Assembly (NCBI GenBank): GCA_018819925.1 | Contig: JAHJPG010000110.1 | Span: 1 to 64,000, forward strand | Direction: 5' to 3' | DNA from: Pseudomonadota bacterium | GTDB lineage: Bacteria > Desulfobacterota > Desulfarculia > Desulfarculales > Desulfarculaceae | Length of the DNA: 64,000 nt | Part shown: positions 1 to 64,000 of the stretch, in pieces | How the letters are laid out: each line of letters begins with the position of its first letter | Position numbering within the stretch: the first letter of the stretch is position 1 | Position numbers and translations under genes: made by a program | The notes under the pieces: model-generated | Database searches by the model: none | What the model was told of the DNA's origin: nothing | The model's input: the letters and a program-made list of their open reading frames with translations, nothing else

Positions 1-304
1 CGCGGGCCTGCAAGTGACCCAGGGGGGCCGCTTCTGGCACCTGCTGGGCGGGGGCGACAAGGGCAAGGCGGTGCGCCTGCTCTCGGTGCTCTACGCCAAA
101 CACGACCCGGAGTTGACGACCATGGCCCTGGGCGACGCGCCCAACGACCTGGGCATGCTGGAGGCGGTGGATCGGCCGGTGCTGGTGGCCCTGTCCGGCG
201 GCGGACACGCCGCAGTGGAGTTGCCGGGCCTGGTCCTGGAGCCTTTGGCCGGACCGGCTGGCTTCAACCACGCGGTGCTGGCCGCCCTGGAGGGTGGGAA
301 CTAA
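1..304 (+). CDS. Mannosyl-3-phosphoglycerate phosphatase-like HAD hydrolase (C-terminal part, truncated by window edge)
   Basis: Frame open from window start to TAA at 302-304; HAD motif IV-like 'ALGDAPNDLGMLEAVDRPVLV' and 'GGDKGKAVRLL'. Confidence 0.7.
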   Translation, partial: AGLQVTQGGRFWHLLGGGDKGKAVRLLSVLYAKHDPELTTMALGDAPNDLGMLEAVDRPVLVALSGGGHAAVELPGLVLEPLAGPAGFNHAVLAALEGGN

Positions 305-306
305 GC

Positions 307-1299
307 GTGGCCGAGGCATCCCCCGGCGGCCAGGTGCTACGCCTGCTCATACATGGCAACGGCGAGCGCTCCGGCCAGGAGATGGCCCAGCGCCTGGGTA
401 TAAGCCGGGCGGCGGTGGCCAAGACCATCACCTCCCTCCGGGCCCAGGGCCTGGAGATCGACGCCGCCCCCCGGCGGGGCTATCGCCTGATCAGCGAACC
501 GCCCCTGCTGCTGCCGGCCATGGTGGAGGCTCGCCTGAAGCCCGGCTCCCTGGGCCTGCCTGTGCACCATTTCCAAGAGATCGACTCCACCAACCTGGAG
601 GCACGCCGCCGGGCCGAGACCGGAGCGCCCCATGGAACCTGCCTGGTGGCCGAGCACCAGAGCGCGGGACGGGGCCGCCTGGACCGGCGCTGGCAAGCGC
701 CCAAGGGCAGCGCCCTGCTCTTCTCCATCATCCTGCGGCCGGACTTGAGCCTTAGGCGGGTGTTCGCTCTGAACAACCTCGTCTCCTTGGCCGTGTGCCG
801 GGCCCTGGAAAAACACGGCGGCCTGGCCCCGGCCATCAAGTGGCCCAACGACGTTTACCTGGAGGGCAAGAAGCTGGCCGGGGTGCTCACCGAGTTCACC
901 AGCCGGGCCGAAGCGGTGGAATACGCCGTGGTGGGGGTGGGCCTCAACGTAAACCAGGAGCCCGCCTGGCTGGCCGGCCTGGACCAGCCGGCCATGAGCC
1001 TTCTGGCCGCCACGGGCCATGCCTGGGAGCGAGCCACCCTGCTGGCCCAGATCCTGGAAGAGACGACCGCCCTCCATGACCAGTTCGTGGCCGGCGGCGG
1101 AGACGACCTGGCCCAGGAATATGCCCGGCGATCCCTGATCCTGGGCCTGGACGTGACCGTGCGCCAGGGGCAGGCCGTGCGCCGGGGCAAGGCGGTGGGT
1201 TTCGCCCCGGAAGGCGCCTTGCTCCTGGAGGAAAACGGCCAGGTCAGCCCCATACACCACGGCGACGTGAGCCTGTTGGACTGGGAGGTGCTGGGCTAA
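307..1299 (+). CDS. birA: Biotin--[acetyl-CoA-carboxylase] ligase / biotin operon repressor BirA
   Basis: N-terminal HTH ('GQEMAQRLGISRAAVAKTITSLRAQGLEI') followed by the ligase signature 'AEHQSAGRGRLDRRWQAPKGSALLFSIILRP' and 'IKWPNDVYLEGKKLAGVLTE'. Confidence 0.93.
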   Translation: MAEASPGGQVLRLLIHGNGERSGQEMAQRLGISRAAVAKTITSLRAQGLEIDAAPRRGYRLISEPPLLLPAMVEARLKPGSLGLPVHHFQEIDSTNLEARRRAETGAPHGTCLVAEHQSAGRGRLDRRWQAPKGSALLFSIILRPDLSLRRVFALNNLVSLAVCRALEKHGGLAPAIKWPNDVYLEGKKLAGVLTEFTSRAEAVEYAVVGVGLNVNQEPAWLAGLDQPAMSLLAATGHAWERATLLAQILEETTALHDQFVAGGGDDLAQEYARRSLILGLDVTVRQGQAVRRGKAVGFAPEGALLLEENGQVSPIHHGDVSLLDWEVLG

Positions 1300-1341
1300 A
1301 GCCCCATCCGTCCAATCCCACCCGCAACCCCCCATTCCTGC

Positions 1342-1370
1342 TTGCCAAGTCCGGCCCGGACTGGTAGATT
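1342..1370 (+). promoter_or_regulatory. Sigma70-like promoter for bio operon: TTGCCA-N17-TAGATT
   Basis: TTGCCA at 1342-1347 and TAGATT at 1365-1370 with 17-bp spacing; the -10 overlaps the operator left arm. Confidence 0.6.
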
Positions 1371-1401
1371 GTCAACCGTTTCACAACAGAGGTTGACAAT
1401 C
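1367..1401. promoter_or_regulatory. BirA operator-like inverted repeat GATTGTCAACC-N13-GGTTGACAATC
   Basis: Perfect 11-bp inverted arms (1367-1377 and 1391-1401). Core TTGTCAACC/GGTTGACAA resembles the known BirA site TTGTAAACC...GGTTTACAA. Lies immediately 5' of the bioB start and downstream of birA. Confidence 0.85.
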
Positions 1402-2412
1402 ATGACTCAAGATTTCCCCACAGAGATAAGCAACACAATTCAGCGCGTCATGGACGGTGGTCTCCCCGAGGCGGAGCAGGCCGCCGCCTGGCTGGAGCGC
1501 AGCGATCTGGGCCAGTTGGGCCAGCTCTTGGCCGCGGCCGGCCGCCTGCGCGGGGCCAATGAAGGCGACGTGGTGGAGTTTTGCGCCATCGTCAACGCCC
1601 GCTCGGGCCATTGCTCGGAGAACTGCGCCTTTTGCGCCCAGAGCGCCCATCACCAGGGCCAGGCCGAGGTCTACCCCCTGTTAAGCGCCGAGGAAATGGT
1701 GCGCCGGGGCCGGGCCGCCGCCGAAGCCGGGGCCCAGCGCTTCGGCATCGTCACCAGCGGCCGCGAGTGCCCCAAAGGCGAGGCCCTGGACGAGATCTGC
1801 CGGGCGGTGGAGGTTTTGACCAGCGAAAAGGTCATCGCCCCCTGCGCCAGTCTGGGGCTCATCGGCCAGGCCCGGGCCCGCCGCCTGGCCGACGCCGGCC
1901 TGGTGCGCTACCACCACAACCTGGAGGCCGGGCCCAGCTTCTTTCCGCGCATCTGCACCACCCACACCTATGAGGACCGGGTGGACACGGTCAAGGCGGC
2001 CCAAGACGCCGGGCTTGAGGTGTGCGTGGGAGGCATCGTGGGTCTGGGCGAAACCCCGCTGGAGCGGGTGGAGTTGGCCCAGGCCGTGGCCGAGTTGAAG
2101 CCCCAGAGCATCCCTCTGAACTTTTTGACCCCCATCCCCGGCACCCCCATGGCCAACCACCAACCCCTCAAGCCCCTGGAGGCCCTGGCCACGGTGGCGG
2201 TGTTCAAGCTGTTCAACCCCAAGGCGGTGGTGCGCACCTGCGGGGGACGCCAGCAGGTGTTGGGCAACCTGGCCCCCCTGATGTATTTGGCCGGGGCCGG
2301 GGGCACCATGATCGGCAACTACCTGACCACCGAGGGCCGCCAGCCCGTGGAGGATATCAACGACCTCGCGGCCCTGGGCCTCAAGCCCGCCGCCAAGCTG
2401 ATGGGCGAGTAG
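1402..2412 (+). CDS. bioB: Biotin synthase BioB (radical SAM)
   Basis: 'SGHCSENCAFCAQSAHH' radical SAM CxxxCxxC, 'YHHNLEAGPSFFP', 'NFLTPIPGTP'. Start placed at ATG 1402 (MTQDFP...) after the operator, not at the upstream TTG 1342. Confidence 0.95.
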   Translation: MTQDFPTEISNTIQRVMDGGLPEAEQAAAWLERSDLGQLGQLLAAAGRLRGANEGDVVEFCAIVNARSGHCSENCAFCAQSAHHQGQAEVYPLLSAEEMVRRGRAAAEAGAQRFGIVTSGRECPKGEALDEICRAVEVLTSEKVIAPCASLGLIGQARARRLADAGLVRYHHNLEAGPSFFPRICTTHTYEDRVDTVKAAQDAGLEVCVGGIVGLGETPLERVELAQAVAELKPQSIPLNFLTPIPGTPMANHQPLKPLEALATVAVFKLFNPKAVVRTCGGRQQVLGNLAPLMYLAGAGGTMIGNYLTTEGRQPVEDINDLAALGLKPAAKLMGE

Positions 2413-2415
2413 AAA

Positions 2416-3768
2416 ATGAGCCGCACCCAAGAAATTCTCAGCCAGGACCTGGATCATCTATGGCATCCCTTCACCCAGATGAAGCTCTGGCCCGGGGAGC
2501 CGCCCCTGGTCATCGAGCGGGGCAAGGGCAACTACCTCATCGACACCGAGGGCAACCGCTACTTCGACGGGGTAAGCTCCCTGTGGGTCACGGTGCACGG
2601 CCACAACCACCCGGCCATCAACCAGGCCATCGCCGAGCAACTGAAGCATTTGGATCACTCCACCCTGCTGGGGCTCACCCATCCCCTGGCCGCCCGCCTG
2701 GCCGCCGAGTTGGCCCGCGTCACCCCCGGCAAGCTAAACAAGGCCTTCTACTCCGAGAGCGGCTCCACCGCCGTGGAGATCGCCTTGAAGATCGCCTACC
2801 AGTATTGGCAGCAGTCGGGCCGCCCCGAGAAAAAGACCTTCGTGGCCCTGGGCGAGGCCTACCACGGCGACACCCTGGGCGCGGTGAGCGTGGGCGGCAT
2901 CGAGCTGTTCCACCAGGTCTACGGCCCCCTGCTCTTCCCGGTGCACCGCCTACCCCAGCCCTTTTGCCGCCAGTGCCCCCTGGGCCTGAAGCGCCCCTCC
3001 TGCGATCTGGCCTGCGCCCAGGCCCTGGAGCCCATGCTGGCCCAGCACGGCAGGGAGATATGCGCCCTGATCGTGGAGCCCCGGGTGCAGGGCGCGGCAG
3101 GCATCATCGTGCAGCCAAATGGCTATGTGCGCCGCCTGTGGGAGATATGCCGCAAGCACGATGTGCTGTTCATCGCCGATGAGGTGGCCACCGGCTTCGG
3201 CCGCACCGGCACGCTCTTCGCCTGCGAGTTGGAGGGCGTGGAGCCGGACCTCATGTGCCTGGGCAAGGGCCTTACCGGCGGGGTGCTGCCCCTGGCCGCC
3301 ACCATGGCCACCGACCGGGTCTACCAGGCCTTCCTGGGCGAGTTCGACGAGTTCAAGACCTTTTTCCACGGCCACACCTACACCGGCAACCCCCTGGCCT
3401 GCGCCGCCGCCCTGGCCAGCCTGGGGCTCATGGAAACCAACCGGGTGGTGGAGGGCGCCGCGCCGGTGATCGAGCATTTGGCCAAGGGCTTGGAGGCCAT
3501 CGCCCGGATGGACCATGTGGTGCAGGTGCGCCAACAGGGGCTCATGGCCGGGGTGGAGCTGGCGCGGGACAAGGCCACGGACACCCCCTATGATCCCAGC
3601 CTGCGCATGGGCCACAAGGTGATAATGGCCGCCCGCAAGCACGGGGTGATAATCCGCCCCCTGGGCGACACGGTGGTGCTCATGCCGCCCCTTAGCAGCA
3701 CCACCCAGGACATCGACCTGCTCCTGAGCGCCCTGGGCCAGGCCATCGCCGAAGTCACCGGAGGCTGA
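2416..3768 (+). CDS. bioA: Adenosylmethionine-8-amino-7-oxononanoate aminotransferase BioA
   Basis: Class III aminotransferase: 'LWHPFTQMKLW', 'IADEVATGFGRTGTLFACE', 'LMCLGKGLTGGVLPLAATMAT'. Confidence 0.95.
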   Translation: MSRTQEILSQDLDHLWHPFTQMKLWPGEPPLVIERGKGNYLIDTEGNRYFDGVSSLWVTVHGHNHPAINQAIAEQLKHLDHSTLLGLTHPLAARLAAELARVTPGKLNKAFYSESGSTAVEIALKIAYQYWQQSGRPEKKTFVALGEAYHGDTLGAVSVGGIELFHQVYGPLLFPVHRLPQPFCRQCPLGLKRPSCDLACAQALEPMLAQHGREICALIVEPRVQGAAGIIVQPNGYVRRLWEICRKHDVLFIADEVATGFGRTGTLFACELEGVEPDLMCLGKGLTGGVLPLAATMATDRVYQAFLGEFDEFKTFFHGHTYTGNPLACAAALASLGLMETNRVVEGAAPVIEHLAKGLEAIARMDHVVQVRQQGLMAGVELARDKATDTPYDPSLRMGHKVIMAARKHGVIIRPLGDTVVLMPPLSSTTQDIDLLLSALGQAIAEVTGG

Positions 3769-3770
3769 CC

Positions 3771-4955
3771 ATGGGTTCGGTTTCAGCCTTGGAAATACTG
3801 AAAAGCCGGGTGGCCGACCAACAGGCCCGGGGCCTCACCCGCCGCCTGGTTTCTGTGGTGCCCTCCTGCGGCCGCTTTGTAAGCGTGCGGGGGCGGCGCT
3901 GCCTGTTGATGGCCAGTAACGACTACCTGGGCCTGGCCGCCCATCCCCGCCTGGCCCAGGCCTCCCTGGAGGCCGCCCTCGCCTGCGGGGCCGGCTCCGG
4001 GGCCAGCCGCCTAATATCCGGCACTCTGGAAGCCCACCTGGAACTGGAGCGGGCCATCGCCCGCTTCAAGCACACCCCGGCGGCGCTGTTTTTCCCCACC
4101 GGCTACATGACCAACCTGGGTGTGGTGAGCACCCTGGCCGCAGAGGGCGACCTCATCGTCAGCGACCAGCTCAACCACGCCAGCCTCATCGACGCCTGCC
4201 GTTTGTCCCACGCCGAGGTTCAGGTGTACCCCCACGGCGATGTCGCCCGGGCCGAGGAGCTTCTCTCCCAGGGACCGGCCCACGGCATGCGGCTGTTGGT
4301 GAGTGACGGGGTGTTTTCCATGGACGGCGACCTGGCCCCGCTGCCCGCCCTGTTGGCGGCGGCCCGGCGGCAAGACGCCCTGCTGGTAATCGACGACGCC
4401 CACGCCACCGGGGTGTGGGGGGCCACCGGCCGGGGCACCATGGAGCATTTCGGCCTGGAGCCCGGCCCCGAGGTGGTGATGTTGGGCACCTTCAGCAAGG
4501 CCCTGGGCGGCCTGGGAGGTTTCGCCGCCGGAGCGCCGGAGGTCATAGAGGCCCTGGTGCATGGAGCCCGCTCCCTGCTCTATTCCACCGCCCCGCCCCC
4601 GGCCCAGGCCGCGGTGGCCCTGGCCGCCCTGGAGTTGGTGGACGCCGAGCCCTGGCGGCGGGAGCGCCTGCACACCCTCAGCGCTTTGCTGCGCCGCCGC
4701 CTGGCCGAGGCCGGGCTGGTGGTAGCGTGCGAATCCGGCCCCATCGTGCCGATGCTCACCGGCAGCGCCCAGGCCGCCCTGGAGCTGGCCGAGGGCCTGT
4801 GGCAACGGGGGGTGTTCGCCCCGGCGGTGCGGCCGCCCACGGTGCCCGAAGGGGCCAGCCGCATACGCCTCACCGTCACCGCCGCCCACGAGGAGCAGGA
4901 CATAGAGGACGCGGCCCAGGCCTTGATTCTGGCCGCCCGGGAGGCGGGCCTATGA
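3771..4955 (+). CDS. bioF: 8-amino-7-oxononanoate synthase BioF
   Basis: 'LLMASNDYLGLAAHPRL', 'GSGASRLISGTLEAHLELE', 'VIDDAHATGVWGATGRG', 'GTFSKALGG'. Confidence 0.94.
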   Translation: MGSVSALEILKSRVADQQARGLTRRLVSVVPSCGRFVSVRGRRCLLMASNDYLGLAAHPRLAQASLEAALACGAGSGASRLISGTLEAHLELERAIARFKHTPAALFFPTGYMTNLGVVSTLAAEGDLIVSDQLNHASLIDACRLSHAEVQVYPHGDVARAEELLSQGPAHGMRLLVSDGVFSMDGDLAPLPALLAAARRQDALLVIDDAHATGVWGATGRGTMEHFGLEPGPEVVMLGTFSKALGGLGGFAAGAPEVIEALVHGARSLLYSTAPPPAQAAVALAALELVDAEPWRRERLHTLSALLRRRLAEAGLVVACESGPIVPMLTGSAQAALELAEGLWQRGVFAPAVRPPTVPEGASRIRLTVTAAHEEQDIEDAAQALILAAREAGL

Positions 4956-5674
4956 GCGGCAAGGGCGTGGTGGTCATCGGCACCGACACCGACGCTGGCA
5001 AGACCATGGTTTCGGCGGCCCTGGTGATGGGCCTGCGCGACGCCGGAGTGGCCACGGGCTACCTCAAGCCCTTGGCCAGCGACTGCGCCGTCACCCCGGA
5101 GGGCCTCCTGAGCCCGGACGTGGCCTTGGTGCACCGCCTGGCCGGGCTCACCGAGCCCCTGGCCAGCCTGAACCCGGTGTGCCTGCGGGCCCCGCTTTCG
5201 CCCCTGGCCGCCGCCAGGGAAGAAGGCGTGGAGCTGGCCCTGGCCGCCTCGGCGGCCTCCTGCCGGGAGTTTCTGGCGGGCCAGGAGTTTGGAGTGATCG
5301 AGGGCGTGGGCGGGCTCCTGGTCCCCATCGCGCCGGGAGCCACATTCTTGGACCTGGCCGTGGACCTGGGCCTGCCGGTGGTGGTGGCCGCCCGGCCCGG
5401 CCTGGGCACCATCAACCACTCCCTGCTCACCCTGGAGGCCCTGAAAGGCGCGGGCCTGGCGGTGTTGGGCTTCGTATTCAGCCACACCCATCCCGCCGAC
5501 CCCGGCGACCCCTCCATCAAGGACAACCACGCCCTGATCGTGGAGTACAGCGGCACGCCCTTCCTGGGCGCCCTGCCCTACCTGGGGCCGCCGGATGAGT
5601 TGAGCGGCCCGGCCTTGCTGGAGAGCGTGCGGCAAAACCTGGACCTAGCCCCCCTGTTGGCCTTGGCCCGGTGA
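4952..5674 (+). CDS. bioD: Dethiobiotin synthetase BioD
   Basis: 'VVIGTDTDAGKTMVSAALV' P-loop and 'VIEGVGGLLVPI'; ATGA overlap with bioF stop. Confidence 0.93.
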   Translation: MSGKGVVVIGTDTDAGKTMVSAALVMGLRDAGVATGYLKPLASDCAVTPEGLLSPDVALVHRLAGLTEPLASLNPVCLRAPLSPLAAAREEGVELALAASAASCREFLAGQEFGVIEGVGGLLVPIAPGATFLDLAVDLGLPVVVAARPGLGTINHSLLTLEALKGAGLAVLGFVFSHTHPADPGDPSIKDNHALIVEYSGTPFLGALPYLGPPDELSGPALLESVRQNLDLAPLLALAR

Positions 5675-5678
5675 GACC

Positions 5679-6215
5679 ATGCTCCTGAATAGCTGTCTAC
5701 CCACCTACGACGTACGCGCCCGTTATCAGGAGTTCATGCCCGCCCCGCCGGAGCGGGTGTACGCCTTAGCCCGCGACCTGGACTGGAGCCGTTCGCCTCT
5801 GGTGAGTTGGCTGTTCAAGTTACGCGGCCTGGGCCGGGTTAAGGCCGAGCCCAGCTTGGCGAATATGCAAAAAATGGGATTTCTGATCCTGGACGAGGAA
5901 CCGGGCCGGGAGTTGGTGTTGGGGGTGGTGGGCCGTTTCTGGCTGCCCACCGGCGGCGTGCAACGGGTGAGCCCCCGGGGCTTCCTGGAGTTTGACCAGC
6001 CCGGCTACGCCAAGGCGGCCATGAACTTTTTGGCCGAGCCCGCGCCCGGCGGCGGCTGTCTGTTGAGCACCGAAACCAGGGTGCTGTGCCTCGGCCCCCA
6101 GGCCCGCCGTTATTTCCGCTTGTATTGGAGCCTTATCGGCCCATTCAGCGGCCTGATCCGTAAAGAAGCCCTGCGTCTGGTGCGGCGGCAGCTGCGCGAC
6201 GATGCGATGGGTTAA
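5679..6215 (+). CDS. SRPBCC-like (START/polyketide cyclase-type) hypothetical protein
   Basis: 178-aa ORF 4 nt after bioD; 'YQEFMPAPPERVYALARDLDWSRSPL' resembles the N-terminal strand/helix of SRPBCC proteins. Confidence 0.5.
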   Translation: MLLNSCLPTYDVRARYQEFMPAPPERVYALARDLDWSRSPLVSWLFKLRGLGRVKAEPSLANMQKMGFLILDEEPGRELVLGVVGRFWLPTGGVQRVSPRGFLEFDQPGYAKAAMNFLAEPAPGGGCLLSTETRVLCLGPQARRYFRLYWSLIGPFSGLIRKEALRLVRRQLRDDAMG

Positions 6216-6303
6216 GTAGCCCTTCTGTTTCCGGCACAAACCATTCCAGAACATCAGACACGATTAACTTTGCGTCCGTAGGCCGTGTCTTGTTCAGCCA
6301 CCA

Positions 6304-6425
6304 GCGGCACAGCCAGGCGACGGCAGACAAGGCGTCCGGCGAGTGAAGGCCGCAGGCGTAGTGCTAACTACGTCGAGGCTTGAGCGATGCCGGCAACGCA
6401 GGATTCCGTTGCCTGGCGAAGCCGC
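6304..6425. repeat. Short-form dispersed palindromic element, copy A1
   Basis: Imperfect inverted repeat over ~120 bp with central hairpin CGTAGT-GCTA-ACTACG (6357-6372); homologous to copies at 6430, 13292, 38446, 50969 and 62802. Confidence 0.8.
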
Positions 6426-6429
6426 TTTA

Positions 6430-6547
6430 GGCACAGCCAGGCGGCGGCAGACAAGGCATTCGGCGAGCGAAAGCCGCAGGCGTAGTGCTAACTACGTCGA
6501 GGCTTGAGCGCAGCCGATAACGCCGTATGCCGCCGTCTGGCTGCGCC
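6430..6547. repeat. Short-form dispersed palindromic element, copy A2 (tandem to A1)
   Basis: GGCACAGCCAGGCGGCGGCAGAC...GTATGCCGCCGTCTGGCTGCGCC arms; central hairpin CGTAGT-GCTA-ACTACG at 6481-6496. Confidence 0.8.
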
Positions 6548-6551
6548 GAGC

Positions 6552-8003
6552 CTAGTCTCGCCAGAATTCGGGTAGGAACAGCACCAACACGGTGTAGACC
6601 TCCAGGCGGCCCACGATCATGGCCAAAGAGAGCAGCCACTTGGCCGCCAGGGGCAGGTGGGCGTAGTTGGCCGCCGGGCCCACCGAACCCAGGCCGGGGC
6701 CGATGTTGCCCAAACAAGCGATGGAGGCGGTGAAAGAGGTCACCAGGTCCAGGCCCATGCCCGACAGCAGTAGGCCCACCACCACGAAGCAGGCCAGATA
6801 GGCGCCCATGAATCCCCACACCGAGGCCACGATGCTCCGGTCCACGGTGTGATGCTCCAAGCGCACCGGGGCCACCACCCGGGGGTGCACTAGGCGGCGA
6901 AGCTCGGCCTTGATCTGCTTGGTCACCACCATCACCCGCATCACTTTGGGCCCGCCGCCGGTGGAGCCGGCCGAGCCGCCCACGAACATAAGAACCACCA
7001 GGGCGGCCAGGGCCGCCGGAGGCCACAGATCGTAATCCGCCGTGGCGAATCCGGTGGTGGTGAGGATGGTGGCGCTCTGGAAGGCGGCCAGGCGGATGGC
7101 ATCCCATGCCCCCTTGCCGGACACCAGGAACAGGGCCAGGGCCCCCAGCAGGGCAGCGCCCAGCCAGAGGTACATGTAGGTGCGCCACTCTTCGTTGCGC
7201 CACCAGGCGCTCCAGCGCCGCTGCCAGATCACCTGGAAGTGCAGGGTGAAGTTCATGCCCGCCAGGAGCATGAAGATGGTGATGATCACGTCAATGTAGC
7301 CGCTGCCAAACCCGGCGATGGAGGCGTCCTTGGTGGAGAAGCCCCCGGTGGCCATGGTGGCGAAGGCTTGGCAGGTGGCGTCGAACCAATCCATGCCCCC
7401 CAACATCAAAAGAACCACCTCGGCGGCGGTGATGGCCGCGTAGACCTTCCATAGCACGCTGGCGGTGTCGGTGATGCGCGGGGCCAGGCGGTCCGGGGTG
7501 GGGCTGGGCACCTCGGCCTTGAACAGCTGCATGCCGCCCACCCCCACGAAAGGCAGGATGGCCACGGACAACACGATGAAGCCCATGCCCCCCAACCAAT
7601 GGGTGAGCGCCCGCCAGAAGAGAACCCCCTTGGAGCAGGCCTCCACGCTGGTTAGCACGCTGGCCCCGGTGGTGGTGAAACCGCTCACCGACTCGAACAG
7701 GGCGTCCCCGAAACTGGCGAACTCTCCGCTGAGGTAGAAGGGCAGCCCGCCCAAAAGCCCGGCCACGACCCATGATACGCCCACGATGGCCATGCCCTGG
7801 CGGTGGTTCAGCTCCCGGCTGGTCTTGTCGCGGAAAAGCCAGAAGAGCACCGCGCCCAAGAGCAGGCTGACAAAGGCCCCTCCGGCAAAGGCGTGCCAGC
7901 CGGCCTCGCCATAGAGCAAGGCCACGCCCATGGGCAGGAGCATGAACAGCCCCACGCCCATGCACAGCACCCCCAACAGGGATAGGACGAAAGCCAGGCC
8001 CAA
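6552..8003 (-). CDS. trkH: Potassium uptake protein TrkH family
   Basis: 'FESVSGFTTTGASVLTSVE', 'RALTHWLGGMGFIVLSVAILP', 'FVGGSAGSTGGGPKVMRV' selectivity-loop motifs. Confidence 0.92.
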   Translation of the reverse strand: MGLAFVLSLLGVLCMGVGLFMLLPMGVALLYGEAGWHAFAGGAFVSLLLGAVLFWLFRDKTSRELNHRQGMAIVGVSWVVAGLLGGLPFYLSGEFASFGDALFESVSGFTTTGASVLTSVEACSKGVLFWRALTHWLGGMGFIVLSVAILPFVGVGGMQLFKAEVPSPTPDRLAPRITDTASVLWKVYAAITAAEVVLLMLGGMDWFDATCQAFATMATGGFSTKDASIAGFGSGYIDVIITIFMLLAGMNFTLHFQVIWQRRWSAWWRNEEWRTYMYLWLGAALLGALALFLVSGKGAWDAIRLAAFQSATILTTTGFATADYDLWPPAALAALVVLMFVGGSAGSTGGGPKVMRVMVVTKQIKAELRRLVHPRVVAPVRLEHHTVDRSIVASVWGFMGAYLACFVVVGLLLSGMGLDLVTSFTASIACLGNIGPGLGSVGPAANYAHLPLAAKWLLSLAMIVGRLEVYTVLVLFLPEFWRD

Positions 8004-8033
8004 AGGTTTTAACCCTCCCGGACCAAGAAGGCC

Positions 8034-9395
8034 CTAGAAGTACTCCAAGCGCACGGTGAGGAGTTTCTCCACCTTCTTGAGCACCTTGCGGGTAACGAAG
8101 ATCACCAGGCGGTCGCCGGGTTGCACCACGGTTTCGCCGCTGGCGATCTCCACCGATTCTTGGCGGATAACCGCCGCCACCAGCGATCCCTGGGGCAGTT
8201 TCACCTGACTAAGCGGCCTGCCCACCACCGCCGAGGTCTCCTGGGCCTCCACCTCGATGACCTCGGTGTCCTCGTCCTTGAGCTGGGCCACGGCCAGGAC
8301 TTTGCCCGCCCGCAGATGGCGCAGGATGGCCCCCACCGCCGCGAAGCGGGGACTCACCACCAGATCCAGGCCCAGGGAGCTGATCAGGGGCACGTAGCCC
8401 AGATGGGCCACCCGGGCGATGGTCCGGCGCGCGCCCATCTTGCGGCCCAACAGGGCTATGAGCACGTTGTCTTCCTCGTCGTCGGTGACTGCCGCGAACA
8501 CGTCGGCCGCGCCCACGTTCTCTTCTTCCAACAGGCTCATGTCGGTGCCGTCGCCGTTGAGCACGGTGACGTCCTCCAACTGATCCACCAGGGCCTCGCA
8601 ACGGGCCTCGTTTTTCTCGATGATGCGAATCTTGATGCCCCGCTCACGGGCCCACTGGGCCACCAGGCGGCCGATGGCCCCGCCGCCCACCACCACCAGG
8701 TTGCGCACCGGCTGGTTTTGCAGGCCGAAGTGCTCCACCACCAGGTCGGTGTTTTCCCGCCGGGTGACCACATAGGCCAGGTCGTCGGAGAGGATCACGT
8801 CGTCGCCTCGGGGGATGATGGATTTGCCGGCCCGCTCGATGGACACCACCAAGAAGCGGGGCCCCCCGGCGATGCGCAACTCGCTCAGGGGCCGTCCCAC
8901 GTGGGGGCAGGTGGCGGGAATCTTGAGCCCCAGCATCTTGACCATGCCGCCGGCGAAGTCGGCGACGCTGCTGGCCGCGGGCACGGCCAGAAACTGCATG
9001 ATCTGGGTGGCCACCTCCCGCTCCGGGTTTATCACCGTGTCCACGTCCAGGCTGGCCGCGCCCACCTCCTCGAAGAACTCCAGGTAGTCGGCGCTGCGGA
9101 TGCGGGCGATGAGGGTGGCCGCCGGGGCCAGCAATCGGGCGAAACGGCAGGCGGTCAGGTTCACCTCGTCGCTGTTGGTGACTACCAAGACCAGGTCGGC
9201 CTTGTGCACCCCGGCGGCCCTGAGCACCACCGGGCTGGAGCCCTGGCCCACCATGGTCTGAACGTCCATCTGCTCGGAAATTTGGCGCACCCGCTCGGGC
9301 TGGCTGTCCACCACCACCACCCGGTGGCCTTCGTGGGAGAGCCTGAGCGCGCTGTGAAAGCCCACCTCGCCGGCGCCGATGATCAGTATTTGCAC
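8034..9395 (-). CDS. trkA: Trk system potassium transporter TrkA (two RCK/NAD-binding domains)
   Basis: 'MQILIIGAGEVGFHSALRLSHEGHRVVVVD', duplicated Rossmann domain 'NLVVVGGGAIGRLVAQWARERG', TrkA-C domains. Confidence 0.92.
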   Translation of the reverse strand: MQILIIGAGEVGFHSALRLSHEGHRVVVVDSQPERVRQISEQMDVQTMVGQGSSPVVLRAAGVHKADLVLVVTNSDEVNLTACRFARLLAPAATLIARIRSADYLEFFEEVGAASLDVDTVINPEREVATQIMQFLAVPAASSVADFAGGMVKMLGLKIPATCPHVGRPLSELRIAGGPRFLVVSIERAGKSIIPRGDDVILSDDLAYVVTRRENTDLVVEHFGLQNQPVRNLVVVGGGAIGRLVAQWARERGIKIRIIEKNEARCEALVDQLEDVTVLNGDGTDMSLLEEENVGAADVFAAVTDDEEDNVLIALLGRKMGARRTIARVAHLGYVPLISSLGLDLVVSPRFAAVGAILRHLRAGKVLAVAQLKDEDTEVIEVEAQETSAVVGRPLSQVKLPQGSLVAAVIRQESVEIASGETVVQPGDRLVIFVTRKVLKKVEKLLTVRLEYF

Positions 9396-9471
9396 GGACC
9401 CCTCCCCAAGAGATTATGGCCGGCAAACGCCGCCGGGCCGCCTATTGCAGCGGCCCGCCAAAAACAATCTA

Positions 9472-10653
9472 TCATCGCTCCACCACCGGGTCAACGTCCA
9501 GGCCCGCCAACGCCTGGGCCAGATAGGCGGTAATTTTCTCAATGAAAACTTCAGTGTCGAACCCCGCCGCGTGGGCGGCCAGGGCCTGGGGGTCGAAGCG
9601 CTCCAGGGCGGCCTCAAACTCCTCCAGGGCGGCCAGCAAGGCCCCCGCATCTTGGCGGTTGAAAAAAATCCCCGTGGCCGGCCGTCCGGCGGGATCGTCC
9701 GGAGCCACCACCGTCTCCAGGGCTCCGCCCTTGGCGTAGGCGATAACCGGGCGGCCGCTGGCCATGGACTCCAGGGGGGTGATGCCGAAGTCTTCTTCCC
9801 CGGGAAACAAGAAGGCCCGGGCCCGGGCGTAGAGCCCGGCCAGGTGTTCGTCGCTCACCCATCCCAGAAATTCCACCGTGGGCCCGGCCATGGCCTTGAG
9901 GCGCTCCAGTTCGGGCCCGCTGCCCACCACCAACAGACGCCGCCCGGTTTTGGTGCAGGCCTCGATGGCCAGATCCACCCGTTTGTAGGGCACCAGGGCG
10001 CTGGCCACCAGGTAATAGTCCTCCACCTGGGCCGAGGGGGCGAAGCGCCCGGCATCCACCGGCGGGTGGATCACCTGGGCCTCGCGCTGATAATGCCGCT
10101 GGATGCGCCGGGCCACGTGGCGGCTGTTGGCCAGGAAATGATGCACCCGGCCGCAGGTCTCCACGTCCCAGCGCTGCAAGGGGCGGCGCAGCAGGGGCAT
10201 GACATAGCGGGCCGCTCCGCCCCGTCCGGGGCCGAAGTAGTCGGAGTACATGTCCCAGATGTAGCGCATGGGGGTGTGCAGATAGCTGACATGCACCGCG
10301 CCCCGGGGAGGACGCACCGCCTTGGCCACGCAGTGGCTGGTGGAGAGCACCAGATCGCAGGGCGGCAACCTCAACGACTCCATCGCCCGGGGAAAAATCG
10401 GCAAGTAGTGGCGGTAGCGCCGCCGGGCCAGGGGCAGCGATTGCACAAAGGAGGTGCGTATGGGCCGCTGTTCGATGAGGCTGCTCACCGAGCCGGGCAC
10501 GTGCAACAGGGTGTACAAGGGCGCCTGGGGGAAAAGGCGGCACAGGGCTTCCAGCACCTTTTCCCCGCCGCGCATGCCGGTGAGCCAGTCGTGCACCAGC
10601 ACCACCCGGGCCCCCCTGAGGGCCGGCGGCAGGGGGTAAGGGCTCACCGCCAC
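9472..10653 (-). CDS. Glycosyltransferase family 4
   Basis: 'VVLVHDWLTGMRGGEKVLEAL', 'YLHTPMRYIWDMYSDY', 'PGEEDFGITPLESMASGRPVIAYAKGGALETVV'. Confidence 0.88.
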   Translation of the reverse strand: MAVSPYPLPPALRGARVVLVHDWLTGMRGGEKVLEALCRLFPQAPLYTLLHVPGSVSSLIEQRPIRTSFVQSLPLARRRYRHYLPIFPRAMESLRLPPCDLVLSTSHCVAKAVRPPRGAVHVSYLHTPMRYIWDMYSDYFGPGRGGAARYVMPLLRRPLQRWDVETCGRVHHFLANSRHVARRIQRHYQREAQVIHPPVDAGRFAPSAQVEDYYLVASALVPYKRVDLAIEACTKTGRRLLVVGSGPELERLKAMAGPTVEFLGWVSDEHLAGLYARARAFLFPGEEDFGITPLESMASGRPVIAYAKGGALETVVAPDDPAGRPATGIFFNRQDAGALLAALEEFEAALERFDPQALAAHAAGFDTEVFIEKITAYLAQALAGLDVDPVVER

Positions 10654-11759
10654 CTCGCCGCCACCTGGCGGTAGGTGGCCAGGGTGGTTTTGGCGGTGCG
10701 GGCCCAGGAAAACTTGGCCGCCTGCCCCGGCCCGGCCTGTCGCAGGCGCTGGGCCAAGGCCGAGTCGGCCAGCAGCCGGCCCAGGCCCTCGGCCAGGGAC
10801 TCGGCGTCAGGCTCGCAGAGTAGCCCGGCCTCCCCCACCACCTCGGGCAGGGAGGCCCGATTGGTGGCCAGCACCGGCGCGCCACAGGCCAGGGCCTCCA
10901 GGGCGGGCAAGCCAAAGCCTTCGTAGCGCGAGGGCACGGCCACCACCCGGGCGAAGCCGTAGGCCGCGGCCAACTCCTCGTCGGACAGGGAGGGCAGCAG
11001 GATAAGCTCGCCGCTGGGCTTGGCCCAGTCGGCCTGCCCCGGCCCCACCCCCACCACCACCAAAGGCGGCACCTCCACCCCGCCGGGCGGGTTGCGCAGC
11101 AGCTGCTGGTGGGCCTGAACCAGGGCCCCAAGGTTCTTGTGGGGCTTGGGGTTGCCCACGCCCAACACGTAGCGCGGCGGCAGGCCCGCCAGCGGAGCCG
11201 CTCCCTTGGCCGGCGGCTTGAAGGCCTCCCCCGCCGCGTTGGGGGTGACGACTATCTTGCCCTCGGGCACCCCCATGAGGTCGATGAGGTCCTGCTTGGA
11301 ATGTTGGCTGGGGGTGAAAACCGCCCCGGCCCTTTTGGCCGCCGGTGCGACCACCCACAAATAGAACAGGCGGTAGCGCAGGCCGTGATCCTTGGGGAAG
11401 CGCAGGTGGATGAGGTCGTGCACCGTAAAGACCATGGGGCCGTTATAGCGGGCCGGAGGGGCATAAAAGGGGCAGTGGTATATCTCGGGTTTCAGGCCGC
11501 CTAGCAGGCTGGGCATGTTCATTTGGCTGGAGATGCCGTAGGGGGCCAGATTGGCGGCGATGGCCACCACTCGCTTGTCGGCAGGCAAAAACCTGGCGTG
11601 CTCGGGCTTGCGCACCAGGGCCCCCACGGCAAGCTCGGGCTCCTGGTCCAGCATGGCCTGGAGCAACTCCAGGGCATAGCGGGCCATGCCGTGCATCTGG
11701 CCGGTCAACAGCCTTAGATCGTAGATGAGTTTCAAGGCGCGGTCCTCAAGGGGGGCCAT
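10644..11759 (-). CDS. Glycosyltransferase family 4
   Basis: 'PSRYEGFGLPALEALACGAPVLATNRASLPEVVGEAGLL'; start chosen at ATG 11757-11759 (MAPLEDRALKLIYDLRLL). Confidence 0.86.
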   Translation of the reverse strand: MAPLEDRALKLIYDLRLLTGQMHGMARYALELLQAMLDQEPELAVGALVRKPEHARFLPADKRVVAIAANLAPYGISSQMNMPSLLGGLKPEIYHCPFYAPPARYNGPMVFTVHDLIHLRFPKDHGLRYRLFYLWVVAPAAKRAGAVFTPSQHSKQDLIDLMGVPEGKIVVTPNAAGEAFKPPAKGAAPLAGLPPRYVLGVGNPKPHKNLGALVQAHQQLLRNPPGGVEVPPLVVVGVGPGQADWAKPSGELILLPSLSDEELAAAYGFARVVAVPSRYEGFGLPALEALACGAPVLATNRASLPEVVGEAGLLCEPDAESLAEGLGRLLADSALAQRLRQAGPGQAAKFSWARTAKTTLATYRQVAARWR

Positions 11760-11776
11760 GGTGCTCCCCGGAGGGA

Positions 11777-12736
11777 TCAGCCCCGTTTGGCCGGCGCGTA
11801 GTTTATCACCTGGCGCACGGCGTAGATGGGCTTGGCCTGGGCCTCGTAATAGGTGCGCACCTGCATCTCGCCCAACAGTCCGATGCAGATAAGCTGCACC
11901 CCGACAAACAAAAGCAGCACGGCCAAAAACAAGCCGGGCTTGCCCCACAGGGGCACCCCCGCGAAAAACTTCAGGCAGGTGTAGTACAGCCCCAAAAAGA
12001 AGCCCGCCCCAAAGGCGGCCAGGCCCCACAGACCGAATATCTGGATGGGCCGGGTGGAGTAGGACAAAAGGAACTTCACGGTGATCAGGTCCAAGAGCAC
12101 CCGGGGGGTGCGGCCGATGCCGTATTTGCTCTTGCCCGCCTTGCGGGGCCGGTGGTTCACCTTCACCTCGGCGATGGACACCCCCATGAGCGATGCTATG
12201 GCCGGGATGAAGCGGTGCAGCTCGCCATAGAGGCGCACGTTCTGGATTACATCCGCCCTGAAGGCCTTGAGAGTGCAGCCGTAGTCGTGCAGCTTCACCT
12301 TGGTTATGAGGCTGATGAGGCCGTTGGCCATCATGGAGGGCAGGCGGCGAGAGAGGAACTTGTCCTGGCGGTCATGGCGCCAGCCCGCCGCGATGTCATG
12401 GCCCTCATTGAGCTTGGCCAACAGCTTGGGGATGTCGTTGGGGTCGTTTTGCAAATCGCCGTCCATGGTCACGATGACCTTGCCCTGGGCATGATCGAAG
12501 CCGGCGCTCATGGCCGCAGTCTGGCCGAAGTTCTTGCGCAGGCGCACCACCACGTCCCGGGGCTCGTCAGCCGCCAAGCGGGCCAGGATGGCGAAGCTGT
12601 CGTCCCGGGAGCCGTCGTCCACATAGACCACCTCGTAATCCAGGTCCAGGGGCTCCAAGGCTTGGTGCAGCTCCTGGTGCAGGGCCTCCAGGTTGGCGCT
12701 TTCGTTATAAATCGGTACGACGACTGACAGGTCCAC
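11777..12736 (-). CDS. Glycosyltransferase family 2 with two C-terminal TM segments (polyprenyl-phosphate glycosyltransferase, ArnC/DPM1-like)
   Basis: 'MDLSVVVPIYNESANLEALHQEL', 'VYVDDGSRDDSF', 'VTMDGDLQNDPNDIPKLL', C-terminal hydrophobic pair. Confidence 0.9.
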   Translation of the reverse strand: MDLSVVVPIYNESANLEALHQELHQALEPLDLDYEVVYVDDGSRDDSFAILARLAADEPRDVVVRLRKNFGQTAAMSAGFDHAQGKVIVTMDGDLQNDPNDIPKLLAKLNEGHDIAAGWRHDRQDKFLSRRLPSMMANGLISLITKVKLHDYGCTLKAFRADVIQNVRLYGELHRFIPAIASLMGVSIAEVKVNHRPRKAGKSKYGIGRTPRVLLDLITVKFLLSYSTRPIQIFGLWGLAAFGAGFFLGLYYTCLKFFAGVPLWGKPGLFLAVLLLFVGVQLICIGLLGEMQVRTYYEAQAKPIYAVRQVINYAPAKRG

Positions 12737-13285
12737 TTAGTTTCGTCCTTTGGGCCAGCGGCGCTTGGCTTTCCGCCAGATCAGGGCCGCGGCTGCCGGC
12801 GGCCCCAGCAACAGGGTTTCCCAGGCCATGGCCATAAGGTCGTGCTTCACGATGGCCCAGGTCAGGGCGTGACGCTTAACATCCGGAAATATAGCATGAT
12901 GGGCCAGCATATACTCCCCGGAAAAGGGCCACAACAAGGGTATTCCAAAGGGGGGCCGCGTGTCCACGTTGAGGTAGTCCAGGACCACGTGGCTCAGGTA
13001 GGCGGCCAGGACCCCCAGAGCCAGCCTGCCGCCGTCCGGCCTTTGCCGCGCCCAGAGCCAGGCCAGCAGCCCGGCCACCGCCGCCGCGGTGATCGAATGA
13101 CTCACTCCCCGGTGCCAGCCGCTCCCCTGCCCCAAGATCAGGCCGGGAATAAAATCCAGGTCGGCCAGCATCCCCATGCCCGCGTATAGGGCCAGGTCCT
13201 TGTAGGGCCCCAGGATGGTGCGCCCGCCGCTGGCCGCGGTCCCGGCGGCCAAGCCGGCCAGGGCGTGTCCCAGGGGGGTGGGCAT
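12737..13285 (-). CDS. Membrane-bound metal-dependent hydrolase (YdjM/DUF457-like)
   Basis: 'MPTPLGHALAGLAAG', 'ADLDFIPGLILGQGSGWHRGVSHSITAAAVAG', 'LSHVVLDYLN'. Confidence 0.75.
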   Translation of the reverse strand: MPTPLGHALAGLAAGTAASGGRTILGPYKDLALYAGMGMLADLDFIPGLILGQGSGWHRGVSHSITAAAVAGLLAWLWARQRPDGGRLALGVLAAYLSHVVLDYLNVDTRPPFGIPLLWPFSGEYMLAHHAIFPDVKRHALTWAIVKHDLMAMAWETLLLGPPAAAALIWRKAKRRWPKGRN

Positions 13286-13291
13286 GGCCTT

Positions 13292-13550
13292 AGCCCGAAT
13301 ATCCCATGGAGGCCGCGCGTCCTGCTGCGCCAGCCGCCGGCATACCGCGTTGCCAGCTGCGCTCGGTCCTTGACGTAGCCCTGGCTACGCCAGCGGACCT
13401 CGCTTGCCGGACGCCTTGTCTGCCGGTGCCTGGCTGTGCAGGGCCCGAATGCAAACCGCACCCCGCTATAGCTAACTGTTTTTTCATGAGGACCGCTTCA
13501 ATTTAAGTTCGTTGCTCACTGCCGCCCAACCCCCATGAAATATCCGGGCT
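13292..13550 (-). repeat. Full-length MITE-like intergenic element, copy B (259 bp, inverted relative to copies C and D)
   Basis: Ends AGCCCGAATATcCCATGGAGG / ...CATGAAATATCCGGGCT; reverse complement aligns over its length with copies at 50969-51226 and 62802-63060; central hairpin CGTAGCC-CT-GGCTACG at 13374-13389. Confidence 0.85.
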
Positions 13551-13556
13551 ATCCCC

Positions 13557-14543
13557 TCACTTCAGGTAGCCCATCTCCTGGTACCAGAGATAGGTGTTCC
13601 TCAGACCCTCGTCGATGCCCACCTTGGGGGCGTAGCCCAACTCGGCCTTGGCCTTGTCTATCTTGAAGGCCCGGTTCTGGCGGTACCAGTCCACCCGGCG
13701 GGGGAAGATGGGCGGGACAACCCCAAAGGGCTTGCACAGCTTTTCGCACAAGTGCCCCGCCGCCACCAGGGGCCACACCGGGTAGTGGGGTATCTTGACC
13801 TCCCGGCCCATGGCCTTGGCAACCCGCTTGACCAACTCCTCGATGGAGTAGAAGTGCTCGTCGGCGATGAGGTAGGCCTGGCCCAGGCCGTTGTCCTCCT
13901 CCTGGGCCAGGAGGAAGGCGTCCACCAGGTTGTCTATGTACAAGGGGTGGTACAGGGTCTTTCCCGAGCCGAACATGGGGAACACCCCCTTGGCCACCCG
14001 CTTGTAGATCATGAAAAAGCGCTCCGGGTCGCCGGGGCCGTAGATGGCCGCGGGCCGCAGGATGGTGGTCTTCATGCCCTTGGCGAAGAACTCCTGGGCC
14101 ACCACCTCGCCGTTGTATTTGGTTTGCTGATAATAGTCGGCCGGTTGGATGGAGGCTCCTTCGCCGCCCGGAGGGTTGTCCACGTTGCCATGCACCCCGC
14201 AGGTGGAGCAATAGATCACCTTGCGCACCCCGTGGCGCATTGCCGCCTCGAAGACGTTGCGGGTGCCGCCGGTGTTCACCTCGTCGTAAAAGGTTTCGGG
14301 CACGTTCAGCTCGCGAAAGGCGGCGGCCAAGTGATGCACCATCTCCACCCCCTGCATGGCGCGCTCCACCAGATCCTTGTCGGTGACCGAACCGATATGC
14401 ACCTCGGCCCCGGCGTCCCGCAGGTTTTGGGGGACCAGGCCTTCCTTGTAGTCCAGGGCCACCACCTGGTGCCCCAGGCCGATTAACTTTTTGACCAGGG
14501 CCGATCCCGTGAAGCCGGTGCCGCCGGTTACCAGTATTTTCAT
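13557..14543 (-). CDS. NAD-dependent epimerase/dehydratase (SDR family)
   Basis: 'MKILVTGGTGFTGSALVKKLIGLGHQVVALD', 'YYQQTKYNGE' catalytic Tyr/Lys. Confidence 0.88.
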   Translation of the reverse strand: MKILVTGGTGFTGSALVKKLIGLGHQVVALDYKEGLVPQNLRDAGAEVHIGSVTDKDLVERAMQGVEMVHHLAAAFRELNVPETFYDEVNTGGTRNVFEAAMRHGVRKVIYCSTCGVHGNVDNPPGGEGASIQPADYYQQTKYNGEVVAQEFFAKGMKTTILRPAAIYGPGDPERFFMIYKRVAKGVFPMFGSGKTLYHPLYIDNLVDAFLLAQEEDNGLGQAYLIADEHFYSIEELVKRVAKAMGREVKIPHYPVWPLVAAGHLCEKLCKPFGVVPPIFPRRVDWYRQNRAFKIDKAKAELGYAPKVGIDEGLRNTYLWYQEMGYLK

Positions 14544-15337
14544 TGGCTTCTCCTGCGCCTCGCCTGAATAATCAATCTGTAGCCCTTGAAAAAGGGCAAA
14601 AGCATATCAAGGCCCACCCAGGCCCGCATGGCCGGGTACAGGGCCTTCACCAAGCCCGAGCCGCCGCCGTTCCAATCGGCCTGAGTGACCACCGTCCCCT
14701 TGGCCGTGGAGGTTTGCCCCCCCTTGCGGCGTTGTTTGATCACATACCCAAAATTCAGCGCCGTGTCCAACAGCTCGGAGAAAGTTTTGCAATAGGTGCG
14801 CGCCACGCTCACCTCGAAGTGGGGCTCCAGCAGGGCGGTGAGGCTGTCGGTGCGGTAGCCGGGCCGCAGGTGGCCGTGCCACTGGTCGGTTAGGCCAATG
14901 GCGTGGCGCAGGGGCCAGACCAGGGACCAGCGGGGTTCGCGGGGCACGTTGACGATGAGCCGCCCGCCGGGCTTGAGGATGCGGGCCAGATCGGCCACGA
15001 AGGCGGCGTCGCCGGGGATGTGCTCCAGGAAATCCACCACCACTATGGTGTCGAACTCGTGATCCGCGAAGGGGGTGGGGCCGCCGTCGATCTGCTCCAC
15101 CTGGCCGCCCACCAGGGAGCGGATGCTCTCCACCGCCTCGGGGGCCAGATCGGCGCTGGCCCAATGGCCCCCGCCTTGGCGCAACAAGAGGCTCACCACC
15201 CCGTTGTCCGCCCCGATGTCCAGGCAGCGTTGGCCGGTGGTGTCGCCCAACAGGGCCTTGATCTGGGCGAACTTCTGCTGCTTGAGCACCGAGCGCTTGA
15301 ACAGCTCCAGGGCCCAGATTTCTTGGCCCGCGCTCAT
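14540..15337 (-). CDS. Class I SAM-dependent methyltransferase
   Basis: 'CLDIGADNGVVSLLLRQGG', 'FDTIVVVDFLEHIPGD', 'ILKPGGRLIVNVP'; ATG at 15335-15337. Confidence 0.82.
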   Translation of the reverse strand: MSAGQEIWALELFKRSVLKQQKFAQIKALLGDTTGQRCLDIGADNGVVSLLLRQGGGHWASADLAPEAVESIRSLVGGQVEQIDGGPTPFADHEFDTIVVVDFLEHIPGDAAFVADLARILKPGGRLIVNVPREPRWSLVWPLRHAIGLTDQWHGHLRPGYRTDSLTALLEPHFEVSVARTYCKTFSELLDTALNFGYVIKQRRKGGQTSTAKGTVVTQADWNGGGSGLVKALYPAMRAWVGLDMLLPFFKGYRLIIQARRRRSQ

Positions 15338-16500
15338 GGCCGCCCTCCCCGCTCCAGGGCGCTTTCCAGGCCTTGGTAAAAGGTGAGCAGCTTGCGGCGG
15401 TAGGCCTCCAGGCTGTAGTGCCGGGCCACCCGTTCCCGGGCCGCCGCCGCCAGTGCGCGGCCTTGCTCGGGGTCGGCCAAAAGCTGGCCAAGGCCCCGGG
15501 CCATGTCCTGGGAATCGGGCTCCACCAACAGGCTGATCTCGTCGTCCAAAACCTGGGTGTGGGTGGCCAAACGGGTGGCCACCAGGGGGCGGCCCGAATC
15601 CAGATAGGAGTAGATCTTCATGGGGGTGTTCTCGCCCTGGGTGCGCGGGCTCACCAGGATGTCGGCCTGGGCCAGGTAGTGCCCCAAATGGGCCGGAGAG
15701 CGCGGCCCCAAAAAGTGGGCCCGGTTCGCCAGGCCCATGGCCTGAGCTTGGCCTCGGTACTTGGCCACGTCCTTGTCGCTGCCCCCGATCACCGCCAGAT
15801 GGGCCGAAGGATGCTCCCGCCCGGCCCTGGCGAAGCCCTCCAGCAAGAGGTCTATGCCCTGGTAGGACTCCAGATTGCCCACGTACATGACCACCGGGCC
15901 GTCCAAATTCAGGCGCTCGTCCGGCGGCTCGCCGGGCTGCTCCAAGAGGCTCACGTCCTCCAAGCGGCACACCGGCACCCCCGCGTCGTGCCCCTGGGCC
16001 ACCTCCACCAGGGACTGGCATACCGCCACCACCCCGGCGCTCCTCCGCACCGCGCCCGCCTCCCAGCGCTCCCACAGCTTGGCCAGGGGGCGGGCGGCTG
16101 GGAACTTGTCGGCGATCTGGGCGGACATGCACGAATCCATGTCGTAGACATAGGGCAGGCCGTAGATGCGCTTGAGGCGGCGGGCCATGAAGGCCGCCTC
16201 CTCCACCGCGTGCACCAGGTCGAAGCGGCCCCCGGCGGCCAGGCGCTTGGCCGCGGGCCACATGTAGGCGTCGCAGACCAGCTTTTGCCAGGAGGGCCCC
16301 GGCGGCACCCCCCGCACCCAGGCCGGGGGCGTGATGCGGTGCACCACCACACCGGCCATATCCACCTCTTGGCCCTCGTGGTAGCAGAGCATCTCCACCC
16401 CGTGGCCCTGTTCGGCCAGCACCGAGGCCAGCAGGCGCACCGCGATGGGGGTGCCCCGCTCCTGGAAAAAGGGATGCGGCGCCAGGAGCAGAATTTTCAT
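15334..16500 (-). CDS. Glycosyltransferase family 4
   Basis: 'MKILLLAPHPFFQERGTPIAVRLLASVLAEQGHGVEML', 'VSPRTQGENTPMKIYSYLDSGRPLVATRLATHTQVL'. Confidence 0.88.
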   Translation of the reverse strand: MKILLLAPHPFFQERGTPIAVRLLASVLAEQGHGVEMLCYHEGQEVDMAGVVVHRITPPAWVRGVPPGPSWQKLVCDAYMWPAAKRLAAGGRFDLVHAVEEAAFMARRLKRIYGLPYVYDMDSCMSAQIADKFPAARPLAKLWERWEAGAVRRSAGVVAVCQSLVEVAQGHDAGVPVCRLEDVSLLEQPGEPPDERLNLDGPVVMYVGNLESYQGIDLLLEGFARAGREHPSAHLAVIGGSDKDVAKYRGQAQAMGLANRAHFLGPRSPAHLGHYLAQADILVSPRTQGENTPMKIYSYLDSGRPLVATRLATHTQVLDDEISLLVEPDSQDMARGLGQLLADPEQGRALAAAARERVARHYSLEAYRRKLLTFYQGLESALERGGRP

Positions 16501-17228
16501 GCGCCCCGCTCCATCCTCAGGATCACCGGCGAGCCCAAAAGGGCGGTGAGCCCCAGGCCCCGGGCCAGGCCCTCGGCGGTCTTGGTGAAGCCCCCCGAGC
16601 CCAAGGCCCGGTGCAGGGCCATGGGCCAGAAGTGCTGCCGCCGCCGCGCGGGCCGGTCAAAACCCTGGGCCGCGAACAGGGCCTCCACCTCGGAGTCCCA
16701 AAAGCTCACGAATGGCCGAGTGTGCTGGTTGTCGTCCAGGGACTGCTTGGCCTTGAACAGGGAGTCGGCCAGCAAATTGAAGCTCCGTTTGGCCGGGTAG
16801 TCCACCACCACCGCCCTCTTGGCCAGACGGCAGAGCTGGGCCGCGTAGGCCGGGGGATCGGCCACGTGGGTGAGCATGCGAAAGCTCAACACCAGGTCAA
16901 AGGACTGCTCGGGCCAGGGGAGGTCCATAAGGTCGGCGGCCACGAAATTATAAGAGCCCGGGGTCAACAGGCGCGCCAGACGCTGGGCGCAGGAGTCGTC
17001 GCTGCCGGCCACGGTGACCTGGTAGCCCGCCTGGATCAAAGGCGGGGCCAGTTGGGCGTGCCCCCCGCCCACGTCCAGCACCTTGGCTCCAGGCCAGGAG
17101 GCCATGAGCTCCAGGGTGCGGGCGGTCTGCACCGCCAGGAAATAGGCCCCCACCTCCCCGGCGAAACGCTGGGCATAGGCCTGGCTGGCGGTAACCCGGT
17201 CAGCTTCCTCGCGGCGGGGCGAGTTCAT
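16497..17228 (-). CDS. Class I SAM-dependent methyltransferase
   Basis: 'AKVLDVGGGHAQLAPPLIQAGYQVTVAGSD', 'FDLVLSFRMLTHVAD'; start at ATG 17226-17228 overlapping the upstream gene. Confidence 0.8.
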   Translation of the reverse strand: MNSPRREEADRVTASQAYAQRFAGEVGAYFLAVQTARTLELMASWPGAKVLDVGGGHAQLAPPLIQAGYQVTVAGSDDSCAQRLARLLTPGSYNFVAADLMDLPWPEQSFDLVLSFRMLTHVADPPAYAAQLCRLAKRAVVVDYPAKRSFNLLADSLFKAKQSLDDNQHTRPFVSFWDSEVEALFAAQGFDRPARRRQHFWPMALHRALGSGGFTKTAEGLARGLGLTALLGSPVILRMERGA

Positions 17229-18811
17229 GCCAGGCCCTCCAAGATCGCGTAGGGCTTCAGGGCCTGGGCCATCTCCGCCTCCCGGCGTTCTTGGTCCCAG
17301 CCCAGGCGCGCGGCCATGATATCCGCCGCCGCGCTCAGGGCCTGGTCCGAAGGACGCCCCATCTTGCCCAAGACGGTGCGCCGCAGGCTCACGTCGGCCA
17401 GGTGTTGGGCCATCTCCGCCTCCACCGCCTGCACCACCTCGCAGCCCAGCACCGGGGTGTCCGGGGCCAAGGGGCCGAGCAGGTCCGCGTCGCCGCCGGC
17501 CCGGCCCGCCACTTCGCCGGCACGGCTGCCGTATTGGGCCCGCAAATGGGCCGCCGCCTGGGTGCTCAGTTCGCCAGGCAAAACAGCCTCCTCGGGCTCC
17601 CCGCCCCACAACGGGGCCAGGGGCAGCTCCGGGGCCGGTTGGCCCAGTTGGGCGCAGGCCCGGGCCACCGCCTCGGCGGCCACCGCCCGGGCGGTGGTGT
17701 ACTTGGCCCCGCTCACCGCGATCAGGCCGGGGCGCTCCAACAGGCGGCGCTTGCTTGCCAGGCCCCCGCCCACCGGGGTCTTGCCCGGCTGCTCCAGAGG
17801 CACCAGGCCCCAGTGGTAAAAGGCAATATCGCCGGGAGTAAGCTCCAGCTCGGGGCAGGCGGCGTTGAACTCATCCAGCAGGGCCAGCAGTTCCCCGTGG
17901 CTGGGGCCGGCCGGCCGAGCCGGGCCTTGCCAAACCCGGTAGGCGGTGCCCAGCAGGGTGTGGCCGTGCCAGGGCACCATGAACATGAAGCGGCGCCCCC
18001 CGCACACCGGGTCGTCGGCCCGGCTGGTCAGGGAGCGCAGGCCCACGGCGGTGGAGCCCAGGGAGCGTCTCACCACCAAGTTGAGGGCCGAGGCCAGGGC
18101 CGGGGGCTGGTCCGCCTGGCCGAAAAGCTCCAGGGCCCAGGGCCCGGCGGTGGAGAGCACCACCTTGCCTCTGACCTCCATCTCCTGCCCGTTCAGCTCG
18201 TCGCGGACCCTGACTCCGGCGGTGCGCCCCCCCTCGGATAGCAGGCCAATGACCCGCGCATAGTTGGCAACCTGGGCCCCCAGCTCGGAGGCCGACAGCA
18301 CATAGCTCAGACTCAGGCGCTCGGAATCGTGGACCAAGCCGTCGTGCCAGAGCACCCCTCCGCTGAAGCCCTCGGGAAGGCACAAGCCGCAACGCGAAAC
18401 CGTCTCGGCCTTGCCCAGCAGCTTGCCGCGCAGTTTTTCGTGTCCGGTAAGGTAGTTGTATATGGCCAGGGCCACGGCGAAGGCGGGGCGCCCCTGCTTG
18501 CCCAGGCCCTTGGTGGGCACCAGGCAGGGCAAGGGACTCACCAGGTGGGGGGCAATGAGCATAAGCCCCACCAACTCGGCGGCGGACAGGCGCACCCGGG
18601 CCAAGTCCATGGATTGCAGATAGCGGAACCCGCCGTGGATCACCTTGAGGCTGTTGGCGCTGGTGGCCCCGCCAAAGTCGCCGGCCTCCAGCAAAACCAC
18701 CCCCAGGCCCCGGCGGGCCGCCTCCCAGGCCGCGGCCGCGCCGTAGATGCCTCCGCCCACCACAACCAGGTCCCACTGGCCCTGGCCCAAGCTGTTGATC
18801 TCGCGTTGCAT
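17225..18811 (-). CDS. Glycerol-3-phosphate dehydrogenase/oxidase family FAD-dependent oxidoreductase
   Basis: 'DLVVVGGGIYGAAAAWEAARRGLGVVLLEAGDFGGATSANSLKVIHGGFRYLQ', typical of GlpD-family proteins. Confidence 0.85.
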   Translation of the reverse strand: MQREINSLGQGQWDLVVVGGGIYGAAAAWEAARRGLGVVLLEAGDFGGATSANSLKVIHGGFRYLQSMDLARVRLSAAELVGLMLIAPHLVSPLPCLVPTKGLGKQGRPAFAVALAIYNYLTGHEKLRGKLLGKAETVSRCGLCLPEGFSGGVLWHDGLVHDSERLSLSYVLSASELGAQVANYARVIGLLSEGGRTAGVRVRDELNGQEMEVRGKVVLSTAGPWALELFGQADQPPALASALNLVVRRSLGSTAVGLRSLTSRADDPVCGGRRFMFMVPWHGHTLLGTAYRVWQGPARPAGPSHGELLALLDEFNAACPELELTPGDIAFYHWGLVPLEQPGKTPVGGGLASKRRLLERPGLIAVSGAKYTTARAVAAEAVARACAQLGQPAPELPLAPLWGGEPEEAVLPGELSTQAAAHLRAQYGSRAGEVAGRAGGDADLLGPLAPDTPVLGCEVVQAVEAEMAQHLADVSLRRTVLGKMGRPSDQALSAAADIMAARLGWDQERREAEMAQALKPYAILEGLA

Positions 18812-18864
18812 GACTCGGGATTATATAGAGTTGGCGGGGCGTTGGCAATGCGCCCCGGGGAGGT

Positions 18865-21800
18865 TCAGGGCTTGGCCTCACGGGGCGAAGCGGATGCGGA
18901 GCCGCCTTGATTGCCCAGGTTTTTCAGCTTGGTCCGGGCCCATGCGGCCAGCTCGCCCTGTTTGGGCAGCCCGGGCAGGGCCTTGACCAGCCGCTCACGG
19001 GCCGCCTCGGGCTGGCCGCTGGCCTCCAGGGCCTCCACCTGGCTTATCAGACCGGGGGTGAACTCCGGGTCCAGGCGCTCCGCCCAGGACAAAAGAGCCG
19101 CCGCCGGTGAGGGCCGCCCCTGGCGGCGCATAAGCTCGCCCTGGGCCCAAAAGGCCCAGCGGGCCATGGCCATAAGTTGGGGCCGGGGCTCCACCATCAC
19201 CTCCACCCCCTCCAGATGCACCGCACCCCCGGCCAGGGAGCGCGCCTCAAAGCTCCAGCGTTGGGCTGGTTGGGCGGCGGGAAGCTCCAGCTCCAGAACG
19301 CGGCGGCCCGACCCCACCCACAGATCGGCCTGGTTCAACTCCCGGCGCACCGTCTCGGCCTTGCCCTGGGGGCCTTGGGCCACGGCCTGGACCACGGCCA
19401 AGGGGCCGGAGCCATCTCGGGGCAGGCCGCGCCAGCTCAAGTGAAGGCGGGCCCGCAGAGGCCAGGAGGGTAAAAGCTCATTGAGGCGCAACTCCTCACG
19501 GGGGCCCTGATTTTTGTTGGCCAGCCAGGCCTGAAAATCAAAGGAGGGATGCTCCTGTTTGATCTCCCGGCCCGTCCCTTGGTCATATGCCAGGGGGAAA
19601 TAGCGCCGGGTCAGGGAGTTGGCCAGCAGATCGGGGTAGAGCCCGGCCCAGGCGGCAAACTCCTTGAGGCCGCCATCCGGGGGCGCGGAGCCCAGGACCA
19701 GGGCGGCCAGACGCTCCAGGGCCTGGGCCTGGCCGGCCAACAGGGGCGCGGCCGGCTGCACCCGGCCCTGCCCCAACAGGGCCGCCGCGCCCAGGGCCCG
19801 GGGCAGCAGGGCCTGGGGGCGCATGGCGTGGGCTTGCCCCAGCAGGCGGCCGGCCAGCTCCCATCGCCCGGTTTCCAGGCAGCGGAGGCCAACCAGCAGG
19901 GGATCGCTGTGCAGGCGCAAAAACACCAGGCCGGGGCCTTCCAGCCACAGGGTGAAGGGATAGACCCGCTCCACCGGGGTGGGCCAATTTTGCGGCTGGT
20001 GGATGAAGCGACGCCGCTGGCCGGGCTCCAGGCGCAACCTTTGGCGGCCCAGGCCCTGCACCAGCTTAACCTCCACCGCCCGGCGTCCCAGATTCACCAA
20101 CTCCACCTCCACGGCCAAGAGTTCCCGGGGCGGGCGCAACACCCGCACCGCGCGGGCCGGGCCGCTGACCAAGGCGTCGCCGCCGGCGGCGCTGTAGGCC
20201 CGGTGGTTGGTGTAGACCACGGCGTAGGGCGCCGGGGCGAAGGCGGGGGGCCGCTCCAGGCCCAGGCTCTGGGTTTGGTCCAGGCTGGGCCGGGCGGCGT
20301 AGAACTTCAAATAGGGGTCCACGAACACCGGGAACTTGAATCGCCCCGGCAGCTTGTCTCCCGGGCGGTTGTAGCCCAGGTCGAACTCCTTGATGATCTG
20401 GCAGTTTTGGTCAAAGCCGTCCAGCAGGCGGCCCATGGCGTTGCGGGGGACGTGACCCCACTGGAAAAAATGGCGGTCCGCATCCGAAGAAGAGGTGAGC
20501 ACGAAGTTGTCAGGCCCCTGGTAGTTGGCCGGGTCCTGGGAGCGGTAGAACTCGGTGGCCATGGGCACCTGGGGAATGCCGTAACCCCCCTGGAACAAGC
20601 GGCCCGTGGGCGGCAGGTTGGCCACGGCCCAGCGCTGGGCCGAGAAGCGGGTCTCCTCCTGCCAAAACAGGTAGGCCCCGGCGATGGAGCGGCTCAGGGG
20701 GGTGACCATCAAGGCCAGGGCGGCCACGGACCACAGGGCGGGCTTGCCCCAGCGGGGCATGCGGCCCACGGCCCAGGCCAGGGGCAGCATGCCCAGGCAA
20801 ATCAAGGGCGGCACGATGCTGGTGAGGTCCCGCTCGGCCAGGCGGTGGGACAAAAACAGATAAGGGAAATAGTAGAACAAGGGGTAGGCGGCCACCACCC
20901 AGGCCACGCGGTAGCGCCGCCACAGGGCCAAGCCAAGGCCCAGGACGAACAGCGCCACCAATTCCCAGCCGATGCCGTCGGTGATGGTGTGCATGGACCA
21001 GGTAAGGCGGTCGCCCAAGGGGCTGTTTAAAAACGATATGTGCTCCGGGAAATGGGGCCGGGTGAAGGCATGCACCTGCTCGGCGTATTTGAACAGCGGG
21101 TTGTCCCGGGCCAAGAGAAAGCCGGGGTAGCCCAGAATCATGCCCAGCGCTCCGCCCAGGGCGAAGACCCCTGGCTGGGCGGCCAGCCAACGCCACCAGG
21201 GCGGCTTGCGCTCGTACACCGTGACCAGGTGGGCGGTGACAAAGGCGAAGAGCACCACCCCGCCGTTGGCCTTGGTGGTCAGGGTAAGGCCAAAAGCCAG
21301 GCCGGCCAGAAGGTAGCGCCACCAGCGGGGGTCCTGGGCCAAGCGAACCCCGGCCCACAGGGCCAGGGTCACCGCCAGGGCCAAGGGGGCGTCCACGGTG
21401 AGGTAGTGGCAGTGCACCACCAGCAAGGGGTTGACCGCCAAAAGCAGGGCCGCCGCCAGCCCCGCGCCTCGGCTCAGGCCCAAGGCCCGCACCAGGGCGT
21501 ACAGGGCCCAGATGTTGGCCGCGCCCAAAAGGGCCACCCACAGACGCCCCCAGAAAAGATAGGAGATCACCGGCACCTGGGCATAGGCCGGGCCCAAGAG
21601 CAGGCACAGCTTGCCCAGAAGCATCTGGGCCGGGATGTGGCTGAAACCGGCCACCAGGTAAAAGCTTTGGTGCCAGATCACCGGGTGGGGATAGTACAGG
21701 TGGCCCTGGGCGAAGGAGGCGATGATGTCGGCGGCCCACTCGTCCGGGTGCATGCCCTGAGGCCAGTCCAGGCCCCACAGGCGCAGGGCCAGGCCCAGGG

Positions 21801-21876
21801 CCAAGACCGCGGCCAAGCCCAGGCCGAACCAGGGCAGGCGCGTCACCCAAGTTTTCAGCGCCCCGGAAATGAGCAT
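18865..21876 (-). CDS. Large GT39/PMT-like membrane glycosyltransferase with extended C-terminal domain (1003 aa)
   Basis: N-terminal multi-TM with 'LDWPQGMHPDEWAADIIASFAQGHLYYPHP'; long soluble C-terminus with TPR-like helices; paralogous to the 59381-62758 product. Confidence 0.78.
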   Translation of the reverse strand: MLISGALKTWVTRLPWFGLGLAAVLALGLALRLWGLDWPQGMHPDEWAADIIASFAQGHLYYPHPVIWHQSFYLVAGFSHIPAQMLLGKLCLLLGPAYAQVPVISYLFWGRLWVALLGAANIWALYALVRALGLSRGAGLAAALLLAVNPLLVVHCHYLTVDAPLALAVTLALWAGVRLAQDPRWWRYLLAGLAFGLTLTTKANGGVVLFAFVTAHLVTVYERKPPWWRWLAAQPGVFALGGALGMILGYPGFLLARDNPLFKYAEQVHAFTRPHFPEHISFLNSPLGDRLTWSMHTITDGIGWELVALFVLGLGLALWRRYRVAWVVAAYPLFYYFPYLFLSHRLAERDLTSIVPPLICLGMLPLAWAVGRMPRWGKPALWSVAALALMVTPLSRSIAGAYLFWQEETRFSAQRWAVANLPPTGRLFQGGYGIPQVPMATEFYRSQDPANYQGPDNFVLTSSSDADRHFFQWGHVPRNAMGRLLDGFDQNCQIIKEFDLGYNRPGDKLPGRFKFPVFVDPYLKFYAARPSLDQTQSLGLERPPAFAPAPYAVVYTNHRAYSAAGGDALVSGPARAVRVLRPPRELLAVEVELVNLGRRAVEVKLVQGLGRQRLRLEPGQRRRFIHQPQNWPTPVERVYPFTLWLEGPGLVFLRLHSDPLLVGLRCLETGRWELAGRLLGQAHAMRPQALLPRALGAAALLGQGRVQPAAPLLAGQAQALERLAALVLGSAPPDGGLKEFAAWAGLYPDLLANSLTRRYFPLAYDQGTGREIKQEHPSFDFQAWLANKNQGPREELRLNELLPSWPLRARLHLSWRGLPRDGSGPLAVVQAVAQGPQGKAETVRRELNQADLWVGSGRRVLELELPAAQPAQRWSFEARSLAGGAVHLEGVEVMVEPRPQLMAMARWAFWAQGELMRRQGRPSPAAALLSWAERLDPEFTPGLISQVEALEASGQPEAARERLVKALPGLPKQGELAAWARTKLKNLGNQGGSASASPREAKP

Positions 21877-22138
21877 GGCCCACTACCCTTTCGCCGCCCA
21901 CCAAGGCGGCGTCATCACCCTAACCACCGCTTAGGCCCGGCGCCGGGACAGGGCTCCCAAAAACCCTCCCCGCGCCGGAGTCCCACGGCCCTGGCCAATC
22001 TTAACCCAGGCCCACCTGGTCCACAAGGGCGCTTTGTCCGCCTTTCAACCGGACTATCAAGGTGTTGGGCTGCTTGACTTTCCACCAGTGAAAGTTTCAT
22101 CCTGGGAACAACGTCCGAAAGATCCGAGGAGTAAGGAA

Positions 22139-24808
22139 TTGACCACGCCCTACGCCCCCGATCACCATCGGCCCTCCCGCCTTAATCAAGCGCTGATCTG
22201 GACCCTGGCCGGTGCGTCCCTGGTGGTGCTCCTGCCCTGGCTGCAGCGCTGGCTGTACCTGTGGCCGGAATCGGACTACAGGTTGTTTTTGGGCCGTGAT
22301 TTCCTGGAGTTGACCGCACAACGGGCCTATTTTTACCGGGCCCTGGCTCATGGCAAGCTGGTCTTGTGGGACCCCATCATGGCCACCGGCCTGCCTTTCA
22401 TGGACTACCTCTTTGACCTGTTCAACCCGCTGTCGCTCATCAACGTCTTTTTTCTGGAAGAAGGCCTGCTGCGCAGCGACCACCTGCAAAAGGTGCTCAC
22501 CGCCTATTGCTCACTGGCCGGGCTGGGGGCCTTTTTGCTGGGCATGCAGTTGGGCCTGGGCCGGGCGGCGGCCACGGTCATGGGCTGCGTCATGGGCTGC
22601 ATGGGAGTGGTGGTGGCCCACAGCGAACACTCCATGATGATCCAGACCTTCTGTTGGGCCCCCCTGGTGCTGTTGTTTTTGCACCGGGCCCGCCTTCGCC
22701 ACAGCCTGCTCAACGCCGCCTGGGCCGGGGTGTTTCTGGGATGGAGCTTCATGGGCGGCATCCCCCAGATTTTTTATTACGTAGGCACGGCTGCCACCCT
22801 TTATGCCCTGTATGCGGCGGTCAGCGAATTCCAGCAAGGAGGCTGGCGGGCCGCCTGGCGCTGGGGCCTGGCCCCCTATTTGGTAATGGGCCTGGCCTCG
22901 GTGATATGGGCCCTGCCCAACGTGGTCCACCTGGCCGGGGCCGGCCTTGGCGATCCCCTGGGAGTGCACGACGCCGAGGCCCTGGTTGGAAGCCATCGGC
23001 GGGATTTCATCGCCCAGGGTTCGGGCCACTGGTGGATGCCGGCCCAATTCCTGGCCCCCGTGCTCATGAAAGGCCACGCCGAAAACAGCGGCTACGTAGG
23101 TATATTGCCCCTGGCCCTGGCCCTGATTGCCGTGGCCTGGGTGCGGCGCGACGAAACCGGCTTTTACAAGCTGCTGGGCCTGGCGGGCCTGATTCTGATG
23201 ATGGGCGTCAACCTGGGCCTGCACAAGGTTCTCATGGACCTGATGCCGGGTTACTACCTTTTCCGGCAGACGGTGCGCTGGATGTTCCTGCTGCACTTGG
23301 CCATGTTGGTCCTGGCCGGCTATGGCCTGCACTGGCTGCTCTACCGGGCCCAGGCTCCCGAACTCGGCGCCCTGCGCCGCATCCTGGCGGTATTGGCCGG
23401 CATCCTCACCGCCCTGGTCCTGTTGATGATGAGCGCCGAGGGCCTTGGCTTCAAAGAGATAGGCTTTCGCCATACCCTGCCGCCCATAGGCATCCTGACC
23501 TGGCTTTTGTTCTGCGTGGGGGTGCTTTGGTGGGCCGTTTTGCGCCGCGCCCAGCAGGCCAACACCCGTCTGGTGGCCTTGGTGCTGGTGGCCATGGTGG
23601 CCCTGGACCTGGGCTTTTACTTCGCGCCCACCTTCGTGGGGGGCGACCCGGTGGAGCGCAGCGACCCCACCCGGCCCGACCCGGCCCTGGAGGCCCGGGC
23701 CGCCAACCTGGTGCGCCTGGCCGGGGGGCCGGGCCAGGGGCGGGTGCTGGTCTACCGCGAAAAAAACGTGGTGGGCTACCAGTACCCCGCCTATCTCAAG
23801 CAGCTCAACTACATCAACCCGCCGGGGGGCTACATGGACCGCCGCCTGCCCCTGGGCTTTTGGCAGACGTGGTGGAACCCGGAAGCCAACCCCCGCTATT
23901 TGCAGCTATGGGCGGTGAAGCTGGTGGACGCTCAAAGCCCGGTGGTGGAGGCCCAGCGCGGCGACTGGGCCCTGTGCGGCCATAGCCAGTCGGCGGTGCG
24001 CCTGGAGGGCTCCATTTCGGTGCAAAAGCTCACCCTGCGGGCCGAGGCCCTGTTGCCCGGCCAGGCCCAGCCCGGCGAGGTGGTGGCCAGGGTGGCCCTG
24101 GTGCGCCAGGGCCAAGTCAACGCCCAGTGGCCCCTGCGCCAGGGGCGGGAGGTTAACGGCAAGCTATTGAGCCTGGCCGCGCCACCGGGGACCCAGGCCG
24201 ACGCGGTGATCCTGGCCTCGGCCCACCCCACGGCCCTGGTGGGCATAACGGACCTGGCCCTGGACGCACGGCCCTTGGTGGACCGCCCCTGGCTGGAGCC
24301 TGGCCCGGACGGCTTCCTTTTAAACCGTAACTACCTGGGCCGGGCCTTTTTCGTCTCCCGGGCGGCGGTGGTGAAGCCGGGATGGGAATACGAGCAAGTG
24401 CTGGCCTCGATGGACCCCTCACGCTCGGTGGTGTTCCGCCGGCCCCCCCGGGACTGGAGGCCGCCCCAAGGCCTGGCCGCCGACGCCGGAGGCCGGGTCC
24501 GGGTGCTTGCCTGGCAAGACCAGGCCATGGAAATGGAGGTGGAGGCCCAACACCCCGGCTGGCTGGTGGTCAGCCAAAGCGCCCATCACGGCTGGCGGGC
24601 CTTCCTGGACGGCCAAGACGCGCCCATTGAGTGGGCCTACGGCTTCATGGCCGCGGTGGCCGTGCCCCAAGGCCGGCACTCGGTAAAGCTGGTATACGGC
24701 GAACCCTGGGTCAAGGCCGCCCTGCCCGCGCCGACATTGCTTATCCTGGGCCTGGCCGCGGCTTGGCTTTGGACCCGCCGCCGGAGGAAACCGCACCCGT
24801 CAAAATGA
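22139..24808 (+). CDS. YfhO-like multi-TM membrane protein (GT-C type)
   Basis: 'RDFLELTAQRAYFYRALAHGKLVLWDPIMATGLPFMDYLFDLFNPLSLINVFF' and C-terminal 'GWLVVSQSAHHGWRAFLDGQDAPIEWAYGFMAAVAVPQGRHSVKLVY'. Start suggested at TTG 22139 after GAGGAG (22126-22131); the ORF is open from 22034. Confidence 0.8.
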   Translation: MTTPYAPDHHRPSRLNQALIWTLAGASLVVLLPWLQRWLYLWPESDYRLFLGRDFLELTAQRAYFYRALAHGKLVLWDPIMATGLPFMDYLFDLFNPLSLINVFFLEEGLLRSDHLQKVLTAYCSLAGLGAFLLGMQLGLGRAAATVMGCVMGCMGVVVAHSEHSMMIQTFCWAPLVLLFLHRARLRHSLLNAAWAGVFLGWSFMGGIPQIFYYVGTAATLYALYAAVSEFQQGGWRAAWRWGLAPYLVMGLASVIWALPNVVHLAGAGLGDPLGVHDAEALVGSHRRDFIAQGSGHWWMPAQFLAPVLMKGHAENSGYVGILPLALALIAVAWVRRDETGFYKLLGLAGLILMMGVNLGLHKVLMDLMPGYYLFRQTVRWMFLLHLAMLVLAGYGLHWLLYRAQAPELGALRRILAVLAGILTALVLLMMSAEGLGFKEIGFRHTLPPIGILTWLLFCVGVLWWAVLRRAQQANTRLVALVLVAMVALDLGFYFAPTFVGGDPVERSDPTRPDPALEARAANLVRLAGGPGQGRVLVYREKNVVGYQYPAYLKQLNYINPPGGYMDRRLPLGFWQTWWNPEANPRYLQLWAVKLVDAQSPVVEAQRGDWALCGHSQSAVRLEGSISVQKLTLRAEALLPGQAQPGEVVARVALVRQGQVNAQWPLRQGREVNGKLLSLAAPPGTQADAVILASAHPTALVGITDLALDARPLVDRPWLEPGPDGFLLNRNYLGRAFFVSRAAVVKPGWEYEQVLASMDPSRSVVFRRPPRDWRPPQGLAADAGGRVRVLAWQDQAMEMEVEAQHPGWLVVSQSAHHGWRAFLDGQDAPIEWAYGFMAAVAVPQGRHSVKLVYGEPWVKAALPAPTLLILGLAAAWLWTRRRRKPHPSK

Positions 24809-26657
24809 CCCGCCAGCGCCCCAGGTCCTCCTCCTCAAAGGGGATTCCCTTGCGTTGCAGTTCTTGGCGCACCTCGCGCAGGGCGTCGTCGTCCACCTTT
24901 GGCCGGAACAGGTAGATCTGGCGGGGAGCCCGCAGAACCCGCCCGCAATAGGGTTGGTAGCGTTGCAGTTTGACCGGGAAGTGCTTGCTAACGGCGAAAA
25001 CCAGCCTCTCCTGGCTCAAGAAGTTCAACTTGTGGGCCTCCCAGTAGTCGGCCCAGCCGTGATGCACCTGGTGCTGTTGCATGTAGCGCAGCAGGGGTCC
25101 GTAGTGCTCCCGCCAGGTGGTGGTGGCCCAGGCCGCGGGGTGCAGGGCCACGGCCAAGGCCCCCGCCCCCAACACCCCCAGCAGGGCGGCACCGGCCAAG
25201 ACGCCCTTCCAGCGGACCCGCCGGCCCAGGACGGCCACTCCCCAGGCCAAAAGGAAAGGCCACCACACGATGCTCACCCACAGATAGCGCACCGAAAAGC
25301 GGTCCACCGTGGCGGTGCTGAAGATCAGGGCCGCCAGCAGTGACAAGTAGGACAGGGCGCAGGCATAGGCCATCCAATCCCCGGCCAGGGCCCGGGCCAG
25401 GCCGTGTTCCCGAGCCCGCCGGGCCAGGAGAATTAGCGCCGCCAAGCCGGCCGCCACCCCCGCCGCAAACAAAAGCCAGGCCAGCCAGATCCAGTCCAGG
25501 GGGGCGTGCAGGCTCCAGGCCTCGGGCACGAAGCTTGCGGTGAGCAGGACCAAGTTGTCCCAGATGCGCTCCGGGGTGGCCGGCAGCATGGGGGGCACGT
25601 AGCGGCCCCAGGCGGCAATGTCGCTTTGCTGAAACAGGACATCCCCGACCTGCTTGGCCAAAAGCCCCACTCCCAGGGCGACCAAACCCAGCAGATGGGC
25701 CCGTCCCTCGTCCCCCAGGCGGCCCAGGGTCCAGCGCTCCACGCGGGGCCAGAGGTACAGCGCCCCGGCTAAAACCAGCGCGCACAAGGCCAGGGGCAGG
25801 TCTTGGTGCAGGGCCAGCTTGGGATCGCTGGAGATGGCCAGACCGGGCAGGACCTGCCAGGAGAAATTCCGGCCCGCCGCCAGCACCGCCAGAGCGTAGG
25901 CCAGGTACGCCAAACCCAGGACGGCCAGCGTTTTGGTTGCCGGGTCCCACCAGGGGTACCGCCCTCCATGGCGGGAAAGGCCCAGGTCCTGGCGGGCGCG
26001 GCCGGCCAAAAAAGCCGCGTGGTGCACCAGGCAGGGGATCACCATGAACCAGAACAGGGTCCAGGTCCACCAGCCCAGGCCGGCCAACAGGGCCAGCAGG
26101 CCCAGCCGCCAACCTCCCCGGCCCAGGTCCGGGTGCGGCCCGGCCAGATAGGCGCGGGTCCATACCAGCCACAGCAGCACCCCCCACAACAGAACCGCGG
26201 TGTAGCCGCCGTAGCACAACAGGCCCAGGCGGAAGAAAAAAGGCGGGGCCAGGGCGGCCAGCAACAAGGTGGCCAGGGCCGGCCCGGGCCCGGCCAGACG
26301 GCGGATCAAGACGGCGTTGAGCAAGAGCACCAGCATCACCAGGCCGGTCATGGCCCAGGCCATCACCGTGGGCGAGGCGCCGAACCAGGCGAAAAACGGC
26401 GCCAGGTAATAGGCCTCGCCCGCGCCCATGTAGCCTTGGCCATACATGTAATAGGGGAAGTGCAGACCTTGGGAGATGTGGCGGGCCATGAGCCCCCACA
26501 AGGCGTGGTCCGCATCCAGGAACTTGTCGGCCTTGAGCAGCCAGGGCAGGCGGGTGGCCAGGTTTAAGACCAACAGCAGGCCCGCCCCGGGCCAGAAGGC
26601 CCTATGCCAAAAGCTGGTTGGCAAATTGCTCCTTGCTTGGGCGACAGTTGCTTGCAC
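24741..26657 (-). CDS. GT39-like membrane glycosyltransferase (638 aa)
   Basis: 'FLDADHALWGLMARHISQGLHFPYYMYGQGYMGAGEAY' GT-C motif near first TM; many TM helices; overlaps the convergent YfhO gene by 68 nt. Confidence 0.75.
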   Translation of the reverse strand: MQATVAQARSNLPTSFWHRAFWPGAGLLLVLNLATRLPWLLKADKFLDADHALWGLMARHISQGLHFPYYMYGQGYMGAGEAYYLAPFFAWFGASPTVMAWAMTGLVMLVLLLNAVLIRRLAGPGPALATLLLAALAPPFFFRLGLLCYGGYTAVLLWGVLLWLVWTRAYLAGPHPDLGRGGWRLGLLALLAGLGWWTWTLFWFMVIPCLVHHAAFLAGRARQDLGLSRHGGRYPWWDPATKTLAVLGLAYLAYALAVLAAGRNFSWQVLPGLAISSDPKLALHQDLPLALCALVLAGALYLWPRVERWTLGRLGDEGRAHLLGLVALGVGLLAKQVGDVLFQQSDIAAWGRYVPPMLPATPERIWDNLVLLTASFVPEAWSLHAPLDWIWLAWLLFAAGVAAGLAALILLARRAREHGLARALAGDWMAYACALSYLSLLAALIFSTATVDRFSVRYLWVSIVWWPFLLAWGVAVLGRRVRWKGVLAGAALLGVLGAGALAVALHPAAWATTTWREHYGPLLRYMQQHQVHHGWADYWEAHKLNFLSQERLVFAVSKHFPVKLQRYQPYCGRVLRAPRQIYLFRPKVDDDALREVRQELQRKGIPFEEEDLGRWRVILTGAVSSGGGSKAKPRPGPG

Positions 26658-26795
26658 TATATTTTTAGGGCCGTGCCGGCGTCAAGCCCGCCGCACAGAT
26701 AGGGGCATGTCTGTTAGAGGACAAAAAGCTTTTGCCAACCCGGCATTTTTCTATAGACTTGACCGCCAGCCAAGCCATCTAACGAAAGTTTCCCC

Positions 26796-27527
26796 ATGGA
26801 AGTCCTGGTCGTCATACCCACATATAACGAGGCCGACAACCTGCGGCCCCTCAGCGAGGCCCTGTTCGGCCTGGGCCTGGACCTGGGCATCTTGATCGTG
26901 GACGACAACTCCCCGGACGGCACCGGAAAAATCGCCGACGAGTTGGCCGGTGAAAACCCGCGCTTCAAGGTAATCCACCGGCCCGGCAAGCAGGGTCTGG
27001 GCACCGCCTACCGCGAAGGCTTCACCTGGGCCCTGGCCAATTACGACGTGCCGCTGTTAGCCCAGATGGACGCCGACTTCTCCCATCCCCCCGAGCGCCT
27101 GCCCAACCTAGTCCAGGCGGCCAGGGGGGGCGCGGTGGGCATTGGTTCGCGCTACGTGTCCGGCGGTGGAGTGAAAAATTGGGGTCTGGGGCGGCGCTTC
27201 CTCAGTAAGGGAGCCAACGTCTACGTGAGCACCATGCTGGGCCTGCCGGTGGGCGACCTCACCGGGGCCTACAAGTGCTGGCCCCGCCGGGCCCTGGAGC
27301 GCCTGGATTTGGCCACCCTGGGGGCCGGGGGCTTCGCCGCCCTGTCGGAGATGGCCTACCGAGCCCACCTTTTGGGCTATCGCCATGAAGAGTTTCCCAT
27401 CATCTTCGAGGACCGGCGGGTGGGCCAGTCCAAGCTGACCGGCTCCATCGCCCTGGAGGCCTTCCTCAACGTATGGCGTTTGCGTTTTTCCAAGACCTTC
27501 GACCCCTCGCAAGCTCCGCCCGCCTGA
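26796..27527 (+). CDS. Polyprenol monophosphomannose synthase-like GT2 glycosyltransferase
   Basis: 'MEVLVVIPTYNEADNLRPLSEAL', 'ILIVDDNSPDGTGKIADEL', 'LLAQMDADFSHPPERLPNL', 'GSRYVSGGGVKNWGLGRRFLSKGAN'. Confidence 0.9.
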   Translation: MEVLVVIPTYNEADNLRPLSEALFGLGLDLGILIVDDNSPDGTGKIADELAGENPRFKVIHRPGKQGLGTAYREGFTWALANYDVPLLAQMDADFSHPPERLPNLVQAARGGAVGIGSRYVSGGGVKNWGLGRRFLSKGANVYVSTMLGLPVGDLTGAYKCWPRRALERLDLATLGAGGFAALSEMAYRAHLLGYRHEEFPIIFEDRRVGQSKLTGSIALEAFLNVWRLRFSKTFDPSQAPPA

Positions 27528-29797
27528 TGAAATCCGGCTCGGCCCCCCCCCGCCCTTCGCGCTGGCTTACCGCCCTGTGCCTGGCCGGTTGCGTGGCCCT
27601 GTATTGGGGAGTGCGCCTGTGGCTCATCTCCTGCCCCTCGTTCAGCCAGGTGGACTACGACGAAGCGGTGACCGGGCTCATGGCCCTGGATATTCTCAAG
27701 GGCGAGCACCAGCTGCTTTTCTGGGGCCAGCCCTACATGGGCACCCTGGAGGCCTACCTGGCCGCCTTGCTGTTCAAGCTGTTCGGCCCTTCCACTTTGA
27801 TGCTGCGCCTGGCACTTCTCATATACGGCTCCGCCGGGGTGCTGGCCCTGTACGCCCTGGGCCGGTCGGCGGACAGTTGGCGCACCGGAGTGTTGGCCGC
27901 GTCCCTGTGGTCCCTGCCGCCGCTGTTTCTCAGCTTCCAGGGGATCTATGTCACCGGCGGGCACCTGGAGGCGGTGGTGGCCGGGGCGCTTCTTTTGGCC
28001 GGGGCCTGCCGTTTGGCCTTCCATCCGCCCCTCCGCGCCGGTCTTTGGGCCCTGGGGCTGGGGGTGGTGGGCGGCCTGGGGCTGTGGTCCAGCCTGCTGA
28101 TCCTGCCCCTGGTGGCCGCGTCTCTGCTGGGGCTGTGCCTGGCCCGGCCCACCTGGCTGCTGGGCCGGGGGCCCTGGCTGGCCGGAGCGGGCCTGCTCCT
28201 GGGCGCGGCTCCCTTGCTCGTCTGGAACGCCGAGCACCACTGGCTGACCCTGGTCCAGGTGGGCGGCTCCCAACTCGACCGCGCCTGGTCCAACGCCTCG
28301 ATGCTGGTGGGCAATGTGTGGACTCCGATGCTCACCGGGGCCTGGTGGGACGCCCGCAGCGTGGCCGGTCAGATGCCCCTGCCGCTGGCCCCGGTGGTGC
28401 TGGCCCTGGTCTATCTGCCCGCCCTGGGCCTGGCCCTGGCCGCGGCGGTGGGTTGGGTCCGGCGGGCCTGGCGGCGGGAAAATCCCTGGCAGAGCCCGGC
28501 CGACCTGGTGGCCCTGGCCCTGTGGGTGCTTTTGTTTCTGCACGCATCCAGCGGGCATGGCCACAAGGCCATCCTGCGCTACGCCACCCCGCTGATGGTG
28601 CCCATCACCGTCCTGGCCGCCCTGTGGTTGGGCAAGGTGGTCCGTTGGCGGCCCCTGTTGGGTTTGGGGATGGCCGCCGGGCTCCTGGCCTTCAATTTCT
28701 ACACCCACCATCTGTACCTGGAACGCTTCTCTCAGACTCCCCACCGGCCGGTGGAAGCGGTGCTGGAGGTGCTGGAGGCCAAGGGGGTGGATTTCGGCTA
28801 CGCCCACGGCCGGGTGGCCCTGCCCATCACCTTTGAGAGTCAGGGCCGGGTGATGGCGGCGGACTTCTTCGGGGCGCGTAACCTCAGCCACCTTCGCCAG
28901 GTGGACGCCTCGGCCCAGCCGGCCCTGGTCACCCACACGGGCCTGGCCGTGCCCCCACCGGCGGTGATGGACACGGCGCTGCGCGGCCTGGGGGTCTGGA
29001 AAGAGCCCCTGAAGGTGGAGCAATACGTGGTGTGGCACGATTTCCCCCCGGCGCCGGTGCTGGCCCCCCTGGCATCCCAAGGCTGGAAAACCCGGGCATC
29101 CCAGGGGCAAGCCGCCGCGGTGCTGGACCGTAACCTGGACACCACCTGGAGCCTCAAGCCCGGCCGAACCTCCCATCTCTGGCTGGACCTGGGCGCGGCC
29201 CAGCCGGTGGCCCGCGTCAGCCTTTTGCCCGGACCGACCTGGAAGGGAAAGCCGGGCATGCTCTACAACCTCACCATCCAGGGCTCGCTGGACGGTATAA
29301 CCTGGCAGCCCCTGGCCGGGGGCGCCGGCTGCATGGCCGGCCTCACCTGGCGGGAGCGCCGGGTTAAGCTGGAGGCGGTGCCAACCCTGGAGTTCACCTT
29401 CCCGGCCCAAAAGGTGCGCTGGCTGGGCTTGAAGGTGGAGCCGGGCAACCCCTCCTGGCCCCCCCTGGAGGTGGCCGAGCTGTTCCTCTACCAACCCGCC
29501 GAGGGCCCGCCCCAGTGGCCCCAGGAAGCCGAGGACCAGCTCAAGCTGGGCCGCCAGGCCCTGGCCGCCTGGGAAACCCGGCCCACCGCTCCCTTCCCCG
29601 GGGGCCACGCGGCCTTTGCCCGTTTCTGGGCATCCCAGGTGGACTGGACCAAAGTGGTGGCCCACCTGCGCCAGGCCGCCTGCGACGCCCCGGATTGGGA
29701 GCGGCCCTATCGCCTGCTGCTGGAGGCCGCCCGCAAGAACCGCCAGCCCAAGCAGCGCCTGCAGGGGGCGGGCGGCTGCCAGCCCAGCCGGTCCTGA
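27527..29797 (+). CDS. GT39-like membrane protein with C-terminal discoidin (F5/8 type C)-like domain
   Basis: 'VDYDEAVTGLMALDILKGEHQLLFWGQPYMGTLEAYLAALLF'; C-terminal 'AAAVLDRNLDTTWSLKPGRTSHLWLDLGAAQPVARVSLLPG...NLTIQGSLDGITWQPLAGG'. Start ATG 27527 overlaps the GT2 stop. Confidence 0.8.
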   Translation: MKSGSAPPRPSRWLTALCLAGCVALYWGVRLWLISCPSFSQVDYDEAVTGLMALDILKGEHQLLFWGQPYMGTLEAYLAALLFKLFGPSTLMLRLALLIYGSAGVLALYALGRSADSWRTGVLAASLWSLPPLFLSFQGIYVTGGHLEAVVAGALLLAGACRLAFHPPLRAGLWALGLGVVGGLGLWSSLLILPLVAASLLGLCLARPTWLLGRGPWLAGAGLLLGAAPLLVWNAEHHWLTLVQVGGSQLDRAWSNASMLVGNVWTPMLTGAWWDARSVAGQMPLPLAPVVLALVYLPALGLALAAAVGWVRRAWRRENPWQSPADLVALALWVLLFLHASSGHGHKAILRYATPLMVPITVLAALWLGKVVRWRPLLGLGMAAGLLAFNFYTHHLYLERFSQTPHRPVEAVLEVLEAKGVDFGYAHGRVALPITFESQGRVMAADFFGARNLSHLRQVDASAQPALVTHTGLAVPPPAVMDTALRGLGVWKEPLKVEQYVVWHDFPPAPVLAPLASQGWKTRASQGQAAAVLDRNLDTTWSLKPGRTSHLWLDLGAAQPVARVSLLPGPTWKGKPGMLYNLTIQGSLDGITWQPLAGGAGCMAGLTWRERRVKLEAVPTLEFTFPAQKVRWLGLKVEPGNPSWPPLEVAELFLYQPAEGPPQWPQEAEDQLKLGRQALAAWETRPTAPFPGGHAAFARFWASQVDWTKVVAHLRQAACDAPDWERPYRLLLEAARKNRQPKQRLQGAGGCQPSRS

Positions 29798-29955
29798 GGC
29801 CTTGTAAAGCCGGGGCGCGGTCTTTACACTGGCCTAAGGCGTTCCGGCGCGGGGCCCGGACCGCCAATTGGAGCTAGCGCCCTGCCCCTTGCCGGAGAGC
29901 CCTTGCCCAACCTAAGCGGCCTTTGCCCATACCTGCCTGGCACGGAGCGCACCGT

Positions 29956-30957
29956 ATGAGGTGGCAGCTCCCGCTGGGCTTGGCCATCAGCGCGGCCTGC
30001 CTGGTCTGGCTATTGGGCCAGGTGGACCTGACCCGCCTGGCCCGTCTCATGACCAGCTTCAGCCCCTGGTATCCCCTGGCCGTGGCCATCCTGCTGGCCT
30101 GGGTTTTTTGGCTGCGCTCCCAGCGCTGGCAGCTTTTGCTGCGGCCCCTGAAGCGTTGCCCGGTGGGCGAGCTTTATTCGGCCAACCTCATCGGCTTCAT
30201 GGCCAACAACGTCCTTCCCGCCCGCCTGGGAGAAATCGTGCGGGCCTACTCGGTGAACCGCCTGTGCGCGGTGCCGGTTTCCGGGGTCCTGGCCACCCTG
30301 GTAATCGAACGGGTGTTGGACGGCATGGCCATCTTGGCCTTTTTCTTCCTGGCGCTATTTTTCACCGACCCCACCGCCCAGGCCGGAGCCTTCAACGTGG
30401 CCTACCTGAGGGGCATCGGGCTGTTTTTGCTAGCCGGCTACCTGGGGGTGTTGGGCCTCATGGCCGCCCTGTGGCGCTGGCCCTCGGCCACCAGCGGCTG
30501 GCTGGCCCGGCTGGCCGGCCGCCTAAGCCCCCGCCTGGGGGAAAAGGCGGCCTCGATCCTGGCCAACTTCACCCAGGGACTGGGGCTGTTGGGCCAGGGG
30601 CGCCATCTGCCCCTGTTGATCGCCCAGTCCCTGGCCATGTGGCTGCTCGTGTTGCTAACCGCCTATGTGTTCTTGCCGGCCGTGGGCCTGCCCCACAGCC
30701 TGTTGATGGCGGCCATGGCCCTAGTGGGAGGCTCCCTGGCCGCGGCGGTGCCCGCCGGGCCCGGTTACATCGGCACCACCCAGGTGGCGGTGATGTGGAC
30801 CCTGATGCTGGCCGGGGCCGACCAGGAACGGGCCGCGGCCTTCAGCCTGGTCTACTGGGCGGCTCTGTATTTCCCGGTCACCGCCGCCGGGCTGGTGGAG
30901 ATGCTGCGCCGGGGCATGAGCCTTTCCTCCCTGCGCGGCGGCGGGAAAAAGCCGTGA
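29956..30957 (+). CDS. UPF0104 / lysylphosphatidylglycerol synthase TM-region (flippase-like) protein
   Basis: 'SANLIGFMANNVLPARLGEIVRAYSVNRLCAVPVSGVLATLVIERVLDG' family signature. Confidence 0.87.
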   Translation: MRWQLPLGLAISAACLVWLLGQVDLTRLARLMTSFSPWYPLAVAILLAWVFWLRSQRWQLLLRPLKRCPVGELYSANLIGFMANNVLPARLGEIVRAYSVNRLCAVPVSGVLATLVIERVLDGMAILAFFFLALFFTDPTAQAGAFNVAYLRGIGLFLLAGYLGVLGLMAALWRWPSATSGWLARLAGRLSPRLGEKAASILANFTQGLGLLGQGRHLPLLIAQSLAMWLLVLLTAYVFLPAVGLPHSLLMAAMALVGGSLAAAVPAGPGYIGTTQVAVMWTLMLAGADQERAAAFSLVYWAALYFPVTAAGLVEMLRRGMSLSSLRGGGKKP

Positions 30958-33326
30958 GCATCCGGCAAGGCGCGGGACGGGAGGCCGGAGACCCGGGCCT
31001 GGGCCGCACGGCCCTGCTGCTGCTGGGCATCATCCTGCTGGGGGCCCTGGTGCGCGGGATGTATTTGCTGTGGCCCTACCTTGACAGCGACATCGCGGTG
31101 GTGGGGCTCATGGCCCGCCACGCCCTGGCCGGTGAGTTCTACCCCCTGTATTGGGGCAACCACTACGGCGGCAGCCTGGAGTCCCTGGCCGCCGCCGGAG
31201 TCTTCGCCCTGGCCGGCTCCGGGACCAGGGCCCTGAACGCCACCGCCGCGCTCATCTCCCTGACCTATCTGCCCCTGCTCTACCTCCTGGGCAAGGAGGT
31301 GATAGGCCGGCGGGCCGGCCTGTGCGCCGCCTTCCTGGCCGCCCTGGGCCCCTACATGCTGGTGGCCTACTCGGTGGTGGCCCGGGGCCTGCACGTGGAG
31401 ATGCTTCCCCTGGGCGCGCTGCTGTTGTGGCTGACGGTGCGCCTGCTAAAGGCCGGGCCCACCAGCCCCGGCCAGACCTCGGCCCTGGTTGCCTGGGGGC
31501 TCACCGCCGGGGTGGGGGTGTGGACCAATCCCCTGTTCGTCTACTTCCTGCCACCCACCCTGCTGCTGTTGCTCTACAGCGCGCCGCGCCTGGTGCTCAC
31601 CTTGCGCTTCTGGCTAATGGCCCTGGCCGCCCTGGCGGGGGCCGCGCCGCTGATCTACCACAACTGGCTCACCGCCGGGGGCACCCTGCACTACATGGAG
31701 ATACCCCGGCCCCATTCTGGCTTTGTCAACAACCTGAACTTTTTGCTGCGCCACGGACTGCCCGCCGCGGTGGGCGCCACCTGGTTCAAAAAGAGTTGGG
31801 TGCTTGCCGGCCTGGGCCCGGCCCTGGCCCTGGCCGCCGGCCTCAGTCTGGCCTGGGCCCTGTGGCGCTGGGGAGGGGATCTGCTCAGACGCCTGGCCCG
31901 GCGCGACCATGGAGCCAGCGGCGGCGAGGTGCTGTTGCTCACCATGGGCAGCGTGGCCTACGTTTTCTGCGCCGTGGGCGGAGCCGACTCGGGCTCCTTC
32001 CGCTACTTGCTGGCCCTGTACATCATCTGGCCCCTGGTGGCCGCCCTGGCCTGGGACTCCCTGCGCCGCCGGGGCGGGGCGTTGGCCATGCTGGGGTGGC
32101 TGTTCCTGGCCCTGGTGGCGGCGGGCAGCCTGTGGGGCACCGTGGCCTTCTCGCCGTTGAACCACGCCGAACAGCGGGCCGACTCCCGGGAAATGGGTCC
32201 TGAGCAAGAGTCTCTGACCAAGACCTTGCAAGGGCTGGGCATACGCTACGCCTATGTGGTCGATTATTGGCTGGGCATGAAGGGCACCTTCCTGGCCGAT
32301 GAGAAAGTGGTGATGCTGCCCTTTGACCACGAGCGCCATCCGCCCTACAAAGAGGCCCTGCTGCGCGCCCCCCGCTACGCGGTGGTGATGCTGGGAGAGT
32401 CCAACGCCAAGGTGACCCGCCAGAGCCTGGCCACGGTGCGGGCCTCTTACAAGGAAAAGACCGCCCCGCCCCGCTGGCACATTTTTTATGATATCGCCCC
32501 GCCGCCCCAGGGGGTGACCGCAGTGCCGCCCCGGGCCTGGAGCCTGAAAGGCGGCGATGGCGCGGCCCTGTGGGACCGCGACGCAACCACCCGCCTCACC
32601 TGGCCCCAGCAACCGGGCGCCGGACCCACCCTGGATTTGGGCGGCGAGGTGGAGAGAGTGTGCCAGGTGCTCATCTTCCCGGGCAAGGCCCAGCTCTTGC
32701 CCAGGGAACTGCGGGTGCTGGGCAGCGGCGACGGCCAAAGCTGGCAAGCGTTGGCCAAGGCCCAGCCCTATTTGCCCTTCCACTGGAGCGGAGGCCGTCT
32801 GTCCATAAACCGGCGGGCCCCCTGGCAGGAGATACGCTTCGCCCCCACCACCTTGCGCTATCTGCGCCTGGAGCAGAGCGGGCAGGCCAAGGATGTTTGG
32901 GCGGTCAACGAATTGATCGTGGGGCGGGCCGTGGAGGGTGGCAAGCCCTCGCCGCCGGCCGGGGCGGCCCAACGCCTGGCCGGGAACTGGCGGCAAGATG
33001 AGCGCATCTGGGCTCCTCCAGCCCTGCGGGCTTGGCTGCCGCCGGAGATGCGCATCGGCCCGGCCCCCCGGCACCAACCCGCCTGGCTGCCGCCATACCT
33101 CTATGCCCTGGAGTTGATGCCCACCCAACGCCCCCTGAACCTGGCCGTGGAGGCCCAGTTGGCCCCGGCCGCCGCCCAGGCCTTGCAACTGGCCGGGTAC
33201 GCCCAGGAGGCCGCGCAGCCCTTGGATGGTTGGGTGCTGTTCAAGGCAGCGCCGGGACCCGGGGCCCGGCCCCTGTACTGGGCCGGGCTGCTGCCCTTGG
33301 CGCTCGGCCGGGGCGCGGGTGACTAG
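30954..33326 (+). CDS. GT39-like membrane protein with C-terminal discoidin-like domain
   Basis: 'YLDSDIAVVGLMARHALAGEFYPLYWGNHYGGSLESL'; C-terminal 'AALWDRDATTRLTWPQQPGAGPTLDLGGEVERVCQVLIFPG...LRVLGSGDGQSWQAL'; GTG start at 30954 overlapping upstream TGA. Confidence 0.78.
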   Translation: MSIRQGAGREAGDPGLGRTALLLLGIILLGALVRGMYLLWPYLDSDIAVVGLMARHALAGEFYPLYWGNHYGGSLESLAAAGVFALAGSGTRALNATAALISLTYLPLLYLLGKEVIGRRAGLCAAFLAALGPYMLVAYSVVARGLHVEMLPLGALLLWLTVRLLKAGPTSPGQTSALVAWGLTAGVGVWTNPLFVYFLPPTLLLLLYSAPRLVLTLRFWLMALAALAGAAPLIYHNWLTAGGTLHYMEIPRPHSGFVNNLNFLLRHGLPAAVGATWFKKSWVLAGLGPALALAAGLSLAWALWRWGGDLLRRLARRDHGASGGEVLLLTMGSVAYVFCAVGGADSGSFRYLLALYIIWPLVAALAWDSLRRRGGALAMLGWLFLALVAAGSLWGTVAFSPLNHAEQRADSREMGPEQESLTKTLQGLGIRYAYVVDYWLGMKGTFLADEKVVMLPFDHERHPPYKEALLRAPRYAVVMLGESNAKVTRQSLATVRASYKEKTAPPRWHIFYDIAPPPQGVTAVPPRAWSLKGGDGAALWDRDATTRLTWPQQPGAGPTLDLGGEVERVCQVLIFPGKAQLLPRELRVLGSGDGQSWQALAKAQPYLPFHWSGGRLSINRRAPWQEIRFAPTTLRYLRLEQSGQAKDVWAVNELIVGRAVEGGKPSPPAGAAQRLAGNWRQDERIWAPPALRAWLPPEMRIGPAPRHQPAWLPPYLYALELMPTQRPLNLAVEAQLAPAAAQALQLAGYAQEAAQPLDGWVLFKAAPGPGARPLYWAGLLPLALGRGAGD

Positions 33327-34000
33327 GAGCCGAAGCGAACCTTGAGAATGCGCTTCAGGGTCCACCAGGCGCTTTTCAGGGGGTCCAGGGTGCTTTCACC
33401 GGTGCGCTCGTCGTAGGGAATGAACACCACCTTGAGCTTTTTGCCGTGGGCCATGGGCTTGAGCAACAGCTCCACCGGCAGGGCCGAGCCGTTGGCCTGA
33501 AACTCCATTTCATCGAACAGGCTGGTGCGGTAGGCCCGCATGCCCGAGTGCAGGTCGGTGATGCGGCGCAGAAAAAGCGCGCTGGCCAGCCAGGCGAAGC
33601 CCCAGTTGGCCAGGTAGTTGATCCAGGGCATGGAGGCGGGCTTGGTTTCCAGGCGCGAGGCGTCCACAACGTCGGCCTGGCCGGAGAGCACGTATTCGGC
33701 GATTTCCATAATGCGGCTGGTGGGATAGGTGTCGTCGCAGTCCAGGGTGACCACCACCTGGCCTCGGGCCGAGGTGAGGGCCCGCATCATGGCCGGCCCG
33801 TAGCCCTTGGGGGGAAACTGGCGTATCACCTCGGCTCCGGCGGCGGCGGCGATCTCCGGAGTGCGGTCCTTGGAGGAGTCCACCAACAGGATGTGGGCCT
33901 CGGGCGCGGCCGCCTGGATGTCGGCGATGACCTTGCCCACCGCCGCTTCCTCGTTCATGGAGATCATGGCCACGGTGATCTGGGGGTCGCTTGGGCTCAT
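33323..34000 (-). CDS. Glycosyltransferase family 2 (DPM1-like)
   Basis: 'ITVAMISMNEEAAVGKVIADIQAAAPEAHILLVDSSKDRTPEIA', 'VVVTLDCDDTYPTSRIMEI', 'RRITDLHSGMRAYR'. Confidence 0.87.
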   Translation of the reverse strand: MSPSDPQITVAMISMNEEAAVGKVIADIQAAAPEAHILLVDSSKDRTPEIAAAAGAEVIRQFPPKGYGPAMMRALTSARGQVVVTLDCDDTYPTSRIMEIAEYVLSGQADVVDASRLETKPASMPWINYLANWGFAWLASALFLRRITDLHSGMRAYRTSLFDEMEFQANGSALPVELLLKPMAHGKKLKVVFIPYDERTGESTLDPLKSAWWTLKRILKVRFGS

Positions 34001-34164
34001 TTATGCGTCCTTTCGCGTGGCTACATTTAGCACATCCGCCCGGCTCGCGCCAGCCGCCCTGGTTGCCAAAAACCCGGCCCTCTGATAGGTTGACCTGACA
34101 TTTGCCCGGGGCCAAAGCCCCCCAGACAGCAACCCGCGCCACGGCCCTCCCGGCCGGGAACGCC

Positions 34165-35160
34165 ATGAAAAGTCTTCTCAAACGACTGATACTCCTAGCC
34201 ATTACCGCCCTGTTCCTCTACTTGGTGTTGCGCAAGGTGGAGCCGGCCAAGCTGTGGCAGGCCCTTACCCAGGTCTACTGGCCCCTGCTTTTGCCGGTGG
34301 TGGCGGTGTATCTGGCCGGCTTCGTGCCCCGAGCCCAGAAGTGGCGCATCATCCTGGGGCGCATAAAGCCGGTGAGCCTGGGCGGCTGCCTGGGCTACAT
34401 CCTGGTGGGCTGCGCCGCCAACTCCCTGTTGCCCGCCCGTTTGGGCGAGCTGGTGCGGGCCTTTATCTGCGGCCGGCGGGAAAAGGTGCCGGCCACGTCG
34501 GTGCTCTCCACCATCGTTTTGGAACGGGTGCTGGAGGTCTTGTCGCTGCTGATCCTGCTGTGCGCGGTGGTGGGGGCCACGGGCCGGGGAGAATTGTACC
34601 AACTGGCCCTGGTGGGCCTGGCAATGTGCCTGGGCCTCATGGCTGGGCTGTTCTTGTTGCAGCAACGGCCCGGTTGGCTGCTAAAGCTGGCTTCCCTGCT
34701 ACCCTGGCCCGGCCTGCGGGAAAGGGCCCAGGGCTGGCTCACCACCTTCGTGGAAGGCCTGGCCGTGGTCAAGAGCCCGGCCCGCCTGCTGGCGGTCATC
34801 GTCCTGGGCTGGGTGGTGTACCTCATCGAGGGAGCCTCCTACTGGCTGCTGGCCTATGCATTTGACATGCAAATCAGTTATTTGCAGGTGCTGTTCGTGC
34901 TCTGCTTCATCTTCGTGGGCATGACCATCCCCTCCACGGTGGGCAACATCGGCCCCCTGCAATACTTCTGCGTGCTGGGCCTGGGCTACTTCGGCGTGGA
35001 CAGCTCCACCGCCCTGATCTACAGTGTTTTCATCAACGCTATGATGTACTTGACCGTGCCTCTGGGCCTGGTTTACATGCACGCCTACGGCGCCACCCTG
35101 GGCAGCCTGCGCAGCCAGATCGGCGCGGGCTCCGGGTCGCCTCCCCCCCTTGCGGAGTAA
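34165..35160 (+). CDS. UPF0104 / LPG-synthase-TM flippase-like protein
   Basis: 'LVGCAANSLLPARLGELVRAFICGRREKVPATSVLSTIVLERVLEV'; ATG at 34165. Confidence 0.86.
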   Translation: MKSLLKRLILLAITALFLYLVLRKVEPAKLWQALTQVYWPLLLPVVAVYLAGFVPRAQKWRIILGRIKPVSLGGCLGYILVGCAANSLLPARLGELVRAFICGRREKVPATSVLSTIVLERVLEVLSLLILLCAVVGATGRGELYQLALVGLAMCLGLMAGLFLLQQRPGWLLKLASLLPWPGLRERAQGWLTTFVEGLAVVKSPARLLAVIVLGWVVYLIEGASYWLLAYAFDMQISYLQVLFVLCFIFVGMTIPSTVGNIGPLQYFCVLGLGYFGVDSSTALIYSVFINAMMYLTVPLGLVYMHAYGATLGSLRSQIGAGSGSPPPLAE

Positions 35161-35164
35161 TCTC

Positions 35165-36100
35165 ATGCGCACCTTCATCACCGGCGGGGCCGGCTTCATC
35201 GGCAGCCACATGGTGGGCGCCATCATCGAGCGCGGCCCCCTCACCGTGTACGACAACCTCTCCTCCGGCTCCCTGGACTTCCTGAAAGACCACCTGAATC
35301 ACCCCAATTTCAATTTTGTGCAAGGCGAGCTGTCAGACCTGAAGCTGGTCACCAAATCCATGGCCGGGCACGAATTGGTAATCCACTACGCCTCCAACCC
35401 GGACATCGCCCGGGGTATGCTGGAGACCGACCTGGACATCCGCGAGGGCACTCTGCTCACCTACAACGTGCTGGAGGCCATGCGCTTGACCGAGGCCAAG
35501 GAGATCCTCTACACCTCGGGCAGCGGCATCTACGGCGACGTGGGCACCTTCCCCACTCCCGAGGACTTCGGCCCCCTGACCCCCATCAGCTTCTACGGGG
35601 CCAGCAAGCTGGCCTGCGAAGGGCTCATCAGCGCCTTTTGCTTCCAATACGGCATGACCGGCTACGTGCTGCGCATGGGCAACGTGGTGGGCGACCACCA
35701 GACCCACGGGGTGGGTTACGACTTCATACGAAAACTTAAGAAAGACACGCATAGACTCGAAATTCTTGGCGATGGAACCCAGGCCAAAAGCTATGTGCAC
35801 GTCAACGACGTGATCGCGGCCATGCTGTTCGTCATGGAGAAAACCAGCGACACGGTGAACATCTTCAACGTGGCCACCGACGACGTGCTTGACGTCACCT
35901 CCATCGCCAGGATCGTCATCGCCGAGATGGGCCTCAGCGACGTGGAGCTGGCCTACACCGGCGGCGACCGGGGCTGGAAGGGCGACGTGCCCCAGGTGCG
36001 CCTGGTGCTGGACAAGATTCACGACCTGGGCTGGGCCTCCAAAATGAACTCGGCCCAGGCCATCACCGCCTCGGTGCGGGCCATGCTGGACGAAGGGTAG
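35165..36100 (+). CDS. NAD-dependent sugar epimerase/dehydratase
   Basis: 'MRTFITGGAGFIGSHMVGAIIERGPLTVYDNLSSG', 'SFYGASKLACEGLISAF' catalytic motif. Confidence 0.88.
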   Translation: MRTFITGGAGFIGSHMVGAIIERGPLTVYDNLSSGSLDFLKDHLNHPNFNFVQGELSDLKLVTKSMAGHELVIHYASNPDIARGMLETDLDIREGTLLTYNVLEAMRLTEAKEILYTSGSGIYGDVGTFPTPEDFGPLTPISFYGASKLACEGLISAFCFQYGMTGYVLRMGNVVGDHQTHGVGYDFIRKLKKDTHRLEILGDGTQAKSYVHVNDVIAAMLFVMEKTSDTVNIFNVATDDVLDVTSIARIVIAEMGLSDVELAYTGGDRGWKGDVPQVRLVLDKIHDLGWASKMNSAQAITASVRAMLDEG

Positions 36101-36103
36101 TCG

Positions 36104-36811
36104 GTGCAGGTCGCCATTATCGCCGGTGGCCTGGGCACCCGCCTGGGCGCGCTTACCAAGGACATCCCCAAACCACTGGTGCCAGTGGCCGGGCGGCCCT
36201 TTTTGGACCACCAGCTGCGGCTGCTTAAGGCCGGCGGGGTGGAGCGGGTGGTGCTTTGCATCGGCCATATGGGGGAGCAGATCCGGGAGTTCGTGGGCGA
36301 CGGCTCCCGCTGGGGGCTATCGGTGGCCTACAGCCTGGACGGCCCCGTCCTTTTGGGCACCGGCGGCAGCCTCAAGAAGGCCGCCCCGCTCTTGGAAGAT
36401 CGCTTTCTGCTCACCTGGGGGGACAGCTATCTGGAGATAGAGCACCGCCAGGTGTGGGCCTCTTTCTTGGCCACGGGCCTGCCGGCCATGATGGTGGTGT
36501 GGCGCAACCGGGGGGCCAAAGAGCCCAGCAACGTGCGCCTGGAGGGAAACCGGGTGGCGGCCTATGACAAGTGGGCTCCCGGCCCGGAGTTCGACTGCAT
36601 CGACTACGGCCTCAGCGCCCTGAGCAAAAGCCTGCTCACGGCCATACCCGAGGGCAGGCCCTTTGCCATAGAAGAAGTGTTCCGCGACCTGGCCGCCCGG
36701 GGCGAGTTGGGAGCCTACGTGGTGGAGCGGGCCTTCATGGAGATAGGCTCGCCGGCTGGTCTGGCCGAGTTGGAGGCCCACCTCAGGGCCCAGGAAGGAA
36801 AACAACCATGA
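36104..36811 (+). CDS. Sugar-phosphate nucleotidyltransferase (HddC-like)
   Basis: 'MQVAIIAGGLGTRLGALTKDIPKPLVPVAGRPFLDHQLRLLKAGGVERVVLCIGH'; adjacent to heptose-type genes. Confidence 0.87.
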   Translation: MQVAIIAGGLGTRLGALTKDIPKPLVPVAGRPFLDHQLRLLKAGGVERVVLCIGHMGEQIREFVGDGSRWGLSVAYSLDGPVLLGTGGSLKKAAPLLEDRFLLTWGDSYLEIEHRQVWASFLATGLPAMMVVWRNRGAKEPSNVRLEGNRVAAYDKWAPGPEFDCIDYGLSALSKSLLTAIPEGRPFAIEEVFRDLAARGELGAYVVERAFMEIGSPAGLAELEAHLRAQEGKQP

Positions 36812-38094
36812 GTGAACACGCCGAGACCATCATCCTGGGAGGGGGCCTCACCGGCCTGAGCCTGGCCCAATATATCAATGGCGAGACCCTGGTGCTGGAG
36901 GCCAATGAGCGCCCTGGCGGCCTGTGCCGCAGCTTCGTCAAGGACGGCTTCACCTACGACATCGGCGGGCATATCCTGTTTTCCCGGGACTCGGAACTGC
37001 TGGCCCAGCTCACCGCCTGGCTCAAGGGCAACCTCCGCCAGCAGCGGCGCAACAACCAGATTTGGTTCAAGGACCGTTTTGTAAAGTACCCCTTTGAAAA
37101 CGGCCTCTATGCCCTGGACAAAGAGGACATCTTCGAATGCCTCATGGGTTTTCTGGAGCGTAGCGACGCCGAGCCCTCCAACCTAGAGGAGTGGTGCCGC
37201 TTCCGTTTCGGCCAGGGCATCAGTGAAAAGTACCTGATCCCCTACAACGACAAGATTTGGAAGCGCCCGGCCAAGGACATCTCGGTGCACTGGGTGGAGC
37301 GCATCCCCAGCCCGCCCACCGCCGACGTGGTCAAGGCGGCCATCGGCATCGAGACCGAGGGCTACACCCACCAGCTAAATTTCCTCTACCCAGAGCGGGG
37401 GGGCATCGAATCCCTGACCAACGCCCTGGCCCAGGGCGTGAACCTGGTCACCGGCTTCAGGGCCAGCGCCATAAAAAAGACCGCCACCGGCTGGGAGGTG
37501 AGCGACGGCCAGGACACCTACGCCTGCCGCCGCCTCATCTCCACCATCCCGGTGATGGACCTGGCCGCCTGCCTGGACGGCGCGCCGGAGGACGCCCAGC
37601 GCGCCTGCGCGGCCCTGCAATACAACAGCGTGATCTTGGTGATGCTGGGGGTGGGGCACCAGGGCCTGGCCGACAAGAGCGCCATCTACATCCCCGACCC
37701 GGCCATCCTGCCCCACCGGGTGTGCTACATGAGCTACTTCAGCCCCTTCAACGCGCCGGAAGGCAGCTCCCATTTGGTGGCCGAGATCACCGTGCCGCCG
37801 GGCGACGCCCTGCTCTCCGCCTCCGAGGACGAGTTGGTGGGCCGGGTGGCCAAGGACGTAAGCGGGCTCTGCGGCATCAGCCAGGCGGAGATCACGGCCA
37901 GCCAGGCCCAACGCATCAAACACGCCTACGTGGTCTACGACCAGGGCTACCTGAGCAACCGGGCGCGGGTCTACCAGTGGCTGGACGGGCTGGGCCTGTA
38001 CACCTGCGGCCGCTTCGGCTCCTTCGAGTACCTGAACATGGACCAGTGCCTGGAGCGGGCCAGGGACCTGGCCGCCGAGTTGAATAAGGGATAA
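36808..38094 (+). CDS. FAD-dependent protoporphyrinogen oxidase-like / UDP-galactopyranose mutase-like amine oxidoreductase
   Basis: 'TIILGGGLTGLSLAQYINGETLVLEANERPGGLCRSFVKDGFTYDIGGHILFSRD'; ATG at 36808 overlaps upstream TGA. Confidence 0.8.
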   Translation: MSEHAETIILGGGLTGLSLAQYINGETLVLEANERPGGLCRSFVKDGFTYDIGGHILFSRDSELLAQLTAWLKGNLRQQRRNNQIWFKDRFVKYPFENGLYALDKEDIFECLMGFLERSDAEPSNLEEWCRFRFGQGISEKYLIPYNDKIWKRPAKDISVHWVERIPSPPTADVVKAAIGIETEGYTHQLNFLYPERGGIESLTNALAQGVNLVTGFRASAIKKTATGWEVSDGQDTYACRRLISTIPVMDLAACLDGAPEDAQRACAALQYNSVILVMLGVGHQGLADKSAIYIPDPAILPHRVCYMSYFSPFNAPEGSSHLVAEITVPPGDALLSASEDELVGRVAKDVSGLCGISQAEITASQAQRIKHAYVVYDQGYLSNRARVYQWLDGLGLYTCGRFGSFEYLNMDQCLERARDLAAELNKG

Positions 38095-38374
38095 GAGGAG
38101 ACGCGGGGAAAGAGGCAGGTAAGGAAAGAGGGGGTAGGTTCTGGTTGAGCCGGTGGCCTGGGGGATGCCCCACATGGATTTGGCGGCGGGAAGAGCAAGT
38201 AAGGAAAAAACATGGTTCCGGCCCTGGCGGGGCGGCCATTCTTACCTGTCCGCTGGACCGACTCCACCACCCCGGCACACGGCCAAACTCCCGCCTCACC
38301 CATTGAGACCACTTCTTTTTACCTACCCGACTTAATCCCTCGGCCCGCGATTGCCCGCTAATGCTCCAAATCAA

Positions 38375-38425
38375 AACCCAGCCCTCCACACGGAGGACCG
38401 GGTTCTTTATTTCTTCTTCTCTTTA
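38375..38425 (+). terminator. Intrinsic terminator
   Basis: AACCCAGCCCTCC-ACAC-GGAGGACCGGGTT stem-loop (11 of 13 pairs) followed by T-rich tctttatttcttcttctcttt. Confidence 0.65.
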
Positions 38426-38445
38426 ACGACTCGGCAAGGCCCTGG

Positions 38446-38564
38446 GGCTGGCTGGGCGCGGCTGACTAGGCGTCCGGCGAGCGCGTTCCGGAGGCGTAGG
38501 TAATCCTACGTGGAGGAACAAGCGATGCCGGCAACAACGTCAGGCGCGTCCAGACGGACCTAGC
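38446..38564. repeat. Short-form dispersed palindromic element, copy E (divergent)
   Basis: GGCGTCCGGCGAGCG...CGTAGG-TAAT-CCTACG (38495-38510)...AGCGATGCCGGCAAC...; outer arms imperfectly complementary; sits between converging genes. Confidence 0.65.
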
Positions 38565-39243
38565 ATAATTCGCACTTTTTGGCGTCGTCGAGGAACATGC
38601 GCACGGTCTCTTTGCTGTACGGATGCACCAACATGCCGCCCAAGATGTCCGGGGTAACGGTGACGATGTGAGCCCCGGCGTGCAGCCAGGTGATCACGTT
38701 GTTGATCTCGCGCACCGAGCCGATGATGATCTGGCTCTCCAGGCCCTGCATCTCAAGCAGCTCGCGCAGGCGGGTTATCTCGTCGGTGGCGTCGTAGCCC
38801 ATGTTGTTCACCCGGCCGCCGAACAGCGAGACGTAGGTGGCGCCGGCCAAGGCGGCCAAAAGGCACTGCTGGCCGCTCATCATGGCCGTGGCGTTGACCC
38901 GCACGTCGTACTTGGTCTCCAGGGCGTGGATAACCTCGATGTTGTCGGTTTCGCCTTCGGGGCCGTGGATGGTGATCTTCACGTTGATGTTCTCGGCCAA
39001 GGCCGCGAACTCCCGGGCCTGGTCGATCATCTGCACCGGGTCATTGCTGGTCACTTCCAGCGACAGGGGCAGGGGCGCGATCATGGCCGCTATTTCCTTG
39101 GCCCGGGCCTTCATGCCGCTGGCTCCGCCGGTGACCCCGTCCTTGAGCAGGATGGTGGGATTGGTGGTGACCCCGCGGATCACGCCCCAACGCAAAAACT
39201 TCTCCACCTGCTCGATCTTGCCGCTGTCCAGAAAAATGGCCAT
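38560..39243 (-). CDS. Small transaldolase / fructose-6-phosphate aldolase family protein
   Basis: 'MAIFLDSGKIEQVEKFLRWGVIRGVTTNPTILLKDG', 'NVKITIHGPEGETDNIEVIHAL', 'VNATAMMSGQQCLLAALAGATYVSLFGGRVNNMG'. Confidence 0.87.
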   Translation of the reverse strand: MAIFLDSGKIEQVEKFLRWGVIRGVTTNPTILLKDGVTGGASGMKARAKEIAAMIAPLPLSLEVTSNDPVQMIDQAREFAALAENINVKITIHGPEGETDNIEVIHALETKYDVRVNATAMMSGQQCLLAALAGATYVSLFGGRVNNMGYDATDEITRLRELLEMQGLESQIIIGSVREINNVITWLHAGAHIVTVTPDILGGMLVHPYSKETVRMFLDDAKKCELC

Positions 39244-39246
39244 GGC

Positions 39247-39783
39247 CTATCCTTGCTCCAAAATTAAATCCACCGCCTCGGCCAGATCGGCTACCCGCTG
39301 GGGGGCCTCCACCTCGGCGTTGTAATCGGCGTTTATAAGTACGGCCCGCACTCCGGCGGCGCGGGCGGCTTCCATGTCTTTATACCCGTCGCCCACCATC
39401 CACGAGGCCGCCAGATCCAGGCCGCGCTCTTGGGCCGCCTGGGTGAGCATGCCCGGCTTGGGCTTGCGGCAGGCGCAGGCGTGGTGGTCGTCGTGGGGGC
39501 AGGACACTATCTCGTCGGGGCCCACCGCTTGCTCCAGCGCCCGGTGCATGGCCGCCAGTTCTTCTCCCGGCAAAAGCCCCCGGGCCACGTCGGGCTGGTT
39601 GGTCACCACGATGACCACGTAACCAGCCTCCTTGAGCCGGGCCACCTGCTCCCCCGCGCCGGGGGTCAGGCTGAATTCGTCCAGGCCGCGGGGCGAGGCG
39701 GGCGAGCCCCCGCGCATCACCACGGGGTTTAGCACCCCGTCGCGGTCCAGGAAAACCGCCCGCTTTATTTGACCGACTCCCAC
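39247..39783 (-). CDS. D-glycero-manno-heptose 1,7-bisphosphate 7-phosphatase-like HAD hydrolase (GmhB-like)
   Basis: 'RAVFLDRDGVLNPVV', 'VIVVTNQPDVARG', Zn-loop 'CPHDDHHACACRKPKPGML', 'MVGDGYKDMEAARAAG'. Start inferred at GTG 39783. Confidence 0.87.
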   Translation of the reverse strand: MGVGQIKRAVFLDRDGVLNPVVMRGGSPASPRGLDEFSLTPGAGEQVARLKEAGYVVIVVTNQPDVARGLLPGEELAAMHRALEQAVGPDEIVSCPHDDHHACACRKPKPGMLTQAAQERGLDLAASWMVGDGYKDMEAARAAGVRAVLINADYNAEVEAPQRVADLAEAVDLILEQG

Positions 39784-40364
39784 TTCATCTCGTTCTGCAG
39801 GATGTCCGGGTGCGACACCACCATGTGCCACACCACCGCCTGGAAGGCCTCGGTGTGGGGAGTGACCGTGGCCTCGTTCACCGTGGGGATGACTATGACC
39901 GCGTCGCCCACCTGGGCGGTGTAGCCGCCGTCGCGCCCCACCACGCCCAAAATCTTGGCGCCCACTTCCTGGGCCAGCTTGAGCGCCTCCACGATGTTCA
40001 CGCTGATCTGCTTTTCAACATTGCCGCCGCCCACGCTGAACACGAACACCCCGTCCTTGGGGCCCAGGCGGCTGGTCTTGAGCCAGCGGGAAAACACGCC
40101 GTCCCAGCCCTCGTCGTTTATGAGCGCGGTCAGCTCGCTCACGTTGTCGGTGGGGGTGTAGCACTCCAGGCCCGCTATCTTGCGGAAGTCGTTCACCGCG
40201 TGGTTGGCGTTGCCAGCCCCTCCGCCCACTCCCACGAAGAACAGGCGGCCGCCGTCTTCCCTGATCTGCTTAATGACCTGAACCATGGCCTCGATGGCCT
40301 TGGGGTCCAGGGAGGCGGTGATGCGCCCGGCCTCTTCCAGATATTGCCTTGCGTATTCGCTCAT
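39765..40364 (-). CDS. SIS-domain sugar-phosphate isomerase (GmhA-like, divergent)
   Basis: 'LFFVGVGGGAGNANHAVNDFRKIAGLECYTPTDNVSELTALINDEGWDGVFSRWLK', 'VFSVGGGNVEKQISVNIVEALKLAQ'; ATG at 40362-40364. Confidence 0.8.
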   Translation of the reverse strand: MSEYARQYLEEAGRITASLDPKAIEAMVQVIKQIREDGGRLFFVGVGGGAGNANHAVNDFRKIAGLECYTPTDNVSELTALINDEGWDGVFSRWLKTSRLGPKDGVFVFSVGGGNVEKQISVNIVEALKLAQEVGAKILGVVGRDGGYTAQVGDAVIVIPTVNEATVTPHTEAFQAVVWHMVVSHPDILQNEMKWESVK

Positions 40365-40375
40365 GGGGCCTCTCT

Positions 40376-41365
40376 TTATTTGCGCAGGTTGGCCACGATC
40401 TTGGCCCCCTCGTAGTCGAAGCGGAAGGGGAAGTACCTGAGGCCCATGGCCGTGAGGCGCTGGATCACCTGGGCCTTGGTGCCCGGGCAATAGAACATGA
40501 AAAAGCCGCCGCCGCCGGCCCCCATTATCTTGCCGCCCAGGGCCCCGGCCTTGATCGCCTCTTCGTAGGCCTCGTCGATGGAGGGGTTGCTTATGGCCGC
40601 GCTGAGTTTTTTCTTGGTGTTCCAATGCTGGTGCAGCAGATCGCCAAAGGAGTCGATATCGCCCTTTTCAAACAGGCGGCGGGTCTCCAGACCGATCTGC
40701 TTGATGCCATGCAGGCGCTCGATGATGGCCTGGTCATCCTCCAGGGTCTTCTGGTTCTGCGAGGAGAGAATATCCGAGGCGCTGCGTTCGATGCCCGTGT
40801 AGAACAGGGCGATGTTGTACTCCAACTCCACCAGCTTGCCGCCCGGCATGCGCAGGGGCTCCACCATGACCGTGCCGTCTTTCTCGAATGTGAGCGCGGT
40901 CACTCCGCCGAAAGCGGCCATGTACTGGTCCTGCTTGCCGATAGGATTCTTGAGCCGGTCTATCTCGATGTGGCAGGCCTCCTCGGCCAAATCGCGCAGG
41001 GAGGAGAAGTCCCGGGTGTAAGAGCGCAGGGCAGTCAGGAGGGCCACCGTAAAACTGGAGGAGGAGCCCAGGCCGCAGTTGGCCGGCACGTCGGCGATGG
41101 AGGACAGCTCCACCTGGTTCTCCACCCCGGCCAGGCGCAGGGCCTCCCGGAAGATTTTGTGCTCTACCTGGCCCACGCCCTCCACCACCTCGGTCTTGGA
41201 ATAAGACAACTTGATGGAGCGCTCGAAGCGCCGGTTTATGCAGATGAAAATATACTTGTCGATGGCTCCGGCGATGAGGAAGCCGCCGAATTTGGAGTAG
41301 TAGGAAGCCAGGTCGGTGCCCCCGCCTCCCAGAGATATGCGCACCGGCGCCTTGGAGATGATCAT
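40376..41365 (-). CDS. GHMP-family sugar kinase (D-glycero-D-manno-heptose 7-phosphate kinase, HddA-like)
   Basis: 'MIISKAPVRISLGGGGTDLASYYSKFGGFLIAGAIDKYIF', 'NCGLGSSSSFTVALLTAL', 'KIMGAGGGGFFMFYC'. Confidence 0.87.
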   Translation of the reverse strand: MIISKAPVRISLGGGGTDLASYYSKFGGFLIAGAIDKYIFICINRRFERSIKLSYSKTEVVEGVGQVEHKIFREALRLAGVENQVELSSIADVPANCGLGSSSSFTVALLTALRSYTRDFSSLRDLAEEACHIEIDRLKNPIGKQDQYMAAFGGVTALTFEKDGTVMVEPLRMPGGKLVELEYNIALFYTGIERSASDILSSQNQKTLEDDQAIIERLHGIKQIGLETRRLFEKGDIDSFGDLLHQHWNTKKKLSAAISNPSIDEAYEEAIKAGALGGKIMGAGGGGFFMFYCPGTKAQVIQRLTAMGLRYFPFRFDYEGAKIVANLRK

Positions 41366-41549
41366 GCCGTATTCCCGGGCAGAGGTTAGGCGGCCCCCCG
41401 GGGCCCTGGGGCCCAGCCGCGGTTCAGTCCCCATCTTTTAGCAGTTCGGGGCCCTCTTGGCAACGAAAGCCGAGTCCTTGGGTTGCCCATTTTGGACTCC
41501 TTGCGTATAGTTTGAGCCAACAGATCAAGCCCCAGCGCCCTGGAGCCAG

Positions 41550-43058
41550 ATGATTCGCCTTCTTGAGAGCCTTCCCCCGAAACTGGCCCCGCCCTCTTGT
41601 AACAGAGCGCGGCTGCGCCTGCTGGGCCACGTTCTGCTCATGGCCGCCCTTTTGGCCGGTTTCGCGCTCAATGCCGCCCACAACCTGCCCAGCCAATCCA
41701 TAGACCACGACGCCACCCACTATCTATGCATGGCCCACAATCTGGTGCACCATGGCACCATCAGCGCCCAGCGAACCCTGACCCCCATGCCCTGGCTGGA
41801 AGCCTGGCGCTCGCCCGGCTATCCCGCCTTTTTGGCTCTGGGAGTGGCCTTGGTTCCCGGCCTGAGCGATCACGCCCTGCCCTCATTTTTGCGGGCCCCC
41901 TTGTTGCCGCTCAAAAAATGGCAACTGGGCTGGCTGCTCATCACGGCCATCGCCGCCGGAGTCTTTGTCTGGCGGCGCACCGGCTCTCCCTGGCCGGGCT
42001 ACCTGGCCTTCGCCCTCATCGCCTACAGCCCGGCCATGCTGTACTTCATCAACCGTTTTTACAGCGAGGCGGGCGCGGCCATAGTGGTGCTGTTTCTGTC
42101 CCTGGCCATGCACCGGGCGGTGCGCCGTCCCAGTTGGTGGGCCTTTGCCCTGGCCGGGTTGCTCCTGGGGCTGGGAGCCCTCACCAGGGCGGCCCTGATG
42201 TATTTATGGCTGCCGGCGGCGGTGTTTTTCCTGCTGCTGGCCTGGCGGGGAGGCCTGCCCCGGGGCAAGATGTTGGCCGGCCTGGCCCTGTTCACCCTGG
42301 CCTTCGCCCTGCCGGTGGGAGCCTGGATGGCCCGCAACCACTACCACTTCGGGCACTGGATGCTCTCCTTCCGGGGGGGCCAGGTCTTGGACATCCGGGC
42401 CAACCACGCGGCCATGACCCCCAAGGAGCACCTGGCCGCCTTCATCTACTACACGCCCTGGGTCTACCTGAACCCCCTGGTTCATGAATCTCCCACGCCT
42501 GGCCTGGACAGCTACGACCCGCCCAAGCATCAAAAGCTGTGGGGGACCGATATCTACCAGGCCACCCTGGGCAAGGTGCTGGAGCCCCGCGACTTCAACC
42601 GCCTGAGAGTGCAGAACCGGGGCGACACCTTTGAGATGATCGGCCAACACACTTGGGCCCGCCACACCAAATGGCTGGGCCACTACACCGTGGGCGACAC
42701 CCACAGCCAAAAAGTGGCCATACGCAAGATTTTGGCCGACCCCGGCGGCCACCTGCTGGCCTCGGCGCCCCTGGCTTGGCGAGGCTTGTTCGTGGACCTG
42801 TGGTGGGTGGCCTTGCCCGGCTTCGCCTGTTTGTTCTACTTGGGGGTGTCTTCGCTGCGTAGGCGGGACTGGCCCTTGACCGCCTTTGTGCTGCCGGCCA
42901 TTTTCCTTTTCAGCTTCCACAGCCTGATCACGGTGAACGCGGCGCGCTTCAACTCGCCCCTGGTCCCGGTGCTGGCGGTTTGCCTGGGCCTGTGCGCCCA
43001 CCGGTTGGCGCGGCGCTGGCTGGGGCGGCGCGCGCCCAAGGAGCCGGATCATGCCTGA
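41550..43058 (+). CDS. GT39/PMT-like membrane glycosyltransferase
   Basis: 'SQSIDHDATHYLCMAHNLVHHGTISA' after first TM; multiple TM helices. Confidence 0.72.
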   Translation: MIRLLESLPPKLAPPSCNRARLRLLGHVLLMAALLAGFALNAAHNLPSQSIDHDATHYLCMAHNLVHHGTISAQRTLTPMPWLEAWRSPGYPAFLALGVALVPGLSDHALPSFLRAPLLPLKKWQLGWLLITAIAAGVFVWRRTGSPWPGYLAFALIAYSPAMLYFINRFYSEAGAAIVVLFLSLAMHRAVRRPSWWAFALAGLLLGLGALTRAALMYLWLPAAVFFLLLAWRGGLPRGKMLAGLALFTLAFALPVGAWMARNHYHFGHWMLSFRGGQVLDIRANHAAMTPKEHLAAFIYYTPWVYLNPLVHESPTPGLDSYDPPKHQKLWGTDIYQATLGKVLEPRDFNRLRVQNRGDTFEMIGQHTWARHTKWLGHYTVGDTHSQKVAIRKILADPGGHLLASAPLAWRGLFVDLWWVALPGFACLFYLGVSSLRRRDWPLTAFVLPAIFLFSFHSLITVNAARFNSPLVPVLAVCLGLCAHRLARRWLGRRAPKEPDHA

Positions 43059-44109
43059 GGTCTTTTGCCGCGCCGTTGCTCCGCCCACCGAGGCCGGCAT
43101 GGCCTCGGCGGTGGAGGATGTCCTGGATTTCGCCGGGCTCACCCCCGGGGAACTGGGGGCCCGCTGTCTGGTAAAGATCAACGCCATGAGCCAGGAGGTA
43201 TTGCCCGGGCGCAACACCAGCCCTTGGCTGGTGGAGGCGGTGCTGGGCCAACTGGTGCGGCGATTCCCCGCCACCACTTTTGTCCTGGCCGACAGCGACG
43301 TGGCCGGCTATCCCCAGTTCGCCCGGGCCTGCCTGCACTGGGGCTACTTGGACATCGCCGCCCGCCACGGGGTGAAGATCGTCAACCTGGCCCGCCAGGA
43401 ATACCGCGAGGTGTCCACCGGCAACGAGGCCTGTCCCGTGCTGGCCTTTCCCCAGGCGGTGTTCCAGGCCGACAGCATCGTCAATCTGCCGGTGATGAAA
43501 ACCCACGTGCTCTCGGGCATATCCTGCTGCCTCAAGAACCACTGGGGGCTGCTGCCCCGCTTGCGCTACCAGTTTCACCAGCGGGTGCACGAGGTCATCG
43601 CCGAGATAAACCGCCAGGTGGACCAGACGGTGTTCAACATTCTGGACGCCACCGTGGCCATGGAGGCCAGTGGCCCCAAGACCGGCCTGCCCCGGGTCTG
43701 CGGGCTCATCCTGGCCGGGCGGGACCGGGTGGCCACCGACAGCGCGGCCCTGGACTACATGGGCCTGCCCCGGGACATGGCCCCTCACCTGGCCCTGAGC
43801 CAAGAGGCGGGCGTGGGCAGCCTGGCCTACACCCGGGCCGGGGACGCGGTGCAGCCGGCGGGCTTCATCCCGCCCCAGTTGGGCCAGGACCTGGTGTCGC
43901 TTCTGGAGCGCCGCCTGCGGGCCGTGCCCGGCCTGGGCAAGATGCTATACCGCCCGGAGATAGCCCCCTTGCTGGGCTGGGCGGGCACTCAATACAATGA
44001 GCAGGTATGGTTCCGCCGCCACGGACGCGCCTTGCTCCAGGAAATCTTGCACGGCTCGCCCTGGGGCGAGCAATACCGGCGGCTGCCCGGCTGCCAGGGG
44101 AGGGATTGA
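43051..44109 (+). CDS. DUF362 domain-containing protein
   Basis: 'LVKINAMSQEVLPGRNTSPWLVEAV', 'SIVNLPVMKTHVLSGISCCLKNHWGLL', 'LILAGRDRVATDSAALDYMGL'. Confidence 0.8.
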   Translation: MPEVFCRAVAPPTEAGMASAVEDVLDFAGLTPGELGARCLVKINAMSQEVLPGRNTSPWLVEAVLGQLVRRFPATTFVLADSDVAGYPQFARACLHWGYLDIAARHGVKIVNLARQEYREVSTGNEACPVLAFPQAVFQADSIVNLPVMKTHVLSGISCCLKNHWGLLPRLRYQFHQRVHEVIAEINRQVDQTVFNILDATVAMEASGPKTGLPRVCGLILAGRDRVATDSAALDYMGLPRDMAPHLALSQEAGVGSLAYTRAGDAVQPAGFIPPQLGQDLVSLLERRLRAVPGLGKMLYRPEIAPLLGWAGTQYNEQVWFRRHGRALLQEILHGSPWGEQYRRLPGCQGRD

Positions 44110-44112
44110 GCC

Positions 44113-45072
44113 GTGGCCATGACCCGACGCCTGACGGTCTGGACCCTGGCTTTGCTTCTGCTGCTGGCCGCCGCCCCGGCGCTGGCCGGGGCCGATCCCC
44201 TGGCCGGGGACCATGCCCCCCTGCCCGGCCCTAAGTGGAAGCTCTACGAGAGCCGCGGGGTGAGCCTGGCGGTGCCCCAAAAATGGTACGGCTTTTTCTA
44301 CGTGGGCCTGCGCCACTTCTACGGCTGGTGGGCCCGCAAGACCGAGCCTCTGTACACCGAGATGGAGTTTTCCCTTTTCCAATTGGCCCAGTTGCCACAG
44401 CCGGGCCTGGCGGATCAGGTGCGCACCGTGGCCTTGGGACAGGCCCACCTGGCGGGACGCCCCGCCCTGGTCTTTGAACAAACCGAGTTGGAGGGCACCG
44501 GCGACGCCCGGCGGCGGCGCATTCTGGTCCTGAAACAGGTTTTGCCCGGGGGCGGCAGGCTCTGGGCCCTGGCAGACAGCGACAAGAAGAAATGGAACCA
44601 AAACCAGCCCACTCTGGATGCCATTTTTGCCTCGTTGCGCATCGAACCTTTTTTCTTCGTGCTGGGACCCCAGTGGCGCTTCGTGGAGTGGCGGGGGATG
44701 TATATTTCCCTGCCCTGGTCCTGGGAGGGGCGCAGCCTGCCTTCGGGCTACGCATGGGAAGGCGGCGCGGGCCAAGGCCGCGCCATGAGCCTGGAACTGC
44801 ACCTGGACGCCCTGCCGCCGCTGGAGGGTTACGCCGCCCTGGGCCAGTCTGTGGTGGACCGCCGGACGCTGGACCTATACCAGCGCCAGGGGCCTGGCGG
44901 CTACGAACTGTTGGCCGTGACCCACAACCGCTTGCCGAACGGCCGCTTCCTGTGGGCCCGGGGCAGCCTGCGCGGCAAGGTGGGGGCCCGGGACTGGACC
45001 CTGCTGGGGCCGGCCCTCAAGACCATGCTGCGCTCCCTGCGCATCGATTGGGACCTCTACCCCGTCAAATAG
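44113..45072 (+). CDS. Hypothetical secreted protein (signal peptide)
   Basis: N-terminal 'RRLTVWTLALLLLLAAAPALAGA' signal peptide; duplicated 'YESRGVSLAVPQKWYGF' / 'VEWRGMYISLPWSWEGR' modules. Confidence 0.65.
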   Translation: MAMTRRLTVWTLALLLLLAAAPALAGADPLAGDHAPLPGPKWKLYESRGVSLAVPQKWYGFFYVGLRHFYGWWARKTEPLYTEMEFSLFQLAQLPQPGLADQVRTVALGQAHLAGRPALVFEQTELEGTGDARRRRILVLKQVLPGGGRLWALADSDKKKWNQNQPTLDAIFASLRIEPFFFVLGPQWRFVEWRGMYISLPWSWEGRSLPSGYAWEGGAGQGRAMSLELHLDALPPLEGYAALGQSVVDRRTLDLYQRQGPGGYELLAVTHNRLPNGRFLWARGSLRGKVGARDWTLLGPALKTMLRSLRIDWDLYPVK

Positions 45073-45074
45073 GC

Positions 45075-46109
45075 CTATTTTTCAATGAATATGTCCGGCC
45101 AACGGTCGTTGGCCTGGTTCTGGGTCAGGCGCAGGGCCTTTTCCCAGGGCTGCCCCAGTTGCCACAGGAATATCTCGTAGTCGGCGATGTCGTGCTCGTG
45201 GCCCTTGGCCGCCGCTCCCCACACCATCCACTTGCCGTCCGGCGACAGGCGGGGGAAGTATTCGTGGCTGAAATCGCCGGGCAGGTCCATGAGCACCAGG
45301 GGCTTCACCGGGTGCAGCGCCGAGTGCAAAATGCGGTTGCCCCCGTTGCCGCCGTTTTCCACCCACAGCACCCTGCGGCCGTCCGGGTACCAGGTGAGCT
45401 CGCAGCCCCCGGCGATGCGCTCCATCTTCTTGGTGGCCAGGTCCAAAACCATGGTGCCCGAGAGCTTGCCCCGGGCGGTGAAAGCCAGCAGGCCGCAGTT
45501 GATCGGGTTAAGCTCCGGGGTGTAGGGCCTCCCCTGCACCGGGGGTTGGGCGGCGTCGTAGAGCATGACCTCCCCGCCGGTGGCCAGGTCCTTGAGCATC
45601 ACCCGGCTGCCGCGCAAAAAGCTGATCTTGCCCGCTCCCACCCATTGGGGGTAGTTGGCGTCTTTGGCCGCCAACTGCTCCTGGCCGGTTTCCAGGTCCA
45701 GGATGTAGGTGTCCCAGGGGTCCAGGTCGCGTTCGCTGACCCACAGGCGCTGGCTGCGGGCGAAGACGATGCGCTTGCCGTCCGGCGAAAAGCGGCTGTA
45801 AAACTCCACCCGGTCGTTGTGGGTGAGGCGGAAGAACTCCATGTCCGGCAGGGTGAGCATGTAAAGCTCGTGGTTGCCGCTGCGGCTGGAGGACCACACC
45901 ACCTTGGCCTTGAGACCCCGGGTGCCCTGGCGGACCGCCGCTTTTTGCTCGGGGCTCAGGCCGCCCACCACCTTGCCCAGCACCAAGTCCCCGAAGTGGG
46001 AATAGAGATAGCGAGGACCGAAATGCACCAGGGTGACCACCAGCATCAGGGCCAGCACCCCCATGATGATCCAGTGCTTCATCGGCTGCTTTTTAAGCTT
46101 GCTCTTCAC
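45075..46109 (-). CDS. TolB/PD40-type beta-propeller protein, membrane-anchored
   Basis: 'YSRFSPDGKRIVFARSQRLWVSERD', 'YFPRLSPDGKWMVWGAA' PD40 repeats; N-terminal TM. Confidence 0.75.
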   Translation of the reverse strand: MKSKLKKQPMKHWIIMGVLALMLVVTLVHFGPRYLYSHFGDLVLGKVVGGLSPEQKAAVRQGTRGLKAKVVWSSSRSGNHELYMLTLPDMEFFRLTHNDRVEFYSRFSPDGKRIVFARSQRLWVSERDLDPWDTYILDLETGQEQLAAKDANYPQWVGAGKISFLRGSRVMLKDLATGGEVMLYDAAQPPVQGRPYTPELNPINCGLLAFTARGKLSGTMVLDLATKKMERIAGGCELTWYPDGRRVLWVENGGNGGNRILHSALHPVKPLVLMDLPGDFSHEYFPRLSPDGKWMVWGAAAKGHEHDIADYEIFLWQLGQPWEKALRLTQNQANDRWPDIFIEK

Positions 46110-47169
46110 GGTCGCTCTCTCGCGGCTTTATCAGGCTAAGGGCCACCAGGGCCACCCCTCCCAGGGTGTAGTCGATCACTTGAGTAAGCAGGTGCAGGCC
46201 AAAGGGTATCAGGGCGGCCTGGGTGGCCGCCAGCCCGGCACCCCGCAGGGTGGCCATCATCACCCCCTCGTAGGCCCCGAACCCGGCCAGGCCGCTGATG
46301 GGCAGGCTGGCCGTGGCCTCGGCGGCCACCAGGGCGAAGAGCACCAGGGGGAATGTGAGCTGGGCCGCCTGGTCCGGCCACTGGGCGGCCAGCCCGGCAA
46401 CCAGCAGATACAGGGCCAAATATTTGAGGGCCCGGATGGCCACCGACACCAACAGCACCCGGCCGTAGACACCCTGGCCCTTGACCCGGTTCACGTCCCC
46501 GGCCATGGCCGCCAGCTCCTCGGCCAGGCGGCGGCCCCAATGCCCGGCCTTGCCCGTCAGGCGCAGGGCCAGCCAAGCGACCAGCCGGGCGATGAGGGCC
46601 AGCACCTTTTCCAGCAGATACAGGGCCAACCCGGCTATGACCGCCAGCGCCCCCAACAGGGCCCAAAGCAAGGGCGCCTGGTCCCCGGCGGCCATACTGT
46701 GCAGCACGATGGCCAAGAAGAACAGGGGCAGCATGCCGATGAGGTCGAAAATGAAAGAAAAGGCGAAGGAGCTGAAGCAGGCGGGCAGGCCAACGGCCAG
46801 CTTGCGGTTTAGAAAAACGATGTAGGCCAGGCTTCCCGAACGGGCGGGCAGCAGGTCCACGAAAAGGTTGCTCACGAAGGTGACCGCCACCAGGCCCATG
46901 AAAGGCGGGGGCTTGTCCAGGCTGGAGGCCGCCAAGAGCAGGCGGTAGCGCAGGGCCTTGAGCAGCATGGAGCCCAAGAACAGCGCCAGGAATCCCGCCA
47001 GCCAGCCCCAGTGCAGACCCCGGTAGAGGTTCAGCCAGTCTTCCAGAGTGGTGGTGCGAAACAAATACCAGAACAGGGCCCCGGTAAAGCAGGCGGCCAC
47101 CAGCAACGAAACACCGGCCCTCCATCTTTTGTAGAAGGGCCGGTTTTTTCCGTTGCCAAGGCTTGGCAT
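46093..47169 (-). CDS. UPF0104 / LPG-synthase-TM flippase-like protein
   Basis: 'VTFVSNLFVDLLPARSGSLAYIVFLNRKLAVGLPACFSSFAFSFIFDLIGMLPLF'. Confidence 0.82.
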   Translation of the reverse strand: MPSLGNGKNRPFYKRWRAGVSLLVAACFTGALFWYLFRTTTLEDWLNLYRGLHWGWLAGFLALFLGSMLLKALRYRLLLAASSLDKPPPFMGLVAVTFVSNLFVDLLPARSGSLAYIVFLNRKLAVGLPACFSSFAFSFIFDLIGMLPLFFLAIVLHSMAAGDQAPLLWALLGALAVIAGLALYLLEKVLALIARLVAWLALRLTGKAGHWGRRLAEELAAMAGDVNRVKGQGVYGRVLLVSVAIRALKYLALYLLVAGLAAQWPDQAAQLTFPLVLFALVAAEATASLPISGLAGFGAYEGVMMATLRGAGLAATQAALIPFGLHLLTQVIDYTLGGVALVALSLIKPRESDREEQA

Positions 47170-47184
47170 ATCTTTAACCGAAAA

Positions 47185-48171
47185 CTATCCCTTTTTGGTG
47201 CCAGCGATGGTGAAGCAGTTGAAGCGCAGTCCGAAAGGCACCCAGATCAACTGGGACAGCACGCAGGAGGCCAGGCTGGGCCGGGGAAAGGGAGGCACGC
47301 TGCCCTCCTTGGGCCCCAGGGAGCCGGCCAGCTTGACCATGCCGTCGGCCACCGCCCTCATCACCGGGAAGCCGTCGAAGGTGGAGCGGAAGCGGGAGTA
47401 TTCCGGCTGCTGGAAGGCGTAGAAATAATCGGTGATGCGCAGGGGGGCGAAGGCTCCCTTGTACTCCAGGCCGGTCTCGTCGAACCAGCGCAGCACCTCC
47501 TGGGCCGAGTGCAGGCTCTCGTGGGGGAACCCGAAGATGTCGTAGGCGATCTGCTTGGTGTTCAGGCCGTGGTAGCGCTTGTCCAGCTTGCGCAGGGTGC
47601 CGCCGAACAGGCGCTCGCCCCACTCCACCCGCTTGTCGATGTCCGCCCCGCCCAACCAGCGGCAGATGGTCTGCTTGGTCCTCAGGGTCCGGCGGGAGAA
47701 GGAGTTGTACAGGCTCACCACCACCACCCCGCCGGGCTTGGTGGCCCGCACCAAATGCTTGAAGCCGCGCAGGGGATCGCCGGTGTGGTGCAACACCCCC
47801 ACCGAGTAGGAGTAGTCGAAGTAGTTGTCGGGCAAGGAGCAGTTGAGGATGTCCATCTCACGGAAATCGGCGTTATGGTAGCCGCCCTCGGCTTTGCGCT
47901 GGTTGGCAATGGCCAAGGACCCCTTGGACAGGTCGATGCCCTGGACCTCGGCCGCGCCCTGTTTGGCGTACCACATGGCGTATTCGCCGGTGCCGCAGCC
48001 CATGTCCAGGACCTTCTTGCCCTGATAGTCGGACGGCGTCACTCCCAGGCACTTGAGCCGCCAGCCCATCTCTTCGTCGGTCTCGCGGTTAAGGGGCCAA
48101 GGATGCTCCGAGTACATGCCCACCACGGTCTCTTGGATCTTCTTGATCTCCGGTGACAGATCGCCTTGCAC
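47185..48171 (-). CDS. Class I SAM-dependent methyltransferase
   Basis: 'KKVLDMGCGTGEYAMWYAKQGAAEVQGIDLS', 'YSYSVGVLHHTGDPLRGFKHLVRATKPGGVVVVSLY'. Confidence 0.85.
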   Translation of the reverse strand: MQGDLSPEIKKIQETVVGMYSEHPWPLNRETDEEMGWRLKCLGVTPSDYQGKKVLDMGCGTGEYAMWYAKQGAAEVQGIDLSKGSLAIANQRKAEGGYHNADFREMDILNCSLPDNYFDYSYSVGVLHHTGDPLRGFKHLVRATKPGGVVVVSLYNSFSRRTLRTKQTICRWLGGADIDKRVEWGERLFGGTLRKLDKRYHGLNTKQIAYDIFGFPHESLHSAQEVLRWFDETGLEYKGAFAPLRITDYFYAFQQPEYSRFRSTFDGFPVMRAVADGMVKLAGSLGPKEGSVPPFPRPSLASCVLSQLIWVPFGLRFNCFTIAGTKKG

Positions 48172-48212
48172 TTGCTCTAATCTCCTTTGAGGCCCTTGGG
48201 GCGCGGTACGCT

Positions 48213-48974
48213 TCAGTCTTGTTCCCCGCGGGTTTTTATCACCTTTGCCGGCGCCCCGGCCACCACCGCGTTGTGCGGCACATCCTTGGTCACGACGGCC
48301 CCGGCCGCGGCTATGCCGCCGGCCGCCATGCTAACGCCCCCCAGGACGCACACCTTGGCGCCCAGCCAAACGCCCTGGCCGATGACCACGCCGCCGTCTT
48401 GGGCTATGCCCTGCTGTCCGATGGGTATGTCCAAACGGTCGGTATTGTAGTTGCCACCCCCGACTATATAGCATTGCGGCCCGATGACCACATCCGCCTC
48501 CACCTTCACCGGATTGCCGGCGGCGGAGTGGATTATGGTCTTGGCCCCGATGCCCACCCGCTCGCCTATCTCGATGCTGCCCATCTTGGCCGAGAGCATC
48601 ACGTCGTTGGCCAGGTTCACGTCGTCGCCCAGCACCAACGCCTTTTCGGTGTCCGGGTTGCGCCCGTCCAGGATGCAGCCCTCGCTGACCACCACCCGCT
48701 CACCCAGGCGTATGCGCCCGGGGTGACGCAGCACCACCCCGGTGGCGAACATCACCCCCTGGCCGCAGGAGGCGAACAGGCGGGGCCACATGAGCTTGCG
48801 CAAAAACAGCCCCAGAGCCCCGGGGCAATTGGTCAAAAACATGCACAGCTCGAAGTAGACCAGGCGGCCCCAGGAGCGCGAGCCCACGATGAGGTCCTGA
48901 TAGCCCTTGAGGGCACCGCCCCCTCCGGTGGCCATCTGGTGGGTCTTATATGGTTCCTGCTTGGAATCGGCCAT
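48213..48974 (-). CDS. Hexapeptide-repeat acyltransferase (LbH family)
   Basis: 'GIGAKTIIHSAAGNPVKVEADVVIGPQCYIVGGG', 'VVIGQGVWLGAKVCVLGGVSMAAGGIAAAGAVVTKDVPHNAVVAGAPAKVIK'. Confidence 0.88.
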   Translation of the reverse strand: MADSKQEPYKTHQMATGGGGALKGYQDLIVGSRSWGRLVYFELCMFLTNCPGALGLFLRKLMWPRLFASCGQGVMFATGVVLRHPGRIRLGERVVVSEGCILDGRNPDTEKALVLGDDVNLANDVMLSAKMGSIEIGERVGIGAKTIIHSAAGNPVKVEADVVIGPQCYIVGGGNYNTDRLDIPIGQQGIAQDGGVVIGQGVWLGAKVCVLGGVSMAAGGIAAAGAVVTKDVPHNAVVAGAPAKVIKTRGEQD

Positions 48975-49051
48975 GGATTTACCTTGCCTGACAGGCGGTT
49001 AGCTTAGGGAGAAAATATCACGCCCCGCCGGGGCTGTCCACTTGAGGCTGT

Positions 49052-50917
49052 CTAGTTTTCGAAGAAGCGGCGATGCCACAGGGCGGCGTTCATCAGGGCC
49101 CACAGCACGTGGTTGTGGTTGTGGGTTCCGGCCAGGTGTTCGGCCATGAGCCGGTTCACCGTGGCCGGTTGCAGATATTCGGTGACCAGGGGGCTGGTGG
49201 TCAAGAGCTCGCGCATCACCGGTTGCAGTTGGTCGCGCAGCAGATTCTTGACCGGCAGGGAGTAGCCCTGCTTGCCCCGGAAGGCCACCCGGTCGGGCAC
49301 CAGGCCCCGAATGGCCTGACGCAGGATGTACTTGGTGGTGAAGCCCTTGAGCTTGAACCAGGAAGGCAGGCTGGCCGTAAATTCCACCACTTCGTGGTCC
49401 AGGAAAGGCACCCGCACCTCCAGGGAGGTGGACATGGACATCTTGTCCACCTTCATGAGCACGCTGTCGGCCATGGCCAGCTTTAGGTCCAGATAGACCT
49501 CCCGGTCCAGGCGGTCGCTGGAGTTGCAGTGGGCCAGCACCGAGCGGATGGGCGCGAAGGGGTCGTTAAGGTTGAGCTGGGCCGCGGCCTCGGCGTTGAA
49601 AAGCTCGCCGGCCAGGGCCGGGGGCAGGAAATACTGCCAGCGCAAGTGCTCGCCTTCCCGGGGCAGCACGCAGCCCTCCAGAAAGCGCTTGGCCACGTTG
49701 ATGGCCCCTTTCTTCTGGGGCTGGTCTGGCAGCAGCGAGGCCAGGCGGTGCAGCAGGGGGGCGCAGCCGGGCAGGCGATTCAGGTACCCCGCCGCCTTGG
49801 AGGCCTTGAAGCGGTCGTAGCCCGCGAAGATCTCGTCGCCGCCCTCGCCGGAGAGCACCACGGTCACCGTCTCCTTGGCCTTGCGGCAGATGAGCATCAG
49901 GGGGATGGCCGAGAGGTCGGTCATGGGCTCGTCCAGGTGGTAGACCGCGCTCTGTAAATCCTCCATGGTCAGGCCCTCGATCATCAGCACCGTCTGATCG
50001 GTGCCGTAATACTGGGCCATGTCGTTGGCGTACTCCAGCTCGCTGAAAGTTGGGTCGGGATAGGCGATTGAAAAGCTGCGGATGTGCTCCACCCCCAGCT
50101 GGCGCATCAGGGCCACCACGGTGGTGGAGTCCAGCCCGCCGGAGAGGAACACCCCCAGGGGCACGTCGCTCATCAGGCGGCGCTTGACCGCCAGCCTGAG
50201 CAGGGAGCGCAGCTCCTCCACCGCCTCCTCGGGCCGGGAAAAGCGCGGAGCGAACTTCACGTCCCAATACTGGGTTTCGGTGAAGTTGCCGCTGTCCATG
50301 TCGAAGATGGCGTAGTGGCCTTGGCGTAGCTTGTTCACCCCGGCGAAAAGGGTGCGCGGGGCGGGCACGTATTCGTAGCCCAGATATTGGTGCAAACCGG
50401 GCAGGTCCACCCGGCGCTCCAGGCCGTCCCAGGCCAGCAGGCCCTTGATCTCGTTGCTGAAGATGAGCTTGTTGCCCGCGTGGTGGTAGTAGAGGGGCTT
50501 GATGCCCAGGCGGTCGCGGCCCAGCATGACGCGCCGCCGTTTGCTGTCTAGCACCGCGAAGCAGAACATGCCCATGATGCGTTCGATGACCCCGGGCCCC
50601 CACTGCTCGTAGCCGTGCAGCACCACCTCGGAATCGCTGTCGGAGCGGAACACGTGGCCAGCGTCGATCAACTCCTTGCGCAGATCCAGATAGTTGTATA
50701 TCTCGCCGTTGACCACGATGCGCACGTCGCCATGCTCGTTGACCATGGGCTGGCGGCCTCGCTCAGACAGGTCGATGATGGACAGGCGGGTGTGCCCCAG
50801 GCTGGCCCCGCCGCCCACGTAATCGCCGTGGGCGTCCGGCCCCCGGTGCGCCAGGCGCTCGTTCATGGCCTGGATCAGGCCTTGGTCTTCCCAGCTGAAT
50901 CCGTTGATGCCGCACAT
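49052..50917 (-). CDS. asnB: Asparagine synthase (glutamine-hydrolyzing)
   Basis: 'MCGINGF' N-terminal nucleophile, 'LAHRGPDAHGDYVGGGASLGHTRLSIIDLS', 'VPLGVFLSGGLDSTTVVALM'. Confidence 0.93.
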   Translation of the reverse strand: MCGINGFSWEDQGLIQAMNERLAHRGPDAHGDYVGGGASLGHTRLSIIDLSERGRQPMVNEHGDVRIVVNGEIYNYLDLRKELIDAGHVFRSDSDSEVVLHGYEQWGPGVIERIMGMFCFAVLDSKRRRVMLGRDRLGIKPLYYHHAGNKLIFSNEIKGLLAWDGLERRVDLPGLHQYLGYEYVPAPRTLFAGVNKLRQGHYAIFDMDSGNFTETQYWDVKFAPRFSRPEEAVEELRSLLRLAVKRRLMSDVPLGVFLSGGLDSTTVVALMRQLGVEHIRSFSIAYPDPTFSELEYANDMAQYYGTDQTVLMIEGLTMEDLQSAVYHLDEPMTDLSAIPLMLICRKAKETVTVVLSGEGGDEIFAGYDRFKASKAAGYLNRLPGCAPLLHRLASLLPDQPQKKGAINVAKRFLEGCVLPREGEHLRWQYFLPPALAGELFNAEAAAQLNLNDPFAPIRSVLAHCNSSDRLDREVYLDLKLAMADSVLMKVDKMSMSTSLEVRVPFLDHEVVEFTASLPSWFKLKGFTTKYILRQAIRGLVPDRVAFRGKQGYSLPVKNLLRDQLQPVMRELLTTSPLVTEYLQPATVNRLMAEHLAGTHNHNHVLWALMNAALWHRRFFEN

Positions 50918-50968
50918 ATTCGCCCTCGCTGTCCGGCCCGGGGGTCGCCCCAGGCGCGGGAGTTGGCC

Positions 50969-51226
50969 AGCCCGGATATTTCATGAAGGTTGAGCGGTAA
51001 CTAACAATAAATCAGTTTTTATGCTGTCTTTATGAAAAAAGCGCCCGCCCTATCAAGATGCAGTTTTACCCGAACCCGGCACAGCCAGGCAGCGGCAGAC
51101 AAGGCGACCGGCAAGCGAGGGCCGCAGGCGTAGCCTATGCTACGTCGAGGCCCGAGCACAGCCGGCAACGCGGTATGCCGGTGACTGGCGCAGCCGGACG
51201 CACTGCCTTCATGTAATATCCGGGCT
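50969..51226 (+). repeat. Full-length MITE-like intergenic element, copy C (258 bp)
   Basis: TIRs AGCCCGGATATTTCATGAAGG (50969) / CCTTCATGTAATATCCGGGCT (ends 51226); internal 'TTATGAAAAAAGCG' and central hairpin CGTAGC-CTAT-GCTACG at 51129-51144. Confidence 0.87.
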
Positions 51227-51329
51227 AAGCCTAATGAAACCTGACGGTTTGTGCAACAGCCCTCGCGTTGACGCCCGGGGGGGCTGGTGTTAACTTGGCT
51301 CCAGGCACTTCACCGGGAGGCGAGGCCCC

Positions 51330-52322
51330 TTGAACAAATCCGGCAAAACCTGGCTGCGCATGGGCATTAGCCTGGGGCTATTGCTTCTCCTGCTGTTTTT
51401 CTTCGTGGACCTGAAACAGGCCTGGCGGGCGATCGCGGGGGCCCGTTGGGAATTTCTTCTGCTGCTGTTGGCCGCCTTCACCCTGGACCGGGGGCTGATG
51501 AGCTACAAGTGGCGGCTGCTGCTGGTAAGCCAGGGGTACGCCGCCGGCCACGGCGAGGCGCTCAAGGCTTACTACCTGGCCGCCTTCGCCGGCTCCTTTT
51601 TACCCAGCACCTTGGGGGCCGACGCGGTGCGGGTGAGCCTGTTCTCCCGGCCCGGCCGCCCCAGCCAGGCGGTGGCGGCCAGCATATTCCTGGAGCGGGC
51701 CCTGGGCTTCGTGGCCGCCGCCCTGGCCGCGGTGATCGGCCTGGTTCTGTTGGCCGGCATCACCACCGGGCTGCCCGCCACGTTTTTCTATTGGTCCTTC
51801 GGCCTGCTGGGGGCCGCCTGCCTGGCGGTGGCGCTCTCCTTCAGCGCCTGGGCCGGGCGCTTGCACGCCCACGCCGACCGCCGCTGGCGGGAGAAGAGCC
51901 GCCTTTTGGCCTGGCTGCTGGACTTCGTGGCCGCCTACCACCAGTACCGCAGCCGGCGGGGGGTGTTGCTGTGGTTTTTGCTCCTGTCTTTCATCGAGCA
52001 GGGCGCCCCGGTGATTTTCAACTGGCTGGCCGCCCAGGCCCTTCATCTGGACCTGACCCTGTTGCAGTCGGCGGCGGTGACCCCGGTGGTGTTTTTCCTG
52101 GCCCGCCTGCCGGTGTCCTTTTCCAGCTTCGGGGTGCTGGAGGGGCTGTACGTGGCCTTCTTCAGCCTGGTGGGCATAGGCTCCACCCCGGCCTTCTTGA
52201 TCGGCTTCCTGATCAACCTGGGCTCCATGGCCAGCGCCCTGCCGGCGGTGCCCATGTACCTGCGCGGGGGCATGGGCCGGGCCAAGCCGGAGCCGGACCC
52301 GCCGCTTGACCCCGCCCCCTGA
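51330..52322 (+). CDS. UPF0104 / LPG-synthase-TM flippase-like protein
   Basis: 'YYLAAFAGSFLPSTLGADAVRVSLFSRPGRPSQAVAASIFLERALGF', 'LPVSFSSFGVLEGLYVAFF'. Confidence 0.84.
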   Translation: MNKSGKTWLRMGISLGLLLLLLFFFVDLKQAWRAIAGARWEFLLLLLAAFTLDRGLMSYKWRLLLVSQGYAAGHGEALKAYYLAAFAGSFLPSTLGADAVRVSLFSRPGRPSQAVAASIFLERALGFVAAALAAVIGLVLLAGITTGLPATFFYWSFGLLGAACLAVALSFSAWAGRLHAHADRRWREKSRLLAWLLDFVAAYHQYRSRRGVLLWFLLLSFIEQGAPVIFNWLAAQALHLDLTLLQSAAVTPVVFFLARLPVSFSSFGVLEGLYVAFFSLVGIGSTPAFLIGFLINLGSMASALPAVPMYLRGGMGRAKPEPDPPLDPAP

Positions 52323-52445
52323 ATCCAGGAAATCACCGCACCCGGCACAATCGTCTTTCCCCGGCCTCGAGGCCTGCTTACACCTTGCTTTTGGGCTGCT
52401 ATACTTCGCCAAATCCGTACGCCTCAACTTGTGAAAGGACCTGAG

Positions 52446-53192
52446 ATGAAAACGGTGAAAGCGCTCTTGGCGGCCCTGTTGATCTTTGGCCTGGCCTGCC
52501 CGGCCCTGGCCGGCTGGCTCATAAAGGAAAAATCCGACGGCGAGGTCAACAACCTGTATTTCCAAAACAACCAGATGCGTGACGAGTCCCCGGAAGCGGT
52601 TTCCCTCATGGACCTGGCCCAGGGCCGGCTAACCATCATCAACCCTGCCGAAAAGACCTATTGGTCCGGCCCCTATTCCGAGGTGGCCAAGATTCGCGAC
52701 CAAGCCATGAACCAGATGCAGGAACAGCTCAAACAATTGCCTCCGGAGCAGCGGGCCGCGGCCATGCAGGCCATGCAGGCGGCCATGGGCAAGGGCGACA
52801 AGCCCCGGCCCAAGGTGGAGGTGAAAAAGACAGGCCAGAGCGAGGTGATCGCCGGTTTCAAGGCTTTCAAATACGAGATATGGTCCGACGGTCAGCTCCG
52901 GGAGGAGCTGTGGATATCCCCGGACATCGCCCTGTCCAAGGAGTTGGACACCAAGAAGATGAAGAAAATGATGGCCGCTTTCGCCCAGACCGGGGGAGAC
53001 GACGCCTATGAGATGGACCCCGCGGTGCAGGCCCTGTGGACCAAGGGATATCCGGTGAAGGTGGTCAGCAAACTTCAGGGCGAAACCATGGTGCGCCAGG
53101 TCATTCAGGCCCAGCGCAAGAATCTGCCCTCTTCCCTGTTCGTCGTGCCCAAGGGCTACCGCCAAGTGGAGCTGATGGAGATGTTCAAGTAG
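52446..53192 (+). CDS. DUF4412-like secreted protein
   Basis: Signal peptide 'MKTVKALLAALLIFGLACPALAGWLIKEKSDG'; 'VIAGFKAFKYEIWSDGQLREELWIS', 'GYPVKVVSKLQGETMVRQVIQAQRKNLPSSLFVVPKGYRQVEL'. Confidence 0.65.
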   Translation: MKTVKALLAALLIFGLACPALAGWLIKEKSDGEVNNLYFQNNQMRDESPEAVSLMDLAQGRLTIINPAEKTYWSGPYSEVAKIRDQAMNQMQEQLKQLPPEQRAAAMQAMQAAMGKGDKPRPKVEVKKTGQSEVIAGFKAFKYEIWSDGQLREELWISPDIALSKELDTKKMKKMMAAFAQTGGDDAYEMDPAVQALWTKGYPVKVVSKLQGETMVRQVIQAQRKNLPSSLFVVPKGYRQVELMEMFK

Positions 53193-53372
53193 CATACCGC
53201 GCTCCCGTGCCGCCGGGAGTGCGGGGCGCCTCTCGCCCCGCGCTCCGCAATATCTCCTTGAGAAGCACGCGGCAATCGTGTTACAGGAAATGTTAGCGAT
53301 AAACGAGCCCTTATCCACGGCAACCCGAACCGGGCCGGCCAGGCCCCGCCTTCCCACCCGCTGAAACTCGCC

Positions 53373-53882
53373 ATGGAGCCTTTGGCCCCCAGGCGGATTT
53401 ATGGGAGCCCAGGTAGCTTGCAACTATCCTCCTTCCAGCCCCTGCCCCGACGGCAAGGCATCCCTCCTTGGGTTATCTGGGTGGGGGTGGTGCTTTTGGG
53501 CCTGATTCTGCTCTGGCCCACAATGCAAGGGCGCGAGCTTAGGCGCATGGCCGCCCAGCACCGCGTGGACGCCAACTGGCGGCCCGACTACCGCCTGTTG
53601 CCGCTTTTGGGCCTGGCCCACCAACAAAGCGTGGCTCAGGGGGGCAAGCTTTCCCCAGGGCAGCGCGACGGCCTGTGGGCCGAGTTGGAGGCCTACAAGG
53701 GAAGCTACCCGGTGTTTTTCTGGCTGGAGCTGGCCTGGCTGGAGGCCCGGGCCGGAGACGATGGGCGGGCCCGCCGGGCCCTTAAACGGGCCGAGGCCGA
53801 CAACCCCCGCCTTTACCTCGCCATGACCAAGACTCGCCTGTGGGACCCATGGCGAGAGCGCTTCGGGCTGCCCCCGCGATGA
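53373..53882 (+). CDS. Hypothetical protein with one TM and TPR-like C-terminus
   Basis: 169-aa ORF directly upstream of and translationally overlapping the next gene (ATGA at 53879-53882). Confidence 0.55.
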   Translation: MEPLAPRRIYGSPGSLQLSSFQPLPRRQGIPPWVIWVGVVLLGLILLWPTMQGRELRRMAAQHRVDANWRPDYRLLPLLGLAHQQSVAQGGKLSPGQRDGLWAELEAYKGSYPVFFWLELAWLEARAGDDGRARRALKRAEADNPRLYLAMTKTRLWDPWRERFGLPPR

Positions 53883-56308
53883 GCATCGGCAAGATCAACT
53901 CAGGCGGCCTGGGTCATCCGGTGGCATGGGCCGCCGGCCTGGCCTGGGCCTTGTTGGCCGCCACCCGCTGGGCGGTGGTCATGGCCACCCAGGAGGGCGG
54001 CCAATGCGCGGTGATCTGGCGCTGGCCCCCTTGGTGGATTCCGGTACTGATCGGGGTGGCGATGTGGGCGGTGCAGCTTTTGGCCGCCTCTTGGCAACAG
54101 GGCTGGCTGGTCCGCCAGGGTGTGGAACGCCCCCGGGCGCGCCGCATGGCCGGCCTGGCCTGGCTGCCCTCCCTGGCCCTGTTGCTGGTGCCCCTGGCCG
54201 AGTTTCTGCCACCGGTTTTTGGGGGAAGCCTGGCCCCCCTGGCCTTGTCCCGGGAGGCCTGGCCCCTGGCCGCCCTGGCCGTGGCCGGAGCGGTGTTCAT
54301 CCAGACCCGCCTGGCCGCCCCGGATTTGATCCGCAAACGCGAAGAACAGCACCACCCCTGGTTGGCCCCGGTGGTGTTTTTCCTGGCCCTGGCCCTGTTC
54401 GCCGGAGTGGGCGCCCGTCTCACCCAGGAGAGCAACAGGGTGGGCAAGTTCATGGGCGGCGACGAGCCCCAATACTTGTTCAACGCCCACAGCCTGGCCG
54501 TGGACCACGACCTGGACCTGGCCGAAAACATCTTCCTGCGGGAAAGCTCCTATTACCTGGATCCGGCCAAGGTCATCGGCGGCCACGGCGGCTGGACCAA
54601 AGACGGCAAGTGGATAAGCAAGCACCGTCCGGGCCTGCCCGCCCTCATGGCCCCTTTCTACGCCTGGGGGCTGTACCTGGGCCAGGGCCCGCGCAAGACC
54701 GCCACCGTGGCCCTGTGGCTCCTGGCCGCATGGATGGTCACCGAGGTGTTCTGGCTGGGCCGCTTGTTCACCAAGCGGGAGGGCCCGGCGCTGTTGGGCG
54801 CGGCCGGAGCGGCGGTGGCCATGCCCGGGCTCATCTACTCCAACCTGGCCTTTCCCGAGATAGCCGCCGCCGCCTTCGCGGTGAGCGCCTTCCGCCTGTT
54901 GCGCTCCGCCTCGCCGGGGCAATGGGGCCTGCTCTTGCTGGCCGGTTTGTTGACCGCCTATTTGGCCTGGTTCCACGAACGCTTCGTGATCCTGGCCCTG
55001 CTCCTGGGCCTCTACTGCCTGGCCCGGGGCCACTGGCGCTCGCTCAAGGGCCTGGCCGCCTTCTACCTTCCGTGCATGGTGTCGGCCTGGCTGCTGATAA
55101 CCTATTTCATGTGGCTCTACGGCCAGCCCTTCCCCGGCCAGGAGATCCACGCCCAGGGGGTCTACTTGAACCCCCGTGGGTTCTGGGAGGGACTAAGCGG
55201 CATCTGGGTGGACGCCGGCGAAGGCATGCTAACCTACGGGGCCATCTGGCTGGCCGCGGTGGCGGGCCTGGTGTGGCTCTTGCGCCGTCGGCCCGGGGAC
55301 GGCTTCTGGTGCCTGGCCATGGCCGGGGCGGTGTACGTCATCGCCGGGCTTTTCGCCGACTGGTTCGGGGGTATCAACCCGCCCTCGCGCTACATGGTGG
55401 CGGCGGTGCCCTTCATGGCCGTGGGCCTGGCCGCCGGAGCCCACTGGGGACCGCCCCGTTTCATGCTGTTCGCGGCGGTGCTGGGGGCCCTTAGCCTGGC
55501 GGCGGCGGCCTGGGTGATGCACTACCCATCGGCGGTGTACGGCCACAAACTGGTCTTGGGCCAAGGCTTGCAGTTCCCCCTTATCGACAACCTGCTGCCC
55601 GCCTTCATCTTCAACTACAAGACCCCCCAGGTGAACGCCTCTTTGGCCCGCATCTGGATGCTCTTGGCCGGCGCCGCCCTGGTGGCCATGAACCTGGGAG
55701 CCCAGCGCTACGGCCCGGGGCGCTCCCTGGCGGGCATGGCCCTGACCCTGGTGCTGGTGGCCACCGCCGGAATCGCCGCCGACCGTATCGGGGCCGGGGT
55801 GCTCACCTACGCCAACCCGGCCCAGCGGGTGGTGCTGTGGAACCGCCTTTCCGACCTGCCCCCCGGCGGGGGCGCCTGGCGCCTGGGCGCGGGCACGGTG
55901 GAGCCCAAGGCCCTCATGAATCTGCCCCTGCCTCCGTCCCGCTACCAGCACGGCGGGGCCAAAAGCGCTGCTGAAAGCTCCCAGGCCCTGAGCATCGCCG
56001 CCGGGGTGAAACCGCAGCTTTTCGTGTGGGGGCAATATCTGGCCCTCCCGCCGGGGCGTTACCGCGCCACGGCTCGCCTAGCCAGCCCCTACCAGGGCCC
56101 GGAGCAGGCGGTCTGGCTGGACCTGAGCGAAAACAAAGGAAAGAGCGTATTGTTGGGTCGCAAACTAAGCGGAGCCCAACTCCAAGAGCCGGTGGTCTTG
56201 GAGTTCCAGTTGGATCGCTGGGCCACCAATCTGGAGTTTAGGGTGGGCACCACCGGCCTGGCCCCCCTCACCGTGCAATCCATGAGCATCACCCGGTTGG
56301 AGCCATGA
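53879..56308 (+). CDS. GT-C/PMT-like membrane protein with C-terminal beta-sandwich-like module
   Basis: 'FMGGDEPQYLFNAHSLAVDHDLDLAENIFLRESSYY' first loop; C-terminal 'LPPGRYRATARLASPYQGPEQAVWLDLSEN'. Confidence 0.73.
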   Translation: MSIGKINSGGLGHPVAWAAGLAWALLAATRWAVVMATQEGGQCAVIWRWPPWWIPVLIGVAMWAVQLLAASWQQGWLVRQGVERPRARRMAGLAWLPSLALLLVPLAEFLPPVFGGSLAPLALSREAWPLAALAVAGAVFIQTRLAAPDLIRKREEQHHPWLAPVVFFLALALFAGVGARLTQESNRVGKFMGGDEPQYLFNAHSLAVDHDLDLAENIFLRESSYYLDPAKVIGGHGGWTKDGKWISKHRPGLPALMAPFYAWGLYLGQGPRKTATVALWLLAAWMVTEVFWLGRLFTKREGPALLGAAGAAVAMPGLIYSNLAFPEIAAAAFAVSAFRLLRSASPGQWGLLLLAGLLTAYLAWFHERFVILALLLGLYCLARGHWRSLKGLAAFYLPCMVSAWLLITYFMWLYGQPFPGQEIHAQGVYLNPRGFWEGLSGIWVDAGEGMLTYGAIWLAAVAGLVWLLRRRPGDGFWCLAMAGAVYVIAGLFADWFGGINPPSRYMVAAVPFMAVGLAAGAHWGPPRFMLFAAVLGALSLAAAAWVMHYPSAVYGHKLVLGQGLQFPLIDNLLPAFIFNYKTPQVNASLARIWMLLAGAALVAMNLGAQRYGPGRSLAGMALTLVLVATAGIAADRIGAGVLTYANPAQRVVLWNRLSDLPPGGGAWRLGAGTVEPKALMNLPLPPSRYQHGGAKSAAESSQALSIAAGVKPQLFVWGQYLALPPGRYRATARLASPYQGPEQAVWLDLSENKGKSVLLGRKLSGAQLQEPVVLEFQLDRWATNLEFRVGTTGLAPLTVQSMSITRLEP

Positions 56309-59300
56309 GCAAGCAGCCCCAAAGCACCGGCGCATCGCGGCGGGCCTGGCCGGCGGGCCTGGCCGTGGCCGTGCTGTTGGCCCTGTTGACCCTGGCCCAC
56401 ACCTGGCCCCTGGCCGCTCACTGGAACCAGGCCATCCCCTACGTGTACCACCCCTCGCCGGGCTGGGAGTTGGTGCCCCAGATGCCCGGCGACCATCTCC
56501 AGTTCTACTATTGGTCCTGGCTGTTCACCGATAACGTGCTGGGGCCCAGTTCCTTTCCCAGCAACCCCTACGAGTTCAACACCTTTCTGCATCCCCAGGG
56601 CATCGCCCTGTACGCCAACTTCCCATTCTCCCTGTTCTACCTGGCCTTGCTACCCCTGGGCGAGCTATCGGCCTACAACGCGGTGGTGGCTCTGACCTAC
56701 CTTCTGGCCGGGCTGGCCGCCTTTGCCCTGGCCCGGCGCATGTTGGGCAGTTCCCTGGCCGCCCTGCCCGTGGCCCTGATCTACGCCTTGCTGCCCTTCA
56801 GGGCCTCCCAGGCCTTGTCCGGCCACCTCTACGGCTTCATAGCCTTCATGCTGCCCGCCACCCTGTGGTGTCTGGAACAGGGCTGGGCCAAGCGTTCGGC
56901 CTGGTGGGGGGCATTGGGCGGGCTGCTGCTGTTGGCGGTGGGGTTCATGGAAGGGCACCTGCTCTTCTACACCACCCTGCTCCTGGGCCTGTACGTGCCG
57001 CTACGGCTCCTCACCCTGACCAGCCCGGCCGATCCGCCCGCCGGCAGCACTGGGACAAGTGCCGGCGCGGGGGCCGCCTGGGTGGCCGGGGCCGGCTTGG
57101 CCCTGGGCCTCAGCCTGCACCTGGCCGCCGGCCGGGGGCAGGAAGGGCTGGCCGGAGGCGCCGCCCTGGCGGTGAGCCTGGGGCTGGGGCTGGTGCTGCT
57201 GGTGTCGCTGTGGCTGGTGCTGGCCGAGTTGGCCGTCCGGCTCACCTCCCTGGGGCCGCATCAGGCCCGGACCTGCCTGGCCCGGGGTTTGGCCCCATTG
57301 TTGTTAAGCCCCTTGTACGCGGTGCAGTACTGGCTGGACGTGCCCCATCTGGGCAAGCTGCTGGTGGCCGCCCTGCTGGTGTGGGGGGCCCTGCGCTGCC
57401 TTCCCGTGCTGTGGCGAGCCCGGCGCTGGCCCGGGATGCCCCGTGGAACCTGGCCGCCGCTCATCGCCCTGGGCCTGGGTTGGGGCCTGGCCTCGGCGGC
57501 CATGATGGTGCAAAAGGCCCGGGTGCTGGACGCCAGCATCGCCAGCCAGGGGCGCAGCATGGGCGAAGTGAAGCTCTTCGCCCCCCGCCTGGCCGACCTT
57601 TTCCACCTGAGCCCGGCCCACTCCGAGCAGGTGGTCTACCTGGGCCTGGTCACCCTGATCCTGGCCGGGGCGGGCCTTTTGCTGCTGGCCATGGGACGGC
57701 GGGGAGAGGGCCAGCGGGCCCCGGCGGCCCTGTGGGCCGGTCTGGGGATATTGGCCGCCCTGTTGTGCCTGGGCCCCAACCTCCCCCAGGTGCCGCTGTA
57801 TGCCTGGCTCTACGACTACATGCCCTTTTTCAACTACCCCCGGGTGCCCGGACGTCTGGTGATCTTCGCGGTGCTGTTTTTGGGCCTGCTGGCCGGCTGG
57901 ACCCTCAAGGAACTGGCCCGGGCCTGGGGCGGAGGACGGGTGGCGGCGGTGACCTTGGCGGTGGCGGTGAGCCTGGGGGTGGCCTGGGATTTCTGGCCAG
58001 CCCGCCGCCTGGGCTTGTGCCTCATGCCCCCGCCCGGCCCCCTGGCCGCCGCCATCAAGGAAAAAATCCCCACCGGCCCCCATGCCGGCCAGCGCCTGTT
58101 GGGCCTGCCCATCTGGCCGGGCGACTCCCACCAGTCCTCGATTTACGAGCTTCTCATCCCTGGCACCAGGGCAATCATGGTCAACGGCTACTCGCCCCAG
58201 GCGCCCCGGGCCTACGTTGACCAGGTTTTCTGGCCTCTATATCCCCTGGACTTCGGCCTGATCACCCCGTCGGCCAACGACACCCTGGGCCGCCTCAAGG
58301 TGGGCCTGGTGGCCTTTTACGAGGACGAGGAGGTCTACACCCGCAAGGTGTGCCCCTTCCCGCCGGAGTTGGCCCGGCGCAGACTGGTGGCCGGCGGCCG
58401 TTTCCAGGCGGAGTTGCAAACCGGCAACGTGTGGCTGCTGAAGCCCCGGGACGGGGCGCTCAACGCCGGGCAGGCCCTGGCCCAGGTCTCGCCGGTGACC
58501 AGCTGGTGGGACGCCTCATGGCTGCCCGGAAACACCGGACGGCTGGTGGAGGAACGGGGCGCCTCGGGATGGGGCCTGCTCTTTGAAGAAGCGCCGCGCT
58601 GGGGAGGCCCCCTGGGGCCGCGCCTGGCCCGGCCCGCGGGCAACGTGGCCCAGGCCCGGGCCGGGAGCGACCTGCCCGGCTGGCTGGCCAAGGGCCCGGG
58701 GCGGCCCATGCCGCCGGGGAGCTATGTGGCCCGCCTGCGGCTGCGCCGGGGACCCGGCGGCGCGCCCGGCCGGGTGGAGGCCGTGGACAAGACCAGCGGG
58801 CGGGTGCTGGCCTCGGTCCCCCTGGACCCGGCCCGCCTGCCGGCCGACGGCGCTTGGCACGACGTGGCTCTGCCTTACAGCTTGGAGGGGCTGGTCACGC
58901 TGGAGCTGGGGGTTTGGTTCAGCGGAAAGGCCGACCTGGCCCTGGACGCGGCGCTTATCAATTTCGCGGGCATGCAAGAGCCCCAGACCTTTTACCCGGC
59001 CAGCCGCCTGTGGCGGCAAACCGGCGAACTGGTGGCCGATCCCCAAGCCCCCACCGGCCTGGCGGTCCGGGGCCGGGCCGGCTGGCACCCGCCCCTGTAC
59101 CTGATGCACGGCCCCCAGCAGACCTACCCCCCGGGGCGCTACGTGGCCCGCTTCAGCCTGGCCGCCGAGGGCGCGCCCCCCGCTGACGCACTGCTGGCCC
59201 AGGTGGCGGTGGCCACCGACCTGGGGCGCATTCCCCTGGCCGTGGCCCTGGTGCATGGCCGCGACCTGGGATCTGGCTACCGCCAGGTGGAGCTTAACTT

Positions 59301-59397
59301 CGAGCTTAAACGGCGCTGCGAGTTGGGTCTAAGGGTGCGCTTCGCCCAGGGCGGCGATGTGAGGGTGGCCGGCGCCTCGGTCACTTCTTCGGAGTAG
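56305..59397 (+). CDS. Large multi-TM GT-C-like membrane protein with two C-terminal beta-sandwich-like modules (1030 aa)
   Basis: 'MPGDHLQFYYWSWLFTDNVLGPSSFPSNPYEFNTFLHPQGIALYANFPFSLFYLALLPLGELSAYNAVVALTYLLAG'; ATGA overlap with upstream gene. Confidence 0.73.
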   Translation: MSKQPQSTGASRRAWPAGLAVAVLLALLTLAHTWPLAAHWNQAIPYVYHPSPGWELVPQMPGDHLQFYYWSWLFTDNVLGPSSFPSNPYEFNTFLHPQGIALYANFPFSLFYLALLPLGELSAYNAVVALTYLLAGLAAFALARRMLGSSLAALPVALIYALLPFRASQALSGHLYGFIAFMLPATLWCLEQGWAKRSAWWGALGGLLLLAVGFMEGHLLFYTTLLLGLYVPLRLLTLTSPADPPAGSTGTSAGAGAAWVAGAGLALGLSLHLAAGRGQEGLAGGAALAVSLGLGLVLLVSLWLVLAELAVRLTSLGPHQARTCLARGLAPLLLSPLYAVQYWLDVPHLGKLLVAALLVWGALRCLPVLWRARRWPGMPRGTWPPLIALGLGWGLASAAMMVQKARVLDASIASQGRSMGEVKLFAPRLADLFHLSPAHSEQVVYLGLVTLILAGAGLLLLAMGRRGEGQRAPAALWAGLGILAALLCLGPNLPQVPLYAWLYDYMPFFNYPRVPGRLVIFAVLFLGLLAGWTLKELARAWGGGRVAAVTLAVAVSLGVAWDFWPARRLGLCLMPPPGPLAAAIKEKIPTGPHAGQRLLGLPIWPGDSHQSSIYELLIPGTRAIMVNGYSPQAPRAYVDQVFWPLYPLDFGLITPSANDTLGRLKVGLVAFYEDEEVYTRKVCPFPPELARRRLVAGGRFQAELQTGNVWLLKPRDGALNAGQALAQVSPVTSWWDASWLPGNTGRLVEERGASGWGLLFEEAPRWGGPLGPRLARPAGNVAQARAGSDLPGWLAKGPGRPMPPGSYVARLRLRRGPGGAPGRVEAVDKTSGRVLASVPLDPARLPADGAWHDVALPYSLEGLVTLELGVWFSGKADLALDAALINFAGMQEPQTFYPASRLWRQTGELVADPQAPTGLAVRGRAGWHPPLYLMHGPQQTYPPGRYVARFSLAAEGAPPADALLAQVAVATDLGRIPLAVALVHGRDLGSGYRQVELNFELKRRCELGLRVRFAQGGDVRVAGASVTSSE

Positions 59398-62300
59398 ATT
59401 CCACCGGGGTCACCTCGATCTTGGTCACCTCCACGTGGCGGCGGCCGGCATCCTCGCCCTCGATCACCGGCAGGGCCTCGCTGGCCACCGCCGGGTCCCA
59501 CAGGCCCAACCTCAGGGTGTAGCTCCCCGGCGGAGTGCCGGGCGGGATGGCCAGGCTAAGGTCTTCCCGCACCACCTGGCCGGCCCTGAGGGTGGTCATG
59601 AGGTGGCGGCCCTGGGCCAAGCGGTGGTCATAGTTCAGCACGCCTCCCGGGCCCACCAGATGCAGAAAGATGGTGTAGTCCACCGGCACCGTATGCCACG
59701 CCCGCCAGTAGAAGTGCACCTCCAACTTGCCCCCGGGCTTCACTTTGGCCTTGGGCAGGTCGTAGCCCAACAGGCTGATGCCGTCTTCAAAGCGGCTCAC
59801 CCGTTTGAGTGAGGGCCGCAGATGGCCCAGGCGCTTGTCCACCCGGGCCAGGGCGTCTTGCTTGCGCAGATCCTTGTAGAGGGCGGCCACCTGGGTCAAG
59901 CGGTCGGGGAAGGAATGATAGGCCTTCTCGGCTTGGTTGGTGACCAGGGCGGCCTGGTCCAGCTTGCCCACCTCCAACAGGGAGCGGGCCAGAGGCAGGT
60001 AGGCGGCGCGATAGCCGGAGTCGAGGCCCAGGAGGGCCTGGAAGGCGTCCACCGCCGCTTGGTGCTGCCCCGCCCCTAGGGACACCAGGCCATGGGCGTC
60101 GTAGTACCAGCGCAGCATCCGGCGCATATGGGCCTGCACGTCCGCTCCCACCAGCAGGTGCTCCAGGCGCAGGCCGGCTTCCGGAGCCAAGGCCAGGTGC
60201 AACTCCAAGCGGTCGCCATCCTCCCCCAGGCCAAAGGGCAACTCCAAACCGCCGGAGGCCAGGCTGGCCCCGTTTATCTCGGCATGGGCCAGCAAGTGGG
60301 CGCCACGAGGCCCCAGGGCCCTGATCTCGGCCTGGCCCAGCACTCGCCCGGGGTCGCCTTGGTCGGCCCCCTTGAACTTGAGGAAAGCCTTCCACTGCCC
60401 CTGGGGCCAGGGATTGTTTGGCCACAGGTTCAGCACCACCCGGCCGCTGTCGGCCGACCGTCGCAGGCTACCGGTGAAGCCCTTGCCCTGCAGGCTCACC
60501 GGCTTGTCGTCGGCAAGGCACAGGGTGCCCAGGATTTGGTAGTCAAGGGATGTGGCCTGCTCCAGCAACTCCAGGTGATATCCGGTCAGATCAACCAGGT
60601 TTTTACGCCAGGCCTCGTCCATGGGACTATTGGCCAAGGCGATGTATTGCGCTGCCGTGATGGAGTCCAGGCGGTCCAAGACCCGGGAGGCGTCCTTCAG
60701 CTTGTTTTGCCGGGCCAGGGCCCCGGCCAGCATGCTCAAGGACTCGAAGCTCTCCTGCCGCTTCACGGCCGATTCCAGCCATTCCCGGGCCTGGCCCCAG
60801 CGTCCGGCATCCATCTCCAGCTTGCCCAGGAGCAGGGGGTCGGACACCAGGCGGGCCCACAGGTGCCCCTGGTGGCCCACGTTCAGCTTTACCGGATACA
60901 GCCCGCTCACCACCGGGGGCCAACCCCGCACCTCCAAGGGCAGGTCCATCTGCTGCCCCGGGTACAAGGACAGGTTCTGCCTGCGCCAAGGGCCCTGGCT
61001 AAGGCCCACCTTGAGCAGCCCGGCCCCCAGGTTGCGCAGGCGCAGGCCCACCGGAGGCGGACCGGACACCAGGCGCAACACCCGCACCGTCTGGCCGCCC
61101 GGTTTTACCAGCATAACCGCGTCGTCGCGGCTGTAGGGCATGCCGTTCTGATAGACCACGCCGTAAGGGCGCTGCTGGCCCACCGGCGGACGGTCCAGGG
61201 CCAGGGGCTCCCTGAGTGGGCTGCGGGGCACGGGGGCATACACAGACAGGGCTGGGTTGAGCAGGGCCGGGCCGCCGGACCCCAGGCCCCAAGGCCCCCT
61301 GGCCCAGGCGCTTCCCAGACTAAAGCGTTGCAGGGGTTGGCGGGCGGCCAATCGCTCGCCGGCCCGGTCCATTGGCTCTTGTCCACGGGCCTGGCCGGGG
61401 TCAAGCACCAGATAGGCCTCGGGGCGGTCCTTGCCGGACCGCCAGGGCCGGGCGCCGGGGAATATGTCCAGGGGCGCTCCCGGACCGGCCAACACCGGCG
61501 CGCCGGCGGGCAGGTTGGCCTCCAGCCAGAAGCGGGCCGCGGACACGGTGTCTTCCTGCCAAAACAAATACCCCGCCCCGGCCGAACGCCACATCCCGGC
61601 CAGGGTGATGGCCGCCAACAAGACCCCCACCGCGGCGGCCTGCCAGGCAAAAACCGGCAAGCGGCGGCAGAGCAGGACCATAGGCCACACCGCTGTGACC
61701 GCCGCCCCGGGCAACCACATGGCCAGCCATCCCTGGGCGGAGGCGGCCGGCCAGAAGAAGGCCAAAAGGGCCAGGGGAGCCGGGGTCAGGGCCACCACCA
61801 GGCGGCGGCCTTGGCCCCGTACGAGCAGGATGCCCAGACCCAGCAGCCAAAGGCCGGCCACTCCCAGACCCTCCCAGCCCAAAAGCAGGCGGCCTGCCTG
61901 GGCCAGACGGGCTCGGACCAGGGCCAGCCAGCCCCCCCCTCCCGGCAGGGCCGCGCCCAAGGAGGACCAATCCCAGACAGCCTGCCCTTCCTGGGGCCAC
62001 CACAGTCCCGGCGCGCCCAGGCCCAGGCCCAGCGCCAGCCCGGCCATCAGGCACAGGGGCCAAGCCACCCAGCGGCGCAAGGCCGGCGCCCGGATGGAGG
62101 ACAGGGCCACCGCCCAAGCGGCCAGCCCCGCCGGCCATAGCAACATCCCCACCGCCGAGGTGGCCGCGGCCAAGCCCAGGGTGAGGCCCAGGCCGGTCAT
62201 GATCCCCCGGCGGGGGCTCTCCATGGCTTGCCAAGCCAGCAGGGCGGTCAGAAGGGCCAGAAAACCCAGGAGCGTTTCAGGGGAGAGGTAGTGGCTCTGC

Positions 62301-62758
62301 ACCACCAGCAGGGGGCTGACCGACACCAGGGCGGCGGCCAACAGGCCGGTGGCCACGCTGTCAAAACAACGGCGGCCCAACAGATAGGCCAGAGGAATCT
62401 GACCGGCTCCCAGCAGAGCGGCGCTCAGGCGGCCGGCCAGGCGGGGGTCCAGGGCCAACTCGGCCAGAAAGCGGGCCTGGCCCATCAAGAGGGCCAGGCC
62501 GCCGGCCAAAAACGAAGCAGCCCCTTGCAGCAAGGCGGCCAGGGAGAAAAAGGTCTGGGTGATCAGGCCGGGGTAGACCGGCGAGGACCAACTCAAGGCG
62601 GCGATGACCCGCCAGCCCCATTGTTCGGGGCCCGCCTCCCCGGAGGCGAGCGGGCCCCAGTCCAGGCCCCACAGGCGCAGGCCCAGGCCCACGAGCAACA
62701 GCGCGGCCAGAATGACCCGCCGGGGAGTTATGTAGCGGCCCAAGGTCATGGGGCACAT
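59381..62758 (-). CDS. Large GT39/PMT-like membrane glycosyltransferase with TPR-containing C-terminal region (1125 aa)
   Basis: Multi-TM N-terminus ('LDWGPLASGEAGPEQWGWRVIAALSWSSPVYPGLI'), 'LVVQSHYLSPETLLGFLALLTALLA'; C-terminal 'YDAHGLVSLGAGQHQAAVDAFQALLGLDSGYRAAYLPLARSLLEVGKLDQA'. Confidence 0.76.
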   Translation of the reverse strand: MCPMTLGRYITPRRVILAALLLVGLGLRLWGLDWGPLASGEAGPEQWGWRVIAALSWSSPVYPGLITQTFFSLAALLQGAASFLAGGLALLMGQARFLAELALDPRLAGRLSAALLGAGQIPLAYLLGRRCFDSVATGLLAAALVSVSPLLVVQSHYLSPETLLGFLALLTALLAWQAMESPRRGIMTGLGLTLGLAAATSAVGMLLWPAGLAAWAVALSSIRAPALRRWVAWPLCLMAGLALGLGLGAPGLWWPQEGQAVWDWSSLGAALPGGGGWLALVRARLAQAGRLLLGWEGLGVAGLWLLGLGILLVRGQGRRLVVALTPAPLALLAFFWPAASAQGWLAMWLPGAAVTAVWPMVLLCRRLPVFAWQAAAVGVLLAAITLAGMWRSAGAGYLFWQEDTVSAARFWLEANLPAGAPVLAGPGAPLDIFPGARPWRSGKDRPEAYLVLDPGQARGQEPMDRAGERLAARQPLQRFSLGSAWARGPWGLGSGGPALLNPALSVYAPVPRSPLREPLALDRPPVGQQRPYGVVYQNGMPYSRDDAVMLVKPGGQTVRVLRLVSGPPPVGLRLRNLGAGLLKVGLSQGPWRRQNLSLYPGQQMDLPLEVRGWPPVVSGLYPVKLNVGHQGHLWARLVSDPLLLGKLEMDAGRWGQAREWLESAVKRQESFESLSMLAGALARQNKLKDASRVLDRLDSITAAQYIALANSPMDEAWRKNLVDLTGYHLELLEQATSLDYQILGTLCLADDKPVSLQGKGFTGSLRRSADSGRVVLNLWPNNPWPQGQWKAFLKFKGADQGDPGRVLGQAEIRALGPRGAHLLAHAEINGASLASGGLELPFGLGEDGDRLELHLALAPEAGLRLEHLLVGADVQAHMRRMLRWYYDAHGLVSLGAGQHQAAVDAFQALLGLDSGYRAAYLPLARSLLEVGKLDQAALVTNQAEKAYHSFPDRLTQVAALYKDLRKQDALARVDKRLGHLRPSLKRVSRFEDGISLLGYDLPKAKVKPGGKLEVHFYWRAWHTVPVDYTIFLHLVGPGGVLNYDHRLAQGRHLMTTLRAGQVVREDLSLAIPPGTPPGSYTLRLGLWDPAVASEALPVIEGEDAGRRHVEVTKIEVTPVESTPKK

Positions 62759-62801
62759 TGTGCGGCGCGCACGCCGCCCGGGTCAAGCAACTCCCGGCTC
62801 C

Positions 62802-63060
62802 AGCCCGCATATTTCATGAAGGTTGGTCGGCATCGAACAGCGATTTAATATTGATGCGATCCTTATGAAAAAAGCGTTGGCTTTATCGGGGTGCGGTTTG
62901 TAATCGGACCCGGCACAGCCAGCCGCCGCCAGACAAGGCGTCTGGCAAGCGAGGGCTGCTGGCGTAGCCAGGGCTACGTCGAGGCCCGAGCGCAGCCAGC
63001 AACACGGTATGCCGGCGGCTGGCGCAGCCGGACCCACGGCCTTCATGGAATATGCGGGCT
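62802..63060 (+). repeat. Full-length MITE-like intergenic element, copy D (259 bp)
   Basis: TIRs AGCCCGCATATTTCATGAAGG (62802) / CCTTCATGGAATATGCGGGCT (ends 63060); central hairpin CGTAGCC-AG-GGCTACG at 62963-62978. Confidence 0.87.
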
Positions 63061-63466
63061 AAAACTGGCTTTCCATGGCCCCGTAGGAGCAGGCGGCGAT
63101 ACAGGATTCGCACATTATGCAGTGGGAGGGCTCGAAAACTATCTCACGGCTCACCGGCTCCACTGTGAGCGCGTCGGTGGGGCACACCGCGGTGCAGGCG
63201 GTGCACTGCACGCAAAGCTCACCATAGTGGCGCATCTCCTGGACCATGGGGTCCACCTGCACGCCCTGCTCCTCCAGGTATTCCAGGCCGTCCTTGAGGC
63301 TCTTGGCCGAGCCTTTCAGCTCCATGACGATGCGGCCCTGTTCCCGGGGCACCACCCTGGCCCGCAGGATGTTAACCTCCAGGTCGAAGAGGCGGATGAG
63401 ATTATTAGTGACCGGCTGCTGGATCAGCCGGGGGGGGAAGCTTAGAACGAGCTTTTTTTTGACCAT
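63059..63466 (-). CDS. NIL domain + 2x[4Fe-4S] ferredoxin protein (homocysteine-biosynthesis associated)
   Basis: NIL-like N-terminus 'LVLSFPPRLIQQPVTNNLIRLFDLEVNILRARVVPREQGRIVMELKGSAKSLKDGLEYLEEQGVQV' then 'CVQCTACTAVCPTDAL' and 'CIMCESCIAACSYGAM'. Confidence 0.88.
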   Translation of the reverse strand: MVKKKLVLSFPPRLIQQPVTNNLIRLFDLEVNILRARVVPREQGRIVMELKGSAKSLKDGLEYLEEQGVQVDPMVQEMRHYGELCVQCTACTAVCPTDALTVEPVSREIVFEPSHCIMCESCIAACSYGAMESQF

Positions 63467-63494
63467 GGCCCTGCTCCTTTCTCGCGGTGTGTTT

Positions 63495-64000
63495 CTACAG
63501 GCCCTGGGCCAGCTCGGCCCCGGGAAGGGCGGCCACCGGCCGGGTCAGGAAAAAACCGCCCTGGGCGATGCGCTGCTTGAGCTCCCTGGCCACTTCGCGG
63601 CCCCGGGCCCGGCTGGCCATGCCTCCGGTGGACACCTTCTTGCCGTCCACCTCGATTTCCCCGCTCATGAGCTGGGCCATGGAAACCCGCCCCAGGGAGC
63701 CGGGGCGCCCCAGGGGATAGGCCTCGGAGTAGTCCACCACGGGGAAGGTGATGTCCTCGTCCCGCACCGCGGCGTAGGCGATAACCTCTTCATCGATCAC
63801 CGGGAGAGGGATGCCCAGGCCCACGGCCAGGGAGGCCCCGTAGCCGGCGATGGAAGCCGCCCGCAGGTAATGATCGTTCATGCCGTTCAGGTCGCCCATG
63901 ACCGCCAAGGTAGCCGAGGGCGTCAAGGGAAGGCCCTTGGCGTCGCGCTCCGGGTTGGGCACGTGCTGGGTTCCCGGCCAGACTACATAGCCCTCGCCGC
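63495..64000 (-). CDS. DUF39 / homocysteine biosynthesis protein (C-terminal part, truncated by window edge)
   Basis: 'GYVVWPGTQHVPNPERDAKGLPLTPSATLAVMGDLNGMNDHYLRAASIAGYGASLAVGLGIPLPVIDEEV' reads through the window end. Confidence 0.82.
   Translation of the reverse strand, partial: GEGYVVWPGTQHVPNPERDAKGLPLTPSATLAVMGDLNGMNDHYLRAASIAGYGASLAVGLGIPLPVIDEEVIAYAAVRDEDITFPVVDYSEAYPLGRPGSLGRVSMAQLMSGEIEVDGKKVSTGGMASRARGREVARELKQRIAQGGFFLTRPVAALPGAELAQGL

Follow-up and report, generated by a model that had tools for sequence, protein, structure and literature searches.

Copies and structure of the element in the window

The DNA analyzed here (64,000 nt, hereafter the window) carries three copies of a repeat of about 259 bp, which raises the question of whether the repeat is mobile and, if so, which enzyme moves it. 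The earlier note had described three full copies with 21-bp terminal inverted repeats (TIRs). Reading of the sequences and a TIR pattern search agreed on their number, positions and lengths (Table 1), and a repeat search of the window aligned them end to end, as had been claimed, at 74–86% identity. The TIR pattern hit the window six times, precisely at both termini of each copy, whereas shuffled sequence would give 0.11 hits. Copy B lies 6 bp upstream of the ATG of the gene at 12737-13285.

Table 1. Features of the window that bear on the repeat
Feature	Position	Strand	Remark
Copy C, full MITE	50969..51226	+	258 bp; flanked by divergent genes
Copy D, full MITE	62802..63060	+	259 bp; right end provides the stop-codon G of the ferredoxin-like gene
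Copy B, full MITE	13292..13550	-	259 bp; flanked by two minus-strand genes
Left TIR of copy C	50969..50989	+	AGCCCGGATATTTCATGAAGG; IS1380-type end
Right TIR of copy C	51206..51226	-
Left TIR of copy D	62802..62822	+
Right TIR of copy D	63040..63060	-
Left TIR of copy B (element orientation)	13530..13550	-
Right TIR of copy B (element orientation)	13292..13312	+
Palindromic core of copy C	51076..51200	+	CCCGGCACAGCCAG...GGCGCAGCCGGA
asnB-like gene beside copy C	49052-50917	minus	name read from translation, no family search
YbhN-like gene beside copy C	51330-52322	plus	name read from translation, no family search
Ferredoxin-like gene beside copy D	63059-63466	minus	G of its TAG stop is the right end of copy D
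Two tandem stand-alone cores	6305..6541 (6305-6424, 6430-6541)	+	no TIRs

The TIRs stand in inverted orientation at both ends of the element, and 28 aligned elements shared common boundaries, with full-length forms of 256–261 bp and internally deleted forms of 149–226 bp that retained both TIRs. Over the genus, element length ranged from 149 to 355 bp, and full length was nearly constant across species (254–261 bp). The interior consists of an A-rich left segment with the TTATGAAAAAA block and a self-pairing core. The ATGAAAAAA block was present in the copies as previously noted, and the alignment bore out the lack of a conserved ORF; neither a conserved ORF nor a transposase gene was found in the interior of the aligned genus copies, and Rfam gave no match at gathering score for the element. 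The palindromic core, likewise noticed earlier, folded far better than shuffles (z = -7.8 on the plus and -5.5 on the minus strand), and the whole strand was predicted to form one long hairpin. Double changes with pairing kept were observed at 19 of the 69 consensus pairs (e.g., column pairs 7/260 and 145/203), and these may stem partly from two amplified subfamilies. In several copies, internal deletions had taken out the entire core.

Copy number and evidence of movement

When the 258-bp unit was searched against the window's own assembly (G000; 4.03 Mb, 145 contigs), 44 matches were obtained, of which about 20–22 were full length with the same boundaries at the TIRs, as expected from the earlier note. 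The TIR pattern gave 71 hits in this assembly and none for the reversed control. In the congener G003, a recent burst of near-identical derivatives of 323–355 bp (L201-L220) was observed, in which extra sequence was inserted in the core; this assembly was broken by them at dozens of contig ends.

The joined flanks of each window copy were then searched against congeners, and contiguous empty orthologous sites were found for all three copies. Copy C (GGC-CA-[element]-TA-AGCC) corresponded to the empty site GGCTAAGCC in G008, G004, G005 and G007; copy D (TCCA-[element]-TAAAACTGG) to empty GCTAAAACTGG or GTTAAAACTGG; and copy B (CCTTA-[element]-TATCC) to empty CCTAG or CCTAA. The site of copy D was occupied in G007, occupied by an internally deleted form in G004 and empty in G008 and G005, and element copies generally sat at different sites in different species. 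This comparison of loci with and without the insertion, which had been proposed earlier, also defined the target duplication. Because of the empty orthologous sites, the polymorphic occupancy, the TIRs and the target duplication, the label "MITE-like", in the sense of a non-autonomous mobile element, was upheld, and the repeat of the window is, judged from these sequence comparisons, a family of mobile, gene-less elements.

Target site and target duplication

The earlier note had seen no clear target-site duplication; one does exist, and it is centred on TA. In every set analyzed, the outward flank had T at -1 in 80–94% and C or T at -2, and the target is therefore Y-TA-R. Duplication classes were counted over paired elements with TA on both sides. 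Identical 4-mers comprised 32 pairs with CTAG/CTAG, 16 with CTAA or TTAG and two with TTAA; 31 pairs differed at one outer base only, with the inner G/C kept, three more at both outer bases, and two at the inner base only. Inner and outer changes were linked (Fisher p = 0.003, a post hoc value that ignores copy kinship), and the asymmetry between outer and inner changes was strong (p = 1e-7, likewise computed post hoc and ignoring kinship). The element has CC..GG termini. IS1380 and piggyBac have been described with 4-bp duplications and such termini (PMC10045372), and a 5-bp duplication has been described for IS1247 (PMC3281130). The flank classes are explained neither by duplication of TA alone nor by a strict 4-bp duplication.

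The piggyBac transposase is known to carry a donor overhang into the target, and by analogy such a carry-over would yield the observed flank pattern. A broader proposal, which we put forward only tentatively and with less than even confidence, is that one IS1380-type end has given rise to many unrelated MITE families in several phyla, and that the flanks of these families preserve a trace of the transposition chemistry: in Y-TA-R, the outer bases would come from the new site and the inner G/C usually from the donor, as if the excised element carried a 4-nt donor overhang, as piggyBac does. On the donor-overhang reading, if true, IS1380 would work mechanistically as a bacterial counterpart of piggyBac.

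The insertions also showed a preference with respect to reading frames. Where the element follows a TA, its first G completes a TAG, and among the matches listed for the GTDB set upstream ORFs of at least 100 codons ended exactly in this TAG in 44 cases, compared with 12 and 7 for the two remaining frames; in the finished chromosome CP070843 (bin435) the counts were nine against one and none. This preference is most simply explained as the survival of harmless insertions.

Ends of the IS1380 type and the probable transposase partner

Few of the 158 distinct TIR pairs exceeded 600 bp. A transposase-bearing relative with the same TIRs, as the earlier note had suggested looking for, was found in a Blastocatellia MAG (L171 4418-6014), where a 1597-bp element with the same TIR at both ends encloses an IS1380 transposase (PF13701, E = 3e-167; NCBIfam IS1380, 417 bits) with one premature in-frame stop. 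This prematurely stopped element was the only IS with exact ends on both sides. In two further genomes, IS1380 genes adjoined the same TIR (L167 and L146); L146 is a 458-bp internal deletion of an IS1380 element, with about 100 codons kept and the same right end, a MITE in the making. The ends of the plasmid IS1380 elements ISPa33, ISMaq4 and ISPosp7 and of further plasmid members of the family matched the TIR at 12–15 of 17 positions, mostly with YTAG flanks; unnamed relatives with matching ends came from Acidovorax, Azotobacter, Halomonas and Hydrocarboniclastica. The ends of IS1380A and of one Rhizobium IS1380 member did not match the TIR. The similarity between MITE and IS was limited to the 19–22 bp ends.

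A named IS family thus matches the TIRs, an outcome that the earlier note had listed as refuting its view of the element, and the description of the element as "new-looking" has to be divided: it stands for the interior, which is unnamed here, and falls for the ends, which are those of named IS1380 elements. The element appears to represent a new, unusually widespread family with ends already known from IS1380 and an unnamed interior. It shares with the ISPa33/ISMaq4/ISPosp7-like elements the TIRs CCCGGATATTTCA / CCCGGATTTCTCATGA, the YTAG flanks and the CC...GG termini; these IS are about 1.6 kb long and encode a transposase, whereas the window element, at about 259 bp, carries no gene and has an unrelated interior.

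For the genus, a search covering 1.49 Mb of G008 together with the loci examined turned up no intact IS1380 gene bearing these ends; IS1380 gene fragments without recognizable ends were present at L330 and L333 in G000 and at L408 in G008. We infer that the mobilizing enzyme of the window lineage was an IS1380 transposase, once intact there. Other candidates were discarded: the long TIR pairs at L136, L189, L277, L271 and L100 either spanned gaps in scaffolds or bracketed ordinary genes by chance, and none of the PF01609 (IS4/IS5-type DDE) genes had these ends. The PF01609 search also turned up IS1380 remnants.

Distribution beyond the genus

The exact TIR was found in at least 119 stretches of GTDB species genomes, of which a few are expected by chance and single ones may reflect MAG contamination. 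Carriers among the matches listed belonged to Desulfobacterota, Alpha-, Beta- and Gammaproteobacteria, Acidobacteriota and others, and included the cultured Desulfopila aestuarii, Desulfospira joergensenii, Noviherbaspirillum malthae and Guyparkeria. Its occurrence in the phylum was patchy: the TIR was present in 22 of 398 genomes, a few of which had more than 100 sites. In bin435, 134 + 147 TIR sites (about 280) belonged mostly to a 182-bp element with a different interior; interiors bounded by the same TIR differed and were unrelated between hosts, and in the extreme form the two ends overlapped to give a 30-bp palindrome.

Plasmids and phages gave no match to the 258-bp unit. The joined TIR palindrome found nothing in E. 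coli; on plasmids it recovered a copy in Magnetococcus and otherwise only some weak matches attributable to chance. IS630 genes lie 0.9 kb from the Magnetococcus copy, outside its TIRs; an IS630 partner was not supported. Viral contigs gave one chance TIR hit inside a phage gene and no IS1380 relative, and none of the papers searched printed the TIR sequence. An IS630 transposase gene at L252 is adjoined or split by a TIR element (1252-1502).

Proposed mechanism and alternative explanations

The window element is very probably a MITE whose TIRs are those of IS1380-family members like ISPa33, ISMaq4 and ISPosp7, and which depends on an IS1380 transposase supplied in trans. This DDE enzyme would recognize the ends CCCGGATATTTCATGAA..., with G/C outside, excise the element and insert it at Y-TA-R sites, which in G+C-rich genomes would often be TAG or TAA stop codons. 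Insertions in stop codons would be tolerated because the element starts with G, so that the split gene keeps a TAG stop. The gene-less interior would be free to vary, being in the genus an A-rich segment plus a self-complementary core, and whole elements would be shortened through internal deletions. Taken as observed are the shared boundaries, the copy number, the empty sites, the TA-centred duplication, the stop-codon preference, the identity of the ends with those of IS1380 elements and the L146-type deletion derivative; the points against are the lack of an intact partner in the genus sequences searched, the stop in the L171 transposase and the many copies that share only TA, versus the 4–5 bp described.

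Mobilization by an IS630/Tc1-mariner transposase, as for RUP, Correia or ERIC, would account for the TA at the target and for a CCC near the end like that of the CCC-type IS630 of Photorhabdus (PMC6267812), but is very unlikely: IS630 (PF13358) was missing from eight of the nine genus genomes and, among 29 other genomes with the TIR, from 20, one of them the complete bin435 chromosome, and no examined IS630 locus had the ends AGCCCGGATATTTCATGAA, which IS1380 elements do have. ERIC/IRU, Correia/NEMIS and RUP are likewise short, palindromic and intergenic, with a TA target, up to hundreds of copies and an often unknown partner (PMC2229807, PMC10969869). RUP is tied to IS630-Spn1, whereas the window element has ends of the IS1380 type. 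Still less credible is an origin as REP/BIME-like palindromes mobilized by a RAYT (Y1) enzyme, which the bare 30-bp palindromes of the extreme forms recall, since Y1_Tnp (PF01797) was absent from G000, G001, G005 and G011, all element carriers, a GTAG tag was lacking, and the element has two TIRs with a target duplication.

Somewhat better placed, yet still improbable, is a domesticated structured repeat (a DNA cruciform, or an RNA hairpin acting as terminator or in mRNA stability) that transposition once dispersed and that has since been retained for a function. The strong fold, the pairing-preserving double changes, the constant length and the frequent position at gene ends speak for it; the double changes may instead reflect the two subfamilies, copies are missing at orthologous sites, the whole core is deleted in several copies, and other TIR elements have unrelated interiors. 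Domestication, which the earlier note had offered beside mobility, was not supported as the main reading, given that sites differ among species and that the copies of the G003 burst are near-identical. Since the genus copies are of old age and the searches met no intact transposase, the copies may have been co-opted later.

Transposition by an IS1380 enzyme would also relate the element to piggyBac, a eukaryotic superfamily distantly related to IS1380, with 4-bp duplications and CC..GG termini (PMC10045372). The TTAA target of piggyBac resembles Y-TA-R; unlike in piggyBac, TA is all that many copies of the window family have in common on their two sides, the inner base being fixed as G/C. The IS1380 reading would account for a class of intergenic repeats, present in high copy number in uncultured Desulfobacterota and Proteobacteria, that crowd these genomes and fragment their assemblies, and would give those repeats a named transposase family. 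The hundreds of insertions would form a data set on target-site handling by IS1380 transposases, the relatives of piggyBac.

Related repeats

The core of about 120 bp (CCGGCACAGCCAG...CTGGCGCAGCCGG) was also found solo, both as the tandem pair in the window and at L026, L027 and L030; there it lacks TIRs, and similarity between the flanks ends where the core ends. The stand-alone core may have been a structured repeat in its own right that the MITE took up. Window positions 38459-38535 matched part of the core at 75%, with a similar central motif (GGCGTA...TACGTxGAGG). Diverged copies running from the left TIR to the core end, without a right TIR, were seen at L075 362-590 and L081 303-528 (G000 C66 and C57). 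In L333 (G000 C5), the first 95 aa of the minus-strand ORF 1381-1953 were repeated many times in G008 loci, and this stretch looks like another dispersed repeat family. The 182-bp elements L099, L111 and L144 of other Desulfobacterota carry at their symmetry axis a motif like that of the core, CGACGTAC...GTACGCCTCGG, in an interior otherwise unrelated to that of the window element; this likeness may be functional or due to chance.

Follow-up and report, generated by a model that had tools for sequence, protein, structure and literature searches.

The window analysed here, a stretch of 64,000 nt from a genome of the Desulfarculaceae that falls in one genus-level group with Desulfarculus sp. SURF_10, holds six copies of one palindromic element. 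The first two are stand-alone copies on the plus strand, arranged in tandem with a period of 124 nt (positions 6303–6426 and 6427–6550; apices at 6357–6372 and 6481–6496); they score 129.2 and 128.7 bits, respectively, with R1, a covariance model that we built from 40 copies, and the first also scores 94.3 bits with R2, a cross-phylum covariance model. The third copy is on the minus strand within a 259-bp MITE-like element (13292–13550; core 13320–13443, apex 13374–13389) bounded by the inverted ends AGCCCG..CGGGCT. The fourth, again stand-alone and on the plus strand, is the most diverged in the window (38441–38564, apex 38495–38510; 103.7 bits with R1, 72.5 bits with R2). The fifth and sixth are carried, both on the plus strand, by MITE-like elements of 258 bp (50969–51226; core 51075–51198, apex 51129–51144) and 259 bp (62802–63060; core 62909–63032). 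The apical hairpin of copy 6, CGTAGCCAGGGCTACG (62963–62978, plus strand), is flanked by GCTGG and TCGAGG, and the predicted RNA fold of its core (62910–63031) has an energy of −79.1 kcal/mol (z = −6.4). The element bearing copy 5 lies in a divergent gap, a rare class for this family, between genes with Pfam matches to asparagine synthase and lysylphosphatidylglycerol synthase TM.

A scan of the window for CGTAG-N6-CTACG returns exactly six sites (6357, 6481, 13374, 38495, 51129 and 62963), with the positions and sequences given in the original prediction and with 13374 as the reverse-complement copy; dinucleotide shuffles of the window give a chance expectation of 0.01, and none of 100 reaches six. 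The sixth stem pair reads, in the same order, T-A, T-A, C-G, G-C, C-G and C-G, as had been described, although 6357 and 6481 form a tandem pair with an identical 16-mer, which makes the window a small sample; the loop varies freely, as was also noted. That pair had been cited as an argument for selection on a fold. Genome-wide it is paired in only 50 of 84 copies and is not significant (E = 0.10), and we have dropped the argument, whilst selection on a folded strand is supported by other pairs, as described below.

The 16-mer lies at the tip of an imperfect palindrome of 122 nt, which extends 53 nt to either side of it. The CGTAG-N6-CTACG pattern has 43 matches in the whole genome and none in a reversed control; 42 of them are copies of one element, and the match at C25:70664 was set aside as an apparent chance occurrence in coding sequence. 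Searching with R1 (150 candidates scored) brings the number to at least 97 copies in the 4.03-Mb genome. The consensus fold is a single rod, in which an outer stem is followed by further stems with small internal loops between them, then by a GNA/GA loop and, at the tip, the apical hairpin. The outer stems are variable, the internal loops CAAGGC/AACGC and GNA/GA are conserved, and the apical CGTAG/CTACG is near-invariant, flanked in the family consensus by the GNA/GA internal loop and a G.U pair.

Since the first 42 copies had been found by their apical pattern, and were thus biased for the counting of pairs, covariation was assessed on 94 copies of this genome that had not been selected in that way. 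We used an R-scape-like test of our own (G-test with APC), in which Fitch-mapped substitutions are re-placed on a FastTree tree; the tree was itself derived from this short alignment. In the two-set comparison, covariation exceeds this phylogeny-aware null, with E<0.05 for seven of 44 pairs. In the one-set comparison, which considers all column pairs, the only two significant pairs both lie in the structure. Pairing is present in 89.4% of structure cells, against a null mean of 67% and a null maximum of 73.5%. Apical pairs 1 (C-G to T-A) and 5 (G-C to T-A), which seem invariant in the window, are among the seven. Taken alone, the stand-alone copies yield eight significant pairs of 44, and a cross-phylum set of 53 non-redundant copies yields four outside the apex, with 78% of cells paired (null maximum 64%). 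Selection on the folded strand is supported by these data, and we regard the covariation, the strand asymmetry and the distribution of the element as solid within the tools used. On the technical side, the chief weaknesses are the in-house covariation test, a tree built from the alignment under test, the MAG origin of most labels from other phyla and a replication-strand bias that did not replicate.

The two strands do not fold equally well. The plus strand is the lower in energy in 85 of the 94 copies from this genome (mean difference 8 kcal/mol) and in 51 of the 53 cross-phylum copies (mean difference 12 kcal/mol), a set in which the T of the apical G.T apposition was fixed by the search pattern, whereas the folding of the arms was not. 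A G.T apposition is common in the apical stem of the former copies, and at pairs elsewhere G.U outnumbers A.C by 200 to 116 (26 vs 12 pairs; sign test, p = 0.03). Selection acting on a duplex or a cruciform would give equal folding of both strands; the better folding of one strand than of its complement argues that the fold of a single strand is selected. The modelled energies point to RNA or single-stranded DNA as the form concerned and disfavour a symmetric cruciform. Of the 'folded RNA or a DNA cruciform' originally put forward, the RNA is retained, with single-stranded DNA likewise remaining, and the cruciform is disfavoured, because the strands fold unequally.

About a third of the copies lie within the 259-bp MITE-like element. 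Both ends of this larger element, AGCCCG[CG]ATATTTCATGAAGG, accompany 25 copies, and 24 of the 25 measure 256–261 bp, giving the class the terminal inverted repeats and fixed length of an IS630-type MITE; TA is present at about 15 of the 25 left ends and at most right ends, and element-free sites are compatible with a TA target duplication without being decisive. At 13292–13550 the element is absent from all eight congeners. The stand-alone site at 6303–6550 is empty in two congeners and holds different copies in others, and in two it is occupied by copies apparently orthologous to copy 2, 85% identical, beside a neighbouring gene that is 87% and 79% identical. In comparisons between these apparently orthologous copies, paired columns are less variable than unpaired ones (p = 0.047 and 0.011), and both-sided changes that preserve pairing are seen. 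Insertion polymorphism, together with the constraint on paired columns, indicates that the element has been gained or lost over time and that, to judge from sequence comparison at this one site, its stems appear to have been kept after insertion.

The family extends well beyond the genus. In GTDB genomes the apical pattern (17 fixed bases) is present in at least 116 DNA stretches, as against some tens of matches estimated to arise by chance, and CAAGGC, the AGG before the apex and AACGC, all outside the search pattern, recur in distant groups. Of 298 genomes drawn evenly from the phylum, R2 matches 122, representing 86 of 202 genera. Among 22 genomes reached through the pattern, R2 finds 145 matches in Geothermobacter hydrogeniphilus, 50 in Desulfocarbo indianensis and 50 in Geobacter sp. 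(H2geo), as well as 96, 33 and 29 in MAGs labelled Fermentibacteria, Acidobacteria and Lachnospiraceae, respectively. Several of these 22 genomes supplied one copy each to R2, and it is therefore the further copies that count. Genomes labelled Geothermobacter, Geobacter, Fermentibacteria, Acidobacteria, Planctomycetes and Clostridia have multiple copies each; the cross-phylum labels belong mostly to MAGs, some of which may be binning errors, and named strains among the carriers are D. indianensis, G. hydrogeniphilus and Pseudothauera lacus. R2 has no matches in Nocardia and Rhizomicrobium, where the pattern itself appeared to have matched by chance. The statement that the repeats are 'not just recent duplication' is borne out, the family being common to several phyla.

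A mobiliser was sought among known types. No Y1/RAYT (Y1_Tnp) gene is present in five element-rich genomes (G000, G001, G005, which is a single contig, G007 and G011), and an origin of the RAYT/REP kind was rejected on this ground. IS630 and IS1380 were likewise set aside: an IS630 transposase is lacking in eight of the nine genomes of the genus (DDE_3 occurs only in G003), and the genus has no intact IS1380 but two fragments in G000, which lack the inverted ends. These IS1380-type (PF13701) fragments are at loci L044 and L045, one of them with an internal stop. No parent IS with ends matching the 259-bp class was found among the IS1380 fragments of G000, for which the ends were compared. The copy in the window has no blastn match in plasmid or phage collections, which speaks against carriage by either; one stretch in viral contigs has the exact apical motif. 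Rfam 15 gives no family at gathering score, and only tRNAs in other loci, and no GC hairpin with a T-run is found at the element in the two window regions scanned for intrinsic terminators; both assignments were discarded. No recurring partner gene was found beside the cross-phylum copies, the clusters being housekeeping-like or without identity (a weak test).

The only prior description that we found is in the genome paper of Geobacter metallireducens (PMC2700814), which, in the part devoted to these repeats, reports 24 'predicted short RNA elements' around GRCGTAGCGCTGCTACGCC and places one Geobacter copy between dapAB and dapL in two species. Like the present element, this Gmet_R1005 family is multi-copy and intergenic, and its central palindrome, GRCGTAGCGCTGCTACGCC, corresponds to the CGTAGC-N4-GCTACG apex found in many of our copies, some of which read CTACGCC. 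The Geobacter palindrome ends in CTACGCC, whereas CTACGTCGAGG was used in the present scan, and the likeness rests on the central palindrome. In that part of the paper the family is given without a structure, a covariation test or a cross-phylum distribution (PMC2700814).

Resemblances to better-characterised repeats are of a more general kind. ERIC, RUP and Correia/NEMIS are also short non-autonomous repeats with stable RNA folds, and the 259-bp class resembles them in its terminal inverted repeats and in ends that often read TA; they are, however, listed for one or a few genera, whereas the present core occurs in many phyla (PMC2229807). They differ further in that here eight of nine genus genomes lack an IS630-type transposase and stand-alone copies lack separate inverted ends. 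The REP/GTAG sequences associated with RAYT are, like the present element, palindromic, of high copy number, mostly downstream of genes and found in several phyla, although their unit is 20–40 bp as compared to 122 nt (PMC3733652, PMC2817692). Many copies, mainly downstream of genes, as for GTAG REPs, are what we observe; but GTAG is an unpaired end tag in REPs and is paired inside the apical stem here, and REP/GTAG sequences rely on RAYT, whereas several element-rich genomes lack a detectable Y1 transposase. The CIR of Caulobacter and Brucella are likewise long intergenic repeats with a conserved fold and an exposed conserved motif, but have a two-armed structure with GANTC and are confined to few lineages (PMC2229807).

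We consider it reasonably probable that the element is an old, non-autonomous mobile repeat of the REP/ERIC kind, selected for its single-strand fold. It would be a dispersed palindromic repeat of the general REP, ERIC or MITE type, common to many bacterial lineages, whose fold may be recognised, as RNA or single-stranded DNA, by a putative trans-acting machinery. Only copies able to fold would then spread, and those at gene 3′ ends would persist, either because they do little harm or because they act as 3′ hairpins of mRNAs. In Desulfarculaceae, a 259-bp element with terminal inverted repeats has probably captured the hairpin. A more speculative form of this proposal, which we think unlikely, is that of an ancient, small, cross-phylum element whose spread passes through a folded single strand, RNA or ssDNA, on which an unrecognised chromosomal enzyme acts; if true, this would be a bacterial counterpart of SINE-like parasitism. 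In either form, a structured repeat in about 40% of the sampled genomes of the phylum has neither an Rfam model nor a known mobiliser, and the only named family found is one Geobacter alignment. The element offers a test case for the origin and persistence of dispersed palindromes, and the covariance model, the element-free sites and the strand asymmetry make RNA, single-stranded DNA and repair readings separable by experiment.

The strongest alternative, itself only a tentative one, is an RNA element with a host function, conserved for the host and not for its own spread, in which the rod at the mRNA 3′ end blocks exonucleases or read-through from a facing gene. The genomic context is in keeping with such a role, as it is with the mobile-repeat reading. 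With genes placed by a simple codon-model caller, which left two of 97 copies unplaced, one copy of 97 is inside a called gene, and the 94 intergenic copies occupy 44 convergent, 46 co-directional and four divergent gaps, the background of gaps ≥100 bp at the same loci being 49, 83 and 42, respectively; the copies are thus at gene 3′ ends (90 of 94) and rare in divergent gaps. The complete congener G005 gives a like picture in a sample of 60 windows. Strand-specific folding, the retention in two congeners of an apparently orthologous copy with compensatory changes, and the annotation of Geobacter copies as predicted short RNA elements in the relevant part of PMC2700814 are also consistent with a host RNA. 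On the other hand, sense and antisense copies relative to co-directional genes number 27:19, without clear bias, sites differ among congeners and some are empty, and the two scans show no terminator T-tract.

Alternatively, a putative ssDNA recombinase, of the HUH or another type, could mobilise the element as single-stranded DNA at the replication fork and recombine it by way of its fold. This would also explain the strand-specific fold and is in accord with the lack of an obvious target duplication; we judge it rather unlikely. In G005, 24 of 31 copies have their sense strand opposite the leading strand (p = 0.003; L351–L410), compared with 611:505 for genes. This bias may, however, arise because hairpins on the lagging template are lost, and the five genomes named above have no Y1 transposase. 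A hand count in G327, a distant complete genome with a less certain origin, gives a split of about 8:5, and a replication-strand bias, clear in G005 (24:7) but not in G327, was not adopted as a general rule.

Palindrome-templated repair, in which the template switches between arms, is a known mutational process for quasi-palindromes. It could produce matched changes without selection, and both-sided changes are indeed seen at the apparently orthologous site 6303–6550, but we hold this account to be improbable: the arms are not homogenised, mismatches persisting in the conserved internal loops and at the sixth pair, which closes the loop, and repair acting on duplex DNA would not be expected to leave an excess of G.U over A.C on one strand. 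A protein site in double-stranded DNA, or a symmetric cruciform, would be compatible with a palindromic, chromosomal sequence whose window copy is without a blastn match in the plasmid and phage collections, and with the one stretch of viral contigs that has the apical motif. We hold it to be very improbable, as the G.T apposition common in the apical stem becomes A.C on the complementary strand, and the minus strand folds less well.

Several copies have unusual surroundings or composition. Seven, in L268, L272, L274, L280, L292 and L301, have a REP-like sequence, TTTCGCTTCGCTCTACCCAACCTACG, 30–108 nt to the left of the core, the reverse complement of which begins CGTAGGTTGGGTAGAG. In chimeric copies (L103, L177, L300 and L313; L299 and L306) other repeats, with the units ..TTCGACGC.CTCTGCC.CCAGCGG.. 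and CCAAGGAGCTTCAACGGGAGCAGT, interrupt the left arm or stand in its place. Locus L150 holds a near-perfect palindrome of >130 nt bearing the same apical motif. Tandem arrays of three copies, with a period of about 136–142 as against the 108-nt model core, are found at L169, G360:C2:80028-80406 and G354:C10:6795-7185.
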